Shown piece after piece: positions 1-56,329 of a stretch of DNA of 56,329 nucleotides (the first letter of the stretch is position 1; the number at the start of each line of letters is the position of its first letter). The DNA comes from Stentor roeselii (Eukaryota; Ciliophora; Heterotrichea; Heterotrichida; Stentoridae). The position numbers were made by a program, and so were the translations under genes. The stretch lies in contig RSEH01000288.1 in NCBI GenBank assembly GCA_006503475.1, forward strand, positions 1 to 56,329, in the 5' to 3' direction. Below the pieces are notes generated by a model, which was not told where the DNA came from, did not search any database, and was given only the letters and a program-made list of their open reading frames with translations.

Positions 1-3000
1 AAAGCCAGTTCAATTGCTCTTCTTGCATGAGAGACTTCGTAAATCTCAGAAAGCAAGTCAGAATCAAAGTCCTTTAACCCAGCACAAGCCATATAAGTCT
101 TTCCAACAGTTTCAATCTTAGAAACTCCGATAGTATCACAAATAGAGTCAAAGCGACTGAACAAGTCATCAAGAATCGAAATGATTTCTTTTTCTTCACA
201 TTGTTCAATAATCTTGTCAAAATCGCAGATATCACAGAAGATAACAGAAACAACTCCTTTTTCTTCAGCGATATATCGAATCCCGTCATTGACTCTTTTT
301 TTCACGAACTCAGGAAGAAGGTAACTTAAGATTTGGTTTGATTTTTTGAAATGAGTTTCTGAGTTTTGAATAGAAAGGTACTCTTGTCGTTTGTTTAAAT
401 CGATGCAGTAAGAAATAATCAAGCAAACTGATGAAATCCCTGAAATTAAAATAAATGAAATTAGTGAAATATTGATCACATCTGAATCGTTTAATAAAAC
501 TCCTTGATAAACTATTGTGTAGAGTGCAGCACAATAGGTTATAACAACTTGTATTACAGTGTATTTCCATTTAAAAAATATATATACACTGAAAAGCACC
601 TGAATGCAAGCATAATAACTAACTGTATGCCGTGAATTTACAGAAGAGTAAACAACTAGGCTCAAAACCAGGAAAATATGAAGCATTAAAAATAGTTTGC
701 ACCTTGGAATCTGCCTAATAAAAGTTAACACTAGAAAAGGAACAGTTAAGCCAACAGGAATAGTGGCGTAATCATGATACTCTAAATAATCAATCGCATT
801 AGTATAAACAAGGATCAAATACAAAAAGCACATGAAACTTATAACTCCTACAACAATCTTTATAGAATTCTTTGAATCATTATTAATTTGATCCTGATAT
901 TTTTTTTCTTGGTATTGCGAATTAAACTTTAAAGACTTTTTATTGATTTCTAAAACTTCAGACTTTTCAATACTGTTCCAATCATCAGTCTCTTGATACA
1001 AGTCATCAAGTTTATTTTCATACATTTCTTTGCGATCTTTGAAATGACTTAAAAATATTTTCTTTTGCAAGAGGATGAATAAAAAATACTCAAAAGTGAC
1101 AAATAATGGAACTGTTAGTCCGATTACCCAGAAAATTCCTTGATTTGAGATGATTTCGTAGAAATCTTTGGATAAGTAAAAAATTAGCAAAATCATGAAT
1201 AAAAGTCCTAAAAATGGAGAAATTATTGTTGGGAAGTAGAATTTTCTTGTTGTCATTACTGTCTTTATCAGTAGACTGAGAGATGCTATTAGAAAGTAAA
1301 GCTCTGTTTGAAGCTCTGAGTCTTCAGTGAAGCCTTTTGAGTTTATTATTCCGCTAAAGCATGAAGTACAGATACTGTAAATGAGGATTGCTTGGAATGC
1401 ACCGAAGATAAGGTAAAAGATTAACCTTTTCATTGACATCATTGAATCGAATACTCCTGATAAATAGGCTTCCCTGCTATTTTTGCATGTACTTTCATCA
1501 CAATCTTTTTCAAAAACTCCAACAATAAGTATAGGCATCAATGTAATAAAAATTTCAAAAATAACAAAATAATGATATTCAATCACCGGAGAATTCGACC
1601 AAGCAGCTTTGCTTTGATGCAACAAAACCAAAAAACAAATCATCGACTCTTTAAACAATGAAAAATGTAAGATCTTCGAAAGTCTTACATAAGAATAATG
1701 TCCTTCAACAAGTATCAACCTTTTCAAATCCGAAAACTTAGGAACCGTAATACTTGGGTTGAAATAAGGGTTATTTTCTTTTCCTTTTTCAATCAGTACT
1801 GAAATATCAGCTTCTTCAAGCATGCCCGAGTCGCACATGACGTCTCCAACGGCCATGACAGTCGGATTATGTGCAAAGTTCTTCTTCAAGAGCTTGACCA
1901 AAGACCTCTTCTGATCCGGGTTAAGTCCATAAAAACAAACTGAATCTGAAACCAAAAGAAGAGAAGATAAAAGCCTTCTTGAAGCCTCGGCTAACAATGC
2001 AAAATCAAGGAACTCTGAATCGATTACTAAGGAAAAGTTTATTGATTTTAGGCTTGGTTTAAAGGAAATTTGATTGTTTAAATTTTTTAGATCGAAATTT
2101 TTCATGATTAAAGAACGTAAAGTTTTGTTTCTTCGGATGTTTTGGATTGATCTTCGACTTTTAGGACTGGATTGCTTTATTATTTGGTTTGGACTTGTGG
2201 ATGCTTCAGGGATTGACTTGGCTAAGGACTGGTGTATCCCTGTTTGCTTTTCTGAGCCTTTTTCTTCTATGTATTCTTCGTAGAGTGTCTTTTTCATCAT
2301 CTCTATTGAGTGAACTGAATCTGTTGCTCCTACTAAATATCGAACTTTTGAAGAGTTTTTAAAGAGCTTTGATGAATATGCTGCTAGAAGTGCGTTTCTT
2401 CCATTGTTCCCTGAAACCATCCAAGTCTTAATTCCAGCGTTTTGAATTTTTCCAAGTGTTTTTCTTATACTTTTATGATGTTTATATTGAAAATTAATAC
2501 AGCCAAGAAATTCAAGGTTTTCTTTGTGACTTTCAAAGAGTAACTGCAGTTTTCCATTTGAGTTAATTGTTGAAAATAGAGCGATTTTATAGTCATATAA
2601 AAACTGCTCAAGTACCTCTCTTTGAAGTGAAACTTTATAGAAAAAGTATGTCTTATACCTTGCAAGATAATTATTTGATTCAAAAATTTTAGGATATTCT
2701 TCTTTTTCTTGACAGTTATGAAGTCTTTTATCACTCTTTATATAAATAGTTCCCTTTGACTGAAAAGTGTCAGGTGCATGTTTTCTCAGGAGTTCTCTCA
2801 CAAAAAAATTTATAGATTGTTCTTTGTAATAAAAAATTAATATACAATCTTGATTGATCATATCAAAAAGATATTAAGTTAAAAAATCATTCATGGAATC
2901 CGATAATCGCTCAAATTTTAATAAAGTAAAATACAGGTCTACATTGATATTATAATCTTAAATAAAGAATTATATAATCCCTACAACTCTCTCCCGTTTC

Positions 3001-4774
3001 AATAATTTCTAATCGCAAATAAAAGACAAGTGTTTTATATAAATGATATACAAAATTATGAATTTATTTTGGGTGAAAGATAAAATTACTGTAATTTAAT
3101 TTTGTATACACTTTGCTTTTCCAAAAAATCTTTATGATCAAGGTAAACATCGATTAATATGTTTGAGAAAAGGGAATATTTTATTTAACAGTCAGTAGTC
3201 AGAACAAAGGTCTGCCTAGTATTCTTAAAGTTAGCAGTTACCAGATAGTCTAACTGCTGTTTATTAAAACTAATAACAAAATATTCATTACTTTTCTGCT
3301 CAATATCTAATCCTATACTTTTACCCAATTTTAGTATTTTTTCATTTTCTCTTGTTGGTTTTTGTAACTCAGGCAAAAAACTTAAACTTGTAAACAAAGC
3401 ACCATAAAAATACTCAATATTTTCACAAGAGTCTTGATTTAACAGATAATCTTTTAAGTTCTCAAACCCAATATACTTTTTATCATTTTTTATTGTCAGT
3501 CCTGCAGACTTGATGAGATTTTCTTTATCACCGACACTATTCCTTTTTTTGATATCTTTCTGTCTGAAAAAAGTTTGATCTTTCAAAAAGACTGAACTGA
3601 TTTTCATGTTTTTGTGTTTAATCAGGTCTTCTTTATCTATTATCAAGTACTCCACCCTTCCAAGCTCCTGAAGGCTCATTGGGTCAATATCAAACCTTCT
3701 ATTTTTAAGCCATATCACAAAAACTGCCAAAATCCTAGAAATTTTAAGTACAATAAAGTAAGAAATTGATATAAGATTACTGTAAAGGATTATGTACCAA
3801 ACAATACTTTCATAGAGTAAGTTTTTTAGAGGCTGATCATGAAAAGAAGCTGCTACTACACTGATGATGACTAGAAACACAATTATCAGGAAATTCAAAG
3901 AAAATATTTTGTTTATTGTAACCGACATGATAGGCATTTTTGTTTTCAGAGTTGATTTTGAATTCAACCAGTACTTGGTTTCCATCCCTGTGTAGACCAC
4001 TAGGCCCAACATCCATTCAGTTGAAACTAGAATAGAACCTCCTATAACAAGGCTGTTCACCCCAACCAAGTAAGTCTTAAGATCACCTCTATACCTAATC
4101 TTCGCCTTAAACTTCTTAAAAGATAAATTCGGAAGACTCACCAAAATACTTTCAATTTTCGTTAGACTATAAAAAATCTCATTATGATCAAGTTCTTTCA
4201 AAATCTTAAACGAATCAACAGGAATCTTTTCAACATATTCCTTACTTCCAAGGTTCCTCGACTTATCAAAAAAAGCCTTCTTCCCTCCTTTGCAGTCCAT
4301 CAAAATAACATCAGCAGGGACTTCTTCTCCTTTGGCAATCAAAATCAAGTCCCCGACTTGAACGTTTTTAGAAAAAATGGTTTCAAAGTTGAAGTTTTTC
4401 CATTTTTGTACTTTTCGATTGTTGAATTTTTTCCCGAGTTGATGTGAGTGCCATAGATGTACAATATTTTGAGCTAGGGCTGAAAATACAAGTATAAAAA
4501 AGGATATCAAGTTGTAATATTTAAGAATGTTTTCTTTTATGGTGAAAACCATCTCGAGGACTATCACCAAGAGAAACCAAAAATATGGAAGTTTACGAAA
4601 TTCGAGGTAAAGGGTGACTGGAAGGACATTCCACCAACTCATGTCGCTTAAGTACACCTTGTTGCTTATGTAAGGAGAGGGAGCTGAAGAGTATGCTCTT
4701 TGAGGATCAATCTCTCGGTATTGAGACTTTTTGAAGACACTTGATGACGATTTCTGAAGTCCATTGCTTAACAT
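1..4774 (-). CDS. P4-ATPase-like / guanylyl cyclase fusion, partial at window edge
   Basis: The gene reads leftward as 4774..3190 joined to 2848..1 and leaves the window inside a cyclase domain; about 1,477 residues are visible. The first exon has a P4-ATPase front: membrane segments, an actuator-like stretch (QVGDLILIAKGEEVPAD near residue 140) and more membrane segments. The phosphorylation site is degenerate (IDKEDLI near residue 380 instead of DKTGT). The second exon has the late P domain (WMVSGN for the usual TGD, GDVMCD for GDGxND), the P4 C-terminal membrane segments, a second membrane block, then a class III cyclase start (VIFCDICDF at about 216-245). Ciliates and apicomplexans are known to have guanylyl cyclases fused to such ATPase modules, so cGMP synthesis at a membrane is the likely role. 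The ATPase half lacks its catalytic residues and is probably structural or regulatory. The start has the local TAATAAATATG context. Confidence 0.85.
2849..3189 (-). other. 341-nt interruption (long intron or retained insert) in the cyclase gene
   Basis: On the minus strand the first ATPase ORF stops at 3187-3185, inside the nucleotide-binding domain. The domain resumes at 2848. Removing 3189..2849 (starting GT, ending AG) restores frame and gives TTDYCILIFYYK, which fits the P4 ATP-binding segment. The flanks also carry a short direct repeat GA(C/T)TGT at 3193-3188 and 2849-2844; deletion between the repeats also keeps frame. The insert is AT-rich with stops in all frames checked. It contains a 12-bp inverted repeat (3047-3058 and 3097-3108, TATACAAAATTA) and a 9-bp pair at 2854-2862 and 3133-3141. 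It carries no protein I recognise. Confidence 0.75.
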
Positions 4775-5247
4775 ATTTATTAGGCTAAATTTTGATCGAA
4801 AGTTAGATAGATCTTAGTATTTTTATATGATTCTAGAAGCTGATTATAAATTAACTGTAGGGAAGAGGGACTTCTTGATATTTAAACTAGAAAGTTTTAA
4901 AGATATCTTTAGGAAAATGATGGGTTTTGAGAATTTTTTTTTCTTTGGATGAACTGCTTTGGTATCAAAATGGACCATTCTAGATGCTTAGAATAAATGA
5001 TAGCACATGTACTGGCATGTTTTAATTTAATATAAATAATTATATTAAACTATTACCTCGGCCTGGCCAAGCCATTCTAAGTTTCCATTTCCATTAAATC
5101 CAAATCGTAACCTTCATAACAGTTCCAAAAAATTTTAGCAAAATTTTAAACGAATAAATATCATTGACTAGAGGTCAAAAAATTAAGCACCAGAATACGG
5201 ATTCTTATTTTACCTATCATATCTTAATTGTTTCTAACCTTAGTAAA
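4775..5247. other. AT-rich spacer between two minus-strand genes
   Basis: About 470 bases between the cyclase start and the RCC1 stop. I see no ORF of useful length and no RNA fold that stands out. It should contain the promoter of the cyclase gene, immediately right of 4774. Confidence 0.5.
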
Positions 5248-6222
5248 CTAAATAAAATAACTGACAGCTCCTCCACAATACACTTTCTTTATTTCTTTAA
5301 AAATTGAATAAGGTGTATATCTATTCACAAAGTCACCAGTCAAGAGATTCCCATGTTCATTCCAGCCCCAGGCAAGGACTTCTCCATTACGAACCGCAAA
5401 GTTATTTTCAGTGGCACAGAAAATATCTTCAACCATATCCAAAACTAAATGAAATTTCGACTGATTTTCAACCTTACCATTACCTTGCTGTCCAAGATCT
5501 CCTTTACCTGCTAAATATAAATTCTTATCATCTGTTAAAACAACAGAGTGGTTCCAACCACAGCAAATTTTTTTGATTTTTTGAGGAAATTCTAAAAATT
5601 GAGGATATTTTACGATTTTTTCATTAATTCCAAGTTGGCCAAAATTATTGGTTCCCCAAATGAAAAGCTTCTTCTCATGAAAGCTGATTGTGTGTTTGTT
5701 TCCACTGGCGATCATTTCAAATTTTTCTTGAGTTTTTGTAAACTCTGGAATTTTTACCTGGTTTTTGTGTCCAAAGCCCAGCTGAAATCCAGAGTTTTCA
5801 CCAAATGCGAAAAAACCATCGTCAGTCAGTATAAAAGAAGTGCGAAAGCCACAAACAACATCAGTGGCATTCAAAATATTTAAAGGTTCAGGATTTAAAA
5901 CTTTAGAACAGTCGCCAAGACCCAGTTGCCCTTGTGGTCCTTGCCCAAATGCGAAAACTTGGTCATTGGTGAGGATCAGGATATGAGTCCAGCCACAAGC
6001 GACTTTTTTGACTTGTCTAAAAACCAACTTGTATATATTATCCTTCCAACAATAAAGATTATCATCTTCATCAATACTGCAAGATAAAGTACCGGAAGTC
6101 ACAATATCCCTAATCCTATAAGGAAAAACGACTGTTCTCGCCAATGGATAGTCCTTGTTACTAGGTTGAAACAACAAACCATTACTTCCAGACCCACAGC
6201 ACTCAACATATGTAAAGTTCAT
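5248..6222 (-). CDS. RCC1-repeat beta-propeller protein
   Basis: The 324-residue protein consists of RCC1/BLIP-II type repeats. Repeated signatures are visible: GWTHILILTNDQVFAFGQG, GFRTSFILTDDGFFAFGEN, GNKHTISFHEKKLFIWGTN and GWNHSVVLTDDKNLYLAGKG, each followed by a G-Q-L/Q-G turn. The length fits one seven-bladed propeller with no extra domain. Such proteins include Ran exchange factors and many unrelated scaffolds; the exchange-factor residues cannot be judged here, so only the fold is claimed. The start MNFTYVECCGSG at 6222 is preferred. An upstream ATG at 6294 would overlap the divergent gene starting at 6230 and adds residues that do not look like a blade. Only 7 nt separate the two divergent start codons. 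Confidence 0.85.
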   Translation of the reverse strand: MNFTYVECCGSGSNGLLFQPSNKDYPLARTVVFPYRIRDIVTSGTLSCSIDEDDNLYCWKDNIYKLVFRQVKKVACGWTHILILTNDQVFAFGQGPQGQLGLGDCSKVLNPEPLNILNATDVVCGFRTSFILTDDGFFAFGENSGFQLGFGHKNQVKIPEFTKTQEKFEMIASGNKHTISFHEKKLFIWGTNNFGQLGINEKIVKYPQFLEFPQKIKKICCGWNHSVVLTDDKNLYLAGKGDLGQQGNGKVENQSKFHLVLDMVEDIFCATENNFAVRNGEVLAWGWNEHGNLLTGDFVNRYTPYSIFKEIKKVYCGGAVSYFI

Positions 6223-6229
6223 TAAATAA

Positions 6230-9130
6230 ATGGAACTTAGACAAAAAGGTATCTGGCTCAGTGTCACTCTTGACCAACTCAGCGCCTTTTTCATTTACTC
6301 CAGTTTATCAGCACCGATGTTTTCTTGCAGTTCATTCGAATTCTTCATCGACTATTCAGCTTCCACTGCTGAAAAAGCGCCAGGCAAGGTAGTTCTTCCC
6401 CTGAGTTCTTCAAATGAAACATGTGACAGTATCGAAGGCAATTTTACAACTTTTACTTTAATCAGCGGGTTGTTTAAACTGCTTTGTTACTTTTCTATTA
6501 TTTTATTAGAGCTTAGTTCCTTGCATTATGTGCTGGTTTTGTTTATAAGGACTAGAAATTTCTTGACTTTGAGTTATTCTCATGCTTTTGCAACTGTTTT
6601 TTATCTTCTTGGAAGCTTTCCTTACATTTTATTCGTCTTTTTGATGAAACTTGACTTGAAGGTTGGAATGTTTTTAGTCATTTTTTCTACCATTTTCATG
6701 ATTTTTAGACTGTTTTTTTACAATCATCTGAAAAAACATAAAAACTGGGGACTTGAAGTCTTGAGGTATAACTCGTTAGAGGAAAGGAAAGAAGATGACA
6801 GTCATTTTTCAGTCGAAGCTGAAAAAACTGAAGAAAAATTTAAAAGTCTTTATGAAAAAACCACTCTTCAAATTAAAGAACTAGAAAAAAAAAACACTTT
6901 TTTGACTTCAGAAAAAAATAACATTGAAAAAAACTTAAGTCTTCAAGTTAAAAATCTGGAAAAAAACTTAAAAGAACTTGCTTCGAGCTCTGAAGACTCA
7001 AAAAAAAAAGCGGAAAGTCTTGCTTTTGCAAAAGGCGTTGAAAGCAACCAGGCTGAATTCTCTGCAAGACTTGAAGAAAAGTTCTTGCTTGGAGTGGAAA
7101 AAGGAAAAAATCAGGGCAAGGCGGAATTTGAAGAAATTCTTAAAAAAAGTGAAGAAAATTGTTATTCTAAAGCTTTTCATGAAGCTGAAAGGAAGTTTCA
7201 GGCAAAGCTCATGGAAATCGAAGGGACTTACCAACAGAAAATGAATGAAAAACCTTCAGAAAGTCAAGATTTTCATTTAAAACTGAAGGAGTCTGAAGAA
7301 AAATACGAAAAAATCTGGAATAACAGTCAAGAGCTGATTAAAGAAATCAATGAATTAAAGTTAACTCGGGAAAGAGAAGTCAAGGATCTTGTAGAAAAAG
7401 GTAGAAAAATTGAAGAAGAAAGAAAAAAACTTGAAGTTTCTTGCAAATATCTCCAAGATGAGAATCAAAATCTTAAGAAAAATGTCGAAGATCAAATAGG
7501 TTTGAATGAAAAACTGACCCTGGAACTAACAAAAACACGAGAAGTTGAAAAAAGCAAAAACTTGGAAGACAGTCACGAAAATCACTTGATCAAAGCAAAA
7601 ATTGAAGAAATTTCGAAGGAAAATCAAACTTTGCAAAACTTACTGAATGAAAAAACGAACGATTTAAAAATTCTTTCAGAAAATAATGAAAAAGAAAGAA
7701 TTTTAAACCTTCAGATTTCAAGTAAATTACAAGAACTTGAAAAAAACCTGAAGGAAAAACAAGAAGAAATTAGTTTTCTTTCAGAGAAGTTTAGTCAATC
7801 AGAGGAAAAATGCAAAAAAATAACTGATTCTCTCACAGCCTCTTCAAATGAAACCTCTTTGCTAAGACTTGAACTTTCATCTTTAAATTCAGAACTGGTA
7901 TCAAAAAACCAGCATCTTCAAGACTTCAAAGATCAGCTCAATTCAAACCCATCAAAAGAAGACCTTCTGAAACATTTACAAGAAATCACGAAAAAAGATG
8001 AAGAACTTCAAGAAGCTCGAAAAAATTTCACTCAAAAGGAATCTGAACTCAATCAGGTCAAAACCAATCTCGAAGTCCAAATCTCTGAAAACTTGAAAAC
8101 AACTCAAAATCTTTCAAAACTTTCTCAAGAAGTTGAAACCTTGAAAAATCTTCTGGAATCTCAAAAAACAGACTCATTGAAAGCTATTCAAGATAAAAAC
8201 ATTGAAATTCAGTCAATTCAGCTTCAGTTATCAGAAACTAACTCAAAAGTTTTAAGTCTTGAACAACAGTTAAAGTCAAAATTACAAGAAATTGAATCTT
8301 TGACTGTCCAAATTAAAGATTTTCACTCTCAAATAAATCAAATCAACGAAAATCTTTCAAAATCTGAAGAAAACTACGAAAAAATCATCAAAGACCAACA
8401 AGCCAAAATCACTAATTTTGAATCAGACCATTCAAAAAACCTTCTCCTCATCCAAGATTTACAAGCAAAAAATCTCGAAACCTCTAAAATCACTTCAGAA
8501 AATTTAGAACTCATCTCAAAAATCAAGTCTTTAGAGAATTTCCTCGAAAACTCCTCTAAAACCTCCGAAAACCTTCAAAACCAACTAAACGAAAAATCCA
8601 AAACAATAGAAACCCTAGAAAAATCCATAAAACAATCAACTTCATCCTCATTTAATCTCGAAGAAAAGTTAAAAACCTCAGAAACCTCTTTAAAATCTCT
8701 ACAAATCACGCTAGAAACCTTAAAATCCTCAACAGACCATGAAATCTCTTCACTTTCTTCAAAACTATCAGAATCCGAGCACATTAAAACCACTCTTCTC
8801 CTGCAGTTAAATTCCCTCGAATCAGAAGAAAAATCATTAAAGTCCAACATCTCCTCCTTACTTCTCGAGTTATCCTCATTAAAATCACTTTCAGAATCAC
8901 AAGACCAGGAGTTACAAGAAACAAAAAAGCTTCAAGAATCGATTCTCAAATTAAAATCCGAAGCAGAAAAAAACCTTTCAAGCACGGTTCAAGATCTGAT
9001 TCAAATCGAAAGTCAAAAATCATCATTAGAAGCAGAACTGGAGTCAAAAGACCGAAAGATCAAAGAGTTGACTCAGATAAACAAAGAACTTTCTGAAAAC
9101 CTTCAGTCATTAATTCTTAGTTCATCTTAA
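6230..9130 (+). CDS. membrane-anchored long coiled-coil protein
   Basis: The 966-residue protein has an N-terminal part of about 170 residues with several hydrophobic segments (around 15-25, 80-108, 120-140 and 143-165). After that comes a very long, almost uninterrupted heptad-rich region from about residue 190 to the end, rich in E, K, Q, S and L. No enzyme domain is visible. It resembles tethering or scaffold proteins in general design (membrane anchor plus long rod), but low-complexity coiled coils give unreliable homology, so no family is claimed. The start at 6230 lies in a TTAAATAAATGG context; an internal Met at residue 30 is an alternative. The stop is followed after one base by the ATG of the ankyrin gene. 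Confidence 0.8.
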   Translation: MELRQKGIWLSVTLDQLSAFFIYSSLSAPMFSCSSFEFFIDYSASTAEKAPGKVVLPLSSSNETCDSIEGNFTTFTLISGLFKLLCYFSIILLELSSLHYVLVLFIRTRNFLTLSYSHAFATVFYLLGSFPYILFVFLMKLDLKVGMFLVIFSTIFMIFRLFFYNHLKKHKNWGLEVLRYNSLEERKEDDSHFSVEAEKTEEKFKSLYEKTTLQIKELEKKNTFLTSEKNNIEKNLSLQVKNLEKNLKELASSSEDSKKKAESLAFAKGVESNQAEFSARLEEKFLLGVEKGKNQGKAEFEEILKKSEENCYSKAFHEAERKFQAKLMEIEGTYQQKMNEKPSESQDFHLKLKESEEKYEKIWNNSQELIKEINELKLTREREVKDLVEKGRKIEEERKKLEVSCKYLQDENQNLKKNVEDQIGLNEKLTLELTKTREVEKSKNLEDSHENHLIKAKIEEISKENQTLQNLLNEKTNDLKILSENNEKERILNLQISSKLQELEKNLKEKQEEISFLSEKFSQSEEKCKKITDSLTASSNETSLLRLELSSLNSELVSKNQHLQDFKDQLNSNPSKEDLLKHLQEITKKDEELQEARKNFTQKESELNQVKTNLEVQISENLKTTQNLSKLSQEVETLKNLLESQKTDSLKAIQDKNIEIQSIQLQLSETNSKVLSLEQQLKSKLQEIESLTVQIKDFHSQINQINENLSKSEENYEKIIKDQQAKITNFESDHSKNLLLIQDLQAKNLETSKITSENLELISKIKSLENFLENSSKTSENLQNQLNEKSKTIETLEKSIKQSTSSSFNLEEKLKTSETSLKSLQITLETLKSSTDHEISSLSSKLSESEHIKTTLLLQLNSLESEEKSLKSNISSLLLELSSLKSLSESQDQELQETKKLQESILKLKSEAEKNLSSTVQDLIQIESQKSSLEAELESKDRKIKELTQINKELSENLQSLILSSS

Positions 9131-9131
9131 A

Positions 9132-9992
9132 ATGGAAAAACATTGGAAATACTGCAAGTCTGTCAAAATCTTTCCAAATAGCAAGTCGAGAAACTCCGTT
9201 TCTCCAGCACGAAAAGTGAAATACAGTCCATTCAAAAGAGCACTTCTGATAACCAGCTCTAAAGGAAAACGAGGAATCACCTTAAAGACCTCGACTCCGA
9301 CCCCAACGACTCAAGAGTCTTCTCCAATGCCAAGCACATCAGCGCGATTCATTCCAAAGACCCGTCTTTATCTGGAACTTTCTGAAAGTCCTACACCTTA
9401 TGACTTAAAAAGTAAAAATCTCATCAAAGACCTGGAGCTTGCAAAGCGACTTATAAACTATGAAGACCTTGAAAGCAAAAAGCAAAAAGTAAGAAAAGAA
9501 TACAAACAACTCACGAAAAAAGACATCAAAAGAGTCGAGGATGAAAGAGAAGATTTACTTGATCTTGGAATGAGTTTTAATCAAAATCATTCAATGGCTA
9601 AAGAATTTTTTTATCAGGTGAAAAAAGGAGATGAGGCGAAAATTGCTTTGATTATTAAAGAGTTTCCGGAAATTGTAAAGGAAGTTGATGGAACTGGACA
9701 GACTGCTCTTCATTGGGCTGCTAGAAGAAGGTTTATTAATATTGTGAAAGGGTTGCTTATGTGTGGAGTCAATCCTATGGCGAAGGATATGGTTGGAAGA
9801 AGGGCTGAGGATATTGCAAGGGCCAAGAAGTTTGTGGATGTTAGTGAATTGTTAGTTGCTGCTCGTAGGAGAACTGCTAATGTCAGTAAGATCTTTGTTA
9901 GCAATGATCAGAGGACTAATAATCCTATGGCTTTACTTATGAATATGAAGGTTAGAAGGACTATCAATCCTTTAAATCGCACAGTTTTGTAA
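9132..9992 (+). CDS. ankyrin-repeat protein with basic N-terminal tail
   Basis: The 286-residue protein begins with a basic, Ser/Thr/Pro-rich tail of about 85 residues. A charged helical stretch follows (about 100-145), then two to three ankyrin-type repeats (about 150-245). The clearest signature is GTGQTALHWAARRRFINIV, followed by GLLMCGVNPMAKDMVGRRAEDIARA. Ankyrin repeats bind proteins, and the partner is unknown. The ATG is 1 nt after the stop of the coiled-coil gene and in a different frame. No 15- or 16-nt GT-AG intron in this stretch would join the two. Either the two ORFs share a transcript, the start is downstream, or there is a local frame error. Confidence 0.75.
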   Translation: MEKHWKYCKSVKIFPNSKSRNSVSPARKVKYSPFKRALLITSSKGKRGITLKTSTPTPTTQESSPMPSTSARFIPKTRLYLELSESPTPYDLKSKNLIKDLELAKRLINYEDLESKKQKVRKEYKQLTKKDIKRVEDEREDLLDLGMSFNQNHSMAKEFFYQVKKGDEAKIALIIKEFPEIVKEVDGTGQTALHWAARRRFINIVKGLLMCGVNPMAKDMVGRRAEDIARAKKFVDVSELLVAARRRTANVSKIFVSNDQRTNNPMALLMNMKVRRTINPLNRTVL

Positions 9993-10348
9993 TTAGATTA
10001 GATATTGGTGGATATTGAATTTTATTGAAAATTTTAGAGTTTTTTACATATGAAGTTTATTATCGTTGATATACTGATGTAAATATTATTTATAATAAGA
10101 TTATTAATTATAAGGAAAAGCACCAGAAATAACCTCCTCACTCAACATATAGCATCAATAAAAAACTCTAATCCTCAAGTCAACACTAAAATCATCAATA
10201 TTCATCTTCTCTCAAATAAAACCCCCATTAATCCAAAACCCTAAAAAACAATCTCCACCTTCCCCAAAAAAAAAAACCCCAAATCTCCTAATAAAACCCT
10301 TAAAACAAATCCAATCTTAAATCCAAATCTAAAAAACCCTAAAAATAA
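9993..10348. promoter_or_regulatory. spacer with C/A-rich, G-poor leader of the trehalose gene
   Basis: The first ~130 bases are AT-rich. From about 10130 to the ATG at 10349 the plus strand is strikingly poor in G and rich in C and A, with runs of A and repeated CCAAATC/ACCCTAAA-like words, ending in AAATAAATGG. The same composition occurs before other genes in the window (20.15-20.32 kb, 36.53-36.68 kb), so it may be a leader or promoter signature. No gene is seen. Confidence 0.4.
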
Positions 10349-13165
10349 ATGGATACTCTAAACGAATGTCTTGTTTTCTTTTCCCTAATCGATGCCCCTC
10401 CAGAAGTCTACATAGTCGGAAACTGCGAAGCTCTGGGAAACTGGATCCCTTCCCAAGGAGTACGTTTGACCTCAATCGGTTCATCAAGCACGACATTAAT
10501 CCCAATAAAGTTATTAAAAGGTTCTAAACTCGAGTACAAATACGTGAAACAATCATCATCTCTAATCTGGGAATCTATTCCAAACCGAAAGTTGACATTA
10601 AAAGACAACTTGCACATAGAAGACTCATTCAACAGTCCAAGATCTTCTCTGGACTACAGTCAAAAAAGATTCGAGCTTCTTCGGCGAGACTCTTCTGAGC
10701 AAAAACTTGAAAAACTCGGTAATGACTCAAAATCTTTAATCATTGTTTCAATGCTTCTGCCTTTTCGACTTGTGAAGGCAGGGTGTTACTCGCTGGTCCC
10801 AAGAAGTTCTTCTTGGCACTTTCAATTGTTTTCAGCTTGTTCTGAACTTTTTGACTTGCAGTGGGTGGGGTTTTTAGGAGAGGTGCCTGTTGAGGACCAG
10901 GAAGAAGTCATCGCACTTTTGAAGAACTATTCATGTGTACCTGTCTTTTTACCTGGAGAGACTTTAAAACATCACAGGTCTTACTGTGAGTCAATACTTT
11001 TCCATGTGTTAAACAATCAGATTGACTTGAAAAGTCCAGTTTCCGCTGAAAAAAATAATCAACAATGGGAAGGGTATAAAATGATGAATATTTTGTTTAA
11101 TGAAACACTTTTTTCAGTCTATGCAGGACAGATGGTCTGGGTGCATGGATCAGAACTTCTGCTGTTACCGAGTCTTATCAGTAAAAAGGTAAAAGACCCG
11201 GTTAATATCGGGTTTTACTTTCATCGGCCTTTTCCAAGTTCAGAGATTTTCAGGATCCTTCCACATAAAAATGCTATTTTAAATGCTATTGGATGTTGTG
11301 ATGTCATCGGCTTTCAGATATTTGAACATGCTACTCATTTCATTGGAACTTGCAAAAGAATATTAGGAGTTGATACAAGTACTTCTAAAGATGGAAAAAT
11401 TTATCTTAATTACTTTGGAAGGAATATCAATGTTTATATTGGACATATTGGAATCTGCCCTAAACTCATTGAAAATATTAGAGAATCTAAAGAGTACCTC
11501 TTGGCAAAATCACGTCTTTCTGAAAGGTTTTCTGGAAAAACATTGATTTTAAGTATTGATCAACTTTCACCATTATCAGGTTTTTTTTTAAAGCTTAGAG
11601 CGATTGACCAACTAGCAGCGACGAAGTCAAAAACATTGAAAAACGTAGTTTTTCTCAACATTTTAATAGAAAATTCTGAAGAAACTTCAATCGACACAGG
11701 TTCAATCGACGAAAATTCTCAATTTTTAGTGAATCAGATCAATTCCAGAGCAGGGCGAGGACTAGTCGAGCTTGAATTTCGCAACATTAGCCAAGAAGAG
11801 CGTCTTGCATACATGGAAGTGAGTTCAGGTCTAATCGTTTCAACAATTCGCGAAGGAATGAACCTACTCCCTTTCGAGTACCTTCATTTAAAAAAGTTTA
11901 AAAATTCAGGAATTGTTTTATCCGAGTTCGCAGGTTCAAGCAACTTATTAAGCAGCCCTTATAAAGTGAATCCTTTAGACATAAATTCATTTGAAATTGA
12001 AATCAGGAACTTAATAAACCACTTGCCTCAAAAGCGAGTTTTAGATAAAGACCTTCTTTACATCAAGGAAAGAACAACTGTCTTCTGGGCTCGTGATTTT
12101 GTCACTCAGATAAAGGCCTGTAAGAAGAAAACTTACAAGTTTCAATACGTGTCAATCGGCATGAATGATACTTTAAGACTCATGGCGATTCCTAAGAACT
12201 TCTCAAAACTTGATGAATTTGAAGTGCTTTCAGCTTATAAAAAAAGTAAGAATCGTGCATTGTTTTTTGATGTAGAAGGGACTTTATTGACTTACTTTAA
12301 AGAAAAAGAAACTTACATGCCTTCTCATAAAGTCCTCGCCGCCCTTGAAGACCTTTGCAGTGACCCGAAGAATACAGTCATGACAATCACAGGAAGGGAA
12401 AGAGCCACTCAGAACAAATGGTTCGGAACTGTTCCTGGACTAAGCCTCGCTGCTGAATATGGAGCTTTCGTCAAACATCGCACTGAAGACTGGCAATGCA
12501 CTCATCCTGTCCCTGGGACTTGGAAAGAACTTGCTAAAAAAGTCATTGAGTCTCATGTGGAACGCATTGAAGGAGCTTATGTGACTTGTAAAGAAACTTC
12601 AGTCATTTTTGATTATCGAGAAGCTGATGCATTGTTCGGACAGTGGCAGGCGAAAGATATTGTCTCACATTTAGAAAGACTTTTACATGATCATGAATGT
12701 CAAGTCGTTTCTGGAGAAGGATTCGTTGAAGTCAGACCCAGGGGTATTGATAAAGGGACTACTTTGTACAGGACTCTTAAAGATGTTCATCAAAATAAAG
12801 GACCTGTTGATTTTGTTTTTACTATTGGAGATGACGAGTCTGATGAGAAAATGTTTAAAATGCTGAAAACTATGAAAAAAAAATCTTGTGAGATTTTAAG
12901 TCATGATGCGAAAACTTTTACTTGCACTTTTGGAGTTAAACCTAGTGAAGCACTTTTTTACTTTTTGAATGCTGATGAAGTACTTAAACTGATGGAGCTA
13001 CTTGCTACGGGGTACTCGAAAAGAAGACATTCTTTGGGGAATCTACATCCGAGGCATTCAAATCATCAGTTCACTGCGATTAATGTGAGTGATTTGACTC
13101 GGTTAAAAAGACATGCTGATTCAAGGGATTATTCTGATTACTTTTCAGTTAATTTTGATGATTGA
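10349..13165 (+). CDS. CBM20 - trehalose-6-phosphate synthase-like - trehalose phosphatase fusion
   Basis: The 938-residue protein has three parts. An N-terminal CBM20 starch-binding module covers about 1-95 (VYIVGNCEALGNW). A GT20 trehalose-phosphate synthase domain covers about 120-600 (VWVHGSELLLLP, FYFHRPFPSSEIFRILP, REGMNLLPFEYL). A HAD phosphatase domain follows from about 640 (FFDVEGTLL, TITGRE, KGTTLY, GDDESDEKMF). The design resembles plant class II TPS proteins. In the GT20 part the usual HD of VHDYHL is HG, and the donor-binding R and K of the RLDYxKG segment appear as Q and S (IDQLSPLSG), so synthase activity is doubtful. The phosphatase has Glu in place of the second motif-I Asp; its other motifs look intact. 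It probably acts in glucan or trehalose metabolism, possibly as a regulator. Confidence 0.92.
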   Translation: MDTLNECLVFFSLIDAPPEVYIVGNCEALGNWIPSQGVRLTSIGSSSTTLIPIKLLKGSKLEYKYVKQSSSLIWESIPNRKLTLKDNLHIEDSFNSPRSSLDYSQKRFELLRRDSSEQKLEKLGNDSKSLIIVSMLLPFRLVKAGCYSLVPRSSSWHFQLFSACSELFDLQWVGFLGEVPVEDQEEVIALLKNYSCVPVFLPGETLKHHRSYCESILFHVLNNQIDLKSPVSAEKNNQQWEGYKMMNILFNETLFSVYAGQMVWVHGSELLLLPSLISKKVKDPVNIGFYFHRPFPSSEIFRILPHKNAILNAIGCCDVIGFQIFEHATHFIGTCKRILGVDTSTSKDGKIYLNYFGRNINVYIGHIGICPKLIENIRESKEYLLAKSRLSERFSGKTLILSIDQLSPLSGFFLKLRAIDQLAATKSKTLKNVVFLNILIENSEETSIDTGSIDENSQFLVNQINSRAGRGLVELEFRNISQEERLAYMEVSSGLIVSTIREGMNLLPFEYLHLKKFKNSGIVLSEFAGSSNLLSSPYKVNPLDINSFEIEIRNLINHLPQKRVLDKDLLYIKERTTVFWARDFVTQIKACKKKTYKFQYVSIGMNDTLRLMAIPKNFSKLDEFEVLSAYKKSKNRALFFDVEGTLLTYFKEKETYMPSHKVLAALEDLCSDPKNTVMTITGRERATQNKWFGTVPGLSLAAEYGAFVKHRTEDWQCTHPVPGTWKELAKKVIESHVERIEGAYVTCKETSVIFDYREADALFGQWQAKDIVSHLERLLHDHECQVVSGEGFVEVRPRGIDKGTTLYRTLKDVHQNKGPVDFVFTIGDDESDEKMFKMLKTMKKKSCEILSHDAKTFTCTFGVKPSEALFYFLNADEVLKLMELLATGYSKRRHSLGNLHPRHSNHQFTAINVSDLTRLKRHADSRDYSDYFSVNFDD

Positions 13166-13326
13166 AGTTGAACTAATGAAAAAATAATTAATTTTATTCC
13201 AAGAAAAGATTTTAATTCCTTCTTCAATTTGCACTAAACAAAGAAAATTTCGTAGAAATTTTCTCCTAAATCCTTAACCTCTAAATTCCAAGTCATTAAT
13301 AAAAATCGTAAACTGGATCCAAATAA

Positions 13327-13950
13327 ATGCGACTTTTAGTTCTAGTTTCATGGACATTATACATTTTCAAGTATTTTTTCATATCATCCTGGCTAGCACA
13401 TAGCATCTACCTGTTGACCTACCCGTAAAGCCTCCTTAGAGTGAACGTGAACGTGATCTGGAACCTGATAAGTTCTCTATACCTTTTAATTCTCGACATC
13501 CTGGGGCACATCCTTTACTTGATTCGCAAACCACCCAGTTCATCAAAAGCTTCAACTTTAAAAGTATTCTTCGCGATTTTCTGGCTTCAGGCAGGTCCAG
13601 GTTTATTATTACTGACAGTATACGGTTCACTTACCGATTCAATAAACTACGAAGTCGTTTTCTGTCGTCGAGGTTGCGTAAGTTCTCCATAGCTTATCTC
13701 CATTCTTCTTCGTGACTTTCACTACGTGGTTCTTTTCATTCTAAGCATTATCAGTTCTCTAGGTTTTTGCGTGTACAGTCATTCTCTCTTATTTAAAAAC
13801 GAAGCAGTGACAAGTCTCTGCATGAACGGAGAGACTCCAAAGCACACAGGTCGTCGAAGTACCCAAATCGAGCCTTTATTAATCGAGGGGATTCCGAAGT
13901 CTATCAGTGAAAAAAGTCTTTCAAGTATGTATAGATCAGTGAGCACTTAG
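13327..13950 (+). CDS. small multi-pass membrane protein (three exons)
   Basis: Splicing two 15-nt introns (13425-13439, 13678-13692) joins 13327-13424, 13440-13677 and 13693-13950 into a 197-residue protein. It starts at an AAATAAATG context. There are about four hydrophobic segments (roughly residues 3-32, 38-62, 75-97 and 119-140), with a Cys pair and Arg-rich turn around FCRRGC. A soluble, Ser/Thr/Arg-containing tail of about 55 residues follows. I do not recognise a family. Both introns carry in-frame stops when unspliced, and the three exons stay open across both joins, which strongly supports this model. The gene converges on the minus-strand gene ending at 13980, with only 29 nt between the stops. 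Confidence 0.8.
13425..13439 (+). other. 15-nt intron
   Basis: GTAAAGCCTCCTTAG. It contains an in-frame TAA; removal joins ACC TAC CCA GTG in frame. Confidence 0.9.
13678..13692 (+). other. 15-nt intron
   Basis: GTAAGTTCTCCATAG. Unspliced reading stops within it; removal joins GGT TGC to CTT ATC in frame. Confidence 0.9.
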
Positions 13951-13979
13951 TGATTAATTTTCTTAGACCTGTTAACTAG

Positions 13980-14657
13980 CTAATCTTGGCGAGTTATCTC
14001 GATGGCTCCTGGCTCGAACAACTCCACAAAGGCCTCTGCCAATTTATTCAAGGCTTCTCGGCTTGTACCGTTCTTGATCAGTCCCTGAGTGTACTCCTCA
14101 AGACATGCATCAAAGGCTTGGCGGTCACCGTCTCCATGTTCCACACTATGTTTCGTCATACAAGACACTACTTTAGCTCGTTGGTCCTCAACTATATTAT
14201 TCGTGGTGTCGTGGTAAAGCCTTCGTGGAAGTCGACATTTTGAGTCTGTTAAAGCTAATTTCGATCTGCTTTTAAAATCGATACCTTTTCGCATGTTTTC
14301 GAAACAATTAAGCTCAGCTGCTTTTAATTTTTCGTATCCTTCGATGTTTACTGAATTTTCAAGAAAAGCTGATACTCCTTCAGCGGATTTTCGGACATTG
14401 TCGAGTTCGTTGTTGTAGTTGTGCAAACTCGCTGGTATTGGTCTTGCTGGGTTTACTTTGACTAAGTCGGGCTTTGAGGAAAGTCCGGTTTTTAGAGCTA
14501 GGTCGCGGTACCAGGCAAGGTTTATGCTTGGGCCCCAGGGAGTCCATTGATTGGTCGGCACGTATTCAAGGCCGAGGTCTGAAGCGCCGTAAGGGTTGGT
14601 CTGGTCTAGGATCCACTTGTAGTACCAGTCACATAATAAAGCGAACGGTCTATCCAT
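13980..14657 (-). CDS. uncharacterised protein with scattered cysteines
   Basis: The 225-residue soluble protein begins MDRPFALLCDWYYKW and has Trp/Pro-rich blocks near the N terminus (TNQWTPWGPSINLAW). The C-terminal half is helical and charged, with spaced cysteines (LNCFEN, SKCRLP, VSCMTK, FDACLEE). The Cys spacing faintly recalls CHCH-type mitochondrial proteins, but no clear CX9C pair is present, so no family is claimed. The start has an AAAAATAAATGG context. The stop faces that of the membrane-protein gene at 13950. The composition and codon use look like ordinary coding sequence. Confidence 0.75.
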   Translation of the reverse strand: MDRPFALLCDWYYKWILDQTNPYGASDLGLEYVPTNQWTPWGPSINLAWYRDLALKTGLSSKPDLVKVNPARPIPASLHNYNNELDNVRKSAEGVSAFLENSVNIEGYEKLKAAELNCFENMRKGIDFKSRSKLALTDSKCRLPRRLYHDTTNNIVEDQRAKVVSCMTKHSVEHGDGDRQAFDACLEEYTQGLIKNGTSREALNKLAEAFVELFEPGAIEITRQD

Positions 14658-14774
14658 TTATTTTTAAGTCATTAGATGGACTTTGTTTTTTATGGAAAGT
14701 GAAGAGTGAAGGTGGATTTAGTTTATTGGAAGGATTTAGGAAGTTTTATTGGATTATTTAAGTTTTAGATAAAA

Positions 14775-15530
14775 ATGAGCATAAGTGAAAATTCAAGGTG
14801 GAATGAAGAAATGTAACAGTTATTCAGATCTAGGCTTAAGGAACAGAGAGAGGTTTTGAAAAGAGATGGAAAATATGCACTGGCTCAGTCTATTGAGAAT
14901 GAAATTGAGTTTTCTGTTAAGAAAAGCAATGAAGAGAAAATTAGTGATACCCGTTTGAGACAAGAACAGGACCGTGATAATCTAGAACGAGATCAGATGG
15001 ATGAGTTTCAGGCTTTTAATGACCGTTGGGATAAAGTGCTGTCTGACCATGCAGAGCTAACGAAATCCAAGATCGACTCAATGACAGAAGATCATAAAAC
15101 CAAAAGAATGGAAAAGCTCAACGGGTTGGAACTAAAGATTCCAAAAGAATTCAAAAAGTCTTCTGAACTGCTGAACATGATCCAAATCCAAAACGGCCTT
15201 TTAAAGCTTAAAGAATTCGGAGAGGCTCATAAGATCCAGAAACGAATCGATCTCCTAACAGCTCAAGAAAGCAAAGACTGGGACATCGAAAGAAGAAAAA
15301 AAATCAATCAAGAGCTCCTCCATTTCGATGCAAAAAACGAGCAAGAGCTTGCTTCTTTGAAGAAAAGAATGGCTACAGTAGAAGACGAAAAGAAGAAAAA
15401 GCGATGCATCGACATGGAAATCCTCCTTCAAAAGTTCCAAAACAAGAAAAAAGAGTTGCAAAACCTGCAAATCGCTGAAATGAACCGAATCACAGGAGCT
15501 GTTTTGGTTCTATCACCTGAATTTTCTTAA
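14775..15530 (+). CDS. conserved-looking coiled-coil protein (two exons)
   Basis: The first exon, 14775-14812, is joined to 14828-15530 by removal of a 15-nt intron, giving 246 residues that start MSISENSRWNEEISRLK. The protein is almost entirely helical and charged. A central motif, LKIPKEFKKSSELLNMIQIQNGLLKLKEFGEAHKIQKR, is the sort of conserved patch seen in one eukaryotic coiled-coil family that I cannot name with confidence. The C-terminal half has repeated QE/K heptads. There is no signal peptide or membrane segment. The ATG chosen lies in GATAAAAATG and is the only one in frame with the main ORF after splicing. Confidence 0.75.
14813..14827 (+). other. 15-nt intron
   Basis: GTAACAGTTATTCAG. 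Unspliced, the frame stops at the TAA of the donor; removal gives GAA GAA ATA TCT AGG in frame. Confidence 0.88.
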
Positions 15531-15587
15531 GGACTATTTAGGCTAGATAATAAGTATGCATTGAATATTTTATCATCTTATAAAGAA

Positions 15588-16349
15588 ATGTGGCAAAGTC
15601 TCTTTACCGACATGTTTAATTCTTTAAAGCCGACCTGCAAAGACTTTCCAGAAACCCTGATCCTTTCAATCCACCTCTTCAACATATCAAAAGGGCTCGA
15701 ATGTACAGGTTTGCAAGAAGACGACCCGATTTCATCAGACTTGCTTCCTGAAGGTTGGAACAAAAATCCTCATCTTTACTCATTTCGATACACTTTCAGG
15801 ACTTTAACACTTTACCAGAAGGTGTTAAAAATCACTTCGAATAAACTTACATTGCACACAGTTCGTAGTGACCAAGACGATAAAGTCTATCAACACTCGA
15901 TTTCTTTGCAAGACCTTAAAATTGACCCTCTTTCTGATGACTTAAGTCAAAGTTTGACTTGTAAAGTTTTACTTCCTTATGAAGAGCAGGTCTTAGCGAA
16001 GGTCATTGAAAGTTCGAATGAAGAGAAAAATAAAGAGAAAGAAGAGAAGAGGAAGGAAGAGGCTGGAAAAGTGAAGAAGGAAAGAAGTGTCTTGAGGGAT
16101 GAAGTTCCGTTTGTGAATAGGCAGCCTTTTGGAGTAGGACCTTTTGGAATGCCGAATAGCAACCCTTATTCTAGTCCTTTTGGGGTGGGGAATAGGGTTG
16201 GACCTAATCATCCTATTTTTCAAAATCCTCCTGGGTCTAGGTGGGACCCTCCTGACCCTTTTTTCATGCCGCCGAACCCTGATCATTTCCCGCCTCCAGG
16301 TCCTTTTCCGCCTTTTCAGCCATTTGGAAGAGGGGGGGGGTTTCTTTGA
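15588..16349 (+). CDS. PSMF1: PI31-type proteasome regulator (PSMF1 homologue)
   Basis: The 253-residue protein has an N-terminal PI31 domain (about 1-150), with LLPEGWNKNPHLYSFRYTF matching the family signature LLP-GWN-N-LY-RY. A charged K/E linker follows, then a Pro/Gly-rich tail with NPPGSRWDPPDPFF and PNPDHFPPPG, the hallmark of PI31 proteins. PI31 binds the 20S proteasome and is implicated in its transport and regulation. The known family usually ends in a hydrophobic-Tyr-X tail; here the end is GRGGGFL with no such Tyr. The start MWQSLFTDMF at 15588 is the first in-frame ATG; the frame is open farther left but without ATG. The gene lies 57 nt after the preceding gene on the same strand. 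Confidence 0.88.
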   Translation: MWQSLFTDMFNSLKPTCKDFPETLILSIHLFNISKGLECTGLQEDDPISSDLLPEGWNKNPHLYSFRYTFRTLTLYQKVLKITSNKLTLHTVRSDQDDKVYQHSISLQDLKIDPLSDDLSQSLTCKVLLPYEEQVLAKVIESSNEEKNKEKEEKRKEEAGKVKKERSVLRDEVPFVNRQPFGVGPFGMPNSNPYSSPFGVGNRVGPNHPIFQNPPGSRWDPPDPFFMPPNPDHFPPPGPFPPFQPFGRGGGFL

Positions 16350-16387
16350 TAGATAATAAAGAGTTTAGTTAGACTGTTTTTAATTAT

Positions 16388-17110
16388 TTAGAATCGATGA
16401 ATGATTATTTCAGCTTGATGATCTTTTTCAACTCTTTTAATTTTTTTCTTTTCTTTCAGAGATTTTTCTATTTTTAAGAACCTTTCTTGCTTGTTCAAAT
16501 AATCACTCTGATCATTTGTCGTGAAAAGGTAAAAATATAACATGTTCAGGTCCACTCTTAAATTAATAACAGGACTTTCATTGAATGGAGCTTCAAAAAA
16601 TATTAAATTATTTTGAAAGTCTTCCAATTTTTCATCAGGTTCAGATTCAACTGAGCTGCTTTCTTGAATAACGAAAGAAATTCCAAGTAGTGAAGAAATT
16701 GAATTCAAAATCGAGTAGTAAAACGATTTTTTAAACTTTATTGAACCAGTTAGGATTTCGTCAGGCATTTTTGAGCAAATCGTGATAAGAATGCATCGAA
16801 AACTGATAGAAATTATTCTTAATTCTCGTAATTTCAACCTTTCTAGCTTTTTTGAAGGATTTTTTTGAAGTTTTTGAAGAAGTGTCTTGAATTCAGAGTA
16901 TTCTAGATTGAGAATGTAGTAATCAGCGACTTGCTCTCCTTTTTCAATCAAATTATTCCAGTTTTTGTTAAGGCGCTCGGAACATGGGTGGTTTTTGAAG
17001 TTTCTTAATGATTGAACTATGGATAATGTTGATATGATGAAAAAATTGTGACTTCCTTGGTAACTGAGAACTGTTTTTCCTTGATGCTTTGTTTTTTCTA
17101 TAAGTTGCAT
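16388..17110 (-). CDS. uncharacterised protein, 240 aa
   Basis: The 240-residue soluble protein is mainly helical with a basic C-terminus (KKKIKRVEKDHQAEI). It begins MQLIEKTKHQGKTVLSYQGSH. The middle contains LREL and ISFRCILITICSKMPDEILTGSIKFKK, somewhat hydrophobic but not clearly membrane-spanning. An Asp/Glu/Ser-rich loop follows (ESSSVESEPDEKLEDF). I do not recognise a family. The stop faces that of the PI31 gene 38 nt away. AT content is somewhat higher than in the neighbouring conserved genes. Confidence 0.65.
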   Translation of the reverse strand: MQLIEKTKHQGKTVLSYQGSHNFFIISTLSIVQSLRNFKNHPCSERLNKNWNNLIEKGEQVADYYILNLEYSEFKTLLQKLQKNPSKKLERLKLRELRIISISFRCILITICSKMPDEILTGSIKFKKSFYYSILNSISSLLGISFVIQESSSVESEPDEKLEDFQNNLIFFEAPFNESPVINLRVDLNMLYFYLFTTNDQSDYLNKQERFLKIEKSLKEKKKIKRVEKDHQAEIIIHRF

Positions 17111-17292
17111 TGTTTTAAATGTAGGAAAATTAAGATAAGATGGAGTCGAGAATTAATTTATTAGGAGAGTGATTTTTTAAAAAGTTATTTTGGATTTTGT
17201 TGTATTTTTAATAATAGAGACTCAGAAGTTTTAACGATTCTGGCTTATCTAATCATAACCCTTAATATTCATCTCCTAAAATCAAAATTCAA

Positions 17293-18465
17293 TTAACTAT
17301 TAACCCCTCCTTTTTTCTTAGGACAACTAATAACCAATTTTTTCTTAGCCTTAATCCACTTAGCACCAATATTAGCATCTTCAATCTCATACTTCAAAAA
17401 CGTGACTTGACAAGCAAAACTAGCAGATTTAACTTTAACACAATTCCGATTAGCATCAATTTCAATTCCCTTCATGTTTAATTCCTTCTGAAACCCAACT
17501 TCAACATCCACCACATCCCTTTCAAAAACATCCACACTTCCAAAATCCTTCAACTGATCAACATGAACCTGAAAACTTTCAATTTCCTATTCACCATTTA
17601 CAACAATTCCACAATTTCTAATTTTTTCTTTTTCCAACTCAACATTCTCTTCCTTAAAAAGCTGAACATTTGGTTTAGTAAAAATTTCAGGTTCTTTATT
17701 TATTTCTTTCTTAAGTACCAAGTCTTTAATTCCATCGAACTGATCCTTTGCCTGAGCGCCTTCTGGTGAATTACGGTTAATGAACTTGGAGTACTCTTCA
17801 GGGTCTGCTGCGGCCTCGATGAACATCGAGGCAGGTTCTGTTTGTCCTTGAAAGCCTTTGTAAGTCTCGTAGTAGTCAAAGTCGCCTTGGTCAAAAGTCA
17901 AGCTGAACTGTTCTCGAGTTTCAAGTCTTCGAAGCACTGAAGCTGACAAGTGACTTTTGCATCGTAAGTCTTTCGCTCCAGCTTCAATGACGGAAGGATG
18001 AACAAAAGCGTCAAAAAAAAACATCTGTTTTTTTCCAGGTTCTTTTTTTTCTAGTCGTTTGGAGAAACTCGCGGGGATCGTCTTCCAGGAGTCCAAGTCT
18101 TGCAAGTCTGCCTTTAAACGAGATGATGTTAAAGGACCGAGGACACTGATTTGGAATTACTTGGGACAACTGCAGAAGTTTATTAGGACAATCGTTTTTT
18201 TACCTTTCAAGTAGGTTTTTATGCAGTAGGCAAAGTGACCTGATTGACGAGTTTTGCCTGATTGAAGCTTTAAGTCTTCAGCTCCTGATTCTAGATTTGA
18301 TTTTATGAACTTTGAATATTCCTGATTGGAAAGTACTTCTGGGTTGTTTGAAGCCATCTCGTCTAACATGTTCCAGAAACTTTTCATTTGTTGCTGAGTG
18401 CTGGAACTTGACAGGAACTCTGGGGATAGACCTTGCATGTTGCTTAGAATGTCTAGAGGATCCAT
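17293..18465 (-). CDS. PIH1-domain protein with CS-like C-terminus (dynein assembly/R2TP type)
   Basis: Three exons (18465-18161, 18145-17602, 17586-17293) joined over two 15-nt introns give 380 residues. After a helical N-terminus, the PIH1 domain runs across the first splice (KKTIVLINFCSCPNVLGPLTSSRL) and on to FFFDAFVHPSVIEAGAKDL, the family's HP-V pattern. The last 90 residues resemble a CS/p23-like beta-sandwich (DVEVGFQKELNMKGIEIDA...KWIKAKKKLVISCPKK). PIH1 proteins act with R2TP/HSP90 in assembling axonemal dyneins and other complexes, which fits a ciliate. Which paralogue (PIH1D1, D2, D3 or kintoun-like) cannot be settled. The start MDPLDILSNMQG is preferred to an upstream ATG at 18597 because the added stretch is G-poor leader-like sequence. 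Confidence 0.85.
17587..17601 (-). other. 15-nt intron
   Basis: Minus strand GTAAATGGTGAATAG, containing the TAG that ends the unspliced frame. Removal joins ATT GTT to GAA ATT in frame. Confidence 0.88.
18146..18160 (-). other. 15-nt intron
   Basis: Minus strand GTAATTCCAAATCAG. It lies inside the PIH1 domain; removal joins CCC AA to T GTC CTC and restores the domain. Confidence 0.9.
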
Positions 18466-20325
18466 TTTTTTTAGGTTTTTTTTAAGGTGAAGAGATTTGA
18501 TTTTAGGAGGATTGGAGTAGGATAGGGAACTTTTTGGGGGGAATGGGAAGGTATTTGATTTTTTTATTAGGTGGGGATAAGGCTTGAAGATATTCAATGT
18601 TTTGGATTAATTTGGATAAAATTTTTGTTTGGGTAATTCATTTTAGTTTTAATTAAGTTGGATAATCTTAAGGTTGAAAACTTGATCTTTATTATTAAAT
18701 TGGATACTTTTAAGTTATTGCTTGACAAATTTTTGAGTGATGAATTGTAGCAAGTTAATCCAAGGTTCAAATTAGATTGAACAAAAATATCTGAAGTAAT
18801 TCCTTATTAAAGTAAAAAATTCTTATTCTCTCTTAATTTCACTAGGTATTTGCGACTCAAAAGAAATTTAGTTATCATTTTTTATTAAGTAGATATTTTA
18901 TGAATACTTAACATCATAAATATGATGGTATAAAATGTTAAGCATATTAATTTTAAATTTAAAGCTAAAAAATAGTTAAAATCAAACTTTAGTCTATAGG
19001 TAATAATTTTATCCACTCTTTAAGAACGAAATGATTTAAATTTATAATTTTTGACATCCATTTTGTGTAAAAAAGAAACTTGGCCAGATATTTCGTAGAA
19101 TTTTAGTGTTGATGGTGTATTTCAACTTAAACTGAATATTAAAGTTCTTTTCAAATCTTTTCAGAAACATCTATTTATACTAGCAGATTAAATTCAAAAC
19201 TCCTTTACATCATAATTCTTGAGATAAGTATAAGATATTTTCAACATATTCAAACTTTAAATCTAAAAAATAATCTAACTATTCTTTTAAATGATATAAA
19301 ACTAACTTACTTATGATTAAACTTTTTTAAAAAAAACATATTTCTTCAAGCAATTATACAAATTATACAAGCTACAAAAGAGATCAAGTAAAATAAATTA
19401 AACTTATAGAAGATTGTCTATAATTCTTTATTATTGTTAATTTTTTTGGGCTTGAATGAATATTAATATAGTAATTTGGGTATTAATACTCAGTTAAATT
19501 CTCCATCTCTCAAAAAGTAAATTAATTTCAAAATATCAGTCACGAAGTAGTCTCTGGGTCTTAGGAGAATCACAATAATCTCAGTAAAATTCAAGATGAT
19601 TAATTATGGAAAGACTTAAACAATAAAATATTGATTTTTAGCATGACTGATAAAGAAAATTTTTTGAATAATTCTTAAAGTCTTGATTCAGAAATTATGA
19701 TGAATCCACAGTGATTTTTGAAATATGTAATTTATACCTTAAACTGAAGTTAGGTAATCGATATTATTCTGAAATTTTTCACAAATCTGTTCCAATCTTT
19801 ATTAGAGAGTTTGTATTAAAATTGGAATCTCCAAAAAATCAGTTCAAATAATATTCATAATATGAATATCAGTCAAGGTCATTCTGCAGAAGCCTCGAAT
19901 ATAATATACAAATTAAAAAATTATGCTATTTAAACATTAAAATTAATTCGATAATCACAGTTATCAGAATGCGTGATAACTTTATAGATTTCAATATTAA
20001 TTTATTCAATAAATGATATTTTATACAAGTGATAACAACTTTACATAAAAGATCAATATTCAATTTATTCAATAAAGTTAATCTTTTCTAAAAATTCTAT
20101 AATTTCAGATTGAAAAAAGTGAAATATAACCATAAACAAAAAATTAATTAAATCCCTCAAATAAAAAAACCACTAAAAAATCTCTAAACCAAATCACTCC
20201 AACCCCGCAAAAATCCATCAACCTTCCAAAAAATCCTAAAAATCTTCACCCTAAATCCAAACCTCTATTCAAAAACCTTTAAAACCACATAAATCCTAAT
20301 CCCTTCTTTCACTTATCAATAATAA
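18466..20325. other. long AT-rich gap with G-poor leaders at both ends
   Basis: About 1.86 kb separates the divergent PIH1 and carboxypeptidase genes. The first ~135 bases on the minus strand and the last ~180 on the plus strand are G-depleted and C/A-rich, leading into each ATG. The centre (about 18.65-20.1 kb) is very AT-rich with stops in all frames. I see no gene, tRNA-like fold or clear repeat there. Confidence 0.5.
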
Positions 20326-21282
20326 ATGAAAAACTACACATCAGACGCTCAAATCCAGCCCCGAATCCAGATCCCTCCTCTTCCCCCACGTTCAAAACTT
20401 TCAAAATACACAGACAAGCCATCGACTCCTCAGCATTCAACAAAACTTCCATTTATATCAAGTTTCTCAGACGAGCCTACGAAGATAAGAAAAATTTTAT
20501 ACTACAAGCCAGAAGTCTCTGCAAAATCATGGATCGCGATTGACTGTTCTTCAGGCGTTCAAATAGACGGAAACAATTCAGAAGAACAACGAGAAATTGC
20601 AAGTTTAACGAAAATCTTGACATGTGTTGTCTGTATTCAAGAAGTTTTCAGGCTTAAGAAAAATTTTGATGAATTTGTTGAAGTTTCTTTAAATGCCAGC
20701 TCTATGGACGGAACCACTGCAGGACTTGCGAAGGGAGAAAGTCTTAAGATTTGGGACTTGCTTCATGCTTTGATGTTGCCTTCGGGAAATGATGCCGCTG
20801 TTGCACTTGCTGAGTATTTTGGAGGGTTTATTAATCCTAGTGCACCGGTTGTTGCGTTTTTGGCTAGGATGAATGCCGTTTGTAGACAATTGAAAATTAT
20901 TGATTCTGTTTTTCGCAATCCTCATGGCATGTCGACTAGTATTAACTTGTCTAGTGCTAGAAGTGTTGCGATTATTGCAGTTTATGCTATGAAAATACCG
21001 ATTTTCGCGAAAATAGTTAGCACTTATTCATATTCATGCAACGTCTACACCAAAGACGGCTCTCGAAAAGTGACATGGATAAACACAAACCGTCTTCTAC
21101 GTAAAGGTTTCTGCGGTGTCAAAACAGGATACACGCCAGCAGCAGGTCCTTGTTTATGTTCCTACATCGAGCAAAGAAACAAAAAATTGATGATTGTGAT
21201 GCTGAGTTCAAAATCAATGCAAAGTCGTTGGGCAGAGGCTTCAAAGTTATGGAAATGGGCGAATGCGCATGTTTTAAATTAA
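20326..21282 (+). CDS. D-alanyl-D-alanine carboxypeptidase-like serine peptidase (S11)
   Basis: The 318-residue protein has the three penicillin-binding motifs in the right order: S93-L-T-K96 (ASLTK), S153-G-N155 (LPSGNDAA) and K266-T-G268 (GVKTGYT). Substrate-side residues of the family, such as FRNPHGM and the TN of NTNRLL, are also present. In bacteria these enzymes trim peptidoglycan side chains; ciliates have no peptidoglycan, so the role may be defence, digestion or another peptide substrate. There is no signal peptide; the first 60 residues are a Pro/Ser/Lys-rich tail absent from bacterial enzymes. The start sits in AATAATAAATG and the flanking genes are clearly eukaryotic, so this is not contamination. 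Origin by transfer from bacteria is an inference. The domain catalytic set looks complete. Confidence 0.92.
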   Translation: MKNYTSDAQIQPRIQIPPLPPRSKLSKYTDKPSTPQHSTKLPFISSFSDEPTKIRKILYYKPEVSAKSWIAIDCSSGVQIDGNNSEEQREIASLTKILTCVVCIQEVFRLKKNFDEFVEVSLNASSMDGTTAGLAKGESLKIWDLLHALMLPSGNDAAVALAEYFGGFINPSAPVVAFLARMNAVCRQLKIIDSVFRNPHGMSTSINLSSARSVAIIAVYAMKIPIFAKIVSTYSYSCNVYTKDGSRKVTWINTNRLLRKGFCGVKTGYTPAAGPCLCSYIEQRNKKLMIVMLSSKSMQSRWAEASKLWKWANAHVLN

Positions 21283-21447
21283 TATTTAATGATTTTCTAT
21301 GTTATTTAAAGATTTTCTCTGTTATTTAATGATTTTCTCTGTTATTTAATGATATTCTTCGTTATTTAATGATATTCTTCGTTATTTAATGTTATTCATC
21401 GTTATTTAATGATATTCTTTGTTATTAATGATTTTCTTTGTTATTTA
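21281..21447. repeat. 20-bp tandem repeat at a 3'-3' gene junction
   Basis: Seven units of exactly 20 bp (starting at 21281, 21301, 21321, 21341, 21361, 21381 and 21401) are followed by one of 19 bp at 21421 and a partial copy. The consensus is GTTATTTAATGATTTTCTCT. The array fills the space between the stop of the carboxypeptidase gene and the GTPase gene, and the last copies encode the final residues (NNKENH) and stop of the GTPase. Confidence 0.9.
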
Positions 21448-22789
21448 TAGGAAATACCTGCGAGATGACTCCAATTCCCTTAGTCCTTCCTTCCCTAAAC
21501 AAGATATTCATTCCAGGGTGTATCAATTCGGGATGATAAGCAAATCTGAGTTTAATAAGTGCCTGGTCTCCCTGCCTGAGAGTTTCCCGAGTCATATTAA
21601 CAATAGAAGCAGCTTGCCTGACGACTCCAATATGGACAGTAGGTTGATATCCTACTTTAATAGTAGTCGAATGATGAAGAATAACAACTTCAGCATCAAA
21701 CTCCCAAGCCGTCTGTGCACAAAGTGCCTTATCAACCACGACCATTCCTTTCTTGATAAACGAGCGATTAATAACCTCTTTCGCATTCAGAGCTTTTATA
21801 TTAAAACAAACGCTTTGTCCTCTTACTGCCTGTTCCGCCGATTCCCTTAAAATATGAATTCCCCTTACCGTGATTTGTTTATAATTCCCAGAAGAGTCCG
21901 GCCCAAGACAAAGCGAGTCTCCGACCTTCACAGTCCCCGACTTCAACACGCCAGACACGACAAGCCCTGCGCCTTTCACCATATAAACCCCGTCAATCAA
22001 CATCTCAGCAGGTTCCTCATAACTTCCAAACCCACTCACAGAAGTCCTAGTCTGCAAAGCAGATAAAAAAAGTCTTAACTGTTCAAGTCCCACTCCAGTG
22101 ACACTTGAAACTGAGAAAATAGGAGCAGCTTTAGATTCCATCATTTGAGCAACGTTTAAAACATCAGTCTTTTCATCTATTTCAATTGGCATCTTTCCAC
22201 CAGCAGGACTTTTCAGGATTTTTTTTAATAAGTTCAAGTTGTCTTTGTAGATGTTTTCAGGGGCCAGGTCTGTTTTAGTAAGCACGAAAAACATTGGAAG
22301 TTTTAAGGCTAAGGCCAAGCCGATATGTTCCTTGCTCATCCGGGTAAGTCCCATGTTGGACCCGATGACGATCATGCAGTAGTCAGGAAGAAGGCCGACA
22401 AGTCCAAAGATGGTGGTTTTCAGGTACTTTTCATGCCCGCACATGTCAAGAAAGGTGAGGACTTTACTTGACCTGGAGACCACAGATTCCCAAGTCTGCT
22501 TCTTACTTTGAGTCACTCGCTCTGGAGCCACTTGAAGGCCATTGTTGAAGCCCATCACTTCGTGTGATATGCTCGAAGTCCGCCCGTTCGCTTGCTCGTG
22601 TGAATAGTTAAACACTAGACTACGAGCTGAACCACGCCCGTCGTCTTGAATGCAACGAGTCAGGACTCCTACTAATGTTGACTTCCCTGAATCAACGTTT
22701 CCTACTACTGCCACTCGGATGTCTATTGATAAGTCTTCACGTTCTACTTCCGCTCTGGATTGGTTTGTTGTGTTGGAATTTGATTCCAT
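21425..22789 (-). CDS. GTPBP1/GTPBP2-family translational GTPase
   Basis: The 454-residue protein has an EF-Tu-like G domain: G1 GNVDSGKST (about 30-38), G3 DMCGHEKY, and G4 TKTD. Beta-barrel domains II and III follow. Family-specific stretches match GTPBP1 proteins: NGRTSSISHEVMGF, EHIGLALALKLPMFFVLTKTD, WEFDAEVVILHHSTTI and LIHPGMNILFREGRTKGIG. Known members act in ribosome rescue and mRNA turnover; whether this one is GTPBP1 or GTPBP2 cannot be decided. The N-terminal extension of animal proteins is lacking. The last residues and the stop lie in a 20-bp tandem repeat shared with the 3' end of the neighbouring gene, so the C-terminus may be evolutionarily young. Confidence 0.92.
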   Translation of the reverse strand: MESNSNTTNQSRAEVEREDLSIDIRVAVVGNVDSGKSTLVGVLTRCIQDDGRGSARSLVFNYSHEQANGRTSSISHEVMGFNNGLQVAPERVTQSKKQTWESVVSRSSKVLTFLDMCGHEKYLKTTIFGLVGLLPDYCMIVIGSNMGLTRMSKEHIGLALALKLPMFFVLTKTDLAPENIYKDNLNLLKKILKSPAGGKMPIEIDEKTDVLNVAQMMESKAAPIFSVSSVTGVGLEQLRLFLSALQTRTSVSGFGSYEEPAEMLIDGVYMVKGAGLVVSGVLKSGTVKVGDSLCLGPDSSGNYKQITVRGIHILRESAEQAVRGQSVCFNIKALNAKEVINRSFIKKGMVVVDKALCAQTAWEFDAEVVILHHSTTIKVGYQPTVHIGVVRQAASIVNMTRETLRQGDQALIKLRFAYHPELIHPGMNILFREGRTKGIGVISQVFPINNKENH

Positions 22790-22925
22790 TTTACATTGAT
22801 GTTATTAGATCTCGTCGGGCTTTATTCTAAATTTAACCAATAGAAATGGGGAAATTTGAAAATGATTAAAAGATTGGAATGATGGAATGATGGAATGGTT
22901 AGAAGGGTTATTATTTATAGAATAT

Positions 22926-23696
22926 ATGGGAAACTGTTGCTGGTTATTTAATAAGAAAAAAAAAAAGGAGAAAGAAGAGAAGAATGTTGAAGTGAATAAA
23001 TTGGAGGAGAAGAAAAGTCAAACAATTGTGCAAAATAGTGGAAATTTTGAGGATTACTCTAAGATTGACAATTTAAAGGGGAATGAAAGACAGAGCATTA
23101 GAGCTGTTGATCCAAATTTAAGCGGTTCTGCTCCGAATATTTTAAGTGATAGTGGAGCGAACAAAGAAGAAGGGAAATTTTTAGATAAGCCCGCACCTAA
23201 TTCTGTTCTTTCCGCAAGTAGCCTTTATCAAGAACCATTATCACTGACAGGTTCAAGAATTCCAGAAAACCAAAAACATACCATTGTAGACGATGACCTC
23301 GAAGCGAAATGGCTTTATAAAACCTCTGAAGGGTTGAAATTTTTTGATGATTCTCAAAGAAAAATGATTGAAAAGGAATTTTTATGTGGGGCAGGAGAAG
23401 TTCCAATTGATTTTAATGGCAGACGTTCAGTGATTATCTTCAAAGATAATCAGATAAAAGGTGAAAATGAAAATATTGAAGTGGTACGAAACCCGTTGTA
23501 TACATCGAAATACGGCTTTATAGCTGAAGACAACACTATTCGACCTTTTCCAAGAATACTAGACGAAATCGCTAAAGAAGAAAATAAAAAAATGTACTTA
23601 ACTGTTGGCCCTTCTCGATTTGAAATCAACACTGATCGGAAGAAAATGAAAGACCTTAATTTGCAAACCTATAGAGAGATCAAAGTACTTAATTAA
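22926..23696 (+). CDS. lipid-anchored uncharacterised protein (MGNCC N-terminus)
   Basis: The chosen start at 22926 gives a 256-residue protein beginning MGNCCWLFNKKKKK. This is a strong N-myristoylation (Gly2) and palmitoylation (Cys4, Cys5) signal next to a basic patch, so plasma or organelle membrane attachment is likely. The 13 extra residues of the longer ORF (from 22887) would hide this signal. Residues 20-110 are charged and disordered-looking. The last 130 residues have mixed beta/alpha character (FLCGAGEVPIDFNGRRSVI, LYTSKYGFIAEDNTI, LTVGPSRFEINTDR) but match no family I know. The next gene, an inositol 5-phosphatase, starts 17 nt downstream on the same strand. Confidence 0.75.
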   Translation: MGNCCWLFNKKKKKEKEEKNVEVNKLEEKKSQTIVQNSGNFEDYSKIDNLKGNERQSIRAVDPNLSGSAPNILSDSGANKEEGKFLDKPAPNSVLSASSLYQEPLSLTGSRIPENQKHTIVDDDLEAKWLYKTSEGLKFFDDSQRKMIEKEFLCGAGEVPIDFNGRRSVIIFKDNQIKGENENIEVVRNPLYTSKYGFIAEDNTIRPFPRILDEIAKEENKKMYLTVGPSRFEINTDRKKMKDLNLQTYREIKVLN

Positions 23697-23713
23697 GCTA
23701 AAACAGATAAAAA

Positions 23714-25318
23714 ATGATTTCTTTTAAAGCATTTTCATCAAAGCTCCGAAGGTCTGAGAAAATCACCAACGTATCATCTAATCAGCTTCAAAAAGTAAAA
23801 ATCATTAAAAACCTTTCAAGTACTACTGCCTCTCTAGCAGTAGTCTCTGATGTTTCTTCAAGTTTCGAACAAGCGTAAAAAAAAATCAGCATATTTTTGC
23901 TCCATCAGTCGAAAATGGACTATCTAAGCGGAAAAGTGAGAATTTTGAGTATTTACCCGATAACAAAAGAATTATCGTTGACCCTTCTGCCAGATGGTTT
24001 TTCTCTTCAGTGGTCTTTTTATAAAGAGACCTACCTGGTGGTTCTGGACTCAAGTGGAACTTTATACTCAAGTCTTACTCAGAGCTTAGAAGTCTTTTCA
24101 ACTTATCAACGGGAGCCTTTTAGTCAAGGGTCTTCAACTCATCAGTGGATCTGGCATTATGATCGGAATTCAAGCCCGTGGCTTAAGGTCGCTCATCCGA
24201 AGTTCACATCTTACTTTAGAAGTCGTGCAACTGTCGCTTTTCACCCTTCTCATGTACATAATGGCTCTCAGATTTACTTGAAACAACAGCTTAGAAAAAG
24301 GGAAAATGAATTTATTGAAGAAAATGACTTACAATTAGCTATTTTCACCTGGAACGCCGGAGCCAGTCACCCAGATCATTCACTTCGGCCATGGTTCACC
24401 TGTGCAAACAAGTCAACAGGCCCCAGGTGCACATTGCCTGACCTAGTCATTGTAGGTTTACAAGAGGCTTGTGAATTAAATGCTTTGAACCTGCTGAATG
24501 AAAATCAATCAAAAAACCCTTGGCTTCAGTTCTTAGTGGCTGAGGTGAACTCGCATTATGACCTGCCTTGTTACGAGTTGCTTTGCTCAGAAACTCTGGT
24601 TGGACTTGTGCTGGTAGTCCTGGTAAAGGAGGAGCATTTAATTAAAATCAGTAAGGTAAGACACACCTTCACCAGACTAGGCATGGGAGGTTACGCTGGT
24701 AACAAAGGAGCAGTAGGAATTCGATTCAATTTCTTCCACACAAGTTTTTGCTTTATAAACTGTCACCTCGCTGCGCACAAGGGACATGCATCAACGAGAA
24801 ACAAACAAGCAGGAAAAGTAATGAACGAGATCGGTTTCGAATTAAACGGTGTAGTCCACAGTACATCAGAACACGATTTTTTTTTCCTTTTCGGTGACCT
24901 GAACTACCGCATCAGGGACTTGACCCATAAGGAAATAATCGAAAAGCTTAACACTGGCATGCTTGAGCAAGTCTTTCAAGAAGATGAACTTTCTTTTGAG
25001 AGATATTCACAGAATACTTTCGCTGGCTTTCAAGAAGGAATTGTTAAATTTCGGCCTACTTTTAAGGTAGAAAGGGGAAAAGATGAGTATAAGTAAGACT
25101 TACGCAGCATGAGAAGAGAACCCGCATGGTGCGATCGGGTTATTTGGAAAGGAAATGCGAAACTCGAAGTATATGATTCAGTTCCTGAGGTCCTTCAAAG
25201 TGACCACAAGCCAGTCTGTGCACTTTTCAGAGTAAAGGCAAAATTTCAACTGAAAGAAAGAATGGAAGAAGTAAAAAAAGAAATTTTCAATACTATAAAA
25301 AATAGTTTCGTTCATTGA
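23714..25318 (+). CDS. inositol polyphosphate 5-phosphatase
   Basis: Exons 23714-23874, 23890-25092 and 25108-25318 join over two 15-nt introns to 524 residues. The first ~210 residues carry no domain I recognise; repeated WSFYKETYLVVLDSSGTLY and WIWHYDRN segments hint at a beta fold. The catalytic domain follows with all family motifs: FTWNAGA, VGLQEA, GYAGNKGAVGIRF, NCHLAAHKGH, FLFGDLNYRI, VKFRPTFK, and REPAWCDRVIW, completed only by splicing, then SDHKPV. These enzymes remove the 5-phosphate of phosphoinositides or inositol phosphates and shape membrane identity. No transmembrane or CAAX signal is visible. The gene starts 17 nt after the preceding stop, in GATAAAAAATG, and is followed 45 nt later by the next gene. 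Confidence 0.95.
23875..23889 (+). other. 15-nt intron
   Basis: GTA, then eight further A, then TCAG. It carries an in-frame TAA; removal joins CAA GC to C ATA TTT in frame. Confidence 0.88.
25093..25107 (+). other. 15-nt intron
   Basis: GTAAGACTTACGCAG. Removal brings the conserved REPAWCDRV motif into frame, which is strong evidence for splicing. Confidence 0.96.
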
Positions 25319-25363
25319 CAAGGCCATTCTGCAGGATTTATTTAATTTGTATAACTTTTCATC

Positions 25364-26503
25364 ATGTCATCTTTTTTTTCTAATGCGCTCTGCAAGTTGA
25401 AAGACATTTCAAAGGTAGTGGTTCAGAAACATAAGGAAATTCTTATTGTTTTTCGAAGTCTTGAATCAAAATTCAAACAGTCTAGTTTTCATACTGACTC
25501 TCATCGAACAGTGACTTTAGACTTTCACACTTATGAAAACTTAGTCAAAGCTTCAAGTCATTTAATTGACTTAGATGAAAAGACCTACAAAGGATTAACT
25601 CAACTTCAAGACTTTGCTTTTAATTTAGAAAGATTTCAGAAAAAAATCAAAAGTTTCAGGTTTGACTTTGATTTGATGAAAAAAACTGTTGTTAGAGAAT
25701 TTCAGAGATTTACCTTATCCATGAGAGAAAATTGTGAAATAGGAGAAAATGATGACGTCAGAAGTTTAAGAGAAAAACTGAGAACTATTTTAAATTCACT
25801 TGTTTATCCAGAAACTATTGACTTGTTTTTATACCAGAAGCAAAGCAATGTTCCAGTAAGACTTCAAACTCGGTTTTACAAAGACTTGACCAGTGAGGAG
25901 CCTGAACTTGAACTAAACAGCAGAAATGAAAATAAAAGACTTATAAATCATGTGACGTATCTCACTCATTCACTTGAACAAGTCACTGAAGAACTGTTGA
26001 AAATACTAAATGATTTACCTTCTCCTTCCAGGTTCGCCTTTAAATCTCCAGAAGAAACCAAATACAACACAAGTCTAACTCCTCACGAACTTAAATCCCT
26101 CATGCAAAAAATCAGCAAACTTCACAGTCGAGGCAGTCTAACAGATGAAGAAGCCCGAAACATGATAGGAAAAATAAGCGAAATTCCAATATCCCCTCAA
26201 CATGAATCTCCAGACCTAACAATAAAAAAAGAAGACCTTTCAGTCGAGATATTCTCAGAAGAAACTCCAATTTTAACCCTCATGGAAAAAAGTAAGACTC
26301 CGACAAACTCCTCTCTTTCAAAAGACCTTCAAAAGCGAGCGACTCTTTTCCGAAAAATAACAAGAAGAGTTCAAACTCCAAGTAAAAAAATCTCAAGAAA
26401 TACAAGTCTTCCAAGAGCTTCAGCATTAGTAAAGTTCAACACTCGAGACAAGTCAAAACTGAAGCTAAAGTCAAAGTCTCCCCATTCTTTTTTGTATATC
26501 TAG
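25364..26503 (+). CDS. uncharacterised helical protein, 379 aa
   Basis: The 379-residue soluble protein is predominantly helical in its first ~230 residues (charged, amphipathic, several Phe-rich heptads such as FQKKIKSFRFDFDLMKK). The C-terminal 120 residues are basic and Ser/Thr/Pro-rich, with RKITRRVQTPSKKISRN and KLKLKSKSPHS. The section TPHELKSLMQKISKLHSRGSLTDEEARNM looks like a short conserved helical hairpin. I do not recognise a family. It lies in a tight same-strand cluster, 45 nt after the 5-phosphatase gene and only 5 nt before the AP-4 mu start codon. Confidence 0.75.
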   Translation: MSSFFSNALCKLKDISKVVVQKHKEILIVFRSLESKFKQSSFHTDSHRTVTLDFHTYENLVKASSHLIDLDEKTYKGLTQLQDFAFNLERFQKKIKSFRFDFDLMKKTVVREFQRFTLSMRENCEIGENDDVRSLREKLRTILNSLVYPETIDLFLYQKQSNVPVRLQTRFYKDLTSEEPELELNSRNENKRLINHVTYLTHSLEQVTEELLKILNDLPSPSRFAFKSPEETKYNTSLTPHELKSLMQKISKLHSRGSLTDEEARNMIGKISEIPISPQHESPDLTIKKEDLSVEIFSEETPILTLMEKSKTPTNSSLSKDLQKRATLFRKITRRVQTPSKKISRNTSLPRASALVKFNTRDKSKLKLKSKSPHSFLYI

Positions 26504-26508
26504 TAAAA

Positions 26509-27789
26509 ATGATTTCTCAGTTCTACATCCTCTCAGCCCGAGGCGACACAATCATCAGTCGAGACTTTCGAGGCGATTTGGTGAAGGGCACGAATGAGAT
26601 TTTTTTTAGAAAAGCGAAGCTTTTCAAGGGTGACTTGCCCCCAGCGATAAATTTGGAAGGGATCAACTTTTTACATTTGAAGAAAGGAGGACTTTACCTT
26701 CTTGCCACGACGATTAAGAATGTTTCGCCGAGTTATGTGTTTGACTTGCTGATTCATGTGGCGAAGATGATTAAGGATTATTGTGGAGTGCTTTCTGAAG
26801 AAAGTATTAGAAAGAATTTTGTGTTGGTTTATGAAGTGATTGACGAGGCAATTGATTTTGGATATGCTCAAGGGACTTCTACTGACCAGGTCCGTCCTTA
26901 TATCGTGAGTGATGCGATTTCAGTGGAAAACTCGATATTTTCATTCAGGCCTACCTTTTTAACCAACTCGGCTCCGTACTCTGCTGTTCAGAGACCTTTG
27001 GCAGGGAAGAAGAACAAAAACGAGATATTTGTTGATATTTATGAAAAAGTCACTGCTTTGTTTGATGTGAAAGGATATCTTATTAATTCAGGGATTGACG
27101 GCTGTATACAAATGAAAAGTTATCTTCAGGGAAACCCTCAGTTGAAACTCGCTCTTAATGAAGACCTGGTCATTGACAAGAGTGGAGGAAATTACGGGTC
27201 TGCTGCTTTAGACGATTTTAATTTCAATGAATGTGTCAATACTTCTGAGTTTAATGACTTTAAAATATTGACTATTTCACCTCCTGAAGGTGAATTTGTG
27301 GTGATGAACTATAGGATTAAAGGAGAGTACAACACACCTTTTAGGATTTTTTATCTTGTAGATGAAATGCTTCCTTATAAGTATGAATTCACTGTCAAGG
27401 TTAGAGCGACTTTCGGGGAAAAACAATTCGCGACTAATGTTTCTGTCAAGTTTAATGTTCCTAAATCGGTCACTTCAGCTTCTTTTGAAATGCTTTCGAA
27501 GATTCCTAATCAAAAAGCAGAGTTTAAGGAAAATGAAAGGGTTGTTGAATGGAATATTAAGAAGTTGAGTGGAGGATGTGAAGTTGCTATGAGGACCAAG
27601 TTTAGTTTGAGTAGTCCTTGCAATGCGAAGGATATTGGACAGATTTCTATGAATTTTGAAATTCCGATGTATAGTGTTTCTAGCTTGCAGATCAAGTATT
27701 TGAGGGTTGTTGAGGCTGGGAAGAATAATAATAGCTACAGGTGGGTCAGGTATATCACTCAGTCGAGTTCTTATGTTTGTAGGGTTTAG
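26509..27789 (+). CDS. AP4M1: AP-4 complex subunit mu
   Basis: The 426-residue protein is full length for an adaptor mu chain. The N-terminal longin-like domain (about 1-140) begins MISQFYILSARGDTIISRDFRGD, closer to AP-4 mu than to AP-1/2/3. It contains NVSPSYVFDLLIHVAKMIKDYCG and YEVIDEAIDFGYAQGTSTDQ. The mu homology domain follows (about 165-426), with NEIFVDIYEKVTALFD, ISPPEGEFVVMNYR and a final YRWVRYITQSSSYVCRV. AP-4 sorts cargo at the trans-Golgi. The start codon is 5 nt after the stop of the preceding gene. The stop faces a minus-strand gene across a repeat-filled spacer. Confidence 0.95.
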   Translation: MISQFYILSARGDTIISRDFRGDLVKGTNEIFFRKAKLFKGDLPPAINLEGINFLHLKKGGLYLLATTIKNVSPSYVFDLLIHVAKMIKDYCGVLSEESIRKNFVLVYEVIDEAIDFGYAQGTSTDQVRPYIVSDAISVENSIFSFRPTFLTNSAPYSAVQRPLAGKKNKNEIFVDIYEKVTALFDVKGYLINSGIDGCIQMKSYLQGNPQLKLALNEDLVIDKSGGNYGSAALDDFNFNECVNTSEFNDFKILTISPPEGEFVVMNYRIKGEYNTPFRIFYLVDEMLPYKYEFTVKVRATFGEKQFATNVSVKFNVPKSVTSASFEMLSKIPNQKAEFKENERVVEWNIKKLSGGCEVAMRTKFSLSSPCNAKDIGQISMNFEIPMYSVSSLQIKYLRVVEAGKNNNSYRWVRYITQSSSYVCRV

Positions 27790-27914
27790 ATAGTTAATTG
27801 ATTTGGGAGTGTCTTGAGATTGATGAGGGAATAAAGAGGTGATTTTAATGATTTATTGCAGGTGTTTCAATAAGAAGATATGGCAATAATTATTAAATAA
27901 AAAGAGTAGAAAAA

Positions 27915-28250
27915 TTTTATTGTCTACCATTCTTATATATCTAAATGATACAAAACACTATTTTTGTATCATTCTTATCTTATCTAAATTTATTCAAAAA
28001 CACTATTTTTGTATCATCTTATCCATATATATGACAAAAACACTATTTTTAACAATTCTTATCCATATAAATGACAAAAAACACTATTCAAGCATTCTTA
28101 TCAATCTAAATTGATAAAACACTACTTTTACACCATTCTTATCAATCTAAATGATAAAAACCTTTCCATAAAACTTCCTAAAAACACTATTTTCCTACCA
28201 TTCCTATGCATATAAATAATTCCAAAACCACTATTATTCAACCATCCTAA
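27915..28250. repeat. degenerate ~40-bp tandem repeat at a 3'-3' junction
   Basis: The core CACTATTTTT recurs at about 27956, 28001, 28041, 28082, 28120, 28185 and 28229, giving spacings of 45, 40, 41, 38, 65 and 44. Between cores the pattern TATCATTCTTATCnATCTAAATGATAAAAA repeats with drift. It lies between the stops of AP-4 mu and the pantothenate-kinase-like gene. The short ORF at 27920-28114 is only a translation of the repeat. Confidence 0.85.
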
Positions 28251-28267
28251 TCTAATCTCTCAATCCA

Positions 28268-29260
28268 CTACAAACTATCCTTAAACCTCCTAACCCTCTC
28301 TTGACTCAAAAACATTCCCAAGCACCTCAAATACCTGCTATTTTCACAAAAGACCATCCTCAACTTCCCATTCGAATAATAACTCAAAGTGAACCTCATA
28401 AGTCGATTAACAAACTCACTTAAAAAAACACTTCCAACAACGACCATACTTTCAATTTTCAAGTCAAAACAATGCATAGCAGAAATTTGTCCAAGGTTAA
28501 AAAGCAGCATAAGCAGCAAAGAAAAAGTGAGATCTTTTTTATCACTAACAGGAAAATCCTTTAACTTTCCACAAGAACTTGCAGTGATTTTTTCCGGAAG
28601 GTTTAAATATCGAGTTCCATAAATATCTCTCACAGTCATGTCAACATTCGAGCTGTCTCCTTCCTCCGCCTCCTGAACTAGTTGTTCAAAGCTTTTAATT
28701 CCATCTCCTTTCAAAAGTGCCCAAATTGAACTGATTCCAAGACAACTTCCTCCGATTTTTTGATAGTCATTGACTGAGTTGACTTTATAAATCGAGACTC
28801 CTGACTTGACACTCACCAGGAGATAAGGATAAAGATGTTCAGACTTGACAGGCACTTTCAGGTAATTCTCAGGAGCGACTGAAATGCCTCCATCAGAGGG
28901 AACTGAGAGTAGCTCATATTCAAACAGCTGTTCTTTCAAATGTTCCCAAAGAAAATCAACAGATAAGACTGTGTAGTTGAAGTTTTTGCTTCGGTCAATC
29001 GGGTATTGAAACACTTCAGATAAGCCTTCAAAGAAAGAGTCATAAGTCACTCCTGAGACATTCACAGGAATCGTGTTTTTTACAAGGCTTTGAAAAATTT
29101 CCTGGTTTTTGAAGTTAACGACTTCGCTTTTAGGAAGAGATAAAAAATATAAGGACTTGTAAAGGTCCAATGGGGATTCGCTTGAGGATGATGAAGGGTT
29201 TTGAATTATCGCCATTTCGATGTAGTCCGCGCCGATGTCGCAGGTGATTTGGTTTCCCAT
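28268..29260 (-). CDS. pantothenate kinase type II-like protein, degenerate
   Basis: The 330-residue protein aligns by eye with eukaryotic PanK (actin-like ASKHA fold). Conserved stretches are CDIGADYIEMAI at the N terminus (for DIGGTL), PYLLVSVKSGVSIYKV, IGGSCLGISSIWALL, SFEQLVQEAEEGDSSNVDM and VRDIYGTRYLNLP, plus an MLLFNLGQISAMH helix. The TGGGA-type glycine segment of active enzymes is replaced by TVLSVDF, and the GGTxWGL region is weakened. Coenzyme A synthesis is therefore uncertain; it could be a pseudo-kinase comparable in spirit to PanK4. MGNQ at the start could also be a myristoylation signal. It is divergent from NIP7, with 21 nt between start codons. Confidence 0.8.
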   Translation of the reverse strand: MGNQITCDIGADYIEMAIIQNPSSSSSESPLDLYKSLYFLSLPKSEVVNFKNQEIFQSLVKNTIPVNVSGVTYDSFFEGLSEVFQYPIDRSKNFNYTVLSVDFLWEHLKEQLFEYELLSVPSDGGISVAPENYLKVPVKSEHLYPYLLVSVKSGVSIYKVNSVNDYQKIGGSCLGISSIWALLKGDGIKSFEQLVQEAEEGDSSNVDMTVRDIYGTRYLNLPEKITASSCGKLKDFPVSDKKDLTFSLLLMLLFNLGQISAMHCFDLKIESMVVVGSVFLSEFVNRLMRFTLSYYSNGKLRMVFCENSRYLRCLGMFLSQERVRRFKDSL

Positions 29261-29281
29261 TTATATTAGGTTATAAAGAAT

Positions 29282-29833
29282 ATGAGGCAACTCACGGAAG
29301 AGGAGACTAGAAACCTTTTTGCTAAGTTGGCCTTGTTCTTAGGGGAAAATTTGAAGTATTTGATTGATCGTGAAGATGAGGATCATGTTTTTAGACTGCA
29401 GGATCAGAAGATTTATTATATGAGTAAAAGTGTTCTTGATATTGCACAACTTGTCAGTCGTGAAGAACTTGTTTCTGCTGGAGTTTATGTTGGAAATTAT
29501 ACTAAGGCTGGAAAAGTTAAACTTTATATCACGGCTCTTCCGTTACTTGCTAAGTTTGCGAAGTATAAAGTTTGGGTTAAACCTGGAGGGGAGCAGGTAT
29601 TTTTATACGGTAACAACGTGCTAAAAACCCACGTCGCTAAAATGACGGAAAACGTTCCCCAATACCAAGGAGTAGTAATCTTCTCCATGAGCGACGTGCC
29701 CCTTGGCTTCGGAGTAGCAGCCCGGTCAACCGAGCAATCTTTAAAAATCCAACCTCACGACGTAGTAGTCTTCAACCAGGCCGACCTAGGAGAATACCTT
29801 CGAAGCGTTGAAGACAAGTCAGAGTTTAACTAG
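29282..29833 (+). CDS. NIP7: 60S ribosome biogenesis factor NIP7
   Basis: The 183-residue protein matches NIP7 over its whole length. The N-terminal domain has MRQLTEEETRNLFAKLALFLG, YYMSKSVLDIA and SAGVYVGNYTKAGKVKLYITAL. The C-terminal PUA domain (about 95-175) has VKPGGEQVFLYGNNVLKTHV, VVIFSMSDVPLGFGVAARST and VVVFNQADLGEYLR. NIP7 binds pre-60S particles and is needed for 27S pre-rRNA processing. The length is the usual one for the family. It shares a 21-nt divergent gap with the pantothenate-kinase-like gene and is followed after 32 nt by the EF-hand/C2 gene. Confidence 0.97.
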   Translation: MRQLTEEETRNLFAKLALFLGENLKYLIDREDEDHVFRLQDQKIYYMSKSVLDIAQLVSREELVSAGVYVGNYTKAGKVKLYITALPLLAKFAKYKVWVKPGGEQVFLYGNNVLKTHVAKMTENVPQYQGVVIFSMSDVPLGFGVAARSTEQSLKIQPHDVVVFNQADLGEYLRSVEDKSEFN

Positions 29834-29865
29834 ATGTCATTAAACCTCAAGTCTTCCTAGTATAA

Positions 29866-31185
29866 ATGAATGGCATGGACGACGAAGTCAGACAATCACG
29901 AGTTGAATCCTTAAAAAAGGTCTTCCGAGACATCGACACGAATCAAGACCGTCAGTTGTCATACGACGAGTTTTACAACTATTTGTCTAAAAAATCAGGA
30001 AAAAAGTTCAGCGACGAGCTTTTGAATGAAATTTTCAGAACTATTGACAGGGACAAGTCTTCAGTGGTTTCAATGGAAGAGTTCGTGAACGGCTTCAGTA
30101 AGGCCGAGGCTATTATTCAAGGACAGATAAAGAGACTCAAGGCGCAGATAAGTGAATCTAGTGAAAGTTACACGAAAACTCAAAGAAATTTGGTGGAAGC
30201 TAGAGCGAAACGGCTTCAAAATGTTCCAGAAAACAATTTGTATGTGATTATAAAGAAAGCAGAAGGACTTAAAGCTGGAGGTGTCACTGGCAACAAGGCA
30301 CCAATGGTTTGCATCACATGTGAAGGGAAAGAAGTTCATACGAACCCGATTCCGAATCCAACGAACCCTGAATGGAACCAGTCCTTTACTTTTCCGATTT
30401 CACAAGGGGATTGTGATGTGCTTATCGAGGTTTATGATTCAGAAAGAGGGAAAAAAACTCATCTTCTTGGAGAAGTCGCTGTTCCTTTAATGGCTTTGAA
30501 AAGTCAAGCACAGTATGACGACTATCTTGACTTGAAAAGCAGAGGAAATGAAAAAGTCCAGGGAAAAATACTTGTTTCTTTACAGTGGATTCATGATCTT
30601 CCTGCTTATTTGGAAAATTTGATGAAAGAACAGGAGGAAATTTTGAAAGAGGAAAAGGAACAATTGTTTCAGATGGATAATTATTTGAAAGAACTTAATC
30701 TTCCTACACAGGCCGACTCTGTCACTGCCTGGATTCGTGGAAGTGAAACAATTCAGAACTTCGAAAAGGCCTATTCAACGAAAACAACAGTTATCATAGA
30801 ACAAGCGATTGGCAAATCACTTAGTTTGCCAACGCTTACGAAAATCAGTGTTCATCTTTTCATGTTACTTGTGATTCTTAGTAATTTCTTAAGACCTGAC
30901 TTCTTCAATGTAACTTTCAAATAGCTCGTGATTGCTGTGGTTTCGCTTGTCATTTACTCAAATTTGAAAGAACTTGGAGTTTATTTCCGACTGGTCACTC
31001 TTGCGTTGATCGCTTCTCAAATTGTCGACACTTTTTGGATCTGGCATTATTGGGTAGGGTTTATTTAGAAATGGGTAAAGTTCGGAGTTTACTATGACTT
31101 GAACTTGCTGGTTAATGTCATCAACTTTGCTTTGAAGTTCGTTTTTGGAGCGATTTTTTACAAGTGTTCGATAGATTTAAGTTAG
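29866..31185 (+). CDS. EF-hand - C2 domain - multi-TM protein (three exons)
   Basis: Exons 29866-30909, 30925-31053 and 31069-31185 give 429 residues. Two EF-hands lie at about 20-85; the loops DTNQDRQLSYDE and DRDKSSVVSMEE have canonical calcium ligands. A coiled stretch is followed by a C2 domain at about 125-245 (LYVIIKKAEGLKAGG, NPTNPEWNQSFTF, LLGEVAVPL), then a charged linker. At the C-terminus there are about four hydrophobic segments, the last two revealed only by splicing (LVIAVVSLVIY, LVTLALIASQIVDTFWIW, NVINFALKFVFGAIFY). The plan (Ca2+ sensor, lipid-binding C2, membrane anchor) suggests calcium-controlled membrane contact or fusion, but I know no named family with this order. Confidence 0.88.
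30910..30924 (+). other. 15-nt intron
   Basis: GTAACTTTCAAATAG. Unspliced reading stops at its TAG; removal continues a hydrophobic segment in frame. Confidence 0.9.
31054..31068 (+). other. 15-nt intron
   Basis: GTAGGGTTTATTTAG. Unspliced reading stops at its TAG; removal joins CAT TAT TGG to AAA TGG in frame. Confidence 0.88.
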
Positions 31186-31643
31186 GATTATAAGTCTAAA
31201 TGTAATGAACAAGGTTTAGGGGGTTTTATTTTTATATGCACAGCGATTGTTTGAAGTGAAGTTAATGTTTGATGGAAAGTTGTGTATAGGTTGAAGGATT
31301 ATCGATATTTTGGAGATACTTGAAAACTCATGTCTTCGAAACAGTTGATGGCCAAAGGGAAAAATTGTGTCTGTGAAGCGGTCGAAGCTGATTGAACAGG
31401 CGGTGATGGTTAATTTCGAGTCTAATGATGTTTGGTTTCAATGTTTCTTCGAATTTAGAATGTCTTTCTATTGAACTGTACCGAGGAATGAAGTTAAGTC
31501 ATTTTGAGATAAACTCCCCAAAGCCACAAACCCTTTCTAATAAAAACCAATCTAATCCAAAATCCACAAATCTCTGAAAATTTCGACTCCATAAAAAACC
31601 CATAACCTTTCAATCCCATCAATCTATATCCATATTAAATAAT
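31186..31643. other. gap with a GC-richer unassigned patch
   Basis: Between two convergent genes. From about 31250 to 31500 the sequence is less AT-rich than other spacers and holds an open minus-strand frame of about 55 codons (about 31500 down to 31335) without an ATG. From 31520 on, the plus strand is C/A-rich. It could be gene debris or a non-coding RNA. Confidence 0.35.
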
Positions 31644-32681
31644 TCAAGAAGCCATCTTCAAATCCGGATTGAAAAAATAATTCCTATCCGCTTTCGAATT
31701 AAACCTCGACTTAAACTTTCTCGTTCCCCTAAAAATCTTCGGTCCTTCAACAGGACTTTCATTTTTCGGTTCCTCAATTTGATTATGTATCATTTTAATA
31801 GCAAGTCCTAAAATCGAGCAAACCAAAACAACTAAACTCGAAGTCAAACAACTGAACTTAAACCCTGTAGCAAGCCATGACCTTGCATGTTTCGAAATAA
31901 AGACCTGCAAGACAATACCACTTCCAGCGACTAAAGAAACAAGTGCTAATATTTTCGGTGAAATTTTTGACATGAGCTGTCGAAAGTGATGTCCGAGGAT
32001 CTTTCCAAAGATAGGTTCAAGTGTCGGTATCTTGCGAGTGATATCATTGATCCCCTGGCCTAGTCTGTTAGAAGTCCCAGTCCTAGACCCCGAACTGATA
32101 AGAACTGTTTTAGGCCGAACGACACGCGCTTGGTTTTGGTTGAAACTTAAAAGGTTTAAATCTTCTGCTGGCTTCACCTTTGAAATACTAAATTTTTGAG
32201 GCATTATTATTCGTACTAAAGGGTCTGGCATTATGTTGATTACTCCTTTCGTGTCGAGAAGTTTTGCCACTTTTGGGTTTAGGTCGTGGAACATTGAATA
32301 GGCCTCTTCTCTTGACATCTCCACCACGAATGGAAGGAAGATTCGGTGGATGTAAAGGGATATGTTTGGAACGTACCATAAGTGGCACAGGACGTCGAAG
32401 ATTGAAATTTCTAGGAAAAAACGCTGCAGGTGAATAGGAAGGAAGTTTATTAGACCTTTTTTGTGGAGTTTTGATAGATGGGTCAGGAAGAGAAGGATTA
32501 TTGAGCACAGCAGAAGGTGGAAGAGGGTCACTGTTAGTAGGCTGAATAGGCTAAGCTAGGTTTAGGTTACCAGAAGGGATAGGTAGAGGATTAGGATTGA
32601 TATCAGGAGGAGGTGGTCTAGTGATATTGATTCTAGAACTTGGTGAGTTTTATGCTTTAAGCCTTCGAGTAAGTCCAACAT
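31644..32681 (-). CDS. multi-pass membrane protein (two exons)
   Basis: Exons 32681-32571 and 32555-31644 give 340 residues starting MLDLLEGLKHKTHQ in a CTAAATAAAATG context. A long hydrophobic block at about 23-68 (two segments, with the splice inside the first) is followed by FLEISIFDVLCHLWYVPNI. A soluble middle carries SREEAYSMFHDLNPKVAKLL. Two more hydrophobic segments lie at about 240-305 (ILALVSLVAGSGIVLQVFI, SLVVLVCSILGLAIKMI), and the C-terminus is basic and Arg-rich. The design (paired hydrophobic hairpins) resembles reticulon- or tubule-type membrane shapers, but no motif proves this. The intron removes an in-frame TAA. Confidence 0.75.
32556..32570 (-). other. 15-nt intron
   Basis: Minus strand GTAACCTAAACCTAG. 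It carries TAA in frame; removal joins CTT CTG to CTT AGC within a hydrophobic segment. Confidence 0.88.
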
Positions 32682-32787
32682 TTTATTTAGGATGATTGTA
32701 AGCTAATTTAAAACTTAATTCAACTCCGTAAATCCCAGATATCAAAACCCCTAGAAATTTAAAAATACATCTCAAAAACTTAATAAA

Positions 32788-35700
32788 ATGTGTGATGCAG
32801 AGTCAATATCAAAAGGGTTACGCATTTCAAGTTCAATCCTTCTAATCCTTTCATTCCTCAACACTAAAAACCCATCATCCTTGAAGCGTGGTACATGGAT
32901 TTCTCTAATATCAGTGATAACCGGAGTGATAGCCTCAAACCCAAGCGAATTCATCTACCTTCTTCCATCATTAGCAGCAGGATTAGTCGTGGGTCTAATC
33001 CTTGGAAAGCTCGTTTCAATGAAAAACCTTCCAGTTTATTTGTCTCTGGGCTTTCTGCTAATCAGTTCATTCGTGACTTACACTTGTGTCTTGGTATTTT
33101 TTACTTTGCAGGAAAGTTCTTGGATTATCAGAGCGCCTTTCACTGTAGGATTATTTTTATCATGCCAGTCATCCTCAGGCTCTTTGGTGACTTTTGGAAA
33201 GTTGACAAAAGTTATTCCTTCTCGTCAGTTCTACGTCTTTGGATGGTTTAGACACATTTTAAACTTACTTATCTTCTCTGGGGTTATTTGTGTTCAAGTG
33301 ATTTATGAAAGTGACTTGATTTCAGATCAGCAGTTCTTGATCAGCCAATTGGCCTTGAGCATTCTTTTTGGACTTCATAGTAATTTGGCTGTGGGATTCT
33401 GTGATGTTTGCCTTTTGCTGCCTTTGATGAGTAGCTATATGGGTTTTGCAATTGCCGCACTAGGAATAATCAGCCTAGACAACCTCCTTATAATATCAGG
33501 TTCATTACTAGGAACTTCAAGCCTAATCCTCGGCTTCCGTCTAGCCAAGGTAATATACCGTAACCTAATCAGTGTGATGCTTTGCAGTTTCAGCCAAGGC
33601 ATATCCGAAGAAACAACCTATCCAAGTTTCAAAGCCTACGAAACCGTCTCGAGCCAAGAGTTAATAAAACAAGTAAAAATCAGTTCAAACATTTTAGTCG
33701 TTCCGGGTTACGGTGTAATAAAATCAGGTTGCGAGGGTAAAATCGTTGAGTTCTTCAACATTCTTCAAGGAACAGGCAAAAACATCATGATGTGCATCCA
33801 CCCAGTCGCCGGTCGTCTTCCAGGCCATCTTGATCTAGTCTTCCAAGAAGCAGGTCTCGACCCGAAGTTCATCCAATCAGTTGAAGAGTCCAACCAAAAA
33901 ATGAAAGAAACTGATTTAGTTATCACAATAGGCGCAAATGACATAATAAACCCAGGAGCTATCGATTATTCGAACTCAGCTCTTGGGGGATTCCCAGTCA
34001 TCCGAGTATGGGAAAGTAAAAGTTCAGTGATTTTCTTGCCTCGGCCTGACAGCCTTGGCTTCTGCAGGCAAAACTTAACTTTAAGTGAAAAGCCGAAGGT
34101 GAGGTTCATGTACGCTGATGCGAATATCTTGCTCATGGGCATGCTGCGAGAAGCGAAATCAAGAAAACATTCGCTTATCAGGTATAACCCGCTTGATGCT
34201 TCGAATGAACCGGAAGTCATTCAGATGATGGACTACCCGAGACCCTTCATGTCAATTGGCGTGCCCAAGGAAACTGAACATCTTGAAAAAAGAGTCGCGA
34301 TGACCCCTTCAATGGTTTCTAAATTTAGAATGCTCGGCTTTCGTGTTTATGTTCAGGCCGGCGCTGGTCGCGCCGCCGGTTTCTTTGACGAGGAATACGA
34401 AAAAAATGATGCACAAGTCGTTGATGAAGAAAGTGTCTGGGATAATGATGTTATTTTAAAGATACAGAAACCAAGTAATGAGGAATTCGAGTTATTGTCA
34501 TCTGTGAAACTGGTTGTTTCTTATGTTTACCCTTCAAAATGCTCTAATTTTCTAGATAAAATTTCGAAAAGATACCCTAAACTTACTTATATTGCTATGG
34601 ACCTCGTACCGAAAAGTAACAGGGGACAAAGTGTTGATTCAGTGAAACTCATGCAAAGTATTGAAGGGTATAGAGCGATTATTGAAGCTTTTATTGCTTT
34701 TGATAGGTCTCCTAAACCTATGATCACTGCTGCTGGAAAACTTCCACCTGCTCAAGTCGTTATTTTAGGAACTGACGTTGCAGGTATCTCAGCTGTGAGT
34801 TACTCTAAAAGTCTTGGATGCGTCACCAGCGCAGTCGACACCCGAAGTATCCACAAAGACGAAATAGAAAAACTTCATGCATCTTTCATTACTTCTAAAC
34901 CAGCAGCTGAAGGTGAAGACCCTAGAAAACTTTTCCATGAAACTTTGAAAACCACTTTAAAAAACTCAGATATCGTGATATGCACTTCACTTATTCATAA
35001 TTATGAAAAAATCGTTGATGATGTCTTAATCCATGAAATGAAACCTGGAAGTATTTTAGTTGATGTTTATGGAAATTTGTGTAGCAAGACTGTTAGAGAT
35101 AATCAAGTCGTTTCTAAGAATGGAGTAAAAATCTTGCATTTCTCGGACTTGACTTCGAGAATGGCTCCTCAAGCAAGTGAGTTTTACTCGACATGTCTTT
35201 ATAATATTTTCTTGGAGATTTATAATGGGGAACAGCTGAAAATGAATGAACTTGATGACCTTGTCGGGTCGATGATGGTTGTAAAGGAAGGAAGAATGCT
35301 TTGGTACAGTCGTCCTCCAGTCTCTCCAATCACGGCTTTAGTCCACACAGGAAAAATCGCTTTTCGACTTTCCTTTCCTCCTGAGCAAGACACGAGCGAG
35401 AGTTTTTGGAGAAAACTCGACTTTTTATGGATTTCTGCAGCTTTAGCAGCTTATATCATCACTTTTTCTTTTATCAGCTCTTTTCATAAGGACTGGGATA
35501 TTATCATGGAAAACTTTTTAGTGCTTGTTTTGGCTTTGATTATTGGGTGGATTATTTTTAGAAATACTTCAACTATTTATTATGCGAATCTTATTGCCAG
35601 GGCTGTTGGAGTCACTGGAATTGTACTTGCTGTCGCTTTTCGATACTGGAAAAATTTAGATGTTTTTGGAGTTGTTGTCGCTTCTTCGCTTACTTTTGGA

Positions 35701-35793
35701 TTTGCTTTTAGTTTTTGCTTTGTTTTTGGAATTGCATTCAAGACTTGTGAGCAGTACAAGGAAGTAACGAAAAAGGTTTTAAAGATAGGATAG
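32788..35793 (+). CDS. proton-translocating NAD(P) transhydrogenase, permuted protist domain order
   Basis: The 1001-residue single chain runs dIIb-dIII-dI-dIIa, the order known from Entamoeba and Eimeria and not the animal dI-dII-dIII order. Membrane segments (1-270) include GSLVTFGKL. The NADP(H) domain III (about 285-455) has VVPGYGVIKSGC, IHPVAGRLPGH and ITIGANDIINPGA. The NAD(H) domain I (about 480-860) has SIGVPKETEHLEKRVAMTP, AAGKLPPAQVVILG, DTRSIHKDEIEKL and the R-Q-D-like loop RGQSVD. The last membrane segments are at 870-1001. It couples proton flow to NADPH formation, normally in mitochondria. Unusual points: the NAD-binding GAGVAG is GTDVAG, the first Arg of the RQD loop is Lys, and the K-R-S NADP loop is altered. 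The N-terminus is not an obvious mitochondrial presequence. Confidence 0.93.
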   Translation: MCDAESISKGLRISSSILLILSFLNTKNPSSLKRGTWISLISVITGVIASNPSEFIYLLPSLAAGLVVGLILGKLVSMKNLPVYLSLGFLLISSFVTYTCVLVFFTLQESSWIIRAPFTVGLFLSCQSSSGSLVTFGKLTKVIPSRQFYVFGWFRHILNLLIFSGVICVQVIYESDLISDQQFLISQLALSILFGLHSNLAVGFCDVCLLLPLMSSYMGFAIAALGIISLDNLLIISGSLLGTSSLILGFRLAKVIYRNLISVMLCSFSQGISEETTYPSFKAYETVSSQELIKQVKISSNILVVPGYGVIKSGCEGKIVEFFNILQGTGKNIMMCIHPVAGRLPGHLDLVFQEAGLDPKFIQSVEESNQKMKETDLVITIGANDIINPGAIDYSNSALGGFPVIRVWESKSSVIFLPRPDSLGFCRQNLTLSEKPKVRFMYADANILLMGMLREAKSRKHSLIRYNPLDASNEPEVIQMMDYPRPFMSIGVPKETEHLEKRVAMTPSMVSKFRMLGFRVYVQAGAGRAAGFFDEEYEKNDAQVVDEESVWDNDVILKIQKPSNEEFELLSSVKLVVSYVYPSKCSNFLDKISKRYPKLTYIAMDLVPKSNRGQSVDSVKLMQSIEGYRAIIEAFIAFDRSPKPMITAAGKLPPAQVVILGTDVAGISAVSYSKSLGCVTSAVDTRSIHKDEIEKLHASFITSKPAAEGEDPRKLFHETLKTTLKNSDIVICTSLIHNYEKIVDDVLIHEMKPGSILVDVYGNLCSKTVRDNQVVSKNGVKILHFSDLTSRMAPQASEFYSTCLYNIFLEIYNGEQLKMNELDDLVGSMMVVKEGRMLWYSRPPVSPITALVHTGKIAFRLSFPPEQDTSESFWRKLDFLWISAALAAYIITFSFISSFHKDWDIIMENFLVLVLALIIGWIIFRNTSTIYYANLIARAVGVTGIVLAVAFRYWKNLDVFGVVVASSLTFGFAFSFCFVFGIAFKTCEQYKEVTKKVLKIG

Positions 35794-36681
35794 TTTATGA
35801 TAATTGAAGTGAGGAGGTTTTTAGAAAGGGGTTAATTGGAGATAGTAGAGAGGGATGAGATGTTGATCAATATTTTTTTAAGGGTTATGAATCTTTTGAT
35901 AAGAAACATAATTTTTAAGTAAATGAATTGATTCAATTATTTCACTGATTTTTTAAGTTATAACTATTTTATATGATGATTATATCTTCAGTTCTTTAGT
36001 AGTTTTATCCTTAGAAATTCTTTATCAATGTTGAATTATGGCGAAAATGATGATTTAAATATTTCGAGAATACCAGAATGCTTTATATGAATTTCTCCAA
36101 AGCTGTGTAAATGTATTTACTTTAGAATCAAGAAAATAGATAAAGAATAGAAATCTTAAACCAATTTAATTCTTACTCTAAAATATTTTGAAATTTCTTG
36201 AAGTTAAGTTTATTTGAGAGAATTTCTCAAAGAAGCTACTCTGCAAACCCAATCTAATTTGAAATACTAATCTCCCATTAACTATTAGAGGAGGTAATTT
36301 GTGATTCATCATTAAAGAGTTAACTTTTCTTTTCGAGTAGTAAAAGAGAATAAAATCATCAAAGTAGATTTCAATTACTTTATTTCATCCAAAATTTTTC
36401 AGTTAAAAAATGAAAGATATTAATTAAGATATATCATGCAAATTCTCACTGCATGAATATTCATCTAAAAAAATACATAATTCATAAAAAATCAAACCTT
36501 ATATACCAATCTTCAAACCTGATCAGAAAGTAATTCTAAATTTAAAAAAATCTTGTAATCCAATCCAACCCATCTCTTCAACTCCGGTACTTTAAAACCA
36601 TCTCCATACAATCAAACCCACAAAACAACCCTCCCAGTCAAAAAAAAAACTCCACCAAAAAAAAATCTTTCATTCCTTATA
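35794..36681. other. AT-rich gap ending in a C/A-rich leader
   Basis: About 890 bases between two plus-strand genes. The centre is very AT-rich with stops in all frames and no repeat I can define. The last ~150 bases before the ATG at 36682 are G-poor and C/A-rich, as before other genes here. Confidence 0.45.
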
Positions 36682-37302
36682 ATGGAAACTAAAATCGTTC
36701 CTTTAAATCCCCTTCCAGACCACCCAAAGTACCTAAGACTTCCAAGTCTCTCCAGAAGTCTAGTTCACTCAATCCTTCCAAAAGACTGCCAAGCAATGTA
36801 CAACAAGCCATCAATTTTTTCAATATCAATAAAATCCCACTCCCCAGAAGGTCCTCCTAAGCTTTCAACCCGTTCAAGAAAGCCAGCGAAAGCAGTAATA
36901 AGCCTAATGCAGAAGCCTTTGATGGTAAGGCCGAATTCGCCTTCTTACATATACAAGAAAATGTTTTTAACGAAAGAAGAGCCAGCGCCAGTGAAGCCAA
37001 AGTACTACAAGTCAAACAGGACCTCGAAGAAGGACTTTGAGCATAAAACGAGTTATTTCTGTGAAATAAGCACAGCTGACCCCAGAGGGTCAGCCACTCC
37101 TCATCCTGACCATCCTGGGGTCAGTTCTTTTGCGATGACTTTGAACAGTGTGAAGCAAGCGGGTCCGAATATCAAAAGATACTATCGGAGCGGAGAGGCC
37201 TCGAAAAGAACTCTTATGAAAAATATTAGTGAAGCTAGGTCGAGTCAGGAGTCCAGTACTGAAAGTTTGAATTATTTTCATATGAAGCAAGTTTCTGTTT
37301 AG
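36682..37302 (+). CDS. uncharacterised basic protein, 206 aa
   Basis: The 206-residue protein is basic, rich in Ser, Pro and Lys, and probably largely disordered. Short segments such as KPLMVRPNSPSYIYKKMF and KPKYYKSNRTSKKDF recall microtubule-associated or inner-microtubule ciliary proteins in composition only. No domain is recognised. Codon use and G/C content look like a real gene, with an abrupt change at the ATG (CCTTATAATGG). The reading frame contains three mutually complementary GC-rich words at 37076-37124 (CTGACCCCAG, GGGTCAG, CTGGGGTCAG) that could form alternative hairpins in the mRNA. Confidence 0.65.
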   Translation: METKIVPLNPLPDHPKYLRLPSLSRSLVHSILPKDCQAMYNKPSIFSISIKSHSPEGPPKLSTRSRKPAKAVISLMQKPLMVRPNSPSYIYKKMFLTKEEPAPVKPKYYKSNRTSKKDFEHKTSYFCEISTADPRGSATPHPDHPGVSSFAMTLNSVKQAGPNIKRYYRSGEASKRTLMKNISEARSSQESSTESLNYFHMKQVSV

Positions 37303-37493
37303 TATAATATGAGTTGAGGAGATTAATGAGGTAATGGTTTTTTTTTTCATGATTTTATTTTGAAAGAATTTGAGAAAATTTGTATTTTAATGGAAGGGTT
37401 TTTTTTATCATTTGATGGGATTTTTTGTGTTGTTTTGAAATTAGTGGAAAATTGAAGTGCATGATTAAGTCAAATTATTATAATATTATTTTA

Positions 37494-37988
37494 TTATTTG
37501 CACTTAAGTTTATGCTCTTCTTTTAAATGTCGGGTTAAATTAGCTTTTCTGAACTGTTGCCCAGTTTTTGAAATGCTGAACATTTTCCCTTTAACAGTCT
37601 TGCTAAACTCATTAACAACTTGCTTTTCCTCTAAAACTTCTTTTTTAGCAACTAGGTCAAAATCTTCGAGACTTTTCATGTTTTTCTTGACTCTTTTTCG
37701 AAAAACGTTTTCTGAATTCTTTCGAAGTTCAGGAACACTTGAAATCTTTTCCATTAAAACCTGATACTTGCGTTCTTGAAGATTTTTTCTCTTGACTTGA
37801 AGCGTTTTCGAGTATCCAGAATGATCAAAAAGTTTCACAGACCTTTCAAATCCAACACGAGAAGTAAGTGCTAAAAACTTATTTTTTTTCTCAGTTTTCA
37901 ACGTCCCAAGCTTTAAATTTAAAATAGAGTTGATAGGTTCAGCCTTTTCCCATTTTCTCAAAAGTGAACTATGCGATTTTTGTTTCAT
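37494..37988 (-). CDS. uncharacterised small basic protein, 164 aa
   Basis: The 164-residue, strongly basic helical protein starts MKQKSHSSLLRKWEK in a TATTATAAAATG context. It contains many K/R/E residues (VFRKRVKKNMKSLEDFDLVAKKEVLEEKQ) and ends KANLTRHLKEEHKLKCK. No zinc finger, signal peptide or membrane segment is seen. It converges on the basic 206-aa gene, with 191 nt of AT-rich sequence between the stops. No family is recognised. Confidence 0.6.
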   Translation of the reverse strand: MKQKSHSSLLRKWEKAEPINSILNLKLGTLKTEKKNKFLALTSRVGFERSVKLFDHSGYSKTLQVKRKNLQERKYQVLMEKISSVPELRKNSENVFRKRVKKNMKSLEDFDLVAKKEVLEEKQVVNEFSKTVKGKMFSISKTGQQFRKANLTRHLKEEHKLKCK

Positions 37989-38071
37989 TTTATAATATGA
38001 GATGATTCATGATAAAAAATACGATTTCCTATTCTTTAATTTTTTCATTTATTTAAGCCTCTAACTATTAA

Positions 38072-38914
38072 CTACTGATTAACTTTCAACCTAAGTCCAA
38101 ACTGCGCGACGCTGTTATCAAGTAAGTTGAACTGAGAAGCAGTCACAAGTGTTAACAACGAGTTAAGCCTTGCCCTTAAACTGACTCCAAGAGTGGCTTC
38201 ATTGTCGAACCTGACCTTAACAACACGATCATTTTCAGGGACATGTTGAAGTCCAAGCTTCAGACGGGTCTGGTCTCCAGCTCTTGCAAGAACAAGTCCT
38301 AACTTGTTAGAATCACTTAAATTGTAAAGACCTGTCAAGCTCACTTCCCCAAGGCGGTAGTTTTCCTTGTCAAGGCTCACATGTCTGAGAACTGCTTGGA
38401 ATTTCTTCGAGTTCCACCAAAGAGCCGCGTTGTAACTCGTCAGTCGCGCAGAGGAAGGGTCTAAGGCAAGGTCGAGACCTGCACCTTTGTCGTCTTGGAA
38501 CTTGAATGTGGAAGAGAGCTTTAATAGAGAACTTTCAGTCAGTGATAATTTTGACTTGATCAGCTTGTGAGAGTGTTCTGCGGAAAGAGTGTATTTTAAG
38601 CTTTTTGTATTTGATTCTACCTCTGCTTTCAATTTCACGTCTTTTAGCTTCTCGGGAGTCACTTCGATTGTTGTCTTGTAAGTGTTTGAACTTTGAAGGT
38701 CTTCTTTTACTGAGAATTGAGAAGACTTGTATTGGAAATATGCTGAAGCGGATGTGGACTTGTCGTTCTGAACTTTTAGCGAGGACTTTATGTTTAGGCC
38801 TTGGGGAAGTTTGGAGTAGATTGAAAAGGCGGTGGCTTGGCTGAAGCAGAAACCTTTTTTGAATAAGTCGTCTGCTTGCTTTGATAGGTTTGAGTAACTT
38901 TCAAGGCCAGCCAT
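38072..38914 (-). CDS. mitochondrial porin, VDAC (Porin_3) family
   Basis: The 280-residue length is typical for VDAC (about 280). The N-terminal helix region SKQADDLFKKGFCFSQA matches the conserved D-L-x-K-x-(F/Y) start of eukaryotic porins. The rest alternates short amphipathic beta strands (NIKSSLKVQNDKSTSASAYFQYKSS, LDLALDPSSARLTSYNAALWW, LRARLNSLLTLVTASQFNLL). The final strand FGLRLKVNQ fits the beta-signal at the C-terminus. It would form the outer-membrane metabolite channel of mitochondria. Divergence is strong, as usual for protist VDACs, so the fold is more certain than channel selectivity. It starts in CTTATAAATGGC. Confidence 0.85.
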   Translation of the reverse strand: MAGLESYSNLSKQADDLFKKGFCFSQATAFSIYSKLPQGLNIKSSLKVQNDKSTSASAYFQYKSSQFSVKEDLQSSNTYKTTIEVTPEKLKDVKLKAEVESNTKSLKYTLSAEHSHKLIKSKLSLTESSLLKLSSTFKFQDDKGAGLDLALDPSSARLTSYNAALWWNSKKFQAVLRHVSLDKENYRLGEVSLTGLYNLSDSNKLGLVLARAGDQTRLKLGLQHVPENDRVVKVRFDNEATLGVSLRARLNSLLTLVTASQFNLLDNSVAQFGLRLKVNQ

Positions 38915-38964
38915 TTATAAGATGATTGGGATTTTGGTTAGATGGGGTTTGGATTAGTTTAATT

Positions 38965-39748
38965 TTATGGATTTATATTCAAATCTATCACATAAAATTT
39001 ATATTGTCTGCCTTGATCATAATTTTCACCGAATGAAATGATGTACTCCTTTACAGAATTAAATTCAACTTTATGATTATATCCAACTTCCCAAAACACA
39101 TCACCGTTAGGGAATCTAATAAAAAATTTAAATTCAATATCACTGCTGTGAAAAACGATCTTTTTTATGCATAGGCGATTTTTCCATTCTAATTTTATGG
39201 ATTGTCTATTTCCAGTTTCCCAATTCACTACATGAACCACCTAAGTAAACATCTACACCAGATACAGTTTCAACATTACTGATAAATAGTACCTCTCTAG
39301 GCTTTATCCTATTTTCATTAATAATATTCAGTGTTATTTGATTACGATGTTTTTCAAAATCATTTGCAATTTCTTCCATTTGTTTAAAAGTATGTTTTAA
39401 GTTTTCTTTATATCTCATAATTTCTTCCTGTTGTAAAAAATAATCTACAGAATTTACTATATTCCTGCTTTGATTTATAATTTTTTCTATAGTATATCTC
39501 GATACCGTTTTGATCATTGATATCAATTTAATTTCTTCTCTTAATATTTCATTGATTATAGCTTTCTTTTTACGTTTTAATTCCCTTTTCCAGAGAAATG
39601 TGTATTGATCTCCAATATCATTCATTCCAAAATGGCCTGTAGTTGCACTGTGAGAGGAAATATGATCTTTACAAAACAGAGGTATATTGTTGCATCCACT
39701 ACATGAGACAACAACCAGCTGATAGCAATCTCCATATGAACAAGCCAT
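38965..39748 (-). CDS. B-box-like zinc finger - coiled coil - CBM20 protein with a frame break
   Basis: The gene reads leftward. Residues 1-42 have B-box-type Cys/His spacing (C3, C8, C16, C19, C26, H29, H33). A coiled coil (about 50-150) and then a CBM20 starch-binding module follow, with VDVYLGGSCSELGNW at the end of the first ORF, which stops at TAG 39208-39206. The module continues in another frame (RQSIKLEWKNR, then VFWEVGYNHKVEF) to 38965. Two ways to join exist. One is a 16-nt GTAG...TTAG intron at 39257-39242, which restores frame but deletes VDVYLG. The other is a one-base slip or deletion at AAA-TAG-A, which keeps the whole CBM20. It may tie a glycogen particle to a regulatory complex. 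Confidence 0.7.
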
Positions 39749-41284
39749 TTATAAGAAAAGAAATAGAGAGACTTTACCTTTTTCGGCTTATAATATATAC
39801 TTGTTTTGTGATCTAATAATAATTTATTATATTCTTGATTGCAATAATTATCTTGAGGTATTTTGAAGTAAGGACTGTGATAATGTTAGAATCTTAACAA
39901 AATATATTTCATGTTTAATTGTCTATATTTTATAAGTTTTATAATTTTAATGTTCTTCAAATATTCAAAGCAAAAATATTAAGTTAATTGATTATTATTT
40001 ATCATGCTTTGCCTTTTTTCATCAGCAATTTACTAATCGAATCAGTTTCAAAGTTATTTGAAAACATTTATTATGAGATATTCAATTTAAAAAAGTTAAC
40101 AATATTATATATGTAGCCTGAATAATGCTTTTACAATTTAATATATATAAAATGACAGAGATTATCTTCAAAAACAACTTGAAGATTCTCCTCCGGTCAG
40201 ATATGACCAAATTTGAATCAAAGAATTTGGAGAAGCTTAAATTCCTCTCTTTATTCTAGATTAAATTTAAATATAAAGGCTGAGAATAATTTGATTTTAA
40301 AAAAAATTATATTTAGTCTCTTGAAAGTAACTATATCGATAATAATGAATACATCTAATAGAATATTATTATTTTATTTTCAAAGTTTCTAATTACTCAA
40401 TTCCTTTAGGTAATTTAAAGTTTATAAGGTCAATCATATTTCCTAACAATTTATATGATATTCTTTAATTTTAAAATAAAATGAAGTATACTAGTGATAT
40501 TCCAATTCTAAGATACAATCATGATCAGAGAGCAGAGGTTCTACAGGTACTTAATGTCAATGATTTTAAATAGGATTAGTTTATTAAAGTCAGAATAATT
40601 ATCTTGAGAATGGTTAACAAAAACTATACTGTAAATTTTAACTATTGATTGAGTCTTTTAATTGGCTTAACAATTTAATCTTGAATCAACAAGTTTTTCG
40701 ATTTTTAAAGAAAAAACCATTCAAATATAATATTTATCTAAATTCATGAATTTGTAATATCCTATAGAGTTGTTTTATTTTAAATTGCTCTTGAATAGAT
40801 GCTTTCTCAATATATACTAGACTTCTATATCTCTGTCAATCTATCTCTTAATAATCGAATACTATCAAAATATTATATATCTCTAGAACTGAAATATTTA
40901 TAAGTATTTTCCCCTTGTGATTTAGCTCTAAATTAAAACTTTGTGCAAATATCTGCACATTTTACCACATTTCACAGAACATTTACTAAACCAGATGGTA
41001 TTTTATAAAGATCTCATAGAAATTTTTTCTTCCAAGTATAAACAATACTTTCACTGAAAACAAGTAGTTTATTCATAATTTGATGACAGAATAGATAAAT
41101 CAAGCTAGCATAAATCTTATATAATAAAGTCCATTATCAAAATTATTCCAGGAGAAAAAAATATCTACATCAAATATCTTTCATACACAAACACAAGCAT
41201 TAAAAAACAATCAAAAAACTCTTTCTGAGTAAATTGAATAAAAGTTAAATGAAATCATTAATTTTATTAGGATATAATATAAAA
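39749..41284. other. long AT-rich gap between divergent genes
   Basis: About 1.5 kb. It is very AT-rich with stops in all frames, apart from the compact, less AT-rich element at 40152-40256 described separately. No tRNA or other gene is recognised. Confidence 0.45.
40164..40234 (+). ncRNA. possible structured RNA: hairpin plus tight three-way junction
   Basis: A hairpin (ATCTTCAA 40164-40171 with TTGAAGAT 40179-40186) is followed by an outer stem TTCTCC/GGAGAA (40186-40191 with 40229-40234). This encloses GGTCA-GATA-TGACC (40195-40208) and AAATT/AATTT (40209-40213 with 40224-40228), with no unpaired base between the two inner helices or between the second and the outer stem. The same stretch has a 35-codon ORF from 40152, so a tiny gene remnant is an alternative. 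Confidence 0.3.
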
Positions 41285-44200
41285 ATGAAATTTTATCTTG
41301 GATTACTCTATGTTTACTGTTTTGTACTCGAATATCGATTCGGCATAGACTACGGTAACATATTTTATGATTATTCAGGAAATGGAAACTTTGGAGAGAA
41401 TGGAGTCTCAGAAAATAAAACCGATGTGATAAAAACAGATAGAGGAATATTCCTCGGTAATACCTACTCAAGAATATCCTCTCAACACAACCTACTCAAT
41501 CTCAGTAGTTTTTATGCATCTCTTTGGTTTATAGCTGACGGAAATGGAAACAGAATATTTTGCTTTTACCAGAAAAATCAATATCGTATGATTATAGGCT
41601 GGAGATATGATTCAAAGTCATTGTTTACATATGTAAACACTGGCGATTTCTCCGCTGAATCCCAGTATTCATATAATACCTTCTACTTAAAGAATTGGTA
41701 TCTAATCACCTTATTTTATTCAAATGGGACTTACCATTCCTTCCTTAACCAGTTTCAATATAAGCCCTTAAGTGCACCTTATTTTAAATTATATTTAGGT
41801 AAAGCATTTGTTGGAAGTCCAAACAATGATTATTCTTCAACAAGAGGATTTGCTTGGAATTTTATAATAAATGATGCGTTTATTGATCCGAGAGTATTTT
41901 TATCCAGTTTCGGAAAATGCATGGATGAATCATGTGTATCTTTCAACTACTGCTTTAATGATCCAGCATTGGGAAGTATTTGCTTTTCAAACAGAACTAA
42001 CCCAAATTTTACTTCTAACGGAGAATCCTGTTCATCATGTACAAAACTACTGAAGTTTGATTGTCCTTCAGAAGTGATTTGCTCTTACAACCCAATTTTC
42101 AACCTTTGCTCAATTTTCAACATGACTTCTCAATTAAACACAACCACTGAATGCAAGTGCAATAACAACTTCATAAGTTCAAATAATCAATGCTGTCCTA
42201 AAAACTGCAGTCAATGCGATGGCCAAGGTTCTTGTTTGACTTGTTTAAGTGGATTCTACATTGAAATGAAAAATTTAACTCAAAGTTGTTCCCCTTGTAA
42301 AAAAGAATGCTTGAAATGTGAAAGTCTGGGTAACTGCACTGAATGCATTAAAGGGTTTTACTTGAATCAAAGTGAAAATTCTTGTGTTGAATGTCATTCA
42401 TCATGTTTAAAATGTAATGAATCGAATTGCTTTGAGTGTCAATCTTCTTTAGCGAAAAAAGAGAAGAATTTTTGTTATTGTCCAGATGGTTTTTATGAAA
42501 CTCTGAATCACTTGTGTGAACCTTGCAATGAAGACTGTCTATTTTGCGATGATTTTAATAACTGTTTGCATTGTGTAACTGAAAACTCAGTATATGACAG
42601 AGTTTTTGGATGTGTTTGTGATAAAGGCTACTGGAATTCAACTAAATTAATAAAAAAAGACTCTTGTCAGTCATGCAAAGAAACCTGCGAAACTTGTTTA
42701 GAAGCTGAAAAATGTTTAACCTGCAAAGACCGAAGAGCCTTTTTAACAATTGAATCAGAATGCAAAGTTTATTGTTCAGAAGATATAAAAACTGAATGTT
42801 TTCAATGCAATAATCTCTGCAAGAAATGCTTTTCAAATTTAACTTGCTTTGAATGTGTTGAAAACTCAAGTATTCAAGGAAATGACTGTGAGTGCAATAA
42901 AGGTTTTTCTTCTTTTGATCATTTATGTATAGAGAAGTTTTTCTATGTGAATGTATTTGTGAATAATGATAACAAGATTTTGATGAAATTCACTGAAAAG
43001 GTAAGATTTAGCGATTTTCAAAATATTTTAAGATTAACAGTTGAAACTACTCTTGAGTCTTTCGATTTGTTTCAAAAAAATCAAACAGCCTTTTACATCA
43101 TTCCTAAAAATTTACGAAATCCTTCACAGTTGACAATGTTCGAAATTTTTTTTGATAATTTCTTGATATACAGTGAACTCGGGTCAAAGCTGTTTAATTC
43201 ATCTTTTATTGGATATTTCAATAAAATCAACCAGACTTATGTGCAAAGCTTACCAAAAACGATAGCAGGTATTCAAGTCACTACTTCGACTATAATTGCG
43301 ATCTCTTTGGTGTCGAATCCGACGTCTTTTTGTGCTTTTCTTAATACTATTCAGATGATTTGTTACTTGCCTCTTAATTCAGTTAAGTATCCTTCGAGAC
43401 TTAAGGACTTATCGAGTAGTTTCATTAATTACAATATTTTACCAAATGTTTTTTCTTTCATTTTTAACCCGAATTCAACTTCTAAACCTTATCAAGAAGC
43501 TCTGAAGTTTGGACTTGAAACTTCGGTTTTTATTATAAATGTTGGAAAAAGTTTTATGATTTTTATCGTTATTTTAATATTTCTCTTCGTTCTTGTGGTA
43601 ATGCTGAAATCTTGCAAGAATAATGAAAGGGTTAAGAAGATTTGGGAAAAATATAAAATCAATTTGGTTTTAGGGTTTTGGGTTCAATTGTACCTTGAAC
43701 TTGGGTTATTCGCAATCATCCAATTAAGGTCTGTATTTGATATTTAGGAGATCATTATAGTTACTTCTGGAGTTTTTAATTTCTGTTTAGCTGCCATAGT
43801 ATGTGTAAAAATTATTTAGCTTCTATTTGCTTTTTCACCTATTATCTTGATAATAATATTGAAAAAGTCTTTTATAAATATAAGTGATATAGAATTCAAA
43901 TTAAAATACCAAAGCATAGTTGGAGATATAAAAAATGACAATAGTTTAATTACAATTATTTGTAATCCATTGATAATGATAAGAAAATTTCTCTTTATCC
44001 TTTCACAAGTTTTTCTGAATAACTATCAAAAACTTCAGGTTTTTAGCAATGCAATATTTTCTCTTTTATTTTTTATTTACTTGGCTTATAAAAGGCCTTA
44101 CCAAAGTATCATTGGAAACTTAACTTTTATAATAGGTGAGATGTGTGTCTTGATAGTATTTTCTTGTACATGTCCTTTAGTTTATAGTGAAAATAGTTAT

Positions 44201-44371
44201 CTTGCAAAGATTGTTGAAAATATTTGTGTTTATACTATATACACATGTGTCACTGCTCAAGCTTTAGTTTCATTTTATTCTTTCTTAGTTAAGGTTAAGC
44301 ATTTACTACAAAAAATAATGAAAATGAGAACTATCAATCCGATTAAGGGAGATAATGAAATCGAGACTTAA
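41285..44371 (+). CDS. cysteine-rich LamG/furin-like multi-TM surface protein (three exons)
   Basis: Exons 41285-43732, 43748-43804 and 43820-44371 give 1018 residues. A signal peptide (MKFYLGLLYVYCFVLEYRFG) precedes a LamG/concanavalin-like domain (about 20-225). A region of roughly eight furin-like Cys repeats follows (about 225-560; CxxCxxxGxCxxCxxGFY pattern). Next comes a beta-rich ectodomain with many N-glycosylation sites and then several membrane segments, from KSFMIFIVILIFLFVLVVML to the C-terminus, with the two introns inside them. Ciliates have many such proteins, likely cell-surface receptors or adhesion proteins; no partner is known. An ATG at 41249 in the same frame would mask the signal peptide, so 41285 is preferred. 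Confidence 0.85.
43733..43747 (+). other. 15-nt intron
   Basis: GTATTTGATATTTAG. Unspliced reading stops at its TAG; removal joins AGG TCT to GAG ATC in frame. Confidence 0.85.
43805..43819 (+). other. 15-nt intron
   Basis: GTAAAAATTATTTAG. Unspliced reading stops at its TAG; removal joins GTA TGT to CTT CTA in frame. Confidence 0.85.
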
Positions 44372-45428
44372 TAGGCTAGCACTTAGTAGGTTAAAATATA
44401 TTTAAATTGAATGATGTATGATCATTCATATATTTCCAGAAAAATTTCTAAGCTACTCTTTAATATGAATTCTTCTAAGTGATTATTTTTTTGATTTTGT
44501 TTAAATGCATATTATCATCTCTTAATTAAAATTATTTTTAGGATTATGGATTCTAAGCAGTATACAGAAGCTATAATTTCAATCAAAAGTTTTCTAAATT
44601 ATTGTTGGTTAAATGAATTACTCTCTAATTACAAAATATTCATTATTAATTGGATTCTGGGTGCAAATCACATGCTATTTGGTATCTACTGCTTATTCAA
44701 CTTTGAATCTGCAAAATCTATAAAAAATATTAACTCATAACTTTGAAGTTTATTTCTTTAGAATTTCATCAATTGGTTTTATCGTTGATTATAATTGTTT
44801 GAACTTCTAGGGAAAGATTATTTTATGGCGAACACAGGAAAATCATAATGCTGAGTAATTCAGGTAGTTTAAATAAGTAGATTATTAAAACTTATAAAAA
44901 TATCATCAATTTATAGTATTTGATGGTCAAATATTCATATTTTAAAATCATTTTTCGAGATAAAATCTTTTAAGATTTTCTTTCAAGCATTTCAAAATTG
45001 TGAATTTCATAGCATCTTAATCATAATAATTTTATACTAATATCATGTTTTTCAAGGATGATGAATTAGGAATCGAAATCATTTAAAATATAGATGATAA
45101 TATTAATATAACAGCAAGGTGATAATTTAAAGATATAATTATTATTTTGATTCATATTTTTCACTACTTTAATATTTATTAATAATACAATATTACTTCA
45201 TTATGCTTAATCCTTAAATTAATCATCTTTGAACTATAAATAATTTGTGATATGCAAGGTAAAATCTTAGGTTTAAATTATTTAAAGTTCTCAAAAATCT
45301 ATCAAACATTTGATATATTGATTACTTCATTACCAACAACCATTACTTTCAAAATTCTAAAATATGCAAACATTAACCTACAAATTGAAAACTGACTCTT
45401 TATTAAAATATTAAAAAATACGTACTTA
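44372..45428. other. AT-rich gap with one doubtful short ORF
   Basis: About 1.06 kb between convergent genes. One ORF at 44546-44740 (64 aa, MDSKQYTEAIISIKSFL) has AT-driven composition, no recognisable domain and is listed separately with low confidence. Nothing else stands out. Confidence 0.4.
44546..44740 (+). CDS. doubtful small ORF, 64 aa
   Basis: The 64-residue ORF starts ATGGATTCTAAGCAG after AGGATT. It has a hydrophobic middle (YKIFIINWILGANHMLFGIYCLF) that could be one membrane segment. Base composition is close to the AT-rich surroundings, and no splice site joins it to another frame. It may be chance or debris of the preceding membrane-protein gene. Confidence 0.2.
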   Translation: MDSKQYTEAIISIKSFLNYCWLNELLSNYKIFIINWILGANHMLFGIYCLFNFESAKSIKNINS

Positions 45429-48400
45429 TTAACTATCCTTAGACTGGTTGAGCATTACTTTTCCATCCTTAACCTCTAAAATCATGTCAAACTTCTCAAT
45501 AGTTGACAATCGATGCGCAATTGTAAGAACTGTGGAATTCCTAAACAACTTACTTAAAGCTGCTTGAATCCTTTCATCAGTCTCTAAATCAATTCCAGCA
45601 GTTGCTTCATCAAATAAGACAAATCTACTACATGCAACAAAAGCTCGACACAAGCTAATCATCTGTCTTTCTCCGACACTTATATTGATTCCTGAAGCTC
45701 TTACTTCGAAGTGCAAGTCGAATTTAAGTCCAGTTGTTTTAAGAGCACTTTCAATTTGCCAATCTTCGTATAACTGAAAAGGATCAATATTTTCTCTAAT
45801 TGTTCCATCGAAGACTAGAGGATCTTGAGGGACAAGTGTGAACATTTTTCTCAAGTATTCTAAGTTTATTTTTGCGATGTTTACCCCGTCAATATGAATT
45901 ATTCCAGATTCGATTTCAACGATTCTAAGCAGAGCACTGAATAATGAGGACTTTCCACTTCCAGTCCTTCCTATTAATCCAACGTGCCTATTGGGTGGAA
46001 TGGTAAAACTTGCTCCCTTAAGCACAAGGTCAGTATTCGGTCGATACCTCATAAAAACTTTATAAAATTCAATCTGTCCATTTCCAGGCCAATTATCAAC
46101 TTTTTCCTTCCCTTCCAAATTTTCTTGAATAACATTGCTCATAGACTTAATCCTTTCAACAGCGACCATCATATTTTCCAACTGAGTAAGACTCATAAGT
46201 AGTTCACTCAACAATTCCGGAATAAAAAACGCGTAACTAAGACACAAACCAACAGAACCAACAGAAACTTCTTCTTTAAACCAAATCGACAACAAAAAAA
46301 TAGCTGAAGAAAAAGTGCAAGAAAGAAGTCCAAGATAAAGTCTTGCCCATTGTTCACACCCTTCAGAAAAGTACTTAAAACTCGAATTTTGATTAACCAA
46401 AGAAGAGTTTTTTTCATTAAAAAGAGTTTGGAGGTCAAAGGTCCTGATATATTTTCCACCTTGAAGAGTTGTTTTAAAGTTACTTAGAACTGGAGACATT
46501 GAAACACTTTCAAGTCTTGTGAGTTCTCGGGCGGCTTTGATGTAAGATTTTATTATAAAAGTCGCTGGGTAGACTATGAGGGGGATGAGAAGAGTCACTA
46601 GTGGGAAGTAAATGATGCAAACAATTCCTATACTTGTGATAATCGCTAAGAGGACTAAAGTTGAGTTGATTTCATGTGGAAGTTCAGTGTCAATCACTTC
46701 TAAATCATGACTTAAACGATTTAATACTCTACCTGCTGGCGTTATATCGTAAAACAGGTTAATCGGCGCTTTTGATAAGAATTTTATCAGAGCTGAATGG
46801 GAAGACTCTGAAGCTTTTATAGACATTATACAGTGGATCACTATTGAAGCAAGGAAAATAAGCACTACTGCTGAAGCTTTCATTAAGATAAAAAAAGTAA
46901 AGTTCTTTGGTGAGTCATTATCAGCCCAGTATTTCAAGCTGATATCAGCAAGAGTATCAAAGATGATCCACCCTGCAATACAAAAAACTGCAAGTAAAAT
47001 CCAAGCCATTCCAGAATATCTTGCATAAGTCAAATAAACTTCTTGATTAACGACTCCTTTTTCAACATCTTCATCTTGAATTAATTCATCTTCCTCCTCA
47101 TTTTTTCCATTCTCTTCTTTATCCTTTTTCTCATTACCTTCCAAGTCTTCTTCCTCACTTTCCTCTTCCAATCCTTCCACATCTTGAAGTTGCTGTAAAC
47201 TCCGAGTTTCTTTAAATATTTCTCCGTCTTTCATATGAAAAACAACATCAACTTTATCAAGTCCTTCTTTTCTATGAGTGACTAACACCCTCGTCTTTTC
47301 TTTCAACAATCCTAAAAAGCACTTCTCAAAAATCCATAAAGCAACTTCTTGGTCAACAGAACTAAGCGGGTCATCCAACAGATAAACATCTTTATTCGCA
47401 TAAACCGCGCGTGCCAGACAAACTCTAGCCTTTTGCCCTCCACTTAAATTAATGCCTCTTTCTCCAATTTCAGTAAGATCACCTGCTGGCAGTTGTCCAA
47501 AGTCATTATTTAAACAACAGGCCTGCACTACTTGATCGAACCAGTCCTGGTCAAAGTCCAGTCCCATTAAAATATTCTCTCTAAGAGAAGCGTTGACAAG
47601 CCAAGAGTCAAGCCCTGCACAATAAGCAAGACTATCACAAGAGTTAACTTTTCCTTCAACAACGCGAAGTTCTCCCATGATTCCTAACAAGAGACTTGAC
47701 TTTCCACATCCGACAGGACCGACAACAGCAAAGAATTTTTTAGGTTCAATGAGAAGGTGAATGTTTTTTAATACGATTTTTTGGTCATAAGCTAAAGTTG
47801 CATTTAAGAATTCGACTTGTGACTTTATTGGAAGACGGTGAAGGTCTTGTGAGTTGATCAGTTCTTCAATGCGCTTTTTGCTTACAAGGGCTTTCATGAG
47901 TTCCATGAAAAAGTAAGGAATGTACATGACTGGGTGTTGAAGTAAGAAAAGAGTTGATAAAGTAACGAAAGCTTTTTTTGCTGTTAGAGACTCGTCCATG
48001 ACAATTGTATGCCAAGAGATCACCACTACTGCCATGATACTCGGCAAGGCTAAAAAGAAAAAAACGTTGAAAGATGTCAGCAAGTTGATAAATCGAAGAT
48101 GTTTCAGTTCAATTTTACGTGTTTTTTCTATTTTTTCAACAAAACGACCTTGCCAAGCATTTGCCTTTATCGGTCGAATCTCTGTTAAAAATTGGGAACT
48201 TTGAGAAAGTCTTGAATCTCGCACCTCCATCAGCTGGTCGTTTGTTTTGGAGCAGGTTGAAGAGAAGATTACGTTTGTGGATAGGGCTAAGATTATCACA
48301 ACTACTGCCAACCATACTGCGTTGCCCATTTGGTTGTAAATCAGTGATAAACTTATTATTATTTGCAGAGGAATGAAAATGTTGTAGGGTAAGGAGTATA

Positions 48401-48977
48401 AAAACTCGGTTACGTTTAGAGTGTCTACTGATAAAATGTTCACACAGGTACCTTCTGGAAGGTTGTTTGATTTTAACGACTTGTTGAAGATTTCGCTGAA
48501 TAGTTGGTTTCGGATTTTTAGGTGAAGGCGAAAGGAATTAAAACGACGGTGGACGTCTAGTAGAGGGTAGCTGAAAGCAACTGTAAAGTATAAAAGAAAT
48601 AACCAAAGGCCTGAACTTGAACTACTTGAGTCTTCTTCGAGGTAAGTAATCAGAAGCTGAATGAAGACAGGAGATGAGTACTCACAGATTACTGAGAAGA
48701 ACTCTAAAATCAAGCAAGAAATGTAAAGTCCTTGATTTGCATTAATCAGTGAAAAGATTGAGAATTTTGAAGATCTAGACGGCATCGACTTTGAATGAAG
48801 AGCAAGCTCTTCTGGACATGATGTTGATACATCGAAGTCTGAGAGGTTCTGATAATTTTTTAGCAATGGAGTTACCCATAAAAAGGATAACTTTGTTAAA
48901 AAACCATTCGGTAAATCAAAACTCCTTTTCTTACTCTCCAAACATCTAAAAGATGAGATCGGAGTAAGCTCGACCAT
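45429..48977 (-). CDS. ABC transporter, ABCC (MRP) type, full length
   Basis: The 1182-residue protein has the TMD1-NBD1-TMD2-NBD2 plan of ABCC transporters without an extra N-terminal TMD0. The first ~30 residues and WVTPLLKNYQNLSDFD are typical. NBD1 (about 400-600) has GPVGCGKSSLL, LSGGQKARVCLARA and VYLLDDPLSSVD, with the usual ABCC Asp in place of the catalytic Glu. A highly acidic linker of about 50 residues precedes TMD2. NBD2 (about 950-1180) has GRTGSGKSSLFSA, signature SVGERQMISLCRA, Walker B FVLFDEATAGID with Glu, and H-loop IAHRLST. NBD2 is therefore the likely hydrolytic site. Substrate cannot be predicted; organic anions and conjugates are usual. It starts in ACTATATAAAATGG and has no introns. 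Confidence 0.95.
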   Translation of the reverse strand: MVELTPISSFRCLESKKRSFDLPNGFLTKLSFLWVTPLLKNYQNLSDFDVSTSCPEELALHSKSMPSRSSKFSIFSLINANQGLYISCLILEFFSVICEYSSPVFIQLLITYLEEDSSSSSSGLWLFLLYFTVAFSYPLLDVHRRFNSFRLHLKIRNQLFSEIFNKSLKSNNLPEGTCVNILSVDTLNVTEFLYSLPYNIFIPLQIIISLSLIYNQMGNAVWLAVVVIILALSTNVIFSSTCSKTNDQLMEVRDSRLSQSSQFLTEIRPIKANAWQGRFVEKIEKTRKIELKHLRFINLLTSFNVFFFLALPSIMAVVVISWHTIVMDESLTAKKAFVTLSTLFLLQHPVMYIPYFFMELMKALVSKKRIEELINSQDLHRLPIKSQVEFLNATLAYDQKIVLKNIHLLIEPKKFFAVVGPVGCGKSSLLLGIMGELRVVEGKVNSCDSLAYCAGLDSWLVNASLRENILMGLDFDQDWFDQVVQACCLNNDFGQLPAGDLTEIGERGINLSGGQKARVCLARAVYANKDVYLLDDPLSSVDQEVALWIFEKCFLGLLKEKTRVLVTHRKEGLDKVDVVFHMKDGEIFKETRSLQQLQDVEGLEEESEEEDLEGNEKKDKEENGKNEEEDELIQDEDVEKGVVNQEVYLTYARYSGMAWILLAVFCIAGWIIFDTLADISLKYWADNDSPKNFTFFILMKASAVVLIFLASIVIHCIMSIKASESSHSALIKFLSKAPINLFYDITPAGRVLNRLSHDLEVIDTELPHEINSTLVLLAIITSIGIVCIIYFPLVTLLIPLIVYPATFIIKSYIKAARELTRLESVSMSPVLSNFKTTLQGGKYIRTFDLQTLFNEKNSSLVNQNSSFKYFSEGCEQWARLYLGLLSCTFSSAIFLLSIWFKEEVSVGSVGLCLSYAFFIPELLSELLMSLTQLENMMVAVERIKSMSNVIQENLEGKEKVDNWPGNGQIEFYKVFMRYRPNTDLVLKGASFTIPPNRHVGLIGRTGSGKSSLFSALLRIVEIESGIIHIDGVNIAKINLEYLRKMFTLVPQDPLVFDGTIRENIDPFQLYEDWQIESALKTTGLKFDLHFEVRASGINISVGERQMISLCRAFVACSRFVLFDEATAGIDLETDERIQAALSKLFRNSTVLTIAHRLSTIEKFDMILEVKDGKVMLNQSKDS

Positions 48978-50881
48978 TTTATATAGTAACCAATAAAAAT
49001 TCCAAAAAACAGAAAATCATTGTTTTGAGTAATTCAAACACATCTAGTTACCCTTTCACAAGAGATATAAAATATTAATTTACTTAGATTCAGTAAAACA
49101 TTTACCAGGAAGATTCTTTCATAGGTCATATCTGAATATCCCAATTTACTAAAGTTTATTGAATTATTTTTGAATTGATTTTATCGAATTACAATTCATC
49201 TCAATTTATAACCTTGGAAATGTTAGACATTTGATGTAAATATCTTCATCAACACTTGAAAAAGTCTTTAGATCATAGTCAAGCATATTCGGCTTTCAAT
49301 TCAATAGAGATGCAGATAAATCAAGCCTCTGTTTCAGTTTTCCAAGCTGCCAGCGAAGTTAGTAGACAAGTGAGCTCATTTTTATTTAAAGAAATGCCTG
49401 CATCTCTAATAAAAACTTTACAAATAATTTTAGTACTACTAAAGTTTCGCTAATAATTCACCTTACTTTATTCTCGGGTCTAAGCGAGTTCCTGAGAATA
49501 GACGACTTTATAAGCCTAGGTCTCTACTAATTAACCCAAATCAAATCATTTACTATTCTTATTTTATGAAAAATATAAATTTATCCCTAAAATGCTGAAA
49601 GAAGGTGCTTCAAGTGAAAGATTTTCTTTATGAAAGGGAAACTGCCAAGAACTCACTGATTAACTGAGTAAAATAATCATTGAACTCAGAGAGCGTGATC
49701 CAGAAATATCCTCAAGCTAATGTTCCGGGATTTGAAGCCGCCTCTTTCTTTAATAATGAAAGACTTGATTTCAATAATGACATTATATCAGTACTTTACG
49801 GACCTCAAGCTTACTTCCAAAGGACGACTTATATTACCATAGAAAACGAAGAACAAGTGAGTTTCTACTAAATAATTATTTATGTTAAAATATATATTCT
49901 CAGTGTGGATTTTTTTTCTTATATATAGCAATTGACATAAATCTCCTTGCTCTTTAAAACGTAATCTTGACAGTGTTTCCAATATTCAAATTCCAAAAAC
50001 CTTAGTTTTCCATGATGAAGAATTTCTTTAATCTTCTTGATGAAAGATGAAACCATAAAGTTTTCTGCATTTTCTCATTACTTAAAAGTTGATATCATCA
50101 CATCTTAGGTATTCTGGACCAGAAAGACATGCTATATCTTTAATCCAACAATTTTTTTTCACCAGCAATATTCTTCAAAAGAATGTGAATTTATTACACT
50201 TTTAAGATTTTTTATATCTCTGAGTCTTTTTAAGCTAATTTGGCCTCTCCATTCTTTCCTTCATGTTCTTTTTCTAGGTAAAATGTATACAGGTTGTATT
50301 TTATTACCTTAGGATTGGTTTATGAATAAATCTGGCTGATTTAAATTGTCTTTTACTATTAGGATATTAGTTAGTTTTATGTCTTAAAGTAAATTTCTTC
50401 TATCACCAGAAACTTTTTAAATAAATTTCTTATTAATGCTAAAACCACTAGAAGTCAACACAGACAATGGTATGAATTACTTTATGCCAACAGTTGGAAG
50501 ATTCGGAAAACTTGATGAATTAAACTTTGAGGTCCGGCATGTAGTTGAGATTGAATTCTTGAATGGGTAAAACTTAGACTCAGGTAGAGGACTAGTCAAT
50601 CTTATTATCTAGCAATTAAACTTATGTACGTTTTGATCGTATATAGATATGAACTGATAGTTGAAATATCTCTAAAAGTTTTCTGAAAAATACAAAATTC
50701 ATGAATAGCTACCAAATCATTATAATTATTACCCAGAATTCGAAGTAACTTAGTTGATCAGAAGCATACTTTGTGCTCAGGTTGGAAGTATATTGAGACT
50801 TCATTCTATGAGAAATACTTATTCAATGAGAGTTAGGCCATATATTGATTTTAACTAATAGAAATCTAATTTAATAATAAA
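48978..50881. pseudogene. gap with broken coding-like fragments
   Basis: About 1.9 kb. Three patches look coding-like but are short and broken: 49256-49453 (QAYSAFNSIEMQINQASVSV), 49680-49871 (QKYPQANVPGFEAASFF) and about 50436-50569 (NYFMPTVGRFGKLDELNFEV). They are all on the plus strand and separated by AT-rich sequence and stops. None of the gaps fits a 15- or 16-nt intron. A 47-nt GT-AG stretch after 49855 is possible. The best reading is one or more decayed genes; a gene with unusually long introns is the alternative. Confidence 0.35.
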
Positions 50882-52936
50882 ATGAAATGTTACATCTGTC
50901 AGCAAGACTATTCTTTCATTTGTCACTGCTCTGAAAAATTTATTTGCAAAATTCATCTAGGAGATCATTTGGGATTGGAAGGAGATCATAAATATGAGAA
51001 ACTCACTATGACCTTCGACCCAATCGAAAAATCATTTTTTCAAAAAGACCTGGAAAACCGAATCTCCCTTTTAACCCATCTAAAAATTTCACTGATTACG
51101 CAGACAAAAGACATAATAAAATACATAAAATCTCAAAACTCCATCCAAATAAAAAAATTGAACAACCAAATAACCGAGCTATTGCTGCTTTCAAAGAAGG
51201 AAGAATTTCTGATATCAGACCAATTCAAAATGAGATCTCAGCTAATGACTGAACTTTTAATAAAGCCTTTAAACACATCAAAAGTGTTAAAATCGATAAA
51301 AGAATTCTATTCCAACGATTTTTTCACTTCATCCATTGAGCCATCAAAGGAAAAATTTTTGAAATCATTAACATTTTTAGACAAGCACAACGGTGGGTTT
51401 CGCTGTTTGGCTGTTTCAAACGACTGCAAACTAGTCATCACAGGTTCAGAAGACACGACCGTCAGAATCTGGGACCTTCAGAGCAAAATGCAACTCGCTT
51501 GTCTGGCCGAGCACAAAAGTGACATCCTTTGTTTAGACATTTCACAAGACTGCAAAAAAGCTGTAAGCGGATCATTTGATAAGACTTTAGTTCTATGGAA
51601 CATCGAAACACTTTCTGTTCAGCAAGTTTTTTACGGACACTCTGGAGCTGTTGTCGCTGCTTCTTTTGTACTGGGGCAGAAGTCACTAGTTTCAGTCAGC
51701 AGTGCGAAAGAAATGCTGATTTGGAGCTTGGAATCATTGAAATGTCTGAAAAAAATAGAAACTTTGAGCTTTATTAATTGCGGAATCAGCATTCAAGGAC
51801 AGATTTTCCTGGCAGGGACGAATAATTCTTTGGAAATCTGGGACTTGAAGGCAGGGTCCCAGTCTTCAATCAAAGCTCATGAAAAACCGGTTCGGTCAGT
51901 AGCTGTGACGAGTGATCAGAAATTAGCAGCGACCAGTTCAGATGACAGGTCAGTTAAAGTGTGGGAACTGTCAAGTGCAAGTCTTTATGCGGATTTTCTC
52001 GGCCACTCTGAAGCGGTTTTGACGGTTTCAGTCACTTCAGACGACAAGTTTTTGGTCTCTGGGTCTTCGAACCAAGTGATCATTGTTTGGAGTTTAGAGT
52101 TGAAAGAAAAGGTTCATGAAATGAATTTTCACAGTTCGATTGTTTATGGAATCAGGACTGTTCGAGACTTGATTATTTCTGTTTCAAGTGACTCGAGAAT
52201 AGGACTTGTGAGTCTTCCTGGATTGAATTTCGATGGGTTTTTCTGCTCAACCCCTTTCGAGTTCAGGTCAGTCATGTTTAAAGAGAATCTTGTCGTCTTC
52301 GGCAGTTTGAATGATGTTGTCGTCTGGGACTTCACCTGCAGAAATAAGGACCTGGTGCTTAAGGGTCATCAATCGCAGGTCAAATCAACTTGCATCACTG
52401 AAAGCTTGAACTTTGTCGTTAGTGCTGCAAGAGGAACTGTTAAAAACTTGATTGTTTGGAATTTAAAGTCACAGACGGTGCATGCTGAATTAAATGGACA
52501 TCTTGAAACTGTCTTTTCTGTTGATTGCTCCAAAGATGAAGAGTTGATTGTCTCTGGAGGAGGTGATGGAAAGGTTATTATCTGGAATTTAAATGCAAAA
52601 AAAATTGAATTTTCACTTGAAGGACACTTGGCACCTGTCAATTCTGTCAAGTTCACCAAAAATAAACGAGTTGTTTCTGGAGGAAGGGATGGGAAAGTAT
52701 TTGTTTGGGATCTGAATAGAAAAAATCAGATTCTTGTGGTTTCTGCTTTTAATGAAAAGATTTTTATTACTTGTGATGATAAATTTGCTGTGGCTGTCTC
52801 GCCGCAAAAGGGGGCTAGTGTCTTGGACCTTATTGGCTTGAAGCAAAAGAATTCTTTTAAAAACTGGAATGAAGCTAACAGTTTTTTTGAGAATTACAGG
52901 GATTTGAAGTTTGATTTATCAAGATATTTATTTTAG
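50882..52936 (+). CDS. B-box-like zinc finger WD40-repeat protein
   Basis: The 684-residue protein starts with a B-box-type finger (C3, C6, C14, C16, C22, H25, H29, H36; CYICQQDYSFICHC, FICKIHLGDH). A coiled coil (about 45-150) follows, then about eleven WD40 repeats to near the C-terminus. Clear repeats include VITGSEDTTVRIWDL, AVSGSFDKTLVLWNI, AATSSDDRSVKVWEL, IVSGGGDGKVIIWNL and VVSGGRDGKVFVWDL. The number of repeats suggests two propellers. Heterotrichs and other ciliates have many such proteins; the role is likely scaffolding, but no partner can be named. The start has AATAATAAAATG. The N-terminal finger resembles that of the gene at 39748. Confidence 0.9.
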   Translation: MKCYICQQDYSFICHCSEKFICKIHLGDHLGLEGDHKYEKLTMTFDPIEKSFFQKDLENRISLLTHLKISLITQTKDIIKYIKSQNSIQIKKLNNQITELLLLSKKEEFLISDQFKMRSQLMTELLIKPLNTSKVLKSIKEFYSNDFFTSSIEPSKEKFLKSLTFLDKHNGGFRCLAVSNDCKLVITGSEDTTVRIWDLQSKMQLACLAEHKSDILCLDISQDCKKAVSGSFDKTLVLWNIETLSVQQVFYGHSGAVVAASFVLGQKSLVSVSSAKEMLIWSLESLKCLKKIETLSFINCGISIQGQIFLAGTNNSLEIWDLKAGSQSSIKAHEKPVRSVAVTSDQKLAATSSDDRSVKVWELSSASLYADFLGHSEAVLTVSVTSDDKFLVSGSSNQVIIVWSLELKEKVHEMNFHSSIVYGIRTVRDLIISVSSDSRIGLVSLPGLNFDGFFCSTPFEFRSVMFKENLVVFGSLNDVVVWDFTCRNKDLVLKGHQSQVKSTCITESLNFVVSAARGTVKNLIVWNLKSQTVHAELNGHLETVFSVDCSKDEELIVSGGGDGKVIIWNLNAKKIEFSLEGHLAPVNSVKFTKNKRVVSGGRDGKVFVWDLNRKNQILVVSAFNEKIFITCDDKFAVAVSPQKGASVLDLIGLKQKNSFKNWNEANSFFENYRDLKFDLSRYLF

Positions 52937-53133
52937 ATTAGTTTAAGTTCAAATATTATCAATCAATTTGTGAAGTTTAAGGGTTATTTTGAGAAAAGAT
53001 AATTTTTCAACTTAATAAAATCAATGATTAAAAATAGTCATTATTTATAATTTTTTAACAAAATATAGGTTCTTTATATACCCGAAAATCTTTAGTCTCT
53101 TGATGTAATTTTATAAATTTAAATTAGATAAAT

Positions 53134-53940
53134 ATGGCCAAGGCTCGACCGACGAAAGAAGTTATTGCATATTGGAACAACTTTGCTAAACTTTATGAAG
53201 AACACTTTTTGAAGACCACAAAGCAGGTTAACAACATTTTGGTATCAATGCTTGGTTTGTCTCCTTCTCATACTGTGGCTGAAGCCGGTTGTGGGACAGG
53301 TTCGGGAATAGAGCTTTTACTTAATCACTGCCCAAATCTGTCAAGGATTTTGGCAAATGATATCTCAGAAGTCATCCTGTCAATGGCTCGAAGTAAAAAT
53401 TTCCCAAATACTGAGTATTTTTTAGCAAATAGTGAAAGTCTTCCTTACGAAAGCAATATATGTGACAGATATATTTCCAATCTTTGCCTTCAAAATTCTG
53501 AATTCCCTCAAAAAGCCTTCTCCGAAGCCTGGAGAGTCTTGAAACCTGGGGGAATCTGCGCTTTAAGTGTTTGGGGAAAAATGGAAGATTTTAATTTCTT
53601 TGTTATTATGAGAAGATGCCTAACTGATGCAGGGGTTGAACCTCCTAAAGAAAAGAACTTTTTTTATTTGAATGATAAGGAAAACCTAAATCTGATGATG
53701 AAAAATTCTGGATTTGTTGACATAAAAAGCTTTTATTCAGCAGTTCCTTATGTTTATATGGATTTAGATCAAGTACTTTCAGCTGCTAGCAATACCCTTG
53801 AGTGTATTCAACTTAAAGAAAATGACCCGGCGAAGTATGAATTATTTTTGGATATTTTCAGAAGAGAAATCTCAAAGGTATGGAGATCGGGAAATGTAAT
53901 AACATTTGACTTTTTAGCTCTTATAGCAAAAAAACCTTAA
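53134..53940 (+). CDS. class I SAM-dependent methyltransferase
   Basis: The 268-residue protein is a Rossmann methyltransferase of the Methyltransf_11 type. Motif I is VAEAGCGTGSGIELL (about 48-62), motif II has LANDISEVILSMARS with the acidic ribose-binding D, and motif III/post contains ANSESLPYESNICDRYISNLCL. Motif IV/V is AWRVLKPGGICALSVWG. The small size and ubiE/COQ5-like pattern suggest a small-molecule substrate, but the substrate cannot be told from sequence. There is no targeting signal and no intron. It stands alone between AT-rich spacers, starting in TAGATAAATATGG. Confidence 0.9.
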   Translation: MAKARPTKEVIAYWNNFAKLYEEHFLKTTKQVNNILVSMLGLSPSHTVAEAGCGTGSGIELLLNHCPNLSRILANDISEVILSMARSKNFPNTEYFLANSESLPYESNICDRYISNLCLQNSEFPQKAFSEAWRVLKPGGICALSVWGKMEDFNFFVIMRRCLTDAGVEPPKEKNFFYLNDKENLNLMMKNSGFVDIKSFYSAVPYVYMDLDQVLSAASNTLECIQLKENDPAKYELFLDIFRREISKVWRSGNVITFDFLALIAKKP

Positions 53941-54163
53941 TTAGAGTTTAGATAGTATTTGATTGATATTGAATGTTGTAAATGGATAATATAAATAATT
54001 TATCATATTTCAGTATTAAATTAATATTGTTGTTTTATATTGTTACTCATGTGTGGAAATTTAGTGATTCTTATAAAGTCAAGTACGCATAATTTTTTCA
54101 AATTTATAATTCAGTAATGAAATCACATCTGAATATCAATCAAATGAGTGATAATAAGTAAAA

Positions 54164-54634
54164 ATGTTCTTATTCATACCTGATAAGAATACGAAAGCTT
54201 TTCCTTCGAAAAAAGAGCATAAAAATTTAAAATTGATGAAGAAATACTATCAAAAACGTCTTTATAGATTCGGATATTATCAACAAAAAGAAAATCTTCC
54301 TAATCCTTTCTTCATCAAACACTTAAACTTTAAGGGAAATGAACAAAGGTTTAAAAAATATTTCCACGATGTTAACAGGGCGATAGAACTGATAAACTCA
54401 CTTTTTTTTTATAAAGTGAAGAGGAGATGCAACAACTCTCTTAAATTTCGTCTCAATTCATTAGAAATTAAAGATAGAGAAATTCAAATCGATACATTTA
54501 ATCTCATTATGAAACAAAAGTTAGGAATCAGTACTCAAAAAAAGTTTTACTTCAAAAAGAAAACAAAAAAACCAAGGATCAATATATCAGGGAATATCGA
54601 AGACTCGCTTTTGAAATCATTAGTGATTTTATAG
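54164..54634 (+). CDS. small basic unknown protein, member A of a tandem pair
   Basis: The 156-residue, Lys/Arg-rich protein starts MFLFIPDKNTKAFPSKKE. It contains YQKRLYRFGYYQQKENLPNPFF and SLEIKDREIQIDTFNLIMKQ followed by KLG. The last block aligns with KEKDNLIDTKCILLKKKLG of the next gene, and both proteins share the order Tyr-rich block, Asn-Pro-Phe, hydrophobic LINSLFF/MIKTMNFL segment, then KLG and a basic stretch. The two look like diverged tandem paralogues. Base composition is very AT-rich. No known domain is seen. Confidence 0.6.
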   Translation: MFLFIPDKNTKAFPSKKEHKNLKLMKKYYQKRLYRFGYYQQKENLPNPFFIKHLNFKGNEQRFKKYFHDVNRAIELINSLFFYKVKRRCNNSLKFRLNSLEIKDREIQIDTFNLIMKQKLGISTQKKFYFKKKTKKPRINISGNIEDSLLKSLVIL

Positions 54635-54757
54635 TAACTAGATTTATTAGAGAATTTAAAATTGTTTAGCTCTTACCTCCAGAGTCATCGAATAAATCAG
54701 AAGTCAGCTTTATAGTTCACACTCTTATGAAAAATTAAATTTTCGGTATAATAATAT

Positions 54758-55180
54758 ATGCTAATCTCATCTATCAAGATTCCAGGAAAGGATAAAAATA
54801 AAAACTTGAACTATTCCATCGCTAGACTTAAAAAAAAATTCAGAAAATACATAAAACGCCTAAGACTATATTATTGGAAAGAATTGAACCCTTTCAATTT
54901 GAAAGATAACTCACAATATAATAATGATTCGATTGGACGTATTAATTTCATGATAAAAACTATGAACTTCTTGGCAAAAAAGAATTTGTCTAAATACAAA
55001 ATAAATGAAATTGAATATCTTAAAGAAAAAGATAATTTGATTGACACAAAATGTATTTTACTGAAGAAGAAACTTGGAGATGCGTATTTAGTCAGAAAGA
55101 AAAGAAAAAAGAGAGAAAAATTTGATATTGTGGATATGCAGTTAAGCGATCACGCAATATTTCAGAGCCTTTTTAGGTAA
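54758..55180 (+). CDS. small basic unknown protein, member B of a tandem pair
   Basis: The 140-residue basic protein starts MLISSIKIPGKDKN. It contains KKKFRKYIKRLRLYYWKELNPF, GRINFMIKTMNFLAKKNLS and EKDNLIDTKCILLKKKLG, followed by VRKKRKKREKF and an ending SDHAIFQSLFR that parallels EDSLLKSLVIL of its neighbour. It lies 123 nt after the first copy, on the same strand. It may bind nucleic acid judging from charge only. No known domain is seen. Confidence 0.6.
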   Translation: MLISSIKIPGKDKNKNLNYSIARLKKKFRKYIKRLRLYYWKELNPFNLKDNSQYNNDSIGRINFMIKTMNFLAKKNLSKYKINEIEYLKEKDNLIDTKCILLKKKLGDAYLVRKKRKKREKFDIVDMQLSDHAIFQSLFR

Positions 55181-56329
55181 TAAACCATCATTAATAACAA
55201 AATTAATTTCAAAGCATACTTGACTAAACGATGATTACTTAAATCTAAATAGTTCAATTAATTTATAGATTAAGATTTTATGAGTTCATATAAATCAAAT
55301 TACTTAGTGCATAGTTTAAATTTCTAAAAAATAATACTTTTAAAGTCAATCTAATCGAAAATAAAAATAGGTTTCTCACTGTAAGATTTATCATACCATG
55401 AGGAATTATCTTAGATAAACCACCTTAAATTTATCCAAATGGGCAGAAATTTATTTACCAAGAAAGGCATATCTTATAATTTCGTTAGCTTTCGTTGATT
55501 ACATATCAGAAACTATTTTGTATTCGACTTGAAGGATAAAAAAAGTCTTTAGAACAACAAAAATTTTTATCAGATCTACTCATCTGTGTAATCGTTGGAT
55601 GAACTTAATGATAGTTTTACTTGTTTGGAACTTGTCTCGAAGATAGTAAACTAAAAAATAGGATGGATAAGATAGATGAAACTCTCGAATTAAATCGGAT
55701 TAATTCTCACTTGATTTACTTGAAGCTGTAACTTTCATTTAATTCTAGTGATTAACCCTAACTCTTTATACATGAAAGGATTTATTATTATTAAGTAGAT
55801 AATGATATTTAATTTATCTAATCAACGCAGAATAGACTTTTATGCTATAACTGATATTTTTCAAATGTGCAGGCAAATGTGGCTTTAGCTTGATGCTAGC
55901 ATCTTTTTTGTCTTGGAGTAGATAAAACTCTATAAATTATTTTATCAATTCTTTAACTTTTATTAAATTATTTTCATAACCAACGTTTTTCCTGATATAT
56001 GAACTTAATTATGAAAATGATCTAAAGTCTGTAATCAGTTGTACGCATTCACTTAGTTGAAGAAAATAAATCTTCTCTTGCGCTAAAAGTAATCTTTCAT
56101 TTTAAATAACACTTAAAAGATTTAAATAAGCAAAATAAATTGTAAAGGAATCCTAATATAATTATAGAATTCGAGGCATAGAAGTTATATTTTAGTCTAT
56201 TAGAATACAGCAAAACAATCTTAATTAGAGTTGATAAAGAAAATTTCTCTCATTCAGAATCATTTAAAAAGGAGAGGCTATTAATGAATAAAGGATAATA
56301 ATGCACATAGAAACTTGGTTTAGTGAACT
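55181..56329. other. AT-rich sequence to window end
   Basis: About 1.15 kb with stops in all frames I checked. No repeat array, RNA fold or gene is recognised. A gene may begin beyond the right edge. Confidence 0.4.

What the first reader, a model, noticed from the sequence alone, without database searches (positions are those of the whole stretch)
2849..3189. A 341-nt insert breaks a gene in a genome whose other introns are all 15 nt
All twelve frame-restoring introns found here are exactly 15 nt. This one is 341 nt, AT-rich, and sits inside the ATP-binding domain of the cyclase fusion. It can be read as a GT-AG intron (3189..2849) or as an insert flanked by GA(C/T)TGT direct repeats; both restore frame and the domain. 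It could be a retained internally eliminated sequence, a mobile-element remnant, or the rare long intron of this lineage. A strictly TA-bounded excision does not restore frame with the nearest TA pairs, which argues against a classical TA IES at those points.
Basis: partly seen in the sequence, partly recalled or inferred. Interest (0 to 1): 0.8.

Follow-up and report, generated by a model that had tools for sequence, protein, structure and literature searches.

The report
Non-coding insert splits a ciliate gene
One gene of a large signalling-protein family in a ciliate with tiny introns is interrupted by about 400 letters of unique, AT-rich, non-coding DNA that looks like inserted DNA (perhaps a germline segment that was not cut out) rather than an unusually long intron.

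Summary
The interruption is real: a P4-ATPase/guanylate-cyclase fusion gene on the minus strand has two long open frames (529 codons from its ATG; 957 codons to the contig end) separated by AT-rich DNA with stops in every frame. The stated extent and the intron reading are not supported. In 24 of 24 intact paralogs read, the two protein strands around this point span 18-22 residues. The 341-nt GT-AG join gives 47; removing 422 nt gives 20. Family profile, codon bias and GC steps put the far boundary near 2811-2756, not 2849, so the insert is about 395-430 nt. Within the family's spacing no GT-AG and no TA pair fits; an exact 5-bp direct repeat (CTGAC) does, but chance gives one as long in 14% of placements. 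The donor is GTT, not the GTA of Stentor introns. The sequence is single-copy in the 44-Mb assembly, and no comparable insert was seen in 34 sister genes, 21 dyneins or 25 ABC-transporter matches. Best reading: inserted DNA, either a retained germline-limited segment or a young disabling insertion. RNA and DNA reads are needed to decide.

The parts
3188..4774 (-). upstream open frame of the P4-ATPase/guanylate cyclase gene, 529 codons from its ATG
   Evidence: Pfam PF16209 and PF00122
3..2873 (-). downstream open frame of the same gene, 957 codons, cut by the contig end; its first codons (about 2873-2804) probably belong to the insert
   Evidence: Pfam PF16212 and start of PF00211
2774..3195 (-). 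non-coding insert, best-estimate extent (422 nt); far boundary uncertain within about 2756-2811, near boundary within about 3186-3213
3191..3195 (-). first copy of the direct repeat CTGAC
   Evidence: chance 14%
2769..2773 (-). second copy of the direct repeat CTGAC
   Evidence: chance 14%
3204..3208 (-). first copy of the alternative repeat TTTGT (404-nt extent)
2800..2804 (-). second copy of the alternative repeat TTTGT (404-nt extent)
2730..2750 (-). second conserved strand (TIYIKSD) that anchors the family spacing

Best explanation
A unique, AT-rich, non-coding DNA segment of about 400 nt (best estimate 422 nt, 2774-3195) lies in one P4-ATPase/guanylate cyclase paralog, in the short loop between two strands of the nucleotide-binding domain, where 24 of 24 sister genes read have nothing comparable. 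It is inserted DNA, not an intron. Either it is a germline-limited segment (IES-like) left in this somatic copy, or it is a recent insertion that disabled this paralog before the rest of the frame decayed; I rate the two about equal. As assembled, the DNA would not give the full-length fusion protein. Shown: the interruption, its single copy, the intact sisters, the boundary shift. Inferred: that it arose by insertion and is not spliced. Not shown: whether all somatic copies carry it, whether excision is involved, and that the window really is somatic DNA.
For: 34 other family members with open frames of 1,879-2,290 codons have no stop in the matched stretches (my count of its table); 24 of them read in full are single open frames. 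Strand span 18-22 in 24 of 24; 422-nt removal gives 20, the 341-nt join 47. Profile: 643.8 and 648.9 bits for the 422-nt join against 625.3 and 628.5 for the 341-nt join. Codon-bias sum turns up from 2801, GC steps at 3190 and 2801. One match in the assembly. Donor GTT. No other comparable insert in 21 dyneins and 25 ABC matches.
Against: No empty site, second copy or read evidence. The CTGAC repeat is within chance (14%). Under the 422-nt extent the last 33 codons of the insert must be open in the downstream frame by chance (5%), and 2800-2771 is 47% GC like coding DNA, which favours the 404-nt extent. Part of the profile gap is the penalty for extra residues, so it is not independent of the spacing. 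No inverted repeats beyond chance. No transposase hit for PF13843 (controls silent, uninformative) or PF13358.
Confidence: 0.62

Rival explanations
1. A true spliceosomal intron of 341 nt, a rare long intron in a 15-nt-intron lineage, with the downstream exon carrying a family-unique loop of about 27 residues.
For: GT-AG ends, frame restored; annotation in a related karyorelict capped introns at 40 nt (PMC11441545, passage), so long ones could be under-reported in such genomes.
Against: Donor GTT against GUA; length about 20 times the norm; 34 of 34 sisters uninterrupted where matched; span 47 against 18-22; 19 GT-AG pairs restore frame.
Confidence: 0.12
2. Gene fission: two genes, the downstream one starting at the ATG at 2861 with the insert as spacer and promoter.
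For: Both frames are long and open; an ATG lies at 2861; the stretch is 23% GC, and non-coding DNA in the fetched loci is 27% GC against 38% for coding.
Against: The split falls inside one domain between two strands, and no sister gene is split there.
Confidence: 0.1
3. Assembly error: a chimeric join or misplaced reads within the contig.
For: The contig itself breaks in the same gene, and about 1.5 kb of it is missing before C284.
Against: The break lies where tandem sisters are identical over a 100-residue bin, about 2.8 kb from the insert; the insert and its flanks have no other match; both flanks belong to one gene, in order.
Confidence: 0.08
4. A classical TA-bounded IES retained in the somatic genome, with a longer loop in this protein than in its sisters.
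For: 79 of 289 TA pairs restore an open frame; TA at 3218/2814 (404 nt) has ends matching at 10 of 15 and scores 638.8 and 642.6 bits.
Against: No TA pair gives a span of 18-22 with both strands kept; a 10-of-15 match occurs in about 1.7% of random TA pairs, so about one is expected among 79.
Confidence: 0.08

Closest known systems
IESs of Blepharisma (PMC9942856; passages and section 7 read)
   Same: Intragenic, a few hundred bp, AT-rich; 6,566 Blepharisma IESs have direct repeats without TA, and there is a size peak near 389 bp
   Different: Three quarters of Blepharisma IESs are TA-bound; the 389-bp class has TAA/TTA repeats and inverted repeats and is repetitive. Here the best-fitting repeat is CTGAC, no inverted repeat stands out and the sequence is single-copy. 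Excision is untested
15/16-nt introns of Stentor and other heterotrichs (PMC9505925, PMC11441545; passages, and section 2.1 of the first, read)
   Same: GT..AG ends, AT-rich, interrupts a coding frame
   Different: About 20 times longer, donor GTT not GTA, boundary conflicts with the family
Introns flanked by direct repeats that resemble IESs in spirotrichs (PMC1805493; abstract and outline read)
   Same: Short direct repeats around an interruption in a ciliate gene, open between DNA and RNA removal
   Different: Those introns were shown with RNA; here there is none
P4-ATPase/guanylate cyclase fusions of alveolates (PMC6592433; passages read)
   Same: Domain order of the host gene; ATPase signature partly degenerate
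   Different: The host gene is interrupted; 34 sisters in the assembly are not where matched

Membership tests
Heterotrich-type spliceosomal intron | length 15 or 16 nt | tested here: not met
   341 nt or more; norm
Heterotrich-type spliceosomal intron | starts GTA | tested here: not met
   GTTAAA at 3189
Heterotrich-type spliceosomal intron | removal restores the family protein | tested here: not met
   frame yes, but span 47 against 18-22
Heterotrich-type spliceosomal intron | spliced from RNA | not testable with these tools
   no RNA reads
Internally eliminated sequence | absent from most somatic DNA molecules, present in germline | not testable with these tools
   no reads, no germline assembly
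Internally eliminated sequence | bounded by TA repeats (the common class) | tested here: not met
   frame-restoring TA pairs exist but none within family spacing
Internally eliminated sequence | bounded by some direct repeat, excision restores the protein | tested here: inconclusive
   CTGAC at 422 nt, span 20; chance 14%
Transposable element or MITE | multiple copies in the genome | tested here: not met
   one match; germline-limited copies would not be seen
Transposable element or MITE | terminal inverted repeats | tested here: inconclusive
   none beyond chance, boundaries uncertain
P4-ATPase/guanylate cyclase fusion (host gene) | P4-ATPase domains followed by cyclase domains | tested here: met
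   PF16209, PF00122, PF16212 and the start of PF00211; the rest lies beyond the contig end

The most novel reading that the evidence does not exclude
A retained internally eliminated sequence in a standard-code, tiny-intron (Stentor-like) heterotrich, with a non-TA 5-bp repeat boundary: a concrete entry point to programmed DNA elimination in a group where it has been hard to study.
Probability: 0.28. Interest if true: 0.6.

Novelty: new member of a known kind. Interest (0 to 1): 0.36.

Why it matters
If the segment is absent from most somatic DNA molecules, it is a candidate IES in a lineage where genome editing is hard to study: PMC9942806 speaks of significant hurdles in Stentor (passage). 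If it is spliced from RNA, a spliceosome fitted to 15-nt introns also handles one 20 times longer. If neither, it is an ordinary young broken paralog in a family of about 35. The case also shows that restoring the frame is weak evidence in AT-rich DNA (19 GT-AG pairs and 79 TA pairs do so), while conserved spacing across paralogs discriminates.

Tried and rejected
Rejected or led nowhere: the 341-nt GT-AG intron as leading reading; TA-bounded excision at family-like boundaries; a PiggyBac-type TTAA pair at 3188/2840, 348 nt apart and so not frame-restoring (counted by hand); inverted repeats; an embedded tRNA (none in the window) or Rfam RNA (none at E up to 1 in 2700-3350); other copies in the assembly or in 243 kb held locally (best E 0.002 over 38 nt); an exact 28-mer in viral or prokaryote contigs (none). 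PF13843 gave no hit but its controls were silent too, so nothing follows; PF13358 gave no hit while 3 controls rang. dN/dS against the C72 sisters is saturated at most synonymous sites and cannot date the event. The data do not separate a 422-nt from a 404-nt extent; a 401-nt TAA-flanked join also scores well (642.6 and 647.5 bits), but it discards upstream codons with a high coding score. Rows left out of the survey: 25 of the 43 rows other than the query itself were used; the rest are shorter or partial pieces, among them C367 and C355 with internal stops. In one search, 21 of the 40 rows other than the query itself were used; the rest are second pieces or partial genes (C1, C42, C390, C286, C511, C339).

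Full report
What is in the sequence. The window is the whole of contig C217 (56,329 bases) of a 44.4-Mb assembly in 522 contigs. The gene lies on the minus strand. Its first part is open from an ATG at 4774 to a TAA at 3187; its second part is open, in another frame, from after a TAA at 2876 to the contig end. Pfam finds P4-ATPase parts in both frames and the start of a cyclase domain in the second. The 24 sister genes that I read are open under the standard code over about 49,000 codons, so UGA, UAA and UAG are not read as sense there. GTAA..AG junctions in the window number 7 at 15 nt and at most 2 at any other length; over 242 kb GTA..AG junctions number 12 at 15 nt and at most 5 elsewhere from 10 to 60, while GT..AG junctions as a whole show no clear peak. 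These traits, and a transposase-like family (PF12762) that a paper notes in Blepharisma and Stentor (PMC11441545, passage), fit a heterotrich ciliate near Stentor. The species is not established, and that the assembly is somatic is an inference.

The family as a ruler. A search of the assembly with the joined N-terminal part gave 34 other P4-ATPase/cyclase genes with open frames of 1,879-2,290 codons and no stop in the matched stretches (my count). One further member, on C513, runs off its contig end and has a single in-frame UGA but no change of frame and no insert. The window copy is thus the only one seen with an inserted stretch and a change of frame. The insert falls between two strands of the nucleotide-binding domain; the same strand pair aligns between sister L017 and a solved flippase, 6k7g. 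In the 24 sisters the pair spans 18-22 residues (median 20), and the second strand is followed by the next landmark after 31-39. In the window copy I take TIYIKSD (codons 2750-2730) as the second strand, as the alignment with the sisters does.

Boundaries. I scored 2,518 distinct frame-consistent joined proteins against a profile of the 24 sisters and one of the three nearest (per-boundary table). The 25 best joins on each profile start the second exon between 2811 and 2756. Part of that gap is the penalty for 27 extra residues, so it is not independent of the spacing argument. The running codon-bias sum in the downstream frame is lowest at 2804 and rises from 2801; GC steps lie at 3190 and 2801. 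With both strands kept, spans of 18-22 need 416-428 nt removed. Among these joins there is no GT-AG and no TA pair, and the longest exact direct repeat is CTGAC at 422 nt, span 20; a repeat that long occurs in 14% of random placements. A 404-nt extent between TTTGT repeats scores 642.1 and 644.3 bits and fits local GC better, but its span is 26. Against the 422-nt extent, 33 codons of the insert must be open by chance, about 5%.

Against an intron. The donor is GTT where Stentor introns start GUA (PMC9505925); 8,173 of 8,806 annotated Stentor introns are 15 nt and the rest 16 (section read); the length here is about 20 times that; 34 of 34 sisters are uninterrupted where matched; the boundary conflicts with the spacing. 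Frame repair is expected by chance: 19 GT-AG pairs and 79 of 289 TA pairs do it. A caveat: the Loxodes annotation capped introns at 40 nt (PMC11441545), so long introns could be under-reported in such genomes.

What kind of DNA. The insert is 23-24% GC, has stops in all six frames, one match in the assembly, no known RNA and no inverted repeat beyond chance. In a survey for similar inserts, genomic minus coding span lies between -138 and +48 nt in 21 dyneins (one with an internal TAG) and between -21 and +216 nt in 25 ABC-transporter matches (one with two TAA); the larger values lie in open frames. Broken genes do occur: dynein fragments with many stops on C511 and C339, PF12762 fragments, 7 of 9 short rows with stops, and the UGA in the C513 sister. 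A young broken paralog is therefore a real alternative to a retained germline segment, and I rate the two about equal.

Is the rest of the gene intact? The contig ends inside the first cyclase domain. Contig C284 begins inside the 3' end of such a gene and is open for 86 codons to a TAA, 70% identical to sister L002. It is probably the same gene, with about 1.5 kb missing between. The break lies where tandem sisters L002 and L003 are identical over a 100-residue bin, so repeats explain it.

Verdict. A real single interruption by about 400 nt of inserted DNA; a long intron is unlikely. For Blepharisma, PMC9942856 (passages, section) describes IESs that are mostly TA-bound but in thousands of cases bounded by other direct repeats, with a size class near 389 bp; that is the closest known kind. 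Two searches of the held papers listed no paper on IESs of Stentor itself by title; most subscription papers are not held, so this shows no absence.

Noticed in passing
L002-L004 (C72) and window 1-4774: The window gene and the three tandem C72 paralogs have lost the DKTGT phosphorylation motif, and the cyclase block is 59-80% identical among the pairs compared while the ATPase half is 25-50%.
   Followed up: partly
L028 (C284:1-900): Contig C284 begins inside the 3' end of a P4-ATPase/cyclase gene, probably the missing end of the window gene, about 1.5 kb away.
   Followed up: partly
L029 1452-1455 (C513): Another family member at a contig end has a single in-frame UGA in an otherwise open frame, with no change of frame: a nonsense change or a recoded stop.
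   Followed up: partly
G000 C40:166797-170588: A full-length dynein frame of 4,126 codons holds a single in-frame TAG, possibly within an in-frame 15-nt intron.
   Followed up: no
G000 C511:243388-244082 and C339:256713-257337: Decayed dynein fragments with many stops.
   Followed up: no
G000, 15 places: PF12762 transposase-like family: 6 rows with open frames of 385-473 codons, 9 shorter rows, 7 of them with stops.
   Followed up: no
window 27925-28161 and 21283-21447: Tandem arrays with units of about 40 bp and 20 bp.
   Followed up: no
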